Shown here piece after piece: positions 1 through 41,787 of a DNA stretch of 41,787 nt. The DNA comes from an uncultured Alphaproteobacteria bacterium (GTDB taxonomy: Bacteria; Pseudomonadota; Alphaproteobacteria; HIMB59), in contig CACNEB010000009.1 in assembly GCA_902619375.1 (NCBI GenBank), forward strand, positions 1 to 41,787, read 5' to 3'. How positions within the stretch are numbered: position 1 is the stretch's first letter; every line of letters begins with the position of its first letter. The notes below the pieces were generated by a model. It had not been told where the DNA came from. It saw only the letters and a program-made list of their open reading frames with translations, and ran no database searches. The position numbers and the translations under genes were made by a program.

Positions 1-2
1 TA

Positions 3-263
3 CAAATTGAAATGTTGAATAAATCTTTAAAAATACTAAATAATAAGGGCTTTTTAGTTTATGTTGTTTGTTCTTTTCATCCCTTTGAGACAATCGATGT
101 TATTGATAAAATTATGCAAATACATAAAAATATTAAATTACACAACATTAAATCAGACAAAATGATAAAAAGAAAAAATGGATATTTTATTAACCCTTAT
201 AGCTTTAAAGAATTAGGTGGCTCAGATATCTTTTTTGTTTCTGTTTTAGAAAAAATACTATGA
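3..263 (+). CDS. rsmB: RsmB, 16S rRNA m5C967 methyltransferase (C-terminal part, 5' end outside window)
   Basis: Only the last ~87 codons are present; the frame is open to the window edge (QIE precedes the first Met), so the apparent ATG at 12 is internal. The VYVVCSF stretch matches the TCS-type motif that carries a key cysteine in the NOL1/NOP2/Sun family of SAM-dependent rRNA cytosine-C5 methyltransferases. The ending GGSDIFFVSVLEKI matches the typical RsmB tail (GxDGFFxAxLxR). RsmB would methylate C967 of 16S rRNA. The stop overlaps the rpe start as ATGA, so the two genes are probably translationally coupled. The call rests on the C-terminus alone; a related NOL1/NOP2/Sun methyltransferase cannot be excluded. 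Confidence 0.75.
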   Translation, partial: QIEMLNKSLKILNNKGFLVYVVCSFHPFETIDVIDKIMQIHKNIKLHNIKSDKMIKRKNGYFINPYSFKELGGSDIFFVSVLEKIL

Positions 264-919
264 AGACAATAATATCACCATCAATTTTAGGTGGATCATT
301 TTCAAACATGGAAAAAGTTATTTCAGATCTTGACCAATCTAGAGCAGAGTACATTCATTTTGATGTAATGGATGGTGACTTTGTTCCCAATTTAACTTTT
401 GGGCCACAATTTATATCAGATTTGCGTGTCAAAACAAAAAAAATTTTTGACGTACATTTAATGATTAAAAGAGTAGGTAGATTTTTAGATAAATATATTA
501 ATGCAGGTTCGGATATAATTACTTTTCATTATGAAATTGATGAAAATTTAAATGAACTAATTAATAAAATTAAATCAAATAACATTAAAGTGGGTATAGC
601 TATAAAACCAAAAACACCATGGGAGGAAATAAAGAAATATTTACACACTATTGATCAAGTAATAATCATGACTGTGGAGCCAGGTTTTGGAGGACAATTA
701 TTTATGAATGATCAAGTCAAAAAAATAAAGTCTTTATCAAATTATATTAATGAAAATAATTTAGTTGTTGATATTGAGGTTGATGGTGGTGTCAATTATG
801 AAACTGGAGAGCTTTGTATAAAAGCTGGGGCAAATGTCCTAGTTGCAGGGTCATTTTTATTTCAACAAGATAATTTAAAAATTGCTACAAATAATTTAAA
901 CGATTTCTTTAACAAATGA
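260..919 (+). CDS. rpe: Ribulose-phosphate 3-epimerase
   Basis: Interconverts ribulose-5-phosphate and xylulose-5-phosphate in the pentose phosphate pathway, in the cytoplasm. The 219-aa length is normal for the family. Visible TIM-barrel motifs in order: SILGGSF at the N-terminus, HFDVMDGDFVPN (first catalytic Asp and metal ligands), DVHLMI, ITFHYE, MTVEPGFGGQ (phosphate loop region), EVDGGV (second catalytic Asp) and VAGSFLF. The start overlaps the rsmB stop (ATGA at 260) and the stop overlaps the purH start (ATGA at 916), so it lies inside one tight operon. The usual SILSADF is SILGGSF here, a mild divergence that leaves the catalytic residues intact. Confidence 0.96.
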   Translation: MKTIISPSILGGSFSNMEKVISDLDQSRAEYIHFDVMDGDFVPNLTFGPQFISDLRVKTKKIFDVHLMIKRVGRFLDKYINAGSDIITFHYEIDENLNELINKIKSNNIKVGIAIKPKTPWEEIKKYLHTIDQVIIMTVEPGFGGQLFMNDQVKKIKSLSNYINENNLVVDIEVDGGVNYETGELCIKAGANVLVAGSFLFQQDNLKIATNNLNDFFNK

Positions 920-2385
920 AAAAAAATAAAAATGCTTTGATATCAGTTTTTAATAAAAATCATCTTGATGATATTTCAAAATATTTAATTAAAAACAAAT
1001 ACACTATTTACTCTACAGGTGGGTCATCTAAGTATTTAAAAAAAATAGATGTGCCACATATCTTAATTTCAAAATATACCGATCAAAAAGAAATATTAGA
1101 TGGTAGAGTGAAAACACTTCATCCTAAAATTTTTGGGGGTATTCTTGCCACAGACAAAAAAAGTCATCAAAAAGAACTTAATAGGGAAAAAATTGTGAAT
1201 TTTGATTTACTGATTGTTAATCTTTATCCATTTGAAGAAACTTTAAGAAAAAGTAAAAAAAAAGATGAAATAATTGAAATGATTGATATTGGGGGGCACA
1301 GTCTTATTAGAGCAGCAGTCAAGAACTACCAAAAAACTGTTATAATTGTAGACCCTTTAGATTATAAAGGTTTTATAAAGAAATCACCTAAAACGGAGTC
1401 GGCTAAGAAAAAATATGCTTTAAAGGCTATAAAACAAATCACTGACTACGACTTGGCAATATCAAATTGGTTCCAAGGTAATTACTATGAAAAATATTTA
1501 CTAAGGTATGGTGAAAACCCACAACAAAAAGCTACTGCGTTGATAGACAAAAATAAGTTTAGTCAATTAAGTGGGGAAAAACAACTAAGCTACAATAATT
1601 TATTAGATTTAGATGCTGCGGTTACAATGGCAAATGAGACAAGCACGATTAAATATATCTGTATTATAGTCAAACATAATATCCCATGTGGTGCATCGAT
1701 AGAAGGCAATCATACAAGAAGCTACTTAAATGCTCTTGCAGGAGATCCAATTAGTGCGTTCGGCGGTGTTGTTGCTTTTAATAAAAAAATTACTAAAAGC
1801 ACAGCTAAGTTATTAGTTAAAAATTTTTATGAAGTTGTAGCTGCACCTGAATTTGAAAAAGATGCCTTAGCAATCTTAAAAAGTAAAAAGAATTTAAGAG
1901 TTCTAAAAGTTAATAAATTTACAAAGGAAATTGAGCAAAGAAGTATCTTTGCAGGAACACTTATACAAGATGTAGATAATAAAAAAACAACAATTAAAAA
2001 AATATTTGGTGTCAATAAGTTGAGTAACGAAAAGATTGATTTTTTTACTAATATACTAAAATTTATAAAATCAAATGCTATTGCTGTTTTTGATAACACT
2101 AGTTTAATTTCTCAGTCAGGTGGTCAAACCTCGAGAATTGACGCTCTTGAAAATTGTTTATATAAATTAAATTTAAAGCAAGAAAAAAAGAAAAAAGATA
2201 AACTTTATTTATTTTCAGATGCTTTTTTCCCTTTCACAGACTCTTTGGAATTTATAAAAAATGATAAATCTCAAATTGATATATATGCTCCTTTGGGATC
2301 AAAAAATGATATTCTAATTAGAAAATTTGTGAGAGAAAATAAATTAAATTTTTTTCAACTAAACGATCGTCACTTTAAACATTGA
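916..2385 (+). CDS. purH: Bifunctional AICAR formyltransferase / IMP cyclohydrolase
   Basis: Catalyses the last two steps of de novo purine synthesis, AICAR to FAICAR to IMP. The N-terminal MGS-like cyclohydrolase domain shows STGGSSKYL, LDGRVKTLHPKIFGGIL, VNLYPFEETL and DIGGHSLIRAA. The C-terminal formyltransferase domain shows LRYGENPQQKA, YNNLLDLDAA, VKHNIPCGA near residue 253 (catalytic Lys-His), DPISAFGGVVA, SDAFFPFTDS and a final RHFKH. At 489 aa it is somewhat shorter than the ~520-530 aa of typical bacterial PurH, in line with general reduction here. The usual QPGGSxxD loop near the end reads APLGSKND. It overlaps rpe upstream (ATGA) and the next gene downstream (TTGA at 2382). Confidence 0.97.
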   Translation: MKKNKNALISVFNKNHLDDISKYLIKNKYTIYSTGGSSKYLKKIDVPHILISKYTDQKEILDGRVKTLHPKIFGGILATDKKSHQKELNREKIVNFDLLIVNLYPFEETLRKSKKKDEIIEMIDIGGHSLIRAAVKNYQKTVIIVDPLDYKGFIKKSPKTESAKKKYALKAIKQITDYDLAISNWFQGNYYEKYLLRYGENPQQKATALIDKNKFSQLSGEKQLSYNNLLDLDAAVTMANETSTIKYICIIVKHNIPCGASIEGNHTRSYLNALAGDPISAFGGVVAFNKKITKSTAKLLVKNFYEVVAAPEFEKDALAILKSKKNLRVLKVNKFTKEIEQRSIFAGTLIQDVDNKKTTIKKIFGVNKLSNEKIDFFTNILKFIKSNAIAVFDNTSLISQSGGQTSRIDALENCLYKLNLKQEKKKKDKLYLFSDAFFPFTDSLEFIKNDKSQIDIYAPLGSKNDILIRKFVRENKLNFFQLNDRHFKH

Positions 2386-2690
2386 TCGAAATTTATAAAA
2401 ATAAACCTCCAAAAAATATTTATGTTCCAATGAAGAGTTATCAAAATATTGAGTTTAAACAAAAATATTCCATAAAACTTCTAGAAAAATTTTTTAAAGA
2501 ATTTCCTGAGGAGAAGAGGGGAAGAAAAAAATTTAAGCAAAAAGAAATACAGAATGTTAGACATCTTCTTTATGAAAGGGTGTTTCACAAAGCAACTAAA
2601 ATAAATGCAAGTTGTATAGGTTTAATAAGAGAAAAAGTTGACAAAGAGTTAGTTATAATAAAAGTATCTTTTTTTAAAATAAATGGATGA
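2382..2690 (+). CDS. Conserved-looking small protein of unknown function
   Basis: Not recognised. A 102-aa, very Lys-rich protein that starts with TTG overlapping the purH stop (TTGA); its end overlaps the next ATG by 8 nt. The tight spacing on both sides argues for a real gene. A later ATG at 2430 would give an 86-aa version. The C-terminal half (LLYERVFHKATKINASCIG then ELVIIKVSFFKI) alternates charged and hydrophobic residues as expected for beta strands; there is no signal peptide or membrane segment. I considered a relation to the chorismate-lyase fold because of the strand pattern, but saw no diagnostic motif. Expression is probably coupled to purH. Confidence 0.55.
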   Translation: MIEIYKNKPPKNIYVPMKSYQNIEFKQKYSIKLLEKFFKEFPEEKRGRKKFKQKEIQNVRHLLYERVFHKATKINASCIGLIREKVDKELVIIKVSFFKING

Positions 2691-3237
2691 TAATAAAATA
2701 TTATTTGTTGATTTAGATGGTACATTAATAAAAGAAGATTTATCTAATCTTGCGTTTATAAACTGTCTAAAAAAAACCCCTCTAAAATTAATTTATTATT
2801 TATTGGTTTTCCTATTTAAAGGAAAACCTTACTTAAAGATGAAAATATCAGATAATTATATTGTTCCTGTAAGTAAGCTTACATTTAATAGAAGTGCTTT
2901 GGACTATATAAAAGATGTAAAAAACAGACATAGAGTTGTTTACTTGATATCTGGTAGTCATCAAATTCTAGTTGACCAAATAGATAAATACCTAAAAATA
3001 TTTTTTGAGTCATTCGGAACCGAAGATAATTTTAATATGGTAGGAAAAAATAAAGTCAAATTTATCAATGAAAAATTAAAAGTTATAAATTTTGATTATT
3101 TTGGAAATAGTAAAAAAGATATGCCCATTTGGTATCATTGTAAAAAAATTATTTATACAAATGCCTCAGATAGTTTAAAGAGAGAAATAAATTCGTCTGA
3201 TTTAAAAATAATAGAAATTAAAGAAAATTTTAATTAG
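2683..3237 (+). CDS. Stand-alone HAD-superfamily phosphatase resembling the HAD half of HAD-UbiA fusion proteins
   Basis: Short HAD hydrolase of 184 aa. The N-terminal VDLDGTL (Asp10 nucleophile, Asp12 acid/base) is followed by a hydrophobic basic stretch (LIYYLLVFLFKGKPYLK), then YLISGSHQ (motif II Ser/Thr near residue 98) and FDYFGNSKKDMPIW (motif IV, where the usual GDSxxD reads GNSKKD). The order DGTL - LLxxLLxGxxxLK - YAGDSxxDxPVW is what I know from bacterial proteins in which a HAD domain is fused to a UbiA prenyltransferase. Here no UbiA domain follows; the next gene is a LysE-type exporter 5 nt later. The substrate is unknown. It overlaps the upstream gene by 8 nt and probably belongs to the same operon. 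Confidence 0.75.
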   Translation: MDDNKILFVDLDGTLIKEDLSNLAFINCLKKTPLKLIYYLLVFLFKGKPYLKMKISDNYIVPVSKLTFNRSALDYIKDVKNRHRVVYLISGSHQILVDQIDKYLKIFFESFGTEDNFNMVGKNKVKFINEKLKVINFDYFGNSKKDMPIWYHCKKIIYTNASDSLKREINSSDLKIIEIKENFN

Positions 3238-3242
3238 GCCTA

Positions 3243-3866
3243 ATGTCTTTAATTATCTTTTTAAAAATATTTACTGTGTGTATTTTGGGAGCAATATCAC
3301 CTGGGCCAAGTATGGTTGTAGTTATAAATAACGCCATTTTTAAAAACAGATATCATGGAATCTTAACCTCCATTGGACATGGACTTGGTATAGGAATTTA
3401 TGCCCTTTTCGCTGTTCTAGGTATTGCTATCATAATTCAAACAAACATATTTTTTTTTAATACAATAAAAATAATTTCGATAATTTTTCTTATATATTTA
3501 GGATTAAAATCAATAACTAGCAAAAATAAATTAGAATTTGATAAAAAAGAATTAAGGGGCGGTCTAATGTCTTTTTTCCAAGGGCTAAGCATCTCACTGC
3601 TAAATCCTAAAATATTTATATGGTTTGTAGCTATTTATTCTCAATTTATGTCCTTAGAAAATGATTTAATTTTCAATACATACTTAGTATTAACAGCTGG
3701 GTTAGTAGATGCGTCTTGGTATATAATTCTGACATTTTTGGTAACATCTAAAGCCACTTTGGAAGTTGTAAAAAGGAAAAGCATCCTTTTACAAAAAGCT
3801 GTTGGATCGATTTTTATATTAATTGGAATTTTGCTTTTAATACAAATTATAACTGAATATACCTAG
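3243..3866 (+). CDS. LysE/RhtB-family amino-acid exporter
   Basis: Inner-membrane protein of 207 aa with about six hydrophobic segments, the usual length for this family. The family signature GAISPGPSMVVVI lies at residues 16-28, followed by a GHGLGIG segment and, near the middle, SFFQGLSISLLNPKIFIWF, which matches the conserved LNPK(A/V)xLF region. Members export amino acids such as lysine, arginine, homoserine or threonine; the substrate cannot be read from sequence. It starts 5 nt after the HAD gene and closes this rightward operon. Its 3' end overlaps by 4 nt that of the convergent methyltransferase gene, so no separate terminator is possible. Confidence 0.9.
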   Translation: MSLIIFLKIFTVCILGAISPGPSMVVVINNAIFKNRYHGILTSIGHGLGIGIYALFAVLGIAIIIQTNIFFFNTIKIISIIFLIYLGLKSITSKNKLEFDKKELRGGLMSFFQGLSISLLNPKIFIWFVAIYSQFMSLENDLIFNTYLVLTAGLVDASWYIILTFLVTSKATLEVVKRKSILLQKAVGSIFILIGILLLIQIITEYT

Positions 3867-4567
3867 TTAATTATGTCTCGACAAACAACTCTAATCCTTG
3901 GATGTTTTAGATTTATAGTTTCAACTATTCTAATATCAATAAAATGCCTTTTTAAATAATTAATATCTTGATATTCAGTTGCAATGTCAAAAATAAAGAT
4001 AGAATTGTCTTTCGAGGTTTTTTTCATAGTTTCTAAATATTTTGAAACTGGATAATGATAACCCATTGAAACTAATGATATGAATAAATCTATGGAATTA
4101 GGTTGAATAGAAAATTCAGTATCTACATCAATTAGATTAATTTTATGCTCTTCAACGTTATTATTAATTAGAAAATTTTTAGTTATATTATTAATGTTGT
4201 AAGACTCATAATTATCGCTGAAACCGTAAACTATTTTGTTATCGATAATATTTTTATCTAAAAGATAAAATTTTTTACAATCCGAATAATGATTGTTTAG
4301 GAAAATGTCAATGAGACCAATACCACAACCTATATCCATTATGTTATTAACATTCTCTGGAAGGTATTGCTTTATTGAATCAAATTCCTTTTTGATTTTT
4401 ATAAAGACTTTTTGAGCTAAATTTTTGTCTTGAAAAAAATTAATAAGAAACTTTGTGAACAATGTTCTCCCAAAAAATTTTCTAATAGCTATTTGATTTG
4501 AAGATAAAAATTCATTTCTTTGGAGTAAAAGTAGTTTTTTTTCAAGGTTATTATTAAAATTTATCAC
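3863..4567 (-). CDS. Class I SAM-dependent methyltransferase, substrate unknown
   Basis: Protein of 234 aa with a central Rossmann-type motif I, DIGCGIGLIDIFL (Asp78-Gly84), followed by KFYLLDKN (acidic end of strand 2), then SIDLFISLVSMGYHYP (motif IV region) and NSIFIFDIATEYQD. The N-terminal ~70 residues are helical and give no family clue. This fits class I methyltransferases of small molecules or lipids. It is transcribed alone, leftward, and meets the LysE gene tail to tail. No signal peptide is present, so it should be cytoplasmic. The specific substrate and pathway are unknown. Confidence 0.75.
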   Translation of the reverse strand: MINFNNNLEKKLLLLQRNEFLSSNQIAIRKFFGRTLFTKFLINFFQDKNLAQKVFIKIKKEFDSIKQYLPENVNNIMDIGCGIGLIDIFLNNHYSDCKKFYLLDKNIIDNKIVYGFSDNYESYNINNITKNFLINNNVEEHKINLIDVDTEFSIQPNSIDLFISLVSMGYHYPVSKYLETMKKTSKDNSIFIFDIATEYQDINYLKRHFIDIRIVETINLKHPRIRVVCRDIIN

Positions 4568-4675
4568 GCAAAATTATTTTTTTATAATAGCTTAACAATC
4601 ATAGTTATAGCTATCACAATAGTTATCAATATAAAAGTATAGTAATGAACTGATAGGTAATACAATTAAAGTAGC

Positions 4676-4753
4676 TGGAGCGGGCGAAGGGTTTCGAACC
4701 CTCGACTTCAACCTTGGTAATGATAAAGTCGTTACCACTTCTACTACTTTAAC
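4676..4753 (-). pseudogene. Decayed tRNA-Gly copy (3' half intact)
   Basis: Positions 4676-4717 repeat the 3' part of the intact tRNA-Gly(GCC) at 5640-5681 with one mismatch (4692 T versus 5656 A). The repeat covers the CCA end, the 3' acceptor strand, the whole T arm and the variable loop up to the anticodon stem. The 5' half has decayed. The 5' acceptor strand reads GTTAAAG where GCGGGCG is needed, the anticodon position would read ACC, and the 5' anticodon stem no longer pairs. It is unlikely to fold or be charged. It may be a degenerated duplicate, or one end of an old integration event at the tRNA 3' end. Confidence 0.75.
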
Positions 4754-4782
4754 ATTGAATTTATTAAGGTTTTAGAAAAGTT

Positions 4783-4807
4783 GGTGTTAAACAAATTGTT
4801 TAACACC
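4783..4807. repeat. Perfect 10-bp inverted repeat with 5-nt loop
   Basis: GGTGTTAAAC, loop AAATT, GTTTAACACC. It lies ~125 nt beyond the stop of the secreted-protein gene (leftward) and upstream of the decayed tRNA copy. It could act as a transcription end for that gene, although on the leftward strand it is followed by only a weak T-rich run. The right arm can alternatively pair with GGTGTTAA at 4833-4840, giving two mutually exclusive hairpins. The rest of the 4568-4933 gap holds no open gene. Confidence 0.6.
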
Positions 4808-4895
4808 TAAATTGATACTTTCATAGTGAAGTGGTGTTAATAATTTACAATGATATCTATAAATTTTGATTTAATTTTATATAAATTCTAAAGTT

Positions 4896-4922
4896 ATTAT
4901 AATGAGACTTATATTAATTTTT
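4896..4922 (+). repeat. Left arm of a 27-bp inverted repeat: inverted copy of the neighbouring gene's start
   Basis: Reads as the reverse complement of 5516-5542 with one mismatch. It contains, on the + strand, an ATG at 4902 followed by codons for MRLILIFH and a stop. These are almost the first residues (MRLLLIF) of the leftward gene 4934-5536, together with the same upstream ATTATA sequence. It is therefore a truncated, inverted copy of that gene's translation start, 11 nt beyond the gene's stop codon. Confidence 0.8.
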
Positions 4923-4933
4923 CATTAAATTTT

Positions 4934-5536
4934 TTAGTACGCTAAATTATTCAGCCAAAAATCATATTCTGCAGTTTGAATAACAACCCTTAGGTTATCT
5001 TGATAGTTATATGATTTTTCAAATTCCTTTGACCAATCTGTACAACCTATAGCAATATGATCCATGCCTTTGCCTTGATCTTCTTCAAAATCAAAATAGA
5101 CAGTTTTTACATTACTTTTGCCTGAGGGGTCTGCAGGATTAGGATATGTCCCGTAATCTTTTTTATCTGTAAATTTCAATAAATCTGATATCTCTTTAAT
5201 TATAGTATCCATTCTTTTATGACACTTTGAAATATTTGTGTAAAAATTTCCTCCAGCAACCGAATGAATTATAAATTTTGGGTCATTATCTTTTAGACCA
5301 AACTGAAGAATTTCATATTCTTTAAAATCTTTGTCAGTTATTTCAACAGTATAAAATGTTTTATCTTTTCGAAGCTCTAAAAAGAAATTATCTATATTCT
5401 TTTTAATAGTATTTTCCGAATAATAATCTAATAGACTATCTCCAACTGTAATTTTCTCAATTTGATAATCTGAGATGTCATCTGAAAAGACATAAGATGG
5501 TAAAAAAACTATTAAAAAAATTAATAAAAGTCTCAT
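4934..5536 (-). CDS. Small secreted (periplasmic) protein of unknown function between tRNA-Gly repeats
   Basis: Protein of 200 aa with a clear signal peptide (MRLLLIFLIVFLPSYVFS, probable cleavage before DDISD). The mature part begins with YQIEKITVGDSLLDYY, then a mixed alpha/beta region, two cysteines (ISKCHKR and AIGCTDW) that could form a disulfide, and NPADPSGKSN. I recall similar QIExISxGDSLLDYF openings in small secreted proteins of Pelagibacterales but cannot verify this; no function is recognised. It is the only gene between an intact and a decayed tRNA-Gly, and a 27-bp inverted repeat covers its start codon and the sequence just past its stop. That suggests a mobile or duplicated one-gene cassette. 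Confidence 0.75.
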   Translation of the reverse strand: MRLLLIFLIVFLPSYVFSDDISDYQIEKITVGDSLLDYYSENTIKKNIDNFFLELRKDKTFYTVEITDKDFKEYEILQFGLKDNDPKFIIHSVAGGNFYTNISKCHKRMDTIIKEISDLLKFTDKKDYGTYPNPADPSGKSNVKTVYFDFEEDQGKGMDHIAIGCTDWSKEFEKSYNYQDNLRVVIQTAEYDFWLNNLAY

Positions 5537-5542
5537 TATAAT
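5516..5542 (-). repeat. Right arm of the 27-bp inverted repeat (covers the start codon)
   Basis: Partner of 4896-4922 with 26 of 27 positions complementary. It spans the start codon at 5536-5534, the first few signal-peptide codons and 6 nt upstream. Because it lies partly in coding sequence, it is better read as a duplicated gene start than as a classical terminal repeat. Confidence 0.8.
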
Positions 5543-5639
5543 TTACTTTAGATTTTTTTTATAAAATTAAAAACAAAATTTATAAATAATAATAATGTAT
5601 CACAACAGGTTCTCAAAAATTAAATGAACGCAACTTTTT

Positions 5640-5714
5640 TGGAGCGGGCGAAGGGATTCGAACCCTCGACTTCAACCTTGGCAAGGTTGCGCTCTACCCC
5701 TGAGCTACGCCCGC
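5640..5714 (-). tRNA. tRNA-Gly (anticodon GCC)
   Basis: Complete cloverleaf on the minus strand, 75 nt with the encoded CCA. Acceptor GCGGGCG pairs with CGCCCGC, discriminator T, D arm GCTC/GAGC with loop AGGGGTA, anticodon arm CAACC-TTGCCAA-GGTTG (anticodon GCC), variable loop AAGTC, T arm GAGGG-TTCGAAT-CCCTT. It reads glycine codons GGC/GGU. Downstream on the same strand are the secreted-protein gene and a decayed copy of this tRNA's 3' half. It is the only intact tRNA in the window. Confidence 0.97.
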
Positions 5715-5827
5715 AAATTATCAAAATTTAAAAACTGTTATTTTATAAACCCCCTTTTATGTGGTATCAAGACAAAACAGTAGGTTAGGTATATTGTAAA
5801 TATCTCATTTAACACTATTTTTAATAT

Positions 5828-6697
5828 ATGACTTTTATAATTGATGTAAATCAGGATCAATTTATCGATCAAGTTATTGAAAAATCTAAGAGCATACCTG
5901 TGATTGTTGATTTTTGGGCTCCGTGGTGTGGGCCTTGTAAACAATTGACACCAACCTTAGAAAAAATTGTAAATAAAAAAAACGGTAAGATTATTCTTGC
6001 TAAAATTAATATAGATGAAAATCAAGGAATAGCATCTCAATTAAATATACAATCAATACCTACTGTATATGGATTTGTTGATGGAAAACCAATTGATGCC
6101 TTTCAAGGAGCTCAGCCTGAGAGTAAAGTTGAAGAAATGATTGATAAAATGATCGATGCAGCACCAGGTAATGAGATACCAAAATTAATACTTGAAGCTG
6201 ATAAATTATTAATTAATCAAAACTTTCCAGAAGCATTAAGTGCTTTTGAGAAACTTGTCGGAATGGATCCCTCAAACTACAAAATTCTCTCAGGTTACTT
6301 AAGATGTTTAATACATTTAAAGATGTTTAATGAAGCAAAAGAAATGTTTGATTCATTTGACGATAATATTTTAAACAATGAGGAAATTTTGAAAATAAAA
6401 AAACTACTTGAAAATTTTACATCAGAAAATAGTAATTTGTTTGATGAAAAATTAGCTGAAGAAATCAAATTAAAACCCCATGATAAGAATTTAAGATTTA
6501 AACTAGCTGAAAGCTATTTATCTTCAACTGAAACTAAAAAAGGATTTGAAGAGCTTTTGAAAATTTATGAGGAAGACTCTAGTTGGAATGACAGTGCGGC
6601 AAAGAAAAAACTTCTGGAATATTTTGATTTATTAGGCTTTAATGATCCAAATGTGATTGAAGCTCGAAAAAAATTATCGAGTATTATGTTTAAATGA
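5828..6697 (+). CDS. cnoX: CnoX/YbbN-like thioredoxin with C-terminal TPR region
   Basis: Protein of 289 aa. The thioredoxin domain (residues 1-110) has VIVDFWAPWCGPCKQL with the CGPC active site at 34-37, and the cis-proline region SIPTVYGF. It is followed by a helical TPR-type region (120-289) such as NFPEALSAFEKLVGMDP. This two-part build is that of CnoX (YbbN), a chaperone-redox protein that holds unfolding proteins and hands them to GroEL and DnaK in gammaproteobacteria. The alphaproteobacterial orthologues usually keep CGPC, as here, so redox activity is plausible. The stop overlaps the following LON-domain gene (ATGA at 6694), a pairing I know from other Alphaproteobacteria. Confidence 0.88.
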   Translation: MTFIIDVNQDQFIDQVIEKSKSIPVIVDFWAPWCGPCKQLTPTLEKIVNKKNGKIILAKINIDENQGIASQLNIQSIPTVYGFVDGKPIDAFQGAQPESKVEEMIDKMIDAAPGNEIPKLILEADKLLINQNFPEALSAFEKLVGMDPSNYKILSGYLRCLIHLKMFNEAKEMFDSFDDNILNNEEILKIKKLLENFTSENSNLFDEKLAEEIKLKPHDKNLRFKLAESYLSSTETKKGFEELLKIYEEDSSWNDSAAKKKLLEYFDLLGFNDPNVIEARKKLSSIMFK

Positions 6698-7356
6698 TGG
6701 ATGAAAATATTAAAAAACTTTTTGAAATAAATTCGACGGATATTCCAGGCTCTATACCAATATTTCCACTGGATAATGTTTTACTTCTTCCTTTTGGAAA
6801 ACTACCACTAAATATTTTTGAAGAAAGATATATCAAAATGACATTAGATAGCCTTAAAAGTCATAAAATGATTGGTATTATTCAACCTAAAAATAACAAT
6901 AACGAGCTTTTTCAAATGGGATGTATAGGTAAAATTACATCCTATATTGAAACACCAGATTACAGGCTTGTATTAAATCTAGAAGGGGTTTGTAGGTTTC
7001 TTTTAAAAGATAGGAACATTACTCCAAGAGGCTATTATCAAGCTTCAATAAATTGTGATGACTTTTTAAATGATCTTCAAGAAGAAGAGCCAAAGATTGA
7101 TAGAAGTAGTTTGATACAAAAATATTCTAATTATTTTAAAATGAAAAAACTTGAAATAGATAAAGATGTATTGTCGGAAACATCCAACCAACAGATTTTA
7201 TCAACCCTTACTATGTTGGCTCCATTTAACAAAATAGACAAACAAGCAATATTAGAGTCCAAAAATATTGATGATAGAATTAATGTAATTAATTCAATAT
7301 TGGATTTAAATACATTTCAAGTTGTGAGCAGTGATAACCCTAATCGATTAAATTAA
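6694..7356 (+). CDS. LON substrate-binding domain protein (no protease domain)
   Basis: Protein of 220 aa matching the N-terminal substrate-binding domain of Lon (PUA-like fold). Visible are IPIFPLDNVLLLPFGKLPLNIFEERY near the start, then MIGIIQPK, GCIGKI and YRLVLNLEGVCRF. There is no AAA+ or Ser-Lys protease part. Such stand-alone LON proteins are common next to cnoX in Alphaproteobacteria and are thought to take part in protein quality control; the exact role is unknown. Two ATG codons in a row (6694 and 6697) leave the start uncertain by one codon. The 3' end overlaps the convergent ubiH-family gene by 17 nt. Confidence 0.88.
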   Translation: MMDENIKKLFEINSTDIPGSIPIFPLDNVLLLPFGKLPLNIFEERYIKMTLDSLKSHKMIGIIQPKNNNNELFQMGCIGKITSYIETPDYRLVLNLEGVCRFLLKDRNITPRGYYQASINCDDFLNDLQEEEPKIDRSSLIQKYSNYFKMKKLEIDKDVLSETSNQQILSTLTMLAPFNKIDKQAILESKNIDDRINVINSILDLNTFQVVSSDNPNRLN

Positions 7357-8467
7357 TTCTACCCATTGCTTGTTTGATAAAAATATTTTTTAGTTTTCTA
7401 GAATTAGATAATGTCTGGTAACCAAATTTTACAATATTTTTTGTTAATGGAGTGAAGTTTTCATAGAGAAAATTTAAAGACGAGGTAAATGAGAGATAGG
7501 CCATGCTCTCTGTAAATCTCCTAGCAAAATAAACCTGATTTATATATTTACTTTCCAAGGAAAATTGGTTGGTTAGCTTACAAAGAGTTTGAATATCTCT
7601 AATGCCAAGATTCCAACCCTGCCCAGCAACAGGGTGTATTGACTTTAGAGCATCTCCTAACAAGATATAATTTGATTTATCTTTATTAATTTTGACAATA
7701 ATTGGATAATCATAAAAATTTTTATCAAAAATTATTTTACCATGTGAATTTATAAAATTTTTTTTTATAAGAGATTTAATATTATTATTTGTAATTTTTT
7801 GCTTTGATGAATATATAAAAGTTGACTTTAAATTATTCTTATAAGGAGATGGTAGGACAGCTAAAGGTCCATTTTTAGTAAATATTTCATATGCGGTATT
7901 ATTATGGACTTTGCTATGGGTAAAAAAACCAACATGTGCTAGTTGATAATTTTTATAAAATTTATCTTGAGTCTCATCTATAGAATTGAATTTTACTTTT
8001 TTACCAACAGATAAAATTATTTTTTTAAAAGAATAAATTTTATTTTTTATATTAATAATATTATTTTTAGGTAGATTATTATAGTCCAAATCAAAATTGT
8101 TTATCAGGATTTTTTTTTCTGAACAAGCTTTTATAGCTTCTGATAAAACTTCTTGATTAAAAACAACATTCCCCATGGATTCTTTATTGTTTTCAAAAAT
8201 TAAAGGATACTTATTTATATAATCTTTAATAATAATTTTATTTATGGGTTGAGGTTTAGATTTAAGCTTTGACCAAATTCCTATTTGATTAAGGAAGTCT
8301 TTTGAATTAGCATTTACAGCCAATGTTCTATTATCTTGAGATATTTTTCTCTGTTTATCAACCGCTAATACTTTGAACTTTTTCTGATGAAGCGCTAATG
8401 CTGCGAGTGATCCGATTAAACCAGCACCAACAATTAAAAAATCGTAATTATATATTTTCTTTTTCAT
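7340..8467 (-). CDS. UbiH/COQ6-family FAD-dependent hydroxylase (ubiquinone biosynthesis)
   Basis: Aromatic-ring hydroxylase of 375 aa, slightly short for the family. The FAD-binding GxGxxG appears at the N-terminus (FLIVGAGLIGSLAALAL, residues 10-24), followed by an acidic residue at the end of strand 2 (AVDKQ). The second FAD motif GDALKSIHPVAGQGWNLG lies at 271-288 and is typical of the UbiH/UbiF/VisC/COQ6 group. Members hydroxylate the ubiquinone ring precursor at C-5, C-1 or C-6, sometimes at more than one position in Alphaproteobacteria; which position applies here cannot be told. The start is 26 nt from the divergent ftsK start, so the two promoters share a very short space. Confidence 0.88.
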   Translation of the reverse strand: MKKKIYNYDFLIVGAGLIGSLAALALHQKKFKVLAVDKQRKISQDNRTLAVNANSKDFLNQIGIWSKLKSKPQPINKIIIKDYINKYPLIFENNKESMGNVVFNQEVLSEAIKACSEKKILINNFDLDYNNLPKNNIINIKNKIYSFKKIILSVGKKVKFNSIDETQDKFYKNYQLAHVGFFTHSKVHNNTAYEIFTKNGPLAVLPSPYKNNLKSTFIYSSKQKITNNNIKSLIKKNFINSHGKIIFDKNFYDYPIIVKINKDKSNYILLGDALKSIHPVAGQGWNLGIRDIQTLCKLTNQFSLESKYINQVYFARRFTESMAYLSFTSSLNFLYENFTPLTKNIVKFGYQTLSNSRKLKNIFIKQAMGRINLID

Positions 8468-8493
8468 TTAGACGCATATATTTATTTTAGGAA

Positions 8494-10551
8494 ATGAACA
8501 ATAACTATATTCCTCATATCTTTAAAGAAAAAATGTCATCTTACCTAAGATATGTTATTGCTTTTTTATATTTAACATTAAGTTTTATAACAATATTATC
8601 TTTAATATCATTCGATATAAATGATAACTCTTTTTTAACAAAAACAGATTTATCCTCTCACAACTTACTTGGAGATTTTGGCTCATATTACGCGAGTTTT
8701 GTATATTATACTTTTGGTATATTTGGTTATCTTTTTGTCATTTTTTTTCTAATTTTTTCTGTTTTAACCGCAATTGACAAACGTCCAAAATATATATTTA
8801 TAAGGTTAATTATTTTTTTTATTAGCTTAATTACTTTACCTCAAATTCTTATCTTTTATTTAGAAGAAATAAATTTGATTTCTGGAATTAATAATTGGGG
8901 GATTTATTCTCATAATGTTTTTGAAGTTACTGAGTCTAAAATTGTTAGCTTTATTTTATCATCAATTGGCCTATTATTATTTTTTGCTTCACAAAATATC
9001 TTTTCTTTAATCAAAATACCAAAAGTAAGACTTGACAATCTTTTTAAAAAGAATGATTTTCCAAAAAGCTCTTTTCATAAAAAAGAACCAGTCATCAATA
9101 ACTCATTATCAAATAAAAATAATTTAGATATTAATGACTCAAATGAGTTTCAAAATAATGAAAAAGATCAAGAATATTTTTCACCATCACTTGACATTCT
9201 AGAGTCAAATAATAGGTCATCAAAAGAAAAAGTTGATAACAATATTGAATCAAACTCTGAGTTATTAGAAAATGTTTTTTCTGATTTTAATATAGATATT
9301 AAAGTCATAAATGTAAAACTTGGTCCGGTAGTTACTTTATATGAAATACTTCCAGCAGCAGGGATTAAGATTAATACCATAATTAATTTGGCTGATGATA
9401 TATCTAGAAGTATGGGTGTTGGCGCAGTGAGAATAGCTCAAATATATGGAACACAATTTTTGGGAGTCGAGGTACCGAACAACCATCGCGAAACTGTAAC
9501 TATTAAAGAGCTGTTGAGTGATGATAATTTTAAAAATACATCATTAAAAATACCAATTTGTATTGGTAAGGATATATCTGGTAACATAGAGGTTATAGAT
9601 TTAAGTAAAACGCCACATCTTTTAGTAGCTGGGACAACTGGATCTGGTAAATCTGTGTTTATCAACACACTGTTGGCATCGATACTATATAAATTTCCTC
9701 CTGAAGATTTAAGACTAATATTAATAGACCCCAAAATGTTAGAACTTAGTGTGTATAACGATATTGCGCATCTCTTAACCCCTGTGGTAACAGAGCCCAA
9801 AAAAGCAATTATCACATTAAAATGGGTGTGCAAAGAAATGGAAAGAAGGTACGCCATGATGAACGAAGAAAATAGTAGATCGTTGGAAGGTTATAATCAA
9901 AAAGCATTAGAAAAACTTCCTTTCATTATAGTTTTTATTGATGAAATGGCTGACCTTATGATGACGGCAGGTAAGGAAGTAGAGCATTATGTTCAAAGAT
10001 TGGCACAAATGGCAAGAGCATGTGGTATTCATTTAGTGATGGCAACGCAAAGACCGAGCGTAGATATAATAACGGGAAGTATTAAGGCAAATTTTCCATC
10101 ACGGATAAGTTTTCAAGTTGCAAGTAAGTATGATAGTAGAACTGTCTTAGGAGAAATAGGTGCTGAACAATTACTAGGCAATGGGGATATGTTAATGACA
10201 AAAAACGGAGGCAATTTAATTAGATATCAATCAGCTTTCATATCAGACAGCGAAGTAAATAAATTGATAAACGAAATAAAAAAGGGTCAAAAAGTAGAAT
10301 ATCTAAATGAGCTTGAAGAAATTATTAATAATAATGATGATAATTTTGACTCTTTGAGCGATGAAGACGAAGAATTGATTACAAAGTCAATAGACTTAAT
10401 TAAAAGCACTAATAAAGCTTCGACAAGTTTCCTTCAGAGAAATTTTCAGATTGGGTATAATAAAGCTGCAAGAATTATGGAAGCATTAGAACAGAGGGGG
10501 ATTGTATCATCACCTAATCATGCTGGAAAAAGGGATATACTAATCAATTAA
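8494..10551 (+). CDS. ftsK: DNA translocase FtsK
   Basis: Septal DNA pump of 685 aa that clears chromosome termini and activates dimer resolution. The N-terminal ~175 residues hold four hydrophobic membrane segments. A short Asn/Ser/Lys-rich linker (about 180-255) follows, then the alpha-beta motor domain with Walker A GTTGSGKS at 380-387 and Walker B VFIDEMADL (Asp483-Glu484), MATQRPSVDIITGSIKANFP and QLLGNGDML. The C-terminal winged-helix gamma domain (STSFLQRNFQIGYNKAARIMEALE) would read KOPS. The linker is much shorter than in E. coli, as is usual outside enterics. The 3' end overlaps the convergent next gene by 12 nt. Confidence 0.96.
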   Translation: MNNNYIPHIFKEKMSSYLRYVIAFLYLTLSFITILSLISFDINDNSFLTKTDLSSHNLLGDFGSYYASFVYYTFGIFGYLFVIFFLIFSVLTAIDKRPKYIFIRLIIFFISLITLPQILIFYLEEINLISGINNWGIYSHNVFEVTESKIVSFILSSIGLLLFFASQNIFSLIKIPKVRLDNLFKKNDFPKSSFHKKEPVINNSLSNKNNLDINDSNEFQNNEKDQEYFSPSLDILESNNRSSKEKVDNNIESNSELLENVFSDFNIDIKVINVKLGPVVTLYEILPAAGIKINTIINLADDISRSMGVGAVRIAQIYGTQFLGVEVPNNHRETVTIKELLSDDNFKNTSLKIPICIGKDISGNIEVIDLSKTPHLLVAGTTGSGKSVFINTLLASILYKFPPEDLRLILIDPKMLELSVYNDIAHLLTPVVTEPKKAIITLKWVCKEMERRYAMMNEENSRSLEGYNQKALEKLPFIIVFIDEMADLMMTAGKEVEHYVQRLAQMARACGIHLVMATQRPSVDIITGSIKANFPSRISFQVASKYDSRTVLGEIGAEQLLGNGDMLMTKNGGNLIRYQSAFISDSEVNKLINEIKKGQKVEYLNELEEIINNNDDNFDSLSDEDEELITKSIDLIKSTNKASTSFLQRNFQIGYNKAARIMEALEQRGIVSSPNHAGKRDILIN

Positions 10552-11070
10552 AAGTTTGATGATACTTTGTTTAGAAAAATAATTTAAATTGTAATTAAAT
10601 TCTTTTTCAAATAAGTTTTTTAGATTGGTCAAGTGAGTATCTAATTTATTAAGCTGTATATTTTTATCACTAGGCCACAAAACTTTGTATAACTCCATTT
10701 TTTCTGTACCAGATTTATTTAAAAGTAAATTATTTAGTATAATTGAGTGGGTATGAGTTAGTTTAATACTGATGTTTTTATTTTCAATTTTTTGAGGTAA
10801 AGGATAATAGATAAATTGATCAAACTTAAAAAAAATATTAGAAAGAATTGAAAATAAATTTGAATGTAGACTATAGAGAGATATTGGCTTTTTTAGACTA
10901 ATTTTTATTTCATCAGAGTAAATCCTTATGTTTTCATTAGAATTTTCAACAAAAATTTTTTTGAAAAAAGATTTTTCAGTGTTTTCTGTTAAGTAATCAA
11001 TATTGTATGTTAATAAATTTATAATGTGATCAGTAATAAAATCTTTTCTTTTGGAAGTTAATAAGAACAT
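10540..11070 (-). CDS. Protein with a winged-helix (OmpR C-terminal-like) tail, function unknown
   Basis: Protein of 176 aa. The C-terminal ~70 residues (KMELYKVLWPSDKNIQLNKLDTH, then LTNLKNLFEKEF) resemble the winged-helix effector domain of OmpR-type regulators, where ELLxxVW...LDxHIxxLRKKL is typical. The preceding strand pattern (IRIYSDEIKISLKK.. PISLYSLHSNL) looks beta-rich. There is no receiver domain with a phosphorylatable Asp motif, so this is not a standard response regulator. The gene starts 4 nt after the LolA-like gene and is the last gene of the leftward yggS operon. Its 3' end overlaps ftsK by 12 nt. DNA binding is an inference from fold resemblance only. Confidence 0.5.
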   Translation of the reverse strand: MFLLTSKRKDFITDHIINLLTYNIDYLTENTEKSFFKKIFVENSNENIRIYSDEIKISLKKPISLYSLHSNLFSILSNIFFKFDQFIYYPLPQKIENKNISIKLTHTHSIILNNLLLNKSGTEKMELYKVLWPSDKNIQLNKLDTHLTNLKNLFEKEFNYNLNYFSKQSIIKLLID

Positions 11071-11073
11071 GTT

Positions 11074-11559
11074 TTAAAAATTATACCTAAAATAAGGACT
11101 GTGTTGAAAATATAAATCTAGAATCTCACCAGATTTACAATTTTGGAAATAAATACTTAGATTTAAATCATCTGAGACAATTGCAAGTCTTTTAATGAAA
11201 TCAATATTGCTACTCTTTTCGACAATGATCTTATAATCATTAATAATATAGTTTTTCTCAAAAAATGGGTGATCTTTTGTAATTTTAACCAAATGATTAA
11301 TTAAATTATTCTCAACATCATAACTGTTAATTTGTTTTCTATTGTTATTTTTACTTATAGTTGTCTCACCATTTTTATAAATAATTGTAAACAAATTTTT
11401 GTCAAGATACTCATATCTTAGGCTGTCTTTCTTTAAAAGAACCAATCCTTGTTGTGTGAAACCATCCTTATAGACTTCTTCAAAATTACACGCAAATTCT
11501 ATAGCTAGCAGATAGTAAATATTCCCAAAAAATATAATTATAGATAAAATAAATTTCAT
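11074..11559 (-). CDS. LolA-like periplasmic protein (candidate lipoprotein carrier)
   Basis: I place the start at the ATG at 11559, which overlaps the yggS stop as ATGA and puts a signal peptide (MKFILSIIIFFGNIYYLLA) first; this gives 161 aa instead of 175. The mature part contains TQQGLVLLKKDSLRYEYLDK and IIYKNGETTISKNN, matching the LolA pattern FTQxGxLxLxRPGxLRFEYxxP...VxDGxxLxxYD. LolA carries lipoproteins across the periplasm. In Alphaproteobacteria lolA usually sits beside ftsK, and here it is two genes away. The protein is short and the match modest; two cysteines (FACN, QNCK) may form a disulfide. Read this as a LolA-fold candidate rather than proven LolA. Confidence 0.5.
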   Translation of the reverse strand: MKFILSIIIFFGNIYYLLAIEFACNFEEVYKDGFTQQGLVLLKKDSLRYEYLDKNLFTIIYKNGETTISKNNNRKQINSYDVENNLINHLVKITKDHPFFEKNYIINDYKIIVEKSSNIDFIKRLAIVSDDLNLSIYFQNCKSGEILDLYFQHSPYFRYNF

Positions 11560-12188
11560 ATAAATATTTTTGAGCCAACTCTTATTAAATTTGATCCGCA
11601 TTCTAACGCAGCCAAATAATCATTACTCATTCCCATACTTAACAAAAGCTTATCATTTAATTTACTCTTAATTTCTCTCATTTTATTAAAATAGAATTTA
11701 GCATCAGAATTGATAGGGGGAATGCACATCAATCCAACAATATTTAAATTTTTTTCTAAAGAATAATTGTATAAATTTTCTAATTCATTTAATAGTACAC
11801 CTGACTTTTGTTTTTCTTCACCGATATTAATCTGAATGTAAAACGATTTTGTTTTTGATTTCTTTTTCTCTTTTAATTTTGAAATTGTGTCAATTAATTT
11901 GTATCGATCAATTGTTTGAATGGTATCAAAAATTGCTAAAGCATCCTCCGCTTTGTTAGACTGAAGAGGGCCAATGAGATGTAATTTAAAATTATATTTC
12001 AAAAGATCATTTGTAAATTTACTCTTAGCTTCTTGAACTCTATTTTCCCCAAATAAATTTGCACCATCTTTCATTAAGCTCTCTATATCTGTTACAGATC
12101 TATTTTTTGAAACTATTAATAATTTAGTATCTTTATAATTAGTGAGTAACGATTTGATTTTGCTGTAGTTTTTATTATTAACTGTCAA
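11556..12188 (-). CDS. yggS: YggS/PROSC-family PLP homeostasis protein
   Basis: Pyridoxal-phosphate-binding protein of 210 aa with a TIM-barrel fold; the family (PLPBP, YggS) controls free PLP levels and has no proven enzymatic turnover. Visible motifs are LLIVSKNRS (Lys that binds PLP), NLFGENRVQEA, LHLIGPLQSNK, TIQTIDR, IQINIGEEKQKSGV, GLMCIPP and LSMGMSNDYLAALECGSNLIRVGS. All are in family order. It overlaps the upstream sulfotransferase-like gene and the downstream LolA-like gene by 4 nt each (ATGA), so the four genes 13156-10540 form one leftward operon. Confidence 0.93.
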   Translation of the reverse strand: MTVNNKNYSKIKSLLTNYKDTKLLIVSKNRSVTDIESLMKDGANLFGENRVQEAKSKFTNDLLKYNFKLHLIGPLQSNKAEDALAIFDTIQTIDRYKLIDTISKLKEKKKSKTKSFYIQINIGEEKQKSGVLLNELENLYNYSLEKNLNIVGLMCIPPINSDAKFYFNKMREIKSKLNDKLLLSMGMSNDYLAALECGSNLIRVGSKIFI

Positions 12189-13156
12189 AGTTCTGGTTTA
12201 TAGCTAAGTTTTTCTGCCATTTTTCCAATATCACGATCAAGTATTTTTAATTCTTTATTTGAAAAAGTAACATTTTCTAAAATATCTTTTTTTAGAGGAT
12301 TTTGTGATATGTAGTTTTGTAAATAAGAATAATCTAAATCAAGATCTAAGCCTGATTGTATTAAATGTGAAGTTAACTCAGATAATTTCTGAAGTGGGTC
12401 AGAAACAAGATCTTCTTCTCTTAAAATAAAACCTCGAAACGTGCTTATCACATTAGGGTTAGTCCAACTTGAGACGTTTGTTGACCAACTTTGTCTATTT
12501 TCTGAAACAAAATATTTATCATCTTCATATTTATGCTGTAGGTCATTAGTTTCACCAGATATTAATTCTTGCATATGATTGATTTTATTATCAGAGAGGT
12601 TTTGCGATTTATTTCTTTTAAATATCTCATAAGGATTTTTAGTAATATAAATAAAGCTTCTGGTGAGAAAATAATGAGTAAAATATGTTTTGTTGACAGT
12701 TTCAAAAAAGGATGCTGAGGAGTTAAGAATTTTAAAATCTTCATTTTTTTCTGACAGTAAATATTGATACACATAACTCATGTTGCACAAGTCTTGAAAA
12801 TCAACTTTATAAATATTTCTTGTCTTAATAAGCTCATATAATTCATCAACATATTTTGATGGATTAGTGAATGAAACTTTATTATGTGAGAACAAATCTA
12901 TTAAAAATTTATTTATATATTTGCATGTACCTTGTTCAAAACTATTAACCCAAATTAAATTTTTATTGAACAGTTTTTCAAATTTTTGCTCAGACAGAAA
13001 TTTTGAAAGATAATCATTTAATATTTTAAGATCAGACTTATTGTTTTGTATATAATTTTTTTTAATTATATTCCTTATCTCAATTAGATCGCCCTTTTCA
13101 ATAAATGAACTCAAAAGATTATGGTGATATTTATCTTTGATTTTATTAAGAAACAT
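12185..13156 (-). CDS. Divergent sulfotransferase-like protein with a degenerate PAPS loop
   Basis: I chose the ATG at 13156 (323 aa); the longer frame to 13222 would run into the divergent neighbouring gene. The sulfotransferase pattern is visible: a strand-loop LIWVNSFEQGTCKYI where active enzymes have (P)(K/R)SGTT; FIYITKNPYEIFKR, matching the 3'-phosphate loop (YxxRNPxDxxxS); and SWSTNVSSWTNP followed by REEDLVSDPLQKL, matching the SW..HVxSW...RYEDL.xDP block. The phosphate-binding Lys/Arg of the first loop appears replaced (FEQGT), so catalysis is doubtful. It is divergent to a full TPR-sulfotransferase only 25 nt away and heads the leftward operon with yggS. Confidence 0.65.
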   Translation of the reverse strand: MFLNKIKDKYHHNLLSSFIEKGDLIEIRNIIKKNYIQNNKSDLKILNDYLSKFLSEQKFEKLFNKNLIWVNSFEQGTCKYINKFLIDLFSHNKVSFTNPSKYVDELYELIKTRNIYKVDFQDLCNMSYVYQYLLSEKNEDFKILNSSASFFETVNKTYFTHYFLTRSFIYITKNPYEIFKRNKSQNLSDNKINHMQELISGETNDLQHKYEDDKYFVSENRQSWSTNVSSWTNPNVISTFRGFILREEDLVSDPLQKLSELTSHLIQSGLDLDLDYSYLQNYISQNPLKKDILENVTFSNKELKILDRDIGKMAEKLSYKPEL

Positions 13157-13181
13157 ATAAATTTCACTAATATAGCTTTTT

Positions 13182-14735
13182 ATGTCGAATAGTCTACTCT
13201 CACAAATTATTGAAAATATCAATAATTCAAAATTTCATGAGGCAGAACAATTAGCATGGGAACTTTACAATAAGAGCAATAATGACTTTACGATTGTAAA
13301 AACCCTAGCACTTACACTTTTGCTTCAAAATAAATATAATGGAGCAATAGATTTTTATCAAAAAGCTGAAAAAATAAACTCAAATGATTTTGATGTAATA
13401 AATAATATCTCTCATTTGTATTTAAAAATTGAGGAATTTGAAAAATCGTTTTTTTATTCAAATAAAGCTCAAAAATTAAAAGAGGATGCTTACCAGCCAT
13501 ATATTACTTTACTAGAGCTGTATTTAAGAAAAAGAGATTATGAAGTTGCTTATACATATACAGAAAAAATTCTTAAAAGGATAAATTTTGAACAACTAAT
13601 AAAAAATCCAAATGTTATATACGTTATTCTTGATACTTATTTTGCTCTTTTCAAAAAAGATGAGGCTCTGAAATTTATAGAATATGCATATAAAAAAGTA
13701 TTCAACCCTGAAATATTTTACTACCACTCAACTTTTAGTCCTGAAACTATGTCAGATGAAATTATTAATGCAGGAAAAAAAATATTAGATTTTGATGGCT
13801 ATAAAAACCATATTGAAAAAGGAAAAACTGTAGGGCCTATACTATTTGGACTTGCAAAATATTATGAAAATAAAAAAGACATTGAAACTTCAGATAAATA
13901 TTATTTATCCTCTAATAAGGAAATTTCAACTATTCAAAGATACCAACCTCTCTTGAACCAAAAACTAATTCACAGAATAAAAGAAATATTTTCCGACATT
14001 AAAAACTTCCCATTTAAGCAATGCTCTGGTGAGGGTTTGATCTTCATAGTTGGTATGCCAAGATCAGGCACAACATTAATTGAGTCTATAGTTGCCTCAG
14101 CGCCTGATACAATATCAGGTGGAGAGCTAGTATCTTTTTATGATTTGATTAAAGCTTCTTTTGAGGAGGATGAAGATTCAGTTTTACATAACGATCCTGG
14201 GTCAATATATGAAAACCGAATTAAATTTATAAGACAAGGTAATAAGTTTTTTATTGACAAATTACCGGGCAATTATACATCCATTGGACACATTGCTCAT
14301 ATTTTTCCTAAAGCCAAAATTATTTATGTTAAAAGAGATCCATGGGATAATGCTATTTCACTTTTTAAACAATTTTATGTTTCCAACATACCTTACGCCT
14401 CTACATTTTTTAACATTGCAGTGATATATGCAAACCATGAAGAATTCATCAGATATTGGCAGAATGATATGCAAATAGATTTTCTTACAGTTAATTATGA
14501 AGATCTTGTCAAAGATACTACTAAAATAGCAGAGTTGATATTTAAACACTGCAATATTACTCATAAGTACAGCCCTGAGAAGAGAAAGAATTTTTTTGCG
14601 AGAACTGCAAGTAAAAATCAAGTAAATAAGGACGTTCATACCTCGTCAATTGGCAAGAAATCTTTTGAGTCTTTTAGAGAAGAGTTTTACAAGTCCCTAG
14701 AAAATCAAAGAATCTATTGGGCTAATTTGAATTAG
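13182..14735 (+). CDS. TPR-repeat sulfotransferase
   Basis: Protein of 517 aa with an N-terminal TPR region (about residues 1-250; for example AEQLAWELYNKSNNDF and YNGAIDFYQKAEKINSND) and a C-terminal sulfotransferase domain. The PAPS 5'-phosphosulfate loop GMPRSGTT is at 291-298; the 3'-phosphate region reads IIYVKRDPWDNAISLFKQFY; the tail has VNYEDLVKDTTKIAELIF. No signal peptide is seen. Such TPR-sulfotransferases, related in part to tyrosylprotein sulfotransferases, are frequent in marine Alphaproteobacteria; the acceptor is unknown. The gene is transcribed alone and is followed within 6 nt by a small hairpin. Confidence 0.88.
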   Translation: MSNSLLSQIIENINNSKFHEAEQLAWELYNKSNNDFTIVKTLALTLLLQNKYNGAIDFYQKAEKINSNDFDVINNISHLYLKIEEFEKSFFYSNKAQKLKEDAYQPYITLLELYLRKRDYEVAYTYTEKILKRINFEQLIKNPNVIYVILDTYFALFKKDEALKFIEYAYKKVFNPEIFYYHSTFSPETMSDEIINAGKKILDFDGYKNHIEKGKTVGPILFGLAKYYENKKDIETSDKYYLSSNKEISTIQRYQPLLNQKLIHRIKEIFSDIKNFPFKQCSGEGLIFIVGMPRSGTTLIESIVASAPDTISGGELVSFYDLIKASFEEDEDSVLHNDPGSIYENRIKFIRQGNKFFIDKLPGNYTSIGHIAHIFPKAKIIYVKRDPWDNAISLFKQFYVSNIPYASTFFNIAVIYANHEEFIRYWQNDMQIDFLTVNYEDLVKDTTKIAELIFKHCNITHKYSPEKRKNFFARTASKNQVNKDVHTSSIGKKSFESFREEFYKSLENQRIYWANLN

Positions 14736-14740
14736 TTAAG

Positions 14741-14758
14741 TGTTGCAAAAGTGCAACA
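14741..14758. repeat. 7-bp inverted repeat just after the sulfotransferase stop
   Basis: TGTTGCA-AAAG-TGCAACA. It lies 5 nt after the stop codon at 14735. There is no T-run after it, so it is a poor intrinsic terminator. It may cap the 3' end of the sulfotransferase message or be a protein-binding site in the porin control region. Confidence 0.5.
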
Positions 14759-14772
14759 AATTCTAAAACTTA

Positions 14773-14784
14773 GCCAAATTTGGC
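14773..14784. promoter_or_regulatory. 12-bp palindrome in the porin upstream region (operator candidate)
   Basis: GCCAAATTTGGC, a perfect dyad 76 nt before the porin ATG, and the most GC-rich word in an otherwise AT-rich spacer. Its position would suit an operator or activator site for the porin. I cannot name a regulator from the sequence. Confidence 0.4.
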
Positions 14785-14828
14785 ATTAATTTATTCAAAT
14801 TTTACTCAAAAACAGCATATTTAAACTC

Positions 14829-14842
14829 GATTAATATTAATC
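14829..14842. promoter_or_regulatory. 14-bp palindrome in the porin leader
   Basis: GATTAATATTAATC, a perfect dyad ending 17 nt before the porin ATG and just upstream of the ribosome binding site AAAGGA (14846-14851). In the mRNA it could form a short stem that affects ribosome access or stability; as DNA it could be an operator. No transcription start is known, so the role is open. Confidence 0.4.
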
Positions 14843-14859
14843 TCGAAAGGACTAATAAT

Positions 14860-15813
14860 ATGAAAAAACTATTAATTATGGTATCTGCTTTAACAGCTGC
14901 TGTTTTCTCATCTGCAAAAGCAGAAGTGACTGTATCTGGTTCTGCAGGTGTACATGTTACATCAGGTGGTAACGTTCTTGATGGTACTGGTGCTAGTAGA
15001 TCTACATCAGGTACATTATTCATGAACGGTGCTGGTGTATCATTCGCAATGTCAACAACAACTGCAGGTGGTATGACTGTATCATCAAGCGGTGGTATTA
15101 CTTTAGATAGTAATGATGCTGACAACACAAAAGGTGTATCTGGTTTAGCTAGTGTATCTTTTGCTTCTGACGGATTTACATTCACAATTGGTGATGTTGA
15201 TTTAGTTGGTGACTCAACTGGTGAAGTTGGTAACGTTGCAAGTGCTGCTGTTGATAATGGTGGTTACACTGCTACTGGTATTGCTACTGGTGTTGCTGAC
15301 ACTGAAGGTTACGGATTTACTGCGTCAACATCTGTTGGAGCAGCATCTGTAAGTCTTGCTTATTTGCTTGATACAAAAAATGAAGGTGTGAACAACGCTG
15401 AAAGTGCATCAAACGAATATGGAACAGGTCTTTCTATTTCTATGCCTATGGGTCCATTGACTCTTGGTTTGGGTTATGCAAACATCGACGGTACAGCTGA
15501 TGAGACAACAAATGGTGTAACATTAGCATACGCTGTTGCTGGTGGTACATTAACTCTTGGTTACGAAAGCACAGACGAAGCTACTGACTCTACAACAATG
15601 GCTGCTGCGTTCACAGGATCACTTGATGCTGACACAAGCTACTCCATTGGTTACACAGACGGTGAGCAAGGAACAGCTGCTTCAACACAATTAGAAGCTG
15701 TAGTTTCAAGATCACTTGGTGGTGGTGTATCAGTATATGCTGAGATCCAGGAAAATGGTGGTACAGGTACTTCAGGTACTAACATGTCATTTGGTACAAC
15801 TGTAGCATTCTAA
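14860..15813 (+). CDS. Acidic outer-membrane porin-like beta-barrel protein
   Basis: Protein of 317 aa with a signal peptide (MKKLLIMVSALTAAVFSSAKA, cleavage before EVTVSG). The mature part is made of alternating Gly/Ser/Thr-rich amphipathic strands (VTVSGSAGVHV, GLSISMPMGPLTLGLGYA, GGVSVYAEIQENG) and ends in a terminal Phe (TTVAF), the outer-membrane sorting signal of porins. Length and strand style fit general Gram-negative porins. By my count the mature protein has about 31 Asp/Glu but only 2 Lys and 2 Arg, which is striking in a Lys-rich genome. Its codon and base use is clearly richer in G+C than its neighbours, as expected for high expression. It has a strong Shine-Dalgarno, its own leader and a strong terminator, so it is monocistronic. 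Confidence 0.85.
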   Translation: MKKLLIMVSALTAAVFSSAKAEVTVSGSAGVHVTSGGNVLDGTGASRSTSGTLFMNGAGVSFAMSTTTAGGMTVSSSGGITLDSNDADNTKGVSGLASVSFASDGFTFTIGDVDLVGDSTGEVGNVASAAVDNGGYTATGIATGVADTEGYGFTASTSVGAASVSLAYLLDTKNEGVNNAESASNEYGTGLSISMPMGPLTLGLGYANIDGTADETTNGVTLAYAVAGGTLTLGYESTDEATDSTTMAAAFTGSLDADTSYSIGYTDGEQGTAASTQLEAVVSRSLGGGVSVYAEIQENGGTGTSGTNMSFGTTVAF

Positions 15814-15832
15814 TATTAACCTAAAATCTTAT

Positions 15833-15864
15833 AAAAAGGCGAGTTTTTACTCGCCTTTTTTTTT
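15833..15864 (+). terminator. Rho-independent terminator of the porin gene
   Basis: An 11-bp perfect stem (15833-15843 with 15850-15860, core GGCGAG/CTCGCC), a 6-nt loop TTTTTA and an uninterrupted T run from 15856 to 15864. It starts 19 nt after the porin stop. It is the only textbook intrinsic terminator I find in the window, which matches a heavily transcribed single gene. Confidence 0.95.
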
Positions 15865-15927
15865 GTCTTAACCCAAAAATATTTAGATATTTAAGATTTT
15901 TTTTAGTAAGTTAAACACTCAATTAAT

Positions 15928-16536
15928 ATGAATAGAATATTAACAATTACCTTGCTGTCATTACTTTTAGTTTCTTGTGGGGGTGACTCATTTATTGGTG
16001 GACAACACCAAGAAAATCTTAAAAAACTAGATGAGATACATGGTTATTGTGATAATCCCAATAGAACTGATTTAGCAAAGAAAGGTATTGCTTATAATAT
16101 TTGTAAAGATCACGAAAGGGCTCTTGGCCCAGATGGCGATATGTCTGAGAAATTTACATTAGGTGAGAGCTTTGATAATCTTTTAAACAAAAGGAACGGC
16201 GAAAGTTTGGTTTTAGCACAAACAATTAATAAAGAGCTGTGGAATGGATCTCTTAAAGTGCTGTCTAACTACTCTATTAAAAATGCCGACTCAAGTGGGG
16301 GATTCATAGAAACTGATTGGATATTTGAAGAGCAGGACACTAATAATAGGTGCTTGATAAAAGTACAAATTGTAAGCCTTGAATTAATTTCTAATGGTGT
16401 CGAAACAAATATTGTATGCCAAAGGCTGACCAATGAAAAATGGATTAACGATAATAAAGATTACATAAATGAGGAAAAACAACTAACTCTTGCAATCTTG
16501 ACTGAGGCAAATAAGTACAAAGCTCAAAATCAATAA
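15928..16536 (+). CDS. DUF3576-type lipoprotein
   Basis: Lipoprotein of 202 aa: signal MNRILTITLLSLLLVSCGG with the lipobox LVSC (Cys17 acylated). The middle of the protein, AQTINKELWNGSLKVLSNY followed by SSGGFIETDWIF, matches what I know of DUF3576 (LWRAALETLSFMPL...DPFGGVIITDWY). DUF3576 genes lie directly upstream of leuS in many Alphaproteobacteria, as here (8 nt gap). The N-terminal part has four cysteines including CDNP, NICKD and, further on, NNRCLI. The function of the family is unknown; an envelope role is inferred from the lipobox and from the lptE two genes downstream. Confidence 0.8.
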   Translation: MNRILTITLLSLLLVSCGGDSFIGGQHQENLKKLDEIHGYCDNPNRTDLAKKGIAYNICKDHERALGPDGDMSEKFTLGESFDNLLNKRNGESLVLAQTINKELWNGSLKVLSNYSIKNADSSGGFIETDWIFEEQDTNNRCLIKVQIVSLELISNGVETNIVCQRLTNEKWINDNKDYINEEKQLTLAILTEANKYKAQNQ

Positions 16537-16544
16537 ATCTAATC

Positions 16545-18917
16545 TTGAAAAATAAAAAATATATTTTGGAAATGTTTCCTTACCCTTCAGGGAACATTCA
16601 TATGGGGCATGTAAGAAATTACGTAATAGGAGATATCTATGCTCGATATCAAAAGTTAAAAGGTTTTGATGTTATACATCCTATGGGTTGGGATGCATTT
16701 GGTCTGCCAGCTGAAAATGCAGCCATAGAGTATAAAACACATCCCCAGGATTGGACCCTAAATAATATTAAAAAAATGAAAGAGCAGTTATCAACTCTTG
16801 ATTTAAGCTTAGATTGGGAAAAAGAGCTTGCAACTTGTGATAAAGATTACTATCGTTTCCAGCAAGAAATATTTATAGACTTTTATAAAAAAGGCTTAGC
16901 ATACAAAAAAAATTCTTTAGTTAACTGGGATCCTGAGGATCAAACTGTGCTTGCAAACGAACAAGTTATTGATGGAAAAGGTTGGAGAACTGGTGCTGTT
17001 GTTGAACAGAAAGAATTATCCCAGTGGTTTTTTAAAATATCTCATTACGCAGAAGAACTAGGTAATAGCTTAGATGAATTAAGCGAATGGCCAGAAAAAG
17101 TAAAAATCATGCAAAAAAATTGGATAGGTAGATCTGAGGGATGCGAAATAGTTTTTAATATAGAAGATAGTGAAGATAAAATTAATATATTTACGACAAG
17201 ACCAGATACAATATTTGGAGCTACTTTTATTGCTTTATCGATAAACCACGAAATTTTAAAGGCAATATTTGATGATAAAATAATAAAAAAAATCAAAATT
17301 GATTTTGATAATTGTGATGATAAGGAGAAAATTGGTTATGAATTGCCAATAATAGCAATAAATCCAGTTACTGGTGATAAATTACCTGTTTATGTTGCAA
17401 ACTTTGTTCTGGATACATATGGACAGGGTGCAATTTTTGGGTGTCCTGCTCATGATGACAGAGATTTCGAATTTGCAACTAAATATAAATTGCCTATTAG
17501 AAAAGTAATGGATTGTTCTGATGAAGAACTCCCTTTTACAGAAGACGGGGTAATGATTAATTCAAAATTTCTTGATGGTATGAAAAAAGATGAGGCAATA
17601 GAAACAATTATCAAGTATTTTGAGAATAATAAGTCGGGTAATAGAAAGACAAACTATAAATTAAGGGATTGGGGAGTTTCAAGACAAAGATACTGGGGCT
17701 GCCCAATACCTGTTATTTACTATGAAGATGGAAGCTATAGAGTATTAGACAAAGATGAATTACCAGTTGAATTACCTTATGACATAGAAATGGATGGTAA
17801 AGGTAACCCGCTAATCAAACATGATAAGTGGAGGAACATTATTTGTTCAAAGACAGGAAAGAGAGCCCTTAGAGAAACAGATACTTTTGATACTTTTGTT
17901 GACTCTTCCTGGTATTTCATAAGATTTTTAGATAACAAAAATCCTGATAGACCTTTTAACGAAGAAATAGTTAACGAATTAATGCCAGTAGATAAATACA
18001 TAGGTGGTATTGAACATGCGATATTACATTTGCTTTATGCCAGATTTTTTACAAAAGCATTAAGAGACATATATGATTTAAAATTTTCTGAACCTTTTAA
18101 AGAACTTTTTACTCAAGGAATGATAACCCACAAAACGTATCAAAATAATGAAAATGCATGGGTTTTGCCAAGTGACGTTGCCATAAAGAATAAAAAACTA
18201 ATACAAATTTCTACAAACCAAGAAGTAAAAGAGGGTCCCTCAGAAAAAATGTCAAAGTCAAAGAAGAATGTTGTTGATCCCGATGAAATTATCAAAAATT
18301 TTGGTGTAAATGCAACTAGGGCTTTCATGATATCTGACTCACCTCCTGAAAGAGATCTAGAGTGGACAGATGCAGGAATACAAAGTTCCAAGAATTTAAC
18401 CAACAGAATAGAAAGATTTTTTTCAAAAGATTTTGATAATAAAAAAATAAGTGAAGACCAAAATAAATTCATTTACAAAAATCTTTATGAAATGGACAAA
18501 AATATATTAAACCTATCTTTGAATAAGTACATTGCTAATATTTTTACTCTTTTTAATTACATGGAAAAAGAACAGATAAATATTAAAAACGATTTAGGAA
18601 AAAAAATATTAATTTGCTTATACCCATTATTTCCCTCATTAATCAATAAAATATTCAAAGATCTATTCGATCAAATTACAGACGATATAAAGTGGCCATT
18701 AATTGATGAGAAATTTATTATTGAAAAAATAATTGATTTACCAATACAAATTAATGGAAAATTTGTGACCACATATAAGACTCAAATAGATTATAAAATT
18801 AATGATATATATGATAATCTGATTACTACTCCAAAGATAAATGAAAAGATTAAAGATAAGAAGCTAGTAAAAAAAATAAATGTTCAAAACAAAATTATTA
18901 ATCTTATTTTTAATTAA
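16545..18917 (+). CDS. leuS: Leucyl-tRNA synthetase with shortened N-terminus
   Basis: Class Ia synthetase of 790 aa that charges tRNA-Leu. Motifs: YILEMFPYPSG, HIGH signature HMGH (19-22), GWDAFGLPAENAA, editing domain with TTRPDTIFGATF and FGCPAHDDRDFEFA (editing Asp present), LRDWGVSRQRYWGCPIP, and the KMSKS loop at 568-572. The start is a TTG at 16545; an in-frame stop lies at 16512, so the N-terminal extension of ~30-40 residues with the WQxxW motif found in most bacterial LeuS is absent. The C-terminal domain (LPIQINGKFVTT...) is present but short. The 3' end overlaps lptE by 38 nt. Confidence 0.96.
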   Translation: MKNKKYILEMFPYPSGNIHMGHVRNYVIGDIYARYQKLKGFDVIHPMGWDAFGLPAENAAIEYKTHPQDWTLNNIKKMKEQLSTLDLSLDWEKELATCDKDYYRFQQEIFIDFYKKGLAYKKNSLVNWDPEDQTVLANEQVIDGKGWRTGAVVEQKELSQWFFKISHYAEELGNSLDELSEWPEKVKIMQKNWIGRSEGCEIVFNIEDSEDKINIFTTRPDTIFGATFIALSINHEILKAIFDDKIIKKIKIDFDNCDDKEKIGYELPIIAINPVTGDKLPVYVANFVLDTYGQGAIFGCPAHDDRDFEFATKYKLPIRKVMDCSDEELPFTEDGVMINSKFLDGMKKDEAIETIIKYFENNKSGNRKTNYKLRDWGVSRQRYWGCPIPVIYYEDGSYRVLDKDELPVELPYDIEMDGKGNPLIKHDKWRNIICSKTGKRALRETDTFDTFVDSSWYFIRFLDNKNPDRPFNEEIVNELMPVDKYIGGIEHAILHLLYARFFTKALRDIYDLKFSEPFKELFTQGMITHKTYQNNENAWVLPSDVAIKNKKLIQISTNQEVKEGPSEKMSKSKKNVVDPDEIIKNFGVNATRAFMISDSPPERDLEWTDAGIQSSKNLTNRIERFFSKDFDNKKISEDQNKFIYKNLYEMDKNILNLSLNKYIANIFTLFNYMEKEQINIKNDLGKKILICLYPLFPSLINKIFKDLFDQITDDIKWPLIDEKFIIEKIIDLPIQINGKFVTTYKTQIDYKINDIYDNLITTPKINEKIKDKKLVKKINVQNKIINLIFN

Positions 18918-19395
18918 TATTTTATTAATAGGTTGTATCTCATCAAGTATTGATAAAGGGAAATTTACTGTTTCAACTACAACAGGTGATAAAGTTTTTT
19001 TATATGACAACATTTTAATTCAATATTTAAACTCCATGGGGTTATATGATGACACAAACTTTGACTATCTAATCAAAATAAGTCCTAATAAAACAGAGGG
19101 CGTATTTATTACTAATATTGATAAAAATTCTGATAGAAAGAAAATTGCATTAGACGTGAGCTACAAAATATCCAAAAGATATCTTAAAACTAGCTTGATG
19201 TGTGATATTTTTGTTCAAAATTATGCAAGAAGTTCATCTTATATAATAGCCTCAGGTGAATTTAACGCTAGTAATATAGCTGCTGATGATGAAATATTTG
19301 AAAATTTGGTAGATATAATAACTAATGATTTTATTGATGATCTAATTTATTTTGAAGATAAAGATTGTAATTATAGATTTGTCAGAGAACGCTAA
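18880..19395 (+). CDS. lptE: LptE-like LPS-assembly lipoprotein
   Basis: Lipoprotein of 171 aa: MFKTKLLILFLINILLIGC with Cys19 in a lipobox (LIGC). The mature region has the strand-rich pattern of LptE (IKISPNKTEG, KKIALDVSYKISKRY, SYIIASGEFNASN). LptE plugs the outer-membrane LptD barrel that inserts lipopolysaccharide. The similarity is weak, as it usually is in Alphaproteobacteria, and the call rests mainly on the conserved order leuS-lptE-holA. The start overlaps leuS by 38 nt and the end overlaps holA by 17 or 44 nt depending on the holA start. Confidence 0.65.
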   Translation: MFKTKLLILFLINILLIGCISSSIDKGKFTVSTTTGDKVFLYDNILIQYLNSMGLYDDTNFDYLIKISPNKTEGVFITNIDKNSDRKKIALDVSYKISKRYLKTSLMCDIFVQNYARSSSYIIASGEFNASNIAADDEIFENLVDIITNDFIDDLIYFEDKDCNYRFVRER

Positions 19396-19990
19396 AATAA
19401 TAAAGAATTTCATTGGTGGTAAAGATGAAAATGTTTTATATGGGATTAATATTGATGAACATAAATCAATATTCTACCAATACTTTATAAAAAAAATTTT
19501 ATTTCAGAATGAGATACAAATAAAAAGAGTCGATGATATAAATGAAATTAATGAAGGATCAATAAGTCTTTTCGAGGAAAATAACTCAGTTTACATAACT
19601 TTTAAGAAAATTAAATATGAAGGAAAAGAAAAACTTATAAATTTTTTACCTTACAAAGATGTTAAAAAATATGTAGGCTCGGGTATAATAAATTCATATG
19701 AAATTGATAAGGATATCAAATTTATTCTTAAGAATAATAATCTTGAAAATGAAAGTGAATTATTTGAATATTTAAAATTAAACCCTCACATGATTGAAAC
19801 TGAAATAGAAAAATTTCAAATAAATAAAAAAGATGTTGTATTTAGCAATAGTGAAATATTAAAAGACGATATATTCTCTTTAAGAATGGAGATTTTTAAA
19901 GCTAAAAGGACTAAAATAGATTTAAGAAAATTATTAGGTTTATTTAAAAAAGAGGTTTTACTTAAAAAATTTAATTTTTTAACTTATTAA
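19352..19990 (+). CDS. holA: Very short DNA polymerase III delta subunit (HolA) candidate
   Basis: Protein of 212 aa from a TTG at 19352; a second TTG at 19379 would give 203 aa. Near the start NVLYGINIDEHKSIF matches the AVLLYGPDxG segment of HolA, and the strand-helix pattern after it is compatible. Typical HolA is ~330-345 aa with three domains; here at least a third is missing, or the domains are strongly compacted. HolA is the clamp-loader subunit that opens the beta clamp. The assignment leans on the synteny leuS-lptE-holA-parB of Alphaproteobacteria. The 3' end overlaps parB by 20 nt tail to tail. Confidence 0.55.
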   Translation: MKIKIVIIDLSENAKIIKNFIGGKDENVLYGINIDEHKSIFYQYFIKKILFQNEIQIKRVDDINEINEGSISLFEENNSVYITFKKIKYEGKEKLINFLPYKDVKKYVGSGIINSYEIDKDIKFILKNNNLENESELFEYLKLNPHMIETEIEKFQINKKDVVFSNSEILKDDIFSLRMEIFKAKRTKIDLRKLLGLFKKEVLLKKFNFLTY

Positions 19991-20801
19991 TTAAAAAGTT
20001 ATACTGCTCTAAGTTTTCATAAAAAATTTTTAAATTACCTTTACCTTTTTTATTAAATGTTATTTTAGTCTTGAAACCAATAGTTTCACTCAAATTCTTC
20101 TCCTCATGTATTAAATTTGGGTCGTATGAAATTGTTTTACTTTTCTTTTTTTCTAAGTCTCTAACTGATAATTTACCATTTATAATTTTGTTTAGTGAAT
20201 AATCATCAAAATCATTTGGTGTTTTACCAACCAAAGCTCTTGCATGACCCATTGATATTTTTCCTTTATTTAATAAATCTAAGAAAAATTCATCTAATTC
20301 TAATATTCTTAGCAAATTTGTTATATGAGATCTGCTCTTACCAACGATGTTGGATAATGTTTCATGTGTATAATTATTTTTTTTAATTAATCGTTGGTAT
20401 GCTTTGGCCTCTTCTGAAACTTTTAAATCCTCTCTTTGGATATTTTCAATTAGAGAAATTTCATCTTTATCAAGATCTTCTGGTAATAATAAAGCAGGTA
20501 AAACCTTAATATCAGTACTTTGGGCTGCTCTCCATCTTCTTTCTCCTGCTACCAAAAGATAATTATCTAAATCTTTTTTTATCACAATTAATGGTTGAAT
20601 TAAGCCATTTTTTTTAATTGATTGGGACAATTCATCTATTTTTTCTTTATCAAATATTTTTCTTGGCTGATTTTCATCTCTAAATATTTTTTCAATAGGT
20701 ATTAGTAATAACCCTTTATTTTCAGAATCATTAATTTTAGAAATATTTTTATTCCCTAATAAAGAGGATAAGCCCTTTCCTAATTTTTTATTGACTACCA
20801 T
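19971..20801 (-). CDS. parB: Chromosome-partitioning protein ParB
   Basis: Protein of 276 aa. It opens with the ParA-stimulating segment KKLGKGLSSLLG, then the CTP-binding/hydrolysis motifs QPRKIF, VAGERRWRAA (86-93) and ENIQRED (119-125), the helix-turn-helix LSNIVGKSRSHITNLLRIL that reads parS, and a short C-terminal dimerisation domain (GKGNLKIFYENLEQYNFLI). ParB loads at parS as a CTP-dependent sliding clamp and with ParA segregates the origin. The start lies within the parA end (14-nt overlap). A perfect parS is present at 23990-24005, 3.2 kb upstream in the same operon. Confidence 0.97.
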   Translation of the reverse strand: MVVNKKLGKGLSSLLGNKNISKINDSENKGLLLIPIEKIFRDENQPRKIFDKEKIDELSQSIKKNGLIQPLIVIKKDLDNYLLVAGERRWRAAQSTDIKVLPALLLPEDLDKDEISLIENIQREDLKVSEEAKAYQRLIKKNNYTHETLSNIVGKSRSHITNLLRILELDEFFLDLLNKGKISMGHARALVGKTPNDFDDYSLNKIINGKLSVRDLEKKKSKTISYDPNLIHEEKNLSETIGFKTKITFNKKGKGNLKIFYENLEQYNFLINKLKN

Positions 20802-21555
20802 TTAAGTTGCTCCTTTCTAAAAATTCTTTTGCTAAAGCTATGTATGCTTGAGAACCACTACACTTTAAATCATAAATAATTGCAGGAAGTCCATGGCTTG
20901 GTGCTTCAGATAAAGTAACATTTCTAGGAACATTAAATTTGTATACAGTTGTATCAAAATATTCTCTAGCTTCTTTTTCAATTAACGATGATAAAGAGTT
21001 TCTTTTATCATACATTGTCAAAATAATTCCGTTTAGTTTAAGATCTATATTTAAATTTGTTTTTACTAATTCAATTGTTTTGATTAATTTGGATAATCCC
21101 TCTAATGCAAAAAATTCGCATTGTACTGGTATTAATACTTCAGCACTAGCTGTTAAAGAACTTACTGTTAATAAGCCTAACGTTGGCGGTGTATCAATAA
21201 AAATATATTCATAATTATTTTTAATTATATTAATGTAATTTTTTAAAAGAAAATTTCTGTTTTCATCATCAGCCAACTCATACTCCGCTGCTGCAAGGTC
21301 CTCGCAAGCAGAAATAACATTAAGATTTGGTATTTGAGATTTTTGTATTGTGTCTTCAATATTTACTTCATTGCTAAAAACTCTATAGATAGATAGATTA
21401 GGGTTATAGACATTAAAAGACATTGAAGAGTTGTATTGTGGATCCATGTCAATTACTAAGACTTTTTTATCTATTGATGCTAAAGCTGTAGCTAGATTTA
21501 CGACGGTAGTTGTTTTACCAACCCCACCTTTTTGATTAGCAATTGTAATAATCAT
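20788..21555 (-). CDS. parA: Chromosome-partitioning ATPase ParA
   Basis: Protein of 255 aa with the deviant Walker A KGGVGKTT (residues 9-16), DMDPQYNSSMSFN (Walker A' region) and YIFIDTPPTLGLLT (Walker B). A NVTLSEAPSHGLPAIIYD segment near the C-terminus is typical of chromosomal ParA/Soj. ATP-bound ParA binds DNA non-specifically and pulls ParB-parS complexes. The start overlaps the rsmG stop as ATGA (21552-21555). The operon order mnmE-mnmG-rsmG-parA-parB is the standard origin-proximal one. Confidence 0.97.
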   Translation of the reverse strand: MIITIANQKGGVGKTTTVVNLATALASIDKKVLVIDMDPQYNSSMSFNVYNPNLSIYRVFSNEVNIEDTIQKSQIPNLNVISACEDLAAAEYELADDENRNFLLKNYINIIKNNYEYIFIDTPPTLGLLTVSSLTASAEVLIPVQCEFFALEGLSKLIKTIELVKTNLNIDLKLNGIILTMYDKRNSLSSLIEKEAREYFDTTVYKFNVPRNVTLSEAPSHGLPAIIYDLKCSGSQAYIALAKEFLERSNLNGSQ

Positions 21556-22157
21556 TTTGCACCCATGATAATTATTTTAGATTCATTCGACGTAATACTT
21601 TGATGTGTCTCCCAAAAGAACTTCTGCGGACTAATTTTTTCAAGCTCTGCATAATATGACCTACCTTTAAGCAATATGAACTTTGTTTGTTTATTAATCA
21701 TTTTTTTTGTCATAGATATTATTTTTTCAATTGAAGCGAAAGCACGTGCAGTTATACAGTCGATTTTAAGATTTGGTAAATCTGTTATTAATTTATTATG
21801 TACCTCGTAATTTAACCCTAGTCGCAATTTGCAACTTTCTAGGAAAAGAGATTTTTTTGTTGATTTTTCAACTAAATGAAGGTTTTTAAAACCTGCAATT
21901 GACAAGATAATTCCTGGAAGTCCAGCACCCGTTCCAATATCCATCAAAGATTTTTCTTGATGAGGTAAATACTTAACTATCTGTATACAATCTAGAAGGT
22001 GTCTTACGTCTAAATCAGCTATTGTGCTTTTTCCAATTAAATTCATGGTCTCATTTTCTTTGATTAACATTTTTTTATATTCAAAAAGTTTTTTTAAAAT
22101 TGATTTTCCATCGTTAAAATTATTATCACAAAATTTTACTAATTTTTCATTAAGCAA
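21552..22157 (-). CDS. rsmG: 16S rRNA m7G527 methyltransferase RsmG (GidB)
   Basis: SAM-dependent methyltransferase of 201 aa acting on G527 (E. coli numbering) of 16S rRNA. Motifs are SLMDIGTGAGLPGIIL (motif I), HLVEKSTKKSLFLE (motif II region), DCITARAFAS (catalytic region) and FILLKG. Length is typical for the family. It overlaps mnmG by 8 nt at its start and parA by 4 nt at its end, within the leftward segregation and tRNA-modification operon. Confidence 0.95.
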   Translation of the reverse strand: MLNEKLVKFCDNNFNDGKSILKKLFEYKKMLIKENETMNLIGKSTIADLDVRHLLDCIQIVKYLPHQEKSLMDIGTGAGLPGIILSIAGFKNLHLVEKSTKKSLFLESCKLRLGLNYEVHNKLITDLPNLKIDCITARAFASIEKIISMTKKMINKQTKFILLKGRSYYAELEKISPQKFFWETHQSITSNESKIIIMGAK

Positions 22158-24006
22158 CTTTAGATCCTTTAACTTTTTTGTGTTTAACTATTTGAAATAA
22201 TGCACTGGGAGTCATGCCTGAAATTTTACCGGCATCATTTAAATTTTCGGGTTTATATTTATTTAATTTTTCAAGAATTTCTTTAGATAAAGAGGGGATC
22301 TTATTGAAATTAATATTAGTCAATTTCATGTTTTTATTTTTGCTAAGTTGATCGAAAGATTTTTTTTCTCTCTCATAAAAAACATCGTACTTTGAGTCAA
22401 AATATATTTTAGTTAATAATTTTTGGCTTATTTTTATATTGAAAAATTTTTTAAATTTCTCTGGAGATGGATCTAAGAATTTTAAAACCTCAAAGCCATT
22501 TCTAACTTTGCCATCTTTTTTTACTTTAATATTTTTTTTCATTAAATCATTAGGTGAAAATTTAAGCAGCTTTAATCTCTCTAATATTTTTTTTTCATTA
22601 CTAATATTATTTGATATTAAAGAATATTCGGTTTTGTTAAAAGCTTTTGAATTTATAATTGTTGAAAATCGTTCATAAGAATTATCGGTTCTAAGCTTTA
22701 ATCTATTTTCTGCTCTTGATGTAAACATACGATATGGCTCTGTGACTCCTAGTTTTGTTAAATCATCTACTAAGACACCTATGTAACTGTTATCTCTTCC
22801 AAAAACTTCTTTACTAAATTTTATTTTTTTTATTTTTATAGCAGCATGAATAGCAGCATAAATACCCTGCCCTGCTGCTTCTTCATAACCTGTAGTTCCA
22901 TTTATTTGCCCTGCTAAAAAAAAGTTTTCTATTTTTTTTGTTTCAAAATTATTTTTTAACTCTCTAGGGTCAACAGAGTCATACTCAACTGCGTATCCAA
23001 ATTGATCTACCTCGCATTCTTCTAAACCTTTAATTGATCTCAAAAATTTTAGTTGGATCTTTTTATCTAAAGAATTTGAAATACCGTTTGGGTAGACAAG
23101 CTCAGAGTTTAAACCCTCTGGTTCTAAAAAAATATTATGCCCGTTTCTATCTCCAAACTTTGTTATTTTATCTTCAATTGAAGGACAGTACCTGACGCCT
23201 TGAGATTTAATTATACCTGAATACATTGCAGATTTTTCAAGGTTATCTCTTATTATTTTATGAGTCTTATTGTTAGTTTTTGTGATGAAGCAATTAATTT
23301 TTTTGTTCGTATTTTGTTTTGTAAAATAAGATAGAAATATACCATTATTTTCAGATGTCTGAGGTTCTAAAACATCATAATTAATAGATTTAGCATATAT
23401 TCTGGGAGGTGTTCCTGTTTTCAGCCTCATTGTTTTAAAATTCTTATTAATAAACTTTGCAAGAACTTTTGAAGAGCTATTTCCTATTCTACCTGCCTCT
23501 TGTGATTCATTACCAAAATAAATCTTTCCATTAAGAAAGGTCCCTGTAGTGAGAATAACCGCTTTTGATTTTATTTTTCCAATATTAGATAACTCAACAC
23601 CTATAATTTTATTATTTTTTTTTAATATATTAGTAGCTTCATCTTCAATAAGGTCAATTTTAGAAGATTTAATAAATTTTTTCATATTTTGAGAGTATAA
23701 ATCTCTATCAATTTGAGCTCTTACGCCCCACACTGCCGGCCCTTTAGAAAGATTTAATACTCTGTAATGTATCGCTGATTTGTCACCAATTTTACAAATT
23801 ACCCCACCTAAAATATCAACTTCGCTAGCTATGTGTGTCTTACCAACCCCTCCAATACTAGGATTACATGATAATTTGCCCAAATCTGAGTAATTTTTAG
23901 TTATAAGTGCGGTTTTAAGGCCATATTTTTCGGAAATGTTAGCCGCTTCTATTCCAGCATGACCAGCACCTATAACTACAACATCATAATGTTCCACGTG
24001 AAACAA
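22150..24006 (-). CDS. mnmG: tRNA uridine-5-carboxymethylaminomethyl synthase subunit MnmG (GidA)
   Basis: FAD protein of 618 aa that with MnmE builds the cmnm5 group on wobble U34 of several tRNAs. Motifs: VVIGAGHAGIEAA (FAD site, residues 10-22), LSCNPSIGGVGKTHIASEVD, GPAVWGVRAQIDR, LKTGTPPRI and QINGTTGYEEAAGQG. The C-terminal MnmE-binding helical domain ends with LNDAGKISGMTPSALFQIVKH. The start MFHVEH is common for this protein because a parS site overlaps it (23990-24005). The mnmG ATG is 1 nt from the mnmE stop. Confidence 0.97.
   Translation of the reverse strand: MFHVEHYDVVVIGAGHAGIEAANISEKYGLKTALITKNYSDLGKLSCNPSIGGVGKTHIASEVDILGGVICKIGDKSAIHYRVLNLSKGPAVWGVRAQIDRDLYSQNMKKFIKSSKIDLIEDEATNILKKNNKIIGVELSNIGKIKSKAVILTTGTFLNGKIYFGNESQEAGRIGNSSSKVLAKFINKNFKTMRLKTGTPPRIYAKSINYDVLEPQTSENNGIFLSYFTKQNTNKKINCFITKTNNKTHKIIRDNLEKSAMYSGIIKSQGVRYCPSIEDKITKFGDRNGHNIFLEPEGLNSELVYPNGISNSLDKKIQLKFLRSIKGLEECEVDQFGYAVEYDSVDPRELKNNFETKKIENFFLAGQINGTTGYEEAAGQGIYAAIHAAIKIKKIKFSKEVFGRDNSYIGVLVDDLTKLGVTEPYRMFTSRAENRLKLRTDNSYERFSTIINSKAFNKTEYSLISNNISNEKKILERLKLLKFSPNDLMKKNIKVKKDGKVRNGFEVLKFLDPSPEKFKKFFNIKISQKLLTKIYFDSKYDVFYEREKKSFDQLSKNKNMKLTNINFNKIPSLSKEILEKLNKYKPENLNDAGKISGMTPSALFQIVKHKKVKGSKVA
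23990..24005. promoter_or_regulatory. parS centromere site (ParB-binding)
   Basis: TGTTCCACGTGAAACA, a full match to the bacterial parS consensus TGTTNCACGTGAAACA. It overlaps the first codons of mnmG, giving the peptide MFHVEH. It is 3.2 kb from parB and about 5.3 kb from the candidate origin between rho and maf. Scanning for other CACGTG cores in the window found only 21743-21748, whose flanks do not match, so this is the single parS here. Confidence 0.93.
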
Positions 24007-24007
24007 T

Positions 24008-25333
24008 TTACTTTCCTATGCAAAATTTGCTAAAAACTCTATCATAAATATCTTCGTTGTTAATATAACCAAATTCAAATGAAAAATCATCTAATATATT
24101 TCTTATTAGCTGGGCTATGATCAAAATATCCTTTTCCTTAACAATATCAGGTTCACATTCTAAGATTCTTGCCAAAAAATCGATTTCTTCTAAATTAAGA
24201 TCGATCTTTTTATGCTTATTTTTTACATATTTTTTATGAATCAACGATAATTTTAATTTCTGGTATATTTTGTCCCTTTCTAAATTATGGTTTATTTTGA
24301 TATTCTCTGTTTTATATTTATAAATATCTGATTTTGTCTCAATTAAACTGTAATTCTTATGTATCATAAAATCCTTAAAAAGTGTTGATATATCTGATTT
24401 TTTAGTATTCTGATCGATTAAAACAAAAAAGTGGTCTATTTCTCTCGATATTCGTTGTGCTTTTTTATAGCCATATTTTTCTATTTTACCTTGTTTAGAT
24501 CTTTGACCTGCGGTATCGAAGATTTCAAAGCGATTACTATTTATTATAACTTCGTATGAGAGAATATCCCTAGTAGTTCCCTTAATATTTGTGACGATTG
24601 CTCTATCTTTATCAATTATTTTATTAAATAGAGTTGATTTACCAACATTAACTGGACCTACTAGCATAATCCTGCAAATATTTTTCTGATCTATATTTGT
24701 TCTATTTTTATGTAATAAATTATTACAATTAATGAAAAATTTTCTTATTTTTTTCTTTATTTGATTAAAATTAAAGTCCTCATCGTCAACGAAGTCAATC
24801 GATGCAGTAATTTCTGAGAATAAATTTATAACTTCCTCTCTTAAGGGAACAAGGCCGCTAACAATATCTCCACCAAAAAGTAGTCTTTTATTGTACTCTA
24901 AACCCGAAAAACTCTCGTTAGAAATTATTTCATTAATTGCCTTGGCTTGCTTGAGAGAGTTCTTGCTGTTTAAGACAGATCTATAAGAAAACTCTCCTTT
25001 TTTTGCTAACCTTAAGTCTGAAACTTTTAAATTCTTTAATAATTGCTCGAACTGGCTAGCTATCAGTGGTGAGCCGTGTAAAAAAATTTCACAGACATCC
25101 TCTCCGGTAAAAGATTTGGGAGATTTAAAATATACCACACTACACTCATCCAATATGGATTCATCTTGTTGGTAAATTTTAACAATTCGGATTAAAGAGT
25201 GGTCTCTAGAAAAATTTTTTTTGGTAATTTTCTTTAAAATATTCAAAACATCATCTCCTGAAATTCTATAACCAATAACTGGAGCTTTCACCAAGGGTGT
25301 AAAGTTTGAATATATTGTTCCCGACTTAAACAA
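24008..25333 (-). CDS. mnmE: tRNA modification GTPase MnmE (TrmE)
   Basis: Protein of 441 aa, the partner of MnmG in U34 modification. The N-terminal folate-binding domain (1-120) shows SFTGEDVCEIFLHGSPL. The G domain has GPVNVGKST (226-234) in place of the usual GRPNAGKSS, then VTNIKGTTRDIL, EIFDTAG and the base-specificity region ETKSDIYK. The C-terminal catalytic tetrapeptide CIGK (438-441) is intact. The usual TPxGxGG near the N-terminus is replaced by TPLVKAPVIG, so folate contacts may differ. It heads the leftward operon mnmE-mnmG-rsmG-parA-parB. Confidence 0.95.
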   Translation of the reverse strand: MFKSGTIYSNFTPLVKAPVIGYRISGDDVLNILKKITKKNFSRDHSLIRIVKIYQQDESILDECSVVYFKSPKSFTGEDVCEIFLHGSPLIASQFEQLLKNLKVSDLRLAKKGEFSYRSVLNSKNSLKQAKAINEIISNESFSGLEYNKRLLFGGDIVSGLVPLREEVINLFSEITASIDFVDDEDFNFNQIKKKIRKFFINCNNLLHKNRTNIDQKNICRIMLVGPVNVGKSTLFNKIIDKDRAIVTNIKGTTRDILSYEVIINSNRFEIFDTAGQRSKQGKIEKYGYKKAQRISREIDHFFVLIDQNTKKSDISTLFKDFMIHKNYSLIETKSDIYKYKTENIKINHNLERDKIYQKLKLSLIHKKYVKNKHKKIDLNLEEIDFLARILECEPDIVKEKDILIIAQLIRNILDDFSFEFGYINNEDIYDRVFSKFCIGK

Positions 25334-25373
25334 GGCTTGGTTATTATAAATTTATAATTATTCTAGTCCACCT

Positions 25374-25403
25374 ATGAAAAGAACAAAAAGCTTAATCAAT
25401 TGA
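25374..25403 (+). other. Possible 9-codon leader ORF coupled to the next gene
   Basis: ATG at 25374 begins the frame MKRTKSLIN, ending in a TGA (25401-25403) that overlaps the TTG start of the glycerophosphodiesterase gene (25400). The TTGA overlap is the same joint used between real genes elsewhere in the window. It could be a coupling leader that helps initiation at the weak TTG, or chance. Confidence 0.3.
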
Positions 25404-26311
25404 TATTAACTAAACCAAATCACATTAAAATTTATGGTCATAGAGGGGCTAGGGGGAACCTACCAGAAAATACTTTGGGGAGTTTTAAGTATTTGTTTGA
25501 AAATAAAATTAGCGCTTACGAAACAGATATCTTACTTACCAAGGACTTAATTCCGGTCGTTTATCATGATTTTAGATTAAATCCAGCCCTTACAAAGGAC
25601 GCTCAAGGTAATTGGATTGAGGATAATGATATTAAAATTTTCGATTTAACTTATGAAGAATTGTCTAAATTTAATATTGGAGAAATTGATAAAAAATCTA
25701 AATACGGAAGGAGATTTGATAATCAAAAAAGTTTAGGTGAAATAAAAATCCCTAAATTATCTGATCTACTTGAATTAACATCAAATTATATTTCAGATGA
25801 TTTGATAATTAATTTAGAAATTAAATCAACACCTGTTGAAGACAACTTTACACCCCCTCCGAATGTAATGGCAAGATTAATTATTGATGAAGTTAATAAA
25901 ACAGAATTAAAAGATAAAATAATTTACTCGTCTTTTGATTGGAGAATTTTAAGAGAAATAAAAAATTTAGACTCCAAAATCTCAAGAGCTTATTTAACAT
26001 CTGAGCTCAAAGGAAAAATATATGATAAATCACCTTGGTTAGACTTTATGCCGTTATACGATAGCGATAGCAGAGAGTTACCCAGGCTTATCAAAACATT
26101 AGGTGGTATGGCATGGCATCCTAAACATAAAGATATAGATAAAAACATGGTTAGAATTTCTCATGAGGAAGGACTTCCTGTGAATGTTTGGACTGTTAAT
26201 GAGAAATTTGAGATGTTGAGGATGCTCGAATACGGTGTAGATGGAATAATGACTGATTATCCTTTAAGGTTAAAAAAACTTTGCGAAAAAGAGGGCGTTA
26301 ATTGGTTTTAA
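25400..26311 (+). CDS. ugpQ: Glycerophosphodiester phosphodiesterase family protein
   Basis: Protein of 303 aa with a TIM-barrel GDPD domain. Motifs: IYGHRGARGNLPENT (catalytic His and Arg, residues 11-25), YETDILLTKD (metal-binding Glu and Asp), PVVYHDF (second catalytic His), LIINLEIKS, and NVWTVNE with GVDGIMTDYP near the end. It hydrolyses glycerophosphodiesters to glycerol-3-phosphate and an alcohol; no signal peptide is visible, so it resembles cytoplasmic UgpQ. The start is a TTG, since the GDPD domain begins almost at once and the only nearby ATG (25374) is out of frame. It is transcribed against its leftward neighbours, as part of an insertion between mnmE and rho. Confidence 0.9.
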   Translation: MILTKPNHIKIYGHRGARGNLPENTLGSFKYLFENKISAYETDILLTKDLIPVVYHDFRLNPALTKDAQGNWIEDNDIKIFDLTYEELSKFNIGEIDKKSKYGRRFDNQKSLGEIKIPKLSDLLELTSNYISDDLIINLEIKSTPVEDNFTPPPNVMARLIIDEVNKTELKDKIIYSSFDWRILREIKNLDSKISRAYLTSELKGKIYDKSPWLDFMPLYDSDSRELPRLIKTLGGMAWHPKHKDIDKNMVRISHEEGLPVNVWTVNEKFEMLRMLEYGVDGIMTDYPLRLKKLCEKEGVNWF

Positions 26312-26317
26312 TTTTCA

Positions 26318-26331
26318 AAATCATATGATTT
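26318..26331. repeat. 14-bp palindrome after the phosphodiesterase gene
   Basis: AAATCATATGATTT, a perfect dyad 7 nt after the stop at 26311. It has low GC and no loop, so it is not a convincing terminator. It could be an operator for the following secreted-protein gene. Confidence 0.3.
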
Positions 26332-26388
26332 ATAAAGAATAGTTAAACCAATAAATTCAGCAACAAAATATTTTTTGACAAATTATTG

Positions 26389-26406
26389 TTTTTTTTTTAA
26401 AAAAAA
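26389..26406 (+). other. T10-A8 homopolymer tract directly before a start codon
   Basis: Ten T followed by eight A and GC, then the ATG at 26409. No Shine-Dalgarno is visible. Such a tract is prone to slippage in replication and to bending, and the A run sits where the ribosome binds. Confidence 0.6.
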
Positions 26407-26408
26407 GC

Positions 26409-28013
26409 ATGAGAAAGTTTTTATTCTTACTACTACTATTTCCTACAATTACATATGGGCTAACATTAGCTAGTGTAGAGACAGGTAAAATTGAAAATAA
26501 AACGTTCAAACCTTTTGACTGTAGTAAATTAGAAACTGAACATTTAAGAATAAATAATCGTAATGATTGCCTTATTATTCATGAGTTAAGTAACAAGTAT
26601 AATGTAAAATCACATGATGTAGATCCAAATACTTGGAATAGACCTCTACTTTTAAGGCATATTAGCAATAAGGATGGAGAAAAAATTGTTGCACATACCT
26701 GGAATAATGTAGTCAAATGGGGTGAAAGTTCAAATAAACAGCCTTTATCACACTTGGTGGTTATAGATATACCTGATTTAAGTGAACTTTATAAAAACAG
26801 TATAAATCAAATATCTTCAAAACTTTATAATCTTCCCCTGACAGCTAGGAGGGTAGATACGTTTGATGCAGATAATGATGGGGATGAAGAAATAATTTAT
26901 TTATCTAACAAAGAAGATGGCAGAAATAGAAATAGCAGCTGGAAAGATGTTAATTATATATTTGATTTAAATGATAATGCTCTTTCAAAGTTTGGTTCTT
27001 CACATTTTTCTCACGACTTAATGTACACTGATTTCGATAAAGATGGATATTTTGAGGTAATTGATTATTTTTATGACCCAGGTGGTCAAATTGAGGTTTG
27101 TAATTTAAAAACAAATAAATGTACAAAAACTAAAAATTCCAGTCAGTTTATTGATATTGGCTTTAACCATATCCTACAATCAAAAGGTGAAACAATTTTA
27201 TTTGGAGGATGCCCAAATTTAGGGGACACATCATTCTGCTGGTCAAAGATAGATTATAAGAATGATAAGCTTAGCTTTGAAAAATTAGACAGTTTTGAAC
27301 TTAAATCTAAGCCAACAGATGAAGCTCAATTTTTAATTTGGACTGGCGATGTTCAAAAAAAACCAGGTTACTGGGTAAAGGACACCAACAAAAAAGAATT
27401 TAAACTAGCAGATAGAGCTTGGATGTCTGCATCAATTGATTTTAACAATGATGGCTATATAGATAGTTTAGGAATTGAGAAAGAAGTTGTGTGTAAAAGA
27501 AAGGATACGTCGAAACCTTATAGCCGAAGCAAGGGTGATTGCAAAGATGAAGCCTATTTACATGTATTCAAAAATTTAAATAATAAAAAATTTGAAAACC
27601 ATCAAGTTATTCCGACTTCAATTAACGACGCATTTAGAATAGAAAAAGCTGATATAAACAAAGATGGTACATTAGATGTATACGGATTTAAACAAGGTTA
27701 CTACAATCCATGGATGGCTTGCAAATATCCTCAATTAAAATCAATATACTTGAATAAAAAGAATGAATACTTTGAACACGCATCAAGCAATTTTATCAAA
27801 GAAAATTTTGGTCTATATGGATGCGAGAGGGCCTCAAACTTTTTTGAGAAAGACAATCAGTATTATCGCATATTTATAACAATACCTAATGAAGAGTCAG
27901 AAATTGCCTATCTTGGCATTGAAAATTACACTGGGAAACTAACAGCAAGTGAAAAAGAAGAGGTAAATACTGATCAGCTTAATGCTCTGGATGATCTATT
28001 AGATTTAGATTAA
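26409..28013 (+). CDS. Secreted protein with FG-GAP/VCBS-like calcium-loop repeats
   Basis: Protein of 534 aa with a signal peptide (MRKFLFLLLLFPTITYG). Four DxDxDG-type loops are spread along it: DADNDGDEE (153-161), DFDKDGYFE (208-216), DFNNDGYID (344-352) and DINKDGTLD (415-423). They recur with the surrounding strand pattern seen in integrin-like beta-propeller (FG-GAP/VCBS) proteins, where they bind calcium. At least eight cysteines suggest disulfides in the periplasm or outside. No enzymatic motif is recognised, and the role (binding or surface protein) is open. Stop codons of this gene and of convergent rho are 1 nt apart. With the upstream phosphodiesterase it interrupts the conserved mnmE-rho region. 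Confidence 0.7.
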   Translation: MRKFLFLLLLFPTITYGLTLASVETGKIENKTFKPFDCSKLETEHLRINNRNDCLIIHELSNKYNVKSHDVDPNTWNRPLLLRHISNKDGEKIVAHTWNNVVKWGESSNKQPLSHLVVIDIPDLSELYKNSINQISSKLYNLPLTARRVDTFDADNDGDEEIIYLSNKEDGRNRNSSWKDVNYIFDLNDNALSKFGSSHFSHDLMYTDFDKDGYFEVIDYFYDPGGQIEVCNLKTNKCTKTKNSSQFIDIGFNHILQSKGETILFGGCPNLGDTSFCWSKIDYKNDKLSFEKLDSFELKSKPTDEAQFLIWTGDVQKKPGYWVKDTNKKEFKLADRAWMSASIDFNNDGYIDSLGIEKEVVCKRKDTSKPYSRSKGDCKDEAYLHVFKNLNNKKFENHQVIPTSINDAFRIEKADINKDGTLDVYGFKQGYYNPWMACKYPQLKSIYLNKKNEYFEHASSNFIKENFGLYGCERASNFFEKDNQYYRIFITIPNEESEIAYLGIENYTGKLTASEKEEVNTDQLNALDDLLDLD

Positions 28014-28014
28014 T

Positions 28015-29271
28015 CTATTGGTTCATACTGCTGAAGAACTCTTCGTTAGTTTTACAGTCTTTCATTTTATCTAAAAGAAATTCCATAGCATCAACAGTGC
28101 CCATTGATGATAAAATTTTCCTTAAAATAAAAACTTTTTGGAGATCCCCAGCATCTAAGAGTAAATCTTCCTTTCTGGTGCCTGACTTTTGAACATCGAT
28201 TGCAGGATATGTTCTTTTATCAGATAATTTTCTGTCGAGGACAATTTCTGAATTACCAGTTCCTTTGAATTCTTCGAAGATGACCTCATCCATTCTGCTA
28301 CCTGTTTCTATTAAAGCAGTAGCAATAATAGTTAATGAACCCCCTTCTTCTATGTTTCTGGCAGCTCCAAAAAATCTTTTAGGTCTTTGTAATGCATTAG
28401 CATCTACACCACCTGTTAAAACTTTACCACTTGATGGCACAACCGTGTTGTATGCTCTACCTAATCTTGTAATAGAGTCTAAGAGAATTACTACATCATA
28501 TTTATTTTCAGCTAGTCTTTTAGCTTTCTCAATAACCATTTCTGCAACTTGAACATGTCTTGCAGCTGGCTCATCAAATGTTGAACTAATTACTTCACCT
28601 TTAACAGATCGTTGCATATCTGTAACTTCCTCTGGTCTTTCATCTATTAATAGAACCATTAGATAGACATCAGGAAAATTTTCTGCAATTGATTTTGCAA
28701 TTTTTTGTAAAATTACTGTTTTACCTGACCTTGGAGGTGCAACAATTAAAGATCTTTGACCAGCACCAACTGGTGCAATAATATCTATAATTCTGGATGA
28801 TAAATCTGTGTCTGGTTTTTCCGTTTCTAGATTAAATTTCTTCTCAGGATAAAGAGGGGTCAAATTATCAAAATTTGTCTTGAATTTATTATTTTTAGCA
28901 ATTTCAATGAAGTTGACTTTATTTGTTTCAACAAGAGCAAAGTATCTTTCACCATCTTTGGGAGGTCGGATAGGTCCCTCAAGGGTATCACCTTTCCTAA
29001 GACCATATTTCTTTATCTGATTTGGACTAACATATATATCATCTGGTCCTGGAAGATAATTAGAGTTTGCTGATCTTAAAAACCCAAATCCATCCTGCAT
29101 TGTTTCTAATACTCCTTCACCAATAATTTCTTCATTTTTTTCTGCAAATTTCTTTAGAACAGAAAAATATATGTCTTGCTTTTTTAAACCAGAGGCGTTT
29201 TCAATTCCTAAAGACTCAGCATAATCTAATAGTTCTTGAGGTTTTTTATCTTTTAGTTCGTTTAAATGCAT
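28015..29271 (-). CDS. rho: Transcription termination factor Rho
   Basis: RNA-dependent hexameric helicase of 418 aa, a typical length. The N-terminal domain ([20 protein letters not shown]) is followed by the cold-shock-like RNA-binding fold ([27 protein letters not shown]), the P-loop APPRSGKT (178-185), [52 protein letters not shown] and the [13 protein letters not shown] arginine-finger region. No insertions are seen. With only one clear intrinsic terminator in the window, Rho probably ends many transcripts here. The upstream gap towards maf is the candidate origin, as rho lies next to oriC in several Alphaproteobacteria. Confidence 0.97.
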
Positions 29272-29298
29272 ATTGGAAATTACCTAGATAGTTAGATA

Positions 29299-29307
29299 CG
29301 TTGATAA
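29299..29307 (-). promoter_or_regulatory. DnaA-box-like word 1
   Basis: Reads TTATCAACG on the minus strand, two changes from the TTATCCACA consensus. First of three similarly oriented words in the rho-maf gap. Confidence 0.4.
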
Positions 29308-29356
29308 GGTATATAACAAAAAATAAAGAGAAAATATATATATTTATATATAGATA

Positions 29357-29365
29357 TGTTGATGT
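29357..29365 (-). promoter_or_regulatory. DnaA-box-like word 2
   Basis: Reads ACATCAACA on the minus strand; the weakest of the three, sharing the ATCAACA core. It lies next to the alternating AT stretch. Confidence 0.3.
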
Positions 29366-29444
29366 ATGTCGAATGGTGGGGATTAACATCTTCTTATTCA
29401 AAAAAACCTATATTTAAGTACTTTTTTAGTTATTTAATAACAAA

Positions 29445-29453
29445 TGTTGATAA
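29445..29453 (-). promoter_or_regulatory. DnaA-box-like word 3
   Basis: Reads TTATCAACA on the minus strand, a single change from TTATCCACA and the best match in the gap. It lies on the maf side of the second AT-rich block. Confidence 0.5.
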
Positions 29454-29505
29454 CTTAATATTAATAAATTAAAGGTAATTTTATTGTTAAAAACTCGAAA
29501 ACTTC

Positions 29506-30099
29506 ATGAATAACTCATTTAATCCACAATTAATCAAACAGGTTATAATAGGTACTAAAAGCCAATCTAGAAGAAAAATATTTAAATTAATGAATTTTAG
29601 ATTTCAGTACAGATCAGCAAATATAAATGAAAAAAAAGTAAAAGATTTAAATAATGATAAATATGATGCATTAAAAATTGCAAAAGCTAAGGCCGAATAT
29701 CTTTCTAAAAAATATAGTAATAAAATTATCGTAACTTTTGATACAACAATTCTATTTAAAAAAAAAACAATTTATAAATGTGACAATCCTGAATGTTGCA
29801 AAAGAACCCTTAAAGCATTTAATGATAAATCTCACGTACTTTACACAGCAATGATTTTTATGATCAATAACAATCTTATCAAAAGTACTCTTACAAAAAC
29901 TAACATTACTTTTAAAAATACAAGAGTGAGAGATATAAATAATTATGTTAATAAGAACTTTAAACAAGTGTCTAAGGCCGTAGGTTGTTATAATATAGAA
30001 GGAAAAGGAAATTTTTTTTTTAAAGATATATACGGCAGTTATTTCAATATTATTGGTATAGATATTATTAATTTTTTAAAGACATTAAGAAGTATCTAA
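29506..30099 (+). CDS. maf: Maf/YhdE-family nucleotide pyrophosphatase
   Basis: Protein of 197 aa matching Maf proteins, which hydrolyse non-canonical or modified nucleoside triphosphates. Motifs: IGTKSQSRRKIFKLM (family LASxSPRRxxLL), AKAKAEYLSKKY, IIVTFDTTILF (catalytic Asp of the ADT motif), CCKRTLKAFNDKSHVLYTAM (family L..L.G..HxVxTG) and KAVGCYNIEGKGNFFFKDIYGSYFNIIG. The sequence is more divergent than most. It is the first rightward gene after the candidate origin; the following ATG of aroE comes directly after the stop (TAAATG). Confidence 0.88.
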   Translation: MNNSFNPQLIKQVIIGTKSQSRRKIFKLMNFRFQYRSANINEKKVKDLNNDKYDALKIAKAKAEYLSKKYSNKIIVTFDTTILFKKKTIYKCDNPECCKRTLKAFNDKSHVLYTAMIFMINNNLIKSTLTKTNITFKNTRVRDINNYVNKNFKQVSKAVGCYNIEGKGNFFFKDIYGSYFNIIGIDIINFLKTLRSI

Positions 30100-30909
30100 A
30101 TGAATAAAAAAAAAATAGGCATTGTAGCAAAAAAACTAAATCATTCATTATCGCCATTCATACATAATTATTGGTCAAGAAATAATAATTTTATTTATAG
30201 GAAATACGAGGTACAAGAAAAAAATATAGATAAGTTTTTTTATAATTATAGAAAAGATAAACGATTTATTGGTTTTAATATTACAATTCCATATAAAGAA
30301 AATTTTATTGGTTTTTGCGATAAAATTACCGCAAGAGCAAAAAAAATTGGTTCTGTAAATTTAATTTATAAAAAAAACAAAATAATTTTTGGTGATAACA
30401 CAGATGTTATTGGTTTCAGTAAGACTTTTAATTCTTTGAAAATTAGAAACACAAAATCTGTATTATTAGTTGGTGCAGGAGGAGCCTCAAGAGCAATTTT
30501 ATATTTTTTAAATCAAAAAAATATTGAAAAAATTGATATTTTTGCGACATCTATAAGAAGAGAGGAAAACCTCAAAAAAAAATTTAAATTTGATCGTTTT
30601 CTGATTAGATCATCTCATCTCAAGAAAAGATATGATTTGATAATAAACGCATCCAGTGCAGGGATGACAAAAAAAAATAAAATAAATAGAAATATCTTGA
30701 ATTTAGTTAAGAAAGCTAAAGGAGTAATTGATATAGTTTATAACCCAATTGAAACAGATCTCTTAAAAAAAGCTAAAAAACATGAAATAAAATTCACAGG
30801 TGGATTAAAAATGCTTTTAGAACAAGCAAAACCATCATACGAAATATGGTCTGGTAAGAAGATAGAAATAGACAATAAAATTTATCAAATGCTTGTAAAT
30901 AAATTATGA
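30100..30909 (+). CDS. aroE: Shikimate dehydrogenase
   Basis: Reduces 3-dehydroshikimate to shikimate with NADPH in aromatic amino-acid synthesis. It has 269 aa with the substrate-binding SLSP (16-19), FNITIPYKE with the catalytic Lys66, GDNTD with Asp102, and the NADP-binding GAGGASRAILYFL. A VIDIVYNPIETDLLKKA block and a GLKMLLEQA block near the end are also typical. It abuts maf with no spacer and overlaps coaE by 4 nt (ATGA), so maf-aroE-coaE-dnaQ form one operon. Confidence 0.96.
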   Translation: MNKKKIGIVAKKLNHSLSPFIHNYWSRNNNFIYRKYEVQEKNIDKFFYNYRKDKRFIGFNITIPYKENFIGFCDKITARAKKIGSVNLIYKKNKIIFGDNTDVIGFSKTFNSLKIRNTKSVLLVGAGGASRAILYFLNQKNIEKIDIFATSIRREENLKKKFKFDRFLIRSSHLKKRYDLIINASSAGMTKKNKINRNILNLVKKAKGVIDIVYNPIETDLLKKAKKHEIKFTGGLKMLLEQAKPSYEIWSGKKIEIDNKIYQMLVNKL

Positions 30910-31463
30910 CCAAAATTGCAGTTACAGGAAATATAGGATCGGGTAAGACTGAATTTATTAAATTTATCTCTAAGCTAGGTTTTTGTTATATATCGTCTGA
31001 TGCTATAATTTCAAAATTATACAATGATGACCGTACAAGAAAAATTATTTTAGAAAGATTGAAACTTCATGATCATAATTACAAAAAAGAAATTATTAAA
31101 ATGTTAAAGAATGAAGAGTTTAACAGGAAACTTAAGAGAACAATATATCCTCTTTTATACGCCAAAAAAAAAATAATAGCCCAAAAACATCAATCTTATC
31201 AGCCAGTATTTTATGAAATCCCATTACTTTATGAAGAAAATTTATCCAATAATTTCAACGTCACGGTATTCATAAACTCGGATACCACTAAGAGAAAACA
31301 AAGAGTTTTAAAAAGAGGTGTTACAGAAGATTATTTTAAATTAATGAATAATAAGCAGATTAAAGAGAATATAAAAAAGAATAAATCAACTTTTACAGTA
31401 AACAATAATGGTTCAATCTTGAACTTACGTTTAAATATAATTAAATTATTAAATAAACTATGA
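30906..31463 (+). CDS. coaE: Dephospho-CoA kinase
   Basis: Final step of coenzyme A synthesis: phosphorylates the 3'-OH of dephospho-CoA with ATP. Protein of 185 aa; P-loop GNIGSGKT at residues 8-15, ISSDAIISKLY (Asp of the substrate loop), EIPLLYEENLSNNFNVTVFI (family DxPLLFE..L) and KQRVLKRG in the lid. Shorter than many homologues (~200 aa). It overlaps aroE and dnaQ by 4 nt each (ATGA), so it is translationally coupled on both sides. Confidence 0.93.
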   Translation: MTKIAVTGNIGSGKTEFIKFISKLGFCYISSDAIISKLYNDDRTRKIILERLKLHDHNYKKEIIKMLKNEEFNRKLKRTIYPLLYAKKKIIAQKHQSYQPVFYEIPLLYEENLSNNFNVTVFINSDTTKRKQRVLKRGVTEDYFKLMNNKQIKENIKKNKSTFTVNNNGSILNLRLNIIKLLNKL

Positions 31464-32140
31464 GAGAAATTATACTTGATATTGAGACCACAGGCTTAGA
31501 GTTTAAAGAGGGACATAGGATTATTGAAATTGGCTGTATTGAACTTAACAAAAAAGAAGTCGGGGCAAACTATCATGAATATATAAATCCCTCTAAAACT
31601 CTTACTGAGGACAATATTAAAATACACGGAATAACTAATGAATATTTAACAGATAAGCCAATTTTCGAAGAAATTGCAGACAGCTTCTTAGAATTTATTC
31701 AAGATAGTTTCATTGTCGCTCATAATGCATCTTTCGACATCGGTTTCTTAAACTTTGAGCTTGAGAAACTATCTAAACCAAAAATATCGAAGGAGAGAGT
31801 TATAGATACAATTAAAATTGCGAGACAACGGTTTCCAGGGCAACAAGTATCATTAGACGCACTTATAAAGAAATTAAAAATCAATACTCTTATAAATAGA
31901 GATCAACATGGTGCTTTAAAAGACGCTAAAATCTTGACTGATGTATACTTGGAATTACAAGGCATAAACCAAATAGGATTAGAATTAAGTATGGCAAAAT
32001 CAGAAAAAATTAACTTGGCTAGTGAGCCGAATTACTCATCCATCGTATTAACAAAAGAAGAGACAGAAGCCCATAAAGAGTTTATAAAAAATAAAATACC
32101 TAATTCAAATTGGGCTAAAATGTTGAAAAATTATGAGTAG
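31460..32140 (+). CDS. dnaQ: DNA polymerase III epsilon subunit (proofreading exonuclease)
   Basis: 3'-5' exonuclease of 226 aa (DEDDh type). ExoI LDIETTGL (Asp7, Glu9), GHRIIEIGCIEL, ExoII AHNASFDIGFLNFEL and ExoIII HGALKDAKILTDVYL with the catalytic His and Asp. A C-terminal tail of ~40 residues would bind the polymerase alpha subunit. It follows coaE with a 4-nt overlap. In many Alphaproteobacteria secB comes next; here dnaQ overlaps the Tim44-domain gene directly by 8 nt. Confidence 0.95.
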   Translation: MREIILDIETTGLEFKEGHRIIEIGCIELNKKEVGANYHEYINPSKTLTEDNIKIHGITNEYLTDKPIFEEIADSFLEFIQDSFIVAHNASFDIGFLNFELEKLSKPKISKERVIDTIKIARQRFPGQQVSLDALIKKLKINTLINRDQHGALKDAKILTDVYLELQGINQIGLELSMAKSEKINLASEPNYSSIVLTKEETEAHKEFIKNKIPNSNWAKMLKNYE

Positions 32141-32645
32141 TGAATTTATAGATATTGTGCTTTTTGGAGCAATAGCGATTTTTTTAGTGTATCGCCTAAG
32201 GAGCATTCTTGGATCCTCTGATGGAAAAATTGTGAATATTAGAACAAAAAAAAATCCTCAATCGAAGTTTAAACCTAAGATAGTTCCCAAAAATGATAAT
32301 AACGAATTTTTAGAAGGCGCTAATAAAGCATATGAAATGATTGTTCAGGCTTATCAAAGCAACAGTATCGAAAAAGTCAAAGATTTACTTACACCTGAAG
32401 CAATGCAAGCGATGGAACAAGCAAAAGCACCCAAAGAAATAAAATTTTCAGAAGTAAAAAATAGTTCTATCTTAGATGATAAATCTGATGACCTAAGACT
32501 AGTTAAGTCCGTGAAGTTTGAAACCGAACATTACAATGTTGCAAATAACGAAATTCTGAATGTTGTCGAAGAATGGGGTTTTGAAAAAGATAAAAAATCC
32601 TCCGATCCTAATTGGAAGCTTTTTTCTATTAAACTTGTCTCATAA
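32133..32645 (+). CDS. Tim44-like domain, membrane-anchored protein
   Basis: Protein of 170 aa with one N-terminal membrane segment (IDIVLFGAIAIFLVYRL, residues 6-22), a Lys-rich linker and a Tim44-type domain (FLEGANKAYEMIVQAYQSNSI, then VKDLLTPEAMQAMEQA). Bacterial relatives of mitochondrial Tim44 occur in this genomic place in Alphaproteobacteria (after dnaQ/secB) and are anchored in the inner membrane. Their exact function is unsettled. It is shorter than usual (~220 aa) because the linker is reduced. It overlaps dnaQ by 8 nt. Confidence 0.82.
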   Translation: MSSEFIDIVLFGAIAIFLVYRLRSILGSSDGKIVNIRTKKNPQSKFKPKIVPKNDNNEFLEGANKAYEMIVQAYQSNSIEKVKDLLTPEAMQAMEQAKAPKEIKFSEVKNSSILDDKSDDLRLVKSVKFETEHYNVANNEILNVVEEWGFEKDKKSSDPNWKLFSIKLVS

Positions 32646-33135
32646 AATTAAATTTATTTTAAATAAACAGCAAAATAAAAAACCATTAGAAGAGCAACCT
32701 AACGAAAAAATTAGTATTTCAATCGGCGGTCCTATTGAGAAGAAAAAAAAGAGTGATAATTTAGATAAAAAAAATACAAAAATTAAAAAAATTTTTTCTA
32801 AACCAGTTCTTTTGGATAGCAATCTTTATAAACAGTTTAAAAATCAGCATTTTAGCAAAATCGATTTACATGGTCTTACAGTTGACCAAGCATACCAAAA
32901 ATTAATCGAATATTTTTCAGTCAATTACAAGAAGAAAAACTTATTTCATATAGTGGTTACTGGCCTTGGCAATAAAACTAATGGAGAGGAGTTTTTTACA
33001 GGAAAGATAAGAAGACAATTTCCTTTTTGGTTAGATACAGAAAAATTTCAATTTATGATAAAATCATATTCGCCTTGTAAAATACAACATGGTGGTTTGG
33101 GTGCTTTTTATATTAAGCTTAAATCTAAAGAATAA
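32635..33135 (+). CDS. Smr-domain protein
   Basis: The C-terminal Smr domain (residues ~75-165) shows KIDLHGLTVDQAYQKL (DLHG motif), HIVVTGLGNKTNG (family VITGKG), GKIRRQFPFWL and QHGGLGAFYIKLK. Small MutS-related domains bind or cut nucleic acids. A stretch of low complexity rich in Lys precedes it. The start is uncertain: an ATG at 32560 would overlap the Tim44 gene by 86 nt, so I prefer the TTG at 32635 (11-nt overlap, 166 aa). The stop overlaps the convergent hslU end by 11 nt. In relatives an mltA gene often lies before smr; it is absent here. Confidence 0.85.
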   Translation: MSHKIKFILNKQQNKKPLEEQPNEKISISIGGPIEKKKKSDNLDKKNTKIKKIFSKPVLLDSNLYKQFKNQHFSKIDLHGLTVDQAYQKLIEYFSVNYKKKNLFHIVVTGLGNKTNGEEFFTGKIRRQFPFWLDTEKFQFMIKSYSPCKIQHGGLGAFYIKLKSKE

Positions 33136-34438
33136 ATTTCTTTTCGTCGGTTGGTTTTATCTCTGATTTTACAGCATCCGTAACCCATTCTTTATTTACT
33201 ACTTCAGTTTTTTGATCACTTAGGTTTGCATCAAAACTAATTCTCTCTAGAATTTTTTCAAACATTGTTTGTAATCGTCGTGCACCAATATTTTCAACCT
33301 CAGTATTTATTTGTTCAGTGAGAGTTGCTATCTCTTCTAAAGCCTCATCTTCAAACTTTAATTCAATATTTTCTGTTGCAAATAATGACTTATATTGTTT
33401 GGTTAAACTATTATCAGTTTCTTTTAAAATTCTAATAAAATCATCTTTTTTAAGTGCATTTAACCTTACTCTTACAGGTAATCTTCCTTGAAGTTCCGGG
33501 AGTAAATCACTTGGTTTGGATTGATGAAAAGCACCAGACGCAATAAATAAAATATGATTTGTTTCGATTGTTCCATATTTTGTGCTTACAACTGTACCCT
33601 CAATAAGTGGCAGTAAATCTCTTTGCACACCTTCTCTTGAAACATCCCCACCTCGTCTCTCACTATTGGGTGCAATTTTGTCAATTTCATCTATAAAAAC
33701 TATTCCACTTTCCTGTACACTTTTAATTGCATTTTGAACAACATTTTGTTTTTCAGCGATTTTCTCAATTTCTTCTTGAATAAGCGGCTCATAAGCCTCA
33801 CCTATTTTAAGTTTCGTTTTCTTTTTATTTTTTAAACCTTTACCAAATATATCATTCATATTTATCATTCCCATTTGAGCACCAGGCATTCCTGGTATGT
33901 CCAATGATTGAAAAGGATTAGATTTTTGATCTAATGCTATTTCGATCTCTTTATCATTAAGTTGATTATCTCTTAGCATTAACCGAAATTTTTCCTTAGT
34001 TTCTTCACTTGGATTGTCACCAAGTAGTGCCTTTAAAACAATTTCTTCTGCGTTTGTTTTGGCTTCATCTATAAAACGATCTCTTATCTTTTTCTTTTCT
34101 AAATTAATTGCAACTTCAATTAAATCCCTAATTATTTGTTCGACATCTCTTCCAACGTATCCAATTTCTGTAAATTTAGTTGCCTCTACTTTTATAAACG
34201 GTGACTGTGTAAGTTTTGCTAATTTTCTTGCAATCTCAGTTTTACCGCAACCTGTTGGCCCAATCATTAATATATTTTTTGGGATGATATCATCTCTGAG
34301 AGTCTCATCTTTTACATTTAACCTTCTCCACCGATTTCGAAGAGCTATTGCGACCGCTTTTTTTGCATCATCTTGACCAATTACATATCGGTCAAGTTCT
34401 TCTTTAATAACTTTTGGTGTAAGAGATTGGCTATCCAT
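33125..34438 (-). CDS. hslU: ATPase HslU of the HslUV protease
   Basis: AAA+ unfoldase of 437 aa. N-terminal TPKVIKEELDRYVIGQDDAKKAVAIAL, Walker A GPTGCGKT (60-67), KVEATKFTEIGYVGRDVE (pore loop GYVG), the I domain (~residues 110-235), Walker B GIVFIDEIDKI, the sensor-I region HILFIASGAFHQSKPSDL and the arginine-finger region ELQGRLPVRVRL. The sensor-II GARRLQTMFEKIL lies near the C-terminus. It feeds substrates to HslV. The ATG overlaps the hslV stop by 1 nt (TAATG). Confidence 0.97.
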   Translation of the reverse strand: MDSQSLTPKVIKEELDRYVIGQDDAKKAVAIALRNRWRRLNVKDETLRDDIIPKNILMIGPTGCGKTEIARKLAKLTQSPFIKVEATKFTEIGYVGRDVEQIIRDLIEVAINLEKKKIRDRFIDEAKTNAEEIVLKALLGDNPSEETKEKFRLMLRDNQLNDKEIEIALDQKSNPFQSLDIPGMPGAQMGMINMNDIFGKGLKNKKKTKLKIGEAYEPLIQEEIEKIAEKQNVVQNAIKSVQESGIVFIDEIDKIAPNSERRGGDVSREGVQRDLLPLIEGTVVSTKYGTIETNHILFIASGAFHQSKPSDLLPELQGRLPVRVRLNALKKDDFIRILKETDNSLTKQYKSLFATENIELKFEDEALEEIATLTEQINTEVENIGARRLQTMFEKILERISFDANLSDQKTEVVNKEWVTDAVKSEIKPTDEKKFIL

Positions 34439-34989
34439 TAAATTTTAATCTCTGAGATGTTTAGAGTATCATTTGTATAAATACAAAGCTCTGCTGCAAC
34501 TTTAAGTGACTCTGCTGCAATTTCTTTTGCAGACAAATTAGATTTCCTTTTTAAAGCCCTTGCTGCGCTGAGGGCAAAGTTGCCACCTGATCCAATTGCA
34601 ACTATACCTTCTTGGGGTTCCAGAACGTCTCCTGTTCCACTAATAAGATATGTTTCATTCTTATCAGCTGCAATAATCATTGACTCCAATCTTCTAAGAT
34701 ACCTATCGGTTCTCCAATCTTTAGCTAATTCGACACAAGCTCTTTTTAAATTATATGAAAATTCTTCGCACTTTTTCTCCAGTCTATCAAAAAGAGTTAA
34801 TGCATCGGCGGTTGATCCAGCAAACCCAACAATAATTTGATCATTATGAAATGTTCTAATCTTATTGGCGTTTGACTTAATGACAGATGTACCCAAAGTT
34901 ACTTGTCCGTCAGATGCTATAACAACACTCTCATTATCACGAACGCAAACAACAGTTGTCGAGCGTATTATTGTTTTATTTTTATCCAT
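34438..34989 (-). CDS. hslV: HslV peptidase of the HslUV protease
   Basis: Threonine peptidase of 183 aa. The mature protein should start at Thr11 (STTVVCVR), leaving a 10-residue propeptide, as in several Alphaproteobacteria. Family motifs VVIASDGQVTLG, KIRTFHNDQIIVGFAGSTAD, DRYLRRLES and VAIGSGGNFALSAARAL are present. It forms two stacked hexamers capped by HslU. The gene is leftward, with its start 38 nt from the divergent hisB start; that spacer holds a short inverted repeat (34994-35007). Confidence 0.97.
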   Translation of the reverse strand: MDKNKTIIRSTTVVCVRDNESVVIASDGQVTLGTSVIKSNANKIRTFHNDQIIVGFAGSTADALTLFDRLEKKCEEFSYNLKRACVELAKDWRTDRYLRRLESMIIAADKNETYLISGTGDVLEPQEGIVAIGSGGNFALSAARALKRKSNLSAKEIAAESLKVAAELCIYTNDTLNISEIKI

Positions 34990-34993
34990 TATT

Positions 34994-35007
34994 CCTATAA
35001 ATATAGG
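34994..35007. promoter_or_regulatory. Short inverted repeat in the hslV-hisB divergent spacer
   Basis: CCTATA-AA-TATAGG, a 6-bp dyad in the 38-bp space between two divergent starts. It contains TATA-like words on both strands and may hold the -10 elements of both promoters or a shared operator. Confidence 0.3.
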
Positions 35008-35027
35008 TACTAAATAGCTGATTACAA

Positions 35028-35612
35028 ATGCGTGAATTTACATTTAATAGAGACACAAAAGAAACAAAAATATCAATAAGAATTAACCTTGATGGCTCGG
35101 GAGTAAATAAAATTGATACTGGAATTGCTTTTTTTGATCATATGCTTCAACAAATAAGTACCCACAGTTTGATAGATATAGATTTAAAATGTGATGGCGA
35201 CCTAAAAGTAGATATGCACCATACTGTTGAAGATGTTGGTATTGCTTTAGGTGAGAGTATAAAAAATGCACTTGGTGATAAAAAAGGTATAACACGATTT
35301 GCATACTCTTATGTTTCTTTTGATGAAACTTTAACAAGATCAGTTATAGACTTGTGTAACCGCCCCTATTTTATTTGGAATGTAAAAACATCTTTAGAAA
35401 AAGTCGGTGACATGGACCAAGAGTTATTTTCAGAATTTTTTAAATCTTTAGTTACTGAGTCAAGAATGAATTGTCATATTGAAACATTATATGGAAAAAA
35501 TAATCACCATATTATTGAAAGCTGCTTTAAATCATTTGCACTATCCTTGAAAAAAGCAATATCTATTGATCCAAGAAAAACAAATATTCCGAGTTCTAAA
35601 GGAAAACTTTGA
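35028..35612 (+). CDS. hisB: Imidazoleglycerol-phosphate dehydratase
   Basis: Histidine synthesis, IGP to imidazoleacetol phosphate. Monofunctional form of 194 aa, without the HisB phosphatase domain. The two manganese-binding motifs are DMHHTVEDVGIALG and NNHHIIESCFKSFA; GIAFFDHMLQQISTHSL and a MDQELFSEFFKSL segment are also typical. It starts the rightward his cluster. Its stop overlaps the hisH TTG start (TTGA at 35609). Confidence 0.97.
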   Translation: MREFTFNRDTKETKISIRINLDGSGVNKIDTGIAFFDHMLQQISTHSLIDIDLKCDGDLKVDMHHTVEDVGIALGESIKNALGDKKGITRFAYSYVSFDETLTRSVIDLCNRPYFIWNVKTSLEKVGDMDQELFSEFFKSLVTESRMNCHIETLYGKNNHHIIESCFKSFALSLKKAISIDPRKTNIPSSKGKL

Positions 35613-36238
35613 AAAAAAAAGTCATAGGACTTATTGACGGGCAATCTGGAAATATTGGATCGATTAATAAAGCAATCAAAGATATTATTAAAGGAAGGCC
35701 ATATCAATTAAAGATCATTAAAAGTCATTTTAATTATACTTCGTTTGATAAAATCATTTTGCCCGGACAAGGTGCTTATGCCACTCTTATGTCAAATTTG
35801 AAAAAATTAAAAATTATTCAACCATTAAAAAAATACTTAAAAAATAATTCTTCATATTTAGGTATATGCGTTGGTATGCAAATTTTATCTGATTGGGGCT
35901 ATGAGGATAAGACTACAAGAGGATTAGGAATTATTAGTGGAGATATCAAAAAATTTAGAAATAAAAAACTTATAATTCCTCATATGGGCTGGAATACTAT
36001 TAACTTAAACAAAGATGACACTATTATTGCAAACTGTTTTGACAAGAAGGATTTTTATTTTGTTCATAGTTACATTTTTCAAAACATTAAAAAATCAGAT
36101 GTTTTAGCTTTCACTCTTTATGGTAAAAAATTCCCTTCTATTATAAAGAAAGGCAATATTTACGGAGTGCAATTTCATCCTGAAAAAAGCCACAAACACG
36201 GATTAAATTTGATAAAAAATTATATTTTGAAATCATGA
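35609..36238 (+). CDS. hisH: Imidazole glycerol phosphate synthase, glutaminase subunit HisH
   Basis: Class I glutamine amidotransferase of 209 aa that feeds ammonia to HisF. Motifs: IILPGQGAYATLMSNL, the nucleophile elbow YLGICVGMQIL (Cys), the YFVHSYIF strand and the catalytic dyad GVQFHPEKS (His, Glu). It starts with TTG in the overlap TTGA at the hisB end, and its own stop overlaps hisA (ATGA at 36235). Coupled translation with both neighbours is likely. Confidence 0.96.
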   Translation: MKKKVIGLIDGQSGNIGSINKAIKDIIKGRPYQLKIIKSHFNYTSFDKIILPGQGAYATLMSNLKKLKIIQPLKKYLKNNSSYLGICVGMQILSDWGYEDKTTRGLGIISGDIKKFRNKKLIIPHMGWNTINLNKDDTIIANCFDKKDFYFVHSYIFQNIKKSDVLAFTLYGKKFPSIIKKGNIYGVQFHPEKSHKHGLNLIKNYILKS

Positions 36239-36945
36239 ATATATTCCCAGCAATTGACATAATAGATGGAAAGTGTGTGAGATTAACAAAAGGTATCGCC
36301 GATGATAAAACAATCTATCAGTATTCTCCTCTTGATATGGCTAAAACATATCAAGATGCAGGTTTCAATACCATTCACGTTGTCGACTTAGATGCTACTT
36401 TAGGCAAGGGCAATAACAATCAGGTTCTGAGCCAGATTAGAAGAAAAATTGATATTAATATTGAAGTTGCTGGCGGTATAAGAAGTAAAGACGCTATTAT
36501 TGATAAAATTAATGAAGGGTTTAATACAATTGTAATTGGAACCTTTGCAATAAAGAATATTGATGATGTTTTAAATTTTGATGACACTTTAATTGAAAAA
36601 CTATCCATTGCTTTGGATATAAAAGATAATCAAATTGCTTCTCATGGCTGGCAAGAAACAACTAATCAATCTCTAAAGCATATTATAGATAAATATAACA
36701 ACAGGCCTATTCATTCCTACTTTGTCACAGATGTTGCTAATGATGGAATGCTGTCTGGCTTAAATATGGAAACGTTTAATTCTATAAAAAAATTAACTGA
36801 TAAGCATATTACTATAGGAGGAGGCGTTAAAGACCTTAACGATATTAAATTGAGTAGATCAAATGGTTTCAATAATGTTGTTGTAGGTAAAGCTATATAC
36901 GAAAATAAAATATCTATAAATAGTCTGGTCCAGTTTAATGCTTAA
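36235..36945 (+). CDS. hisA: ProFAR isomerase HisA
   Basis: Phosphoribosylformimino-AICAR-ribotide isomerase, 236 aa, (beta/alpha)8 barrel. Catalytic Asp8 lies in FPAIDIIDGKCVRL and the second Asp in ALDIKD. Phosphate-binding motifs EVAGGIRSK and TIGGGVKD are intact, as is the HVVDLDAT strand. It overlaps hisH by 4 nt and hisF by 8 nt. Confidence 0.97.
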   Translation: MNIFPAIDIIDGKCVRLTKGIADDKTIYQYSPLDMAKTYQDAGFNTIHVVDLDATLGKGNNNQVLSQIRRKIDINIEVAGGIRSKDAIIDKINEGFNTIVIGTFAIKNIDDVLNFDDTLIEKLSIALDIKDNQIASHGWQETTNQSLKHIIDKYNNRPIHSYFVTDVANDGMLSGLNMETFNSIKKLTDKHITIGGGVKDLNDIKLSRSNGFNNVVVGKAIYENKISINSLVQFNA

Positions 36946-37690
36946 AACAAGAATAATCCCATGCCTTGATGTTATTAAAAACAAAGTTGTTAAGGGTATT
37001 AATTTTAAAAACATAAGAGTAATGGGTAATGCAGTTGAAATGGCAAAATATTACTCTTTATCGGGTGCTGATGAACTTTGTATGCTTGATATAAATGCAT
37101 CATATCAAAATAGAAAAACATTTATTAAAACCGTTGAATCCATAGCTAAGGTTATAAATATCCCTTTAACTGTAGGTGGAGGTGTTTCAGATTTGAGTGA
37201 TATAACAAATTTGCTTAATGCTGGAGCAGATAAAGTATCAATTAATTCTGCAGCGGTAAAAAATCCAAAATTAATAAGACAAGCTTCATTGAGACATGGC
37301 TCTCAATGCATAGTTGTAGCAATTGATGGAAAAAGGCATAAAAATAGAATGAAAGTTGTTGTTAAAGGCGGAAGAGAAATTACCAAAAATGAACTTATTC
37401 CTTGGGCAAAACAAGTACAATCTCTTGGTGCCGGAGAAATATTAATGACCTCAATGGACACAGATGGTGTTCAAAATGGTTTCGATAGCAATATGTTAAA
37501 AAAAGTAACCAGTAGTGTTAGTATTCCTGTAATTGCTAGTGGGGGTGTCGGCAGCTTAGAACATTTTTATCTAGGGCATTTAACAAAATCTACAGGCCTT
37601 TTAGCTGCGAGCGTATTTCACTCTAGAAAATACAAAATAAAGACTGTAAAAAAATATCTTAGTAGTAAAGGTGTCCCTGTCAGATTATGA
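36938..37690 (+). CDS. hisF: Imidazole glycerol phosphate synthase, cyclase subunit HisF
   Basis: Barrel enzyme of 250 aa that uses ammonia from HisH to make IGP and AICAR. RIIPCLDVIKNKVVKG holds catalytic Asp11, VAIDGKR the second Asp; TVGGGVSDLSD, DKVSINSAAVKNP and VIASGGVGSLEHF are the phosphate and interface motifs. It overlaps hisA by 8 nt and the HIT gene by 4 nt. The hisE gene, often between hisF and the HIT gene in Alphaproteobacteria, is not here. Confidence 0.97.
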   Translation: MLKTRIIPCLDVIKNKVVKGINFKNIRVMGNAVEMAKYYSLSGADELCMLDINASYQNRKTFIKTVESIAKVINIPLTVGGGVSDLSDITNLLNAGADKVSINSAAVKNPKLIRQASLRHGSQCIVVAIDGKRHKNRMKVVVKGGREITKNELIPWAKQVQSLGAGEILMTSMDTDGVQNGFDSNMLKKVTSSVSIPVIASGGVGSLEHFYLGHLTKSTGLLAASVFHSRKYKIKTVKKYLSSKGVPVRL

Positions 37691-38022
37691 CTTATTATAC
37701 AGAAAACATTTTTGCAAAAATTTTAAAAGGTGAAATTCCTTGTGATAAGGTTTTTGAAAATGAGCATGTGCTTTCATTCAAAGATATTAACCCAAAAGCA
37801 AAAACACATATCTTAATTATACCTAAGAAACCTTTACTTGATATTTCTGATTTTTTACAAAATGCAGACATCTTATATCAAACCAATTTTTGGAAATCTG
37901 TCGATGAAGTTATAGATATTTTAGGTTTGAGAGATAAAGGTTTTCAAATTAAAACGCATAAAGGCAAAGACGGTGGTCAAGAGGTTTTTCATTTCCATTT
38001 ACATTTGCTATCGGATGCTTAA
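37687..38022 (+). CDS. HIT-family nucleotide hydrolase (HINT type)
   Basis: Protein of 111 aa with the histidine triad FHFHLHLL at the C-terminus (HxHxH, catalytic middle His) and the N-terminal FAKILKGEIPCDKVFENEHVLSFKDINPKAKTH pattern of HINT proteins, split here into its typical IFxKIIxGEIP and AFxDINPxAPxH parts. Such proteins hydrolyse nucleoside phosphoramidates and related adenylates. It is the last gene of the his operon (ATGA overlap with hisF), a frequent position in Alphaproteobacteria. Its stop directly abuts the convergent BON gene stop (38022/38023). Confidence 0.92.
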   Translation: MTYYTENIFAKILKGEIPCDKVFENEHVLSFKDINPKAKTHILIIPKKPLLDISDFLQNADILYQTNFWKSVDEVIDILGLRDKGFQIKTHKGKDGGQEVFHFHLHLLSDA

Positions 38023-38586
38023 CTACCTAGCTTGAATATAATTTATGATATCCAAAACACCTTTAATATCTTTTGCATGATCGATAACTCTATTGATCTC
38101 TTGCTCATCACTTGACACCCCAAATAGATAAACATTTTGTTTTTGAACTTCAAAATCATACTTAAACTTCTTTATATTCGAGTCAGTAAATATCTTTGTA
38201 TAAAGTTGTGTGCTAATAAACTTATCTTTAGCTATATCATCAAGTCCATATCCCGTATCAATTGAGATTTCATTAAGAACTTCAATAACGCCATCTTGTT
38301 TCCAAGCCAATCTCACAGCTTCTAACCTCATATCCCCATAAGGAACAACTCCTGTTAGCAATACCTTTCCCAACTCGACTTCAACATCAATCCTAGTAAA
38401 TAAGGTTGCATCATATGAAAAGTATTTTTCTTTAATACCAAGTTTAATTGTGGCATCGTCCCAACTTTCACTAAATGTTTTTTCATCTTCGTTTTCCTTA
38501 ATGACAGTTTTTGCGCCTGTGGATACAAGTGACGGACCACAACCAATTAAAAATACTGACAGTAAAATTATTAAATGCTTAGTCAT
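38023..38586 (-). CDS. BON-domain outer-membrane lipoprotein (DolP-like)
   Basis: Lipoprotein of 187 aa: signal MTKHLIILLSVFLIGCGP with Cys16 in the lipobox. It contains two BON-type domains; in the first, IDVEVELGKVLLTGVVPYGDMRLEAVRLAWKQ, cut here into its VxVxVxxGxVxLxGxV and AxxxAxxVxGV parts, is clear; the second is around YDFEVQKQNVYLFGVSSD. DolP (YraP) of E. coli supports outer-membrane integrity and also lies next to rsmI and lpoA, as here. It overlaps rsmI by 8 nt and is probably cotranscribed with it. Confidence 0.88.
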   Translation of the reverse strand: MTKHLIILLSVFLIGCGPSLVSTGAKTVIKENEDEKTFSESWDDATIKLGIKEKYFSYDATLFTRIDVEVELGKVLLTGVVPYGDMRLEAVRLAWKQDGVIEVLNEISIDTGYGLDDIAKDKFISTQLYTKIFTDSNIKKFKYDFEVQKQNVYLFGVSSDEQEINRVIDHAKDIKGVLDIINYIQAR

Positions 38587-39397
38587 CCTTTAAATCAATT
38601 GATAATTTATAAAAATCATTCCTTGATATTTTATACTTACTTTTAAGCTGTTGATAAGCCTTTTTTACACCTAACTCGTTAATTATCTCCTTTATCTCTT
38701 TAAAATTGAAATCTTTAATCTTGTCAGTCTCTTTTTCAATGTTCACAGCTAAAACTAACTCACCCTTAATTTTAGAGTAATTGAAATTTTCGTAATTTTT
38801 GTAATCTATATATATTCTTTCCTCATATAATTTCGTTAGTTCTTTAAGTATTACAATTTCAAATGCTTCAGAAATAGAAGCAATGGCATAAACGTCCTTA
38901 CGTAATTGTTGTTTAGTTGAGTAAATAATTAAATTATTAATTTTATTCTCTAAGAGAGTTTTTTCTTTATGTTCTTTTTTTTTGGGAAGAAAACCAACAA
39001 AGGTAAATTTCTTTTTATTTAAAAAACCACTCAGTTGAATGCCTGAGATTAAGGCGCTAGCACCAGGTATTGAATATACTCTTACCTGATTTTCAAACAA
39101 AAAATTTACTAATTGGTTCCCAGGATCTGATATAAGGGGAGAGCCAGAGTCTGATATTAATGATATAACTTGATTAGATTTTAATAATTTATATATGTAA
39201 TCTTTCTTTTTGTTAAAGTCGTGATCAGTGTACTTAGACAATGATGTTTTGATATCATACCTTTTCAAAAGCTTTTTACTATTAGCGGTGTTCTCACATA
39301 AAATTAAATTAGAATTTTTTAAAACATTTATAGCTCTTAATGTGATATCATCTAAATTTCCAATGGGAGTTGAAATTAAATAGAGACCTGAATTCAT
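38579..39397 (-). CDS. rsmI: 16S rRNA 2'-O-ribose C1402 methyltransferase RsmI
   Basis: Tetrapyrrole-methylase-fold SAM enzyme, 272 aa from the ATG at 39397. The start is chosen because GLYLISTPIGNLDDITLRA, the family N-terminus, begins there; the longer open frame to 39661 is only antisense of the neighbouring gene. Other motifs are CENTANSKKLL, VISLISDSGSPLISDPG (hallmark) and YSIPGASALISG. It methylates the ribose of C1402 in the decoding centre. The start is 1 nt from the divergent LpoA-like start, so promoters must lie inside the opposite genes. Confidence 0.95.
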   Translation of the reverse strand: MNSGLYLISTPIGNLDDITLRAINVLKNSNLILCENTANSKKLLKRYDIKTSLSKYTDHDFNKKKDYIYKLLKSNQVISLISDSGSPLISDPGNQLVNFLFENQVRVYSIPGASALISGIQLSGFLNKKKFTFVGFLPKKKEHKEKTLLENKINNLIIYSTKQQLRKDVYAIASISEAFEIVILKELTKLYEERIYIDYKNYENFNYSKIKGELVLAVNIEKETDKIKDFNFKEIKEIINELGVKKAYQQLKSKYKISRNDFYKLSIDLKDD

Positions 39398-39398
39398 T

Positions 39399-40475
39399 AT
39401 GAGTTTATTTAAAAATATAATTATATTACTTACATTAATATCATTTTTTAGTTGTGCCCCAACAACAATCGAGAAAAAAAAGCCAATTGAAAAATTACCA
39501 GAAAAAGTTGAAGAGATAGAAATTGTTGAAGAGAAAGAGGAGGAAGTAGAGAAAGTTGAGATAATAAAGAAGCCATCGAAACCCGTAGATAAAATAATTG
39601 AATTTAATAATATAGATAAAATAATTGTTTTTTTATCGGAGGATGAAATTTTAACATCCATGTTTTACGATGTTTTTTTAGAAGAAATCGATAACTTTCC
39701 TGATATTAAAAAAATAGAATTTATCTACTCAATTGATGAAATACAAAACTTAATCAACAATTCTCTTATTATAGGCCCTACCAATTCAAAGGATTTGTAT
39801 GACTTGCCAAATAAACTTGGTGAAAATACATTCACAATTTCTTTATCAAATGACTTCTCTGTAATGAATAAGTATGCAGATAATGAAATTATTTTCGTAT
39901 TTAGCAGCCCTTACCATCACGTTGAAATACTTGGGAATTATATCAATTCATCAAACTCACTCGGTGTATTATACAAACAAAACGAATATGGATTAAAATT
40001 ATTTGAATATTTTAAGGATACCTACCCACTAAAATATATTAAATCATCTCCATTTGGAGACAGTGCAGTAGATTTGGAATTATCAGTGAAGTTGATGGGA
40101 GATTTAAATACATATGAAAACATTATTATTTTTGACGATACTTTTAGCTATAAAGATTTAGTGGGATATTTAGCAACAGAGGAAGGAACTTATCCCCTCG
40201 AGAGAACTTACCTAATTGACAATTTTTTAGAGCAAAGAAAGAATTTAGAAAACTATTATAAGCCCATTAATCGGACTTTCGTTCAAAATATTGATTTGAC
40301 TACCATGGATGAACCACATCGGGAGTTCTTCTTCAGGACCTCAGTAAAAATATCACTTACTATTGCTAATCAAATTCTAAAAAACAATTTTTTACCAAGT
40401 GCTGTCGATTTAGATGATTTTGGAAGATTGCCATTAGAAAATATGATGATTAATTACCCTGTGATATTTGATTAG
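39399..40475 (+). CDS. LpoA-like penicillin-binding-protein activator lipoprotein
   Basis: Lipoprotein of 358 aa: MSLFKNIIILLTLISFFSCAP with Cys19 in the lipobox. A Glu/Lys-rich, likely extended linker (about 23-62, with repeated VEE/EKV units) could span the periplasm. The rest looks like a periplasmic-binding-protein fold (NIDKIIVFLS, SLIIGPTNSKDL, SNSLGVLYKQNEYG, NIIIFDDTFSY). This matches the C-terminal half of LpoA/LppC, which activates peptidoglycan synthases in gammaproteobacteria. The neighbours rsmI and a BON lipoprotein repeat the E. coli yraL-lpoA-dolP group. The 3' end overlaps rdgB by 26 nt. Confidence 0.75.
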   Translation: MSLFKNIIILLTLISFFSCAPTTIEKKKPIEKLPEKVEEIEIVEEKEEEVEKVEIIKKPSKPVDKIIEFNNIDKIIVFLSEDEILTSMFYDVFLEEIDNFPDIKKIEFIYSIDEIQNLINNSLIIGPTNSKDLYDLPNKLGENTFTISLSNDFSVMNKYADNEIIFVFSSPYHHVEILGNYINSSNSLGVLYKQNEYGLKLFEYFKDTYPLKYIKSSPFGDSAVDLELSVKLMGDLNTYENIIIFDDTFSYKDLVGYLATEEGTYPLERTYLIDNFLEQRKNLENYYKPINRTFVQNIDLTTMDEPHREFFFRTSVKISLTIANQILKNNFLPSAVDLDDFGRLPLENMMINYPVIFD

Positions 40476-41049
40476 ATAATTTTTTAAAAGCTTCATATCT
40501 GTGCGAATTTAATAATTTTTGCTTATTATTCATTTCAGCAAATGTCTTATTGTTATCTGTAGGAATAAAATATGGATCATATCCAAAACCACCATTTCCT
40601 CTTTTATATTTTATTATAAAACCTGGTATGGAACCTGATACCATATATCTCTGGTTTTCCCCTAAAACGCAAATAGAACAAAAAAAAGTCGCATCAATAT
40701 AACTTAAGTTTCCAAATTTGCTAAAAATAAAATCTATAACCTTTTGCTCTCCTCCTAATTTTTTTGCCTCTCTTGCTGTTTTTATTCCTGGATAGTTATT
40801 TAATTTATTTACAACAAATCCACTATCATCACATAGTACAAGTGTATTTGTTTTACTTAAAAAATATTTCGATTTAATTTCACAATTTTCTTCAAAAGTT
40901 TTACCATCTTCAGTAGGTTTACCTATGTTGTTAAACTCATTAAGATTTAAAACTTTATATTCAGTAAAAAGATTGAAGTGCTTTATATAAAAAATAAATT
41001 CTTTTAATTTTCCATTATTATTCGTGCCAAGTAATAAATTATTGTTCAA
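40450..41049 (-). CDS. rdgB: XTP/dITP pyrophosphatase RdgB
   Basis: Ham1-family house-cleaning enzyme of 199 aa that hydrolyses ITP, dITP and XTP. Motifs: LLGTNNNGKLKEF (usual SxNxxKxxE), TFEENCEIKSKYF (family TFxENAxxKA), VLCDDSGFVVNKLNNYPG (catalytic Asp), REAKKLGG and GGFGYDPYFIP, then FAEMNNKQKLLNSHRYEAF. It overlaps rph by 11 nt upstream, and its 3' end overlaps the LpoA-like gene. The rph-rdgB pair is widely conserved in Alphaproteobacteria. Confidence 0.95.
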   Translation of the reverse strand: MNNNLLLGTNNNGKLKEFIFYIKHFNLFTEYKVLNLNEFNNIGKPTEDGKTFEENCEIKSKYFLSKTNTLVLCDDSGFVVNKLNNYPGIKTAREAKKLGGEQKVIDFIFSKFGNLSYIDATFFCSICVLGENQRYMVSGSIPGFIIKYKRGNGGFGYDPYFIPTDNNKTFAEMNNKQKLLNSHRYEAFKKLSNQISQGN

Positions 41050-41764
41050 TTGCTAAGTTTTGAATATTGAAAATTTCTGGCATCGATCCCTCAACCAGTT
41101 CTATAAAACTCATAATTGTTTTCTTGCTAAATTTAGCCTCTTCACCAGTAGATTGAAATTCAATAAATTGTCCATCATTTGCCATAACTACATTACAATC
41201 TACTTCAGCATTCGAGTCTTCAATATAATCTAAATCTATACATGATGTTCCTTTAACAACACCAACCGATATTGCTGCTACTTGATTTACTATAATTGCC
41301 TTTGATAAATTAAATTTATTTTTGAAATCATTAATTGATCGAACAAGACTAACGTATCCGCCAATGATAGACGCTGTCCTTGTTCCTCCATCAGCACTAA
41401 TAACATCACAATCAATCTTGATAGTTTTTTCGCCAAGTATATCTAAATTAACAGCACACCTTAAACTTCTTCCAATAAGTCTCTGAATTTCTTGTGTTCT
41501 TCCAGACTGCCTACCTTTGGCTGCCTCTCTGTCCATTCTCTCAGATGTAGAAGAAGGCAACATACCATATTCTGCGGTTAACCAACCTTTTCCAGAATTT
41601 CTTAAAAATCCAGGAACTCTATCTTCAATAATCGCTGAGCAACAAACATGAGTATTTCCTAATTTAACTAAACATGATGATTGATTATTTGGTTGAAAGC
41701 CTGGAATTATTTGTAAATTTCTAATTTTAGAGAGTTCTCTATCATTTCTTGTATATCCAGACAT
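41039..41764 (-). CDS. rph: Ribonuclease PH
   Basis: Phosphorolytic 3'-5' exoribonuclease of 241 aa that trims tRNA 3' ends. Family features: a basic start (SGYTRNDRELSKIR, usually RPxGRxxDxLR), VKLGNTHVCCSA, VPGFLRNSGKGWLTAEYGMLP, MDREAAKGRQSGRTQEIQRLIGRSLR (shown in parts: phosphate-binding GRTQEIQRLIGRSLR) and IDCDVISADGGTRTASI. The SGYTRND opening is slightly divergent from the usual RPDGR. Its start is 23 nt from the window edge; the gene upstream lies outside. It leads the leftward rph-rdgB pair. Confidence 0.96.
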   Translation of the reverse strand: MSGYTRNDRELSKIRNLQIIPGFQPNNQSSCLVKLGNTHVCCSAIIEDRVPGFLRNSGKGWLTAEYGMLPSSTSERMDREAAKGRQSGRTQEIQRLIGRSLRCAVNLDILGEKTIKIDCDVISADGGTRTASIIGGYVSLVRSINDFKNKFNLSKAIIVNQVAAISVGVVKGTSCIDLDYIEDSNAEVDCNVVMANDGQFIEFQSTGEEAKFSKKTIMSFIELVEGSMPEIFNIQNLAIEQ

Positions 41765-41787
41765 TTATGTTTTATTATTTTAAATTA

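Follow-up and report, generated by a model that had tools for sequence, protein, structure and literature searches.

We propose that the single-gene cassette behind the tRNA-Gly(GCC) gene of the window, by which we mean the whole stretch of 41,787 nucleotides analysed here, is likely the remnant of a small non-autonomous element of the family F1-a, which would have entered the 3′ half of this tRNA gene by site-specific recombination and would then have been reduced by deletion. In this model, recombination would take place across the anticodon loop and the incoming element would bring a new tRNA 3′ half, so that the tRNA stays intact (attL), with the old 3′ half being shifted to the far end of the insert as attR (4676-4720). 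F1-a elements would possess their own termini with arm-type repeats and no integrase gene, and the recombinase must therefore, we infer, act in trans. A later deletion would have taken the left arm together with most of a second, inward-facing gene, leaving one secreted-protein gene, the full tRNA and one orphan attR; with the left arm and the second gene body lost, the unit is probably no longer mobile by itself. Repeated integration at the same tRNA would, in relatives, build tandem arrays. The cassette is most likely a deletion derivative carrying one secreted-protein gene, and presumably immobile at present. Of the origins put forward in the preliminary description, the relatives support that of a tRNA-targeted element of which a scar or a minimal remnant is left.

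Ocean bacteria with streamlined genomes possess small gene sets and show few evident mobile elements. At a single tRNA gene, a likely relative of HIMB59 here trades small cassettes, most of which have no recombinase of their own; they include restriction-modification systems and secreted proteins of unknown function. Tandem arrays give these units exact boundaries, so that gain, loss and shuffling of single genes become countable in metagenomes and single cells, and the same boundaries also allow the helper recombinase to be sought. No tRNA borders are reported for the phosphate islands of HIMB59 (PMC10734472).

The displaced tRNA-Gly fragment

The tRNA-Gly(GCC) gene, with an encoded CCA, occupies 5640-5714 on the minus strand and is the sole tRNA detected in the window by ARAGORN; in our model it is the integration target and now the attL side. 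The 42-bp direct repeat that had been seen to link its 3′ half with 4676-4717 is confirmed, 41 of the 42 bases being identical to 5640-5681 with one mismatch. Ungapped extension lengthens it to 43 identical bases of 45 (4676-4720 against 5640-5684), none of 100 shuffles of the window gave a match like the 42-base repeat, and a third copy of its 25-base core is absent from the window's genome. Where the unit had been given a span to 5714, the repeat holds but that end does not, since 5714 is the 5′ end of the tRNA and not a repeat boundary. Nor does the name of a decayed tRNA-Gly suit the copy at 4676: it has no decayed 5′ half, identity stopping sharply at nt 31, where the anticodon loop begins, with agreement upstream of this point near chance (9 of 24 positions for nt 1-24, 2 of 6 for nt 25-30).

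The copy at 4676-4720 (minus strand, tRNA nt 31-75) is a displaced 3′ fragment starting at the anticodon loop, the classical tyrosine-recombinase signature, with the intact tRNA as attL and the fragment as attR. For tRNA islands, the integration signature is an intact tRNA followed, in direct orientation, by a displaced 3′ end (PMC4383910), and both the direct repeat in the same orientation and the intact tRNA at one end are present here. The putative crossover segment is the anticodon loop itself, TTGCCAA (5678-5684, minus strand, tRNA nt 31-37), because it is exactly at nt 31 that the match begins in displaced copies of the window's class. Sublocation classes of this kind within tRNA genes were defined by Williams 2002, as cited in PMC4383910. 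A hairpin, or attC, reading of 4664-4756 was also considered, since by way of a 9-bp stem this segment folds more stably than its shuffles (z of -4.6); the outer strand of the stem is unconserved in elements with the same terminus, and the hairpin is therefore taken as a coincidence.

Empty and occupied sites in related genomes

We searched 60 related genomes for copies of the tRNA-Gly 3′ end, extracted the loci and listed all copies, and in many of them extra copies lie beside the intact gene. The nearest named relatives are the marine single-cell genomes AG-900-J20 and AG-917-M17, labelled Alphaproteobacteria, and the window's genus includes one closed genome of 1,410,127 bp. Of the 27 loci examined from this genus, 17 hold one tRNA-Gly with no repeat across the 3 to 18 kb examined downstream, and the other ten, G153 included, have one or more repeats; in the sister family 25 of 30 complete loci, G062 and G076 included, carry between one and six distal copies. 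The empty single-tRNA-Gly site that the preliminary description had proposed looking for is thus found in 17 of the 27 genus genomes, and in other relatives different cargo lies between the same repeats. One site can be followed in both states: in G006, G012, G024 and G036 the tRNA-CCA is followed directly by a polysaccharide-lyase gene, and in G004, G007 and G035 the same lyase flank follows the distal repeat, behind 4.5, 1.0 and 6.1 kb of inserted DNA. The two groups represent this site empty and occupied. Among the relatives' loci no exact empty site was found for the outer flank of the window, where a methyltransferase-like gene (3863-4567, minus strand, weak Pfam methyltransferase hits) lies just outside attR and outside the cassette, and this gene gave no tblastn hit there.

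The same loci weigh heavily on the preliminary alternative of a tandem tRNA-Gly duplication in which the 5′ half of one copy decayed. A 3′ half that is 96% identical beside an intact tRNA is formally compatible with it, and the elements of G011 and G035 (L026 4463-10394 and L027 6115-12278) are indeed bounded by two complete tRNA-Gly genes, which would also be expected if an element carries a whole tRNA gene. However, graded decay of the 5′ half is seen in none of 57 displaced copies, which start instead at nt ~25, 31 or ~45, the sequence upstream of the match is a conserved element terminus, and most of the genus has one tRNA-Gly copy. We therefore reject duplication as extremely improbable.

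Onset of the match among these 57 copies falls at nt 31 in the window's genus, at about nt 25 in the sister family, and at about nt 45, in the T-arm, in a further class, and these differences suggest several recombinase specificities acting at one tRNA gene. Beside the displaced copies the ends bear short repeats (GGTGTTAAAC, GGGACA and TTGCAATATAG), whose position and repetition suggest that they are arm-type sites. The T-arm class, as seen in L146, L193 and L116, has its own conserved ends with TTGCAATATAG repeats, and this, with its own start, points to a different recombinase specificity on the same tRNA gene.

These features also bear on whether homologous recombination between tRNA-Gly copies, following uptake of foreign DNA and with no site-specific recombinase, could have moved the cargo. 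Repeats at this tRNA comprise 45-51 identical bases, which might allow rare exchange, and part of the shuffling within arrays may arise in this way. Against such a mechanism stand the sharp boundaries at nt 31 or 25, the conserved arm-type repeats beside att, and the presence of real, complete integrases at the same tRNA in G035, G037, G046, G059 and G041, and we consider it very unlikely as the source of the cassette.

The F1-a family and the window cassette

On the inner side of attR, 4721-4865 (minus strand) is the conserved right terminus of the F1-a family. Matches to this terminus (88-94% identity over 77-145 bp) occur only beside tRNA-Gly fragments, in G007, G020, G004, G018, G010 and G153, and the elements that share it carry different cargo. 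Within it lies an inverted pair, GGTGTTAAACAATTTGTTTAACACC (4783-4807), resembling an arm-type site, and GGTGTTAAACAA occurs exactly twice in the window, both times here. Just behind the tRNA in G004, G007, G010 and G153, where the elements have their left end, the same unit recurs as a direct repeat of GGTGTTAAAC; among 162 genomes of the order searched, this double unit is present only in these four, beside tRNA-Gly, with a shortened form in G018. Complete two-ended F1-a elements are accordingly those of G004/G018, G007, G010 and G153, and none contains a tyrosine integrase by PF00589 (G153 lying outside that search) or by our local model. The 4.4-kb element of G004 and G018 (L023 6688-11238, L024 6606-11144) encodes a DNA methylase, an MvaI/BcnI-type restriction enzyme and a PD-(D/E)XK nuclease, and its two copies are 99.4% identical over 4,551 aligned bases, both att sites included, versus 75% for the host flanks; this integrase-free element has therefore moved between species recently.

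The stretch between the two repeats in the window is 919 bp long with one ORF, and it had been described as holding only a secreted-protein gene and no integrase, which proves accurate. The gene (4934-5536, minus strand) encodes a 200-aa protein with a signal-peptide-like start and no match in a Pfam search, belonging to a family 'DISDFQIEGISIGDSLLDYFS' with two invariant cysteines, C105 and C165, in an alignment of 27 members. Neither the ORF list nor Pfam reveals an integrase in the cassette, and the three tyrosine recombinases (PF00589) of the window's genome are all on other contigs.

A second secreted-protein gene survives as a truncated start, MRLILIFH* (4902-4928, plus strand), pointing inward from the right terminus; its ATG at 4902 opens a frame that breaks off after eight codons, where it runs into the cargo gene's end. 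The corresponding place in G007 and G020 is taken by a lyase gene, also reading inward. The truncated start, with the region preceding it, repeats the matching part of the cargo gene in inverted orientation, at 84% identity over 87 aligned bases, with one arm at 4854-4935 (plus strand) and the other at 5504-5588 (minus strand), the latter running from upstream of the cargo gene into its first codons. We read this inverted repeat as two gene starts, although an inversion of the cargo gene is conceivable.

The window boundary at nt 31, as in other F1-a copies, supports an F1-a origin, and both the comparison of termini and the search of the 162 genomes give the cassette the F1-a right terminus and no left arm. 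Its left end (5537-5639, minus strand) lacks that arm and gave no strong match in the relatives searched. A right terminus without a left arm, together with the truncated gene start, marks the window copy as a probable deletion derivative and not a complete one-gene element; loss of the left arm and of the second gene body would be the simplest history. The left end could instead belong to an unrecognised second class of element and not be a deletion scar.

Could the cassette still be an intact, mobile one-gene unit, excised and reinserted between its 45-bp repeats by a trans-acting recombinase in the manner of integron cassettes? One-gene cassettes that lack an integrase and have near-perfect end repeats do exist at this locus, such as a 528-bp unit that is 96% identical between G045 and G049 against 87% for the upstream host flank, and 52 of 59 intervals between repeats show no integrase signal. 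The window copy nevertheless lacks the family left arm, has two substitutions in attR and contains a truncated gene start, and so continued mobility is unlikely.

As to the recombinase that a deletion derivative of F1-a would once have used, none specific to F1-a was found in the genomes or viral contigs; the window's genome is 79% complete, and an integrase could therefore be missing from it. We also considered a helper phage. Only one viral contig was found to contain the core att sequence, and this contig is GC-rich, prophage-like and of another lineage; viral-contig relatives of the hotspot integrase are just ~25-35% identical over most of their length.

Arrays of cassettes at the locus

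Across relatives the locus is a gene-trading hotspot, holding arrays of one- or few-gene inserts. The 59 intervals between neighbouring repeats, taken over all loci, range from 506 to 13,736 bp with a median of 1,257. Five contain a complete integrase, two an integrase fragment and 52 neither, as counted with a local model of tyrosine recombinases that could miss unrelated ones. The 528-bp cassette is the first in G045 and the second in G049, and the second cassette of G045 is homologous to the first of G049 (72%). This near-identity in swapped order indicates that cassettes behave as separate units. Other cassettes are shared end to end between AG-893-G20 and G056 (98.8%) and between AG-891-E15 and AG-899-L06 (96.9%).

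A second island of similar make-up is found in the window's own genome. On contig C2 (L147 7042-10425) about 3.2 kb lie between a tRNA-Met and a 68-base copy of it with 67 identical bases, and this stretch encodes a tyrosine integrase of 322 aa (7176-8141) and a secreted protein (9652-10227); ARAGORN calls the 68-base copy a tRNA-Lys.

A broader reading, which we offer tentatively and hold to be possible but somewhat doubtful, is that the tRNA-Gly locus of the order constitutes an integron-like gene-capture platform anchored on a tRNA. Such a platform would hold mostly one- or few-gene integrase-free cassettes of several non-autonomous families with their own arm sites, which would be moved in trans by the recombinases of other elements or phages and would preferentially trade small secreted proteins, one protein family moving between platforms at tRNA-Gly, tRNA-Gln, tRNA-Arg and tmRNA.

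Relation to known systems

Tycheposons, mentioned in PMC10872708, are tRNA-anchored cargo elements of marine bacteria, 4-200 kb in size and equipped with a tyrosine recombinase. The window unit resembles them in being a tRNA-anchored cargo element of a marine bacterium, but with 919 bp between its repeats and no recombinase it falls outside them in both size and gene content. As in integrons, single-gene units stand in arrays with shuffled order and most would depend on an integrase in trans; unlike integrons, there is no integron integrase and neither attI nor attC, the sites being tRNA 3′ halves, and the repeat of the window, itself such a half, sets it apart from an integron cassette. A prophage or phage satellite is not matched either, as the cargo gene has no phage match and the att core lies in one unrelated viral contig only.

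In Islander islands, as in the window, the ends are marked by a restored tRNA and, in direct orientation, by a fragment of its displaced 3′ part, yet the definition of these tRNA- and tmRNA-targeted islands requires an integrase (PMC4383910). The window unit has none inside, measures under 1 kb and carries one gene; with PF00589 only on other contigs of the genome it is not an island of this putatively active type. CIMEs are att-bounded and integrase-free and accrete in tandem at one att site (PMC5704250), and at our locus, too, new elements enter the same tRNA and build tandems of integrase-free units. The window cassette contains no integration or transfer genes and retains both 45-bp core copies without the family left arm. 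Unlike CIMEs, the locus has very small units and no conjugative partner seen, with several cargoes of one family sharing termini and consistently no integrase. As for descent from an ICE or IME, the few element proteins that were scanned included no recognisable conjugation protein.

Dehalococcoides ssrA islands are likewise stacked in tandem behind one RNA gene whose 3′ end is repeated at their borders, and 15 of them lack an integration module (PMC3146451). They rely on a serine recombinase family and T-loop insertion at tmRNA, whereas here the target is tRNA-Gly, mainly its anticodon loop, and the integrases are of the tyrosine type. Behind tRNA-Lys in Ca. Methylopumilus, the part of PMC10872708 consulted describes an additive flexible genomic island whose units start at 330 bp and one CDS. 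That island resembles ours in its streamlined aquatic genomes, recurring tRNA 3′-end repeats and mostly unknown proteins, and differs in its tRNA, lineage and 20-bp repeats; arm sites and cassette shuffling are not described in that part. Tandem tRNA and tmRNA islands with integrase-free or cis-mobilizable members have thus been described before (PMC5704250, PMC3146451, PMC10872708), and the window is a clear new example. What is less usual here is that small families without an integrase share termini, and that one cargo family recurs behind several RNA genes.

Distribution of the cargo family

The cargo family is divergent and secreted, and the 27 members found locally keep both invariant cysteines. 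Members share no Pfam family and have no PDB match, and a close subset has no match in viral contigs. Single-sequence structure prediction was unusable (mean pLDDT 40.6), and the leader peptide suggests a secreted or periplasmic role. Of 162 genomes of the order, 14 contain homologs, one of which matches weakly; in a sample of 385 genomes from the class the family is nearly lacking. Full-length members occur at 15 loci, and at ten of these the gene sits directly behind a tRNA or tmRNA gene, namely tRNA-Gly (five), tmRNA (three), tRNA-Arg (one) and tRNA-Gln (one), and G049 has a further truncated copy behind tRNA-Gly. In G040 (L198 8776-10014) the homolog is flanked by tRNA-Gln on one side and, on the other, by a 71-base copy of the 3′ part of that tRNA. 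Members lie directly behind tmRNA in L194, L195 and L196, and tmRNA fragments of 18-50 bases are near in L194 and L196. Secreted proteins in L146, L191, L193, L203 and L026 combine differing mature parts with near-constant leaders (MKILLTLFVLLFSSSVVA, MKTLLALLLLIPSLSWG); the shared 5′ ends of such genes might serve as places of recombination.
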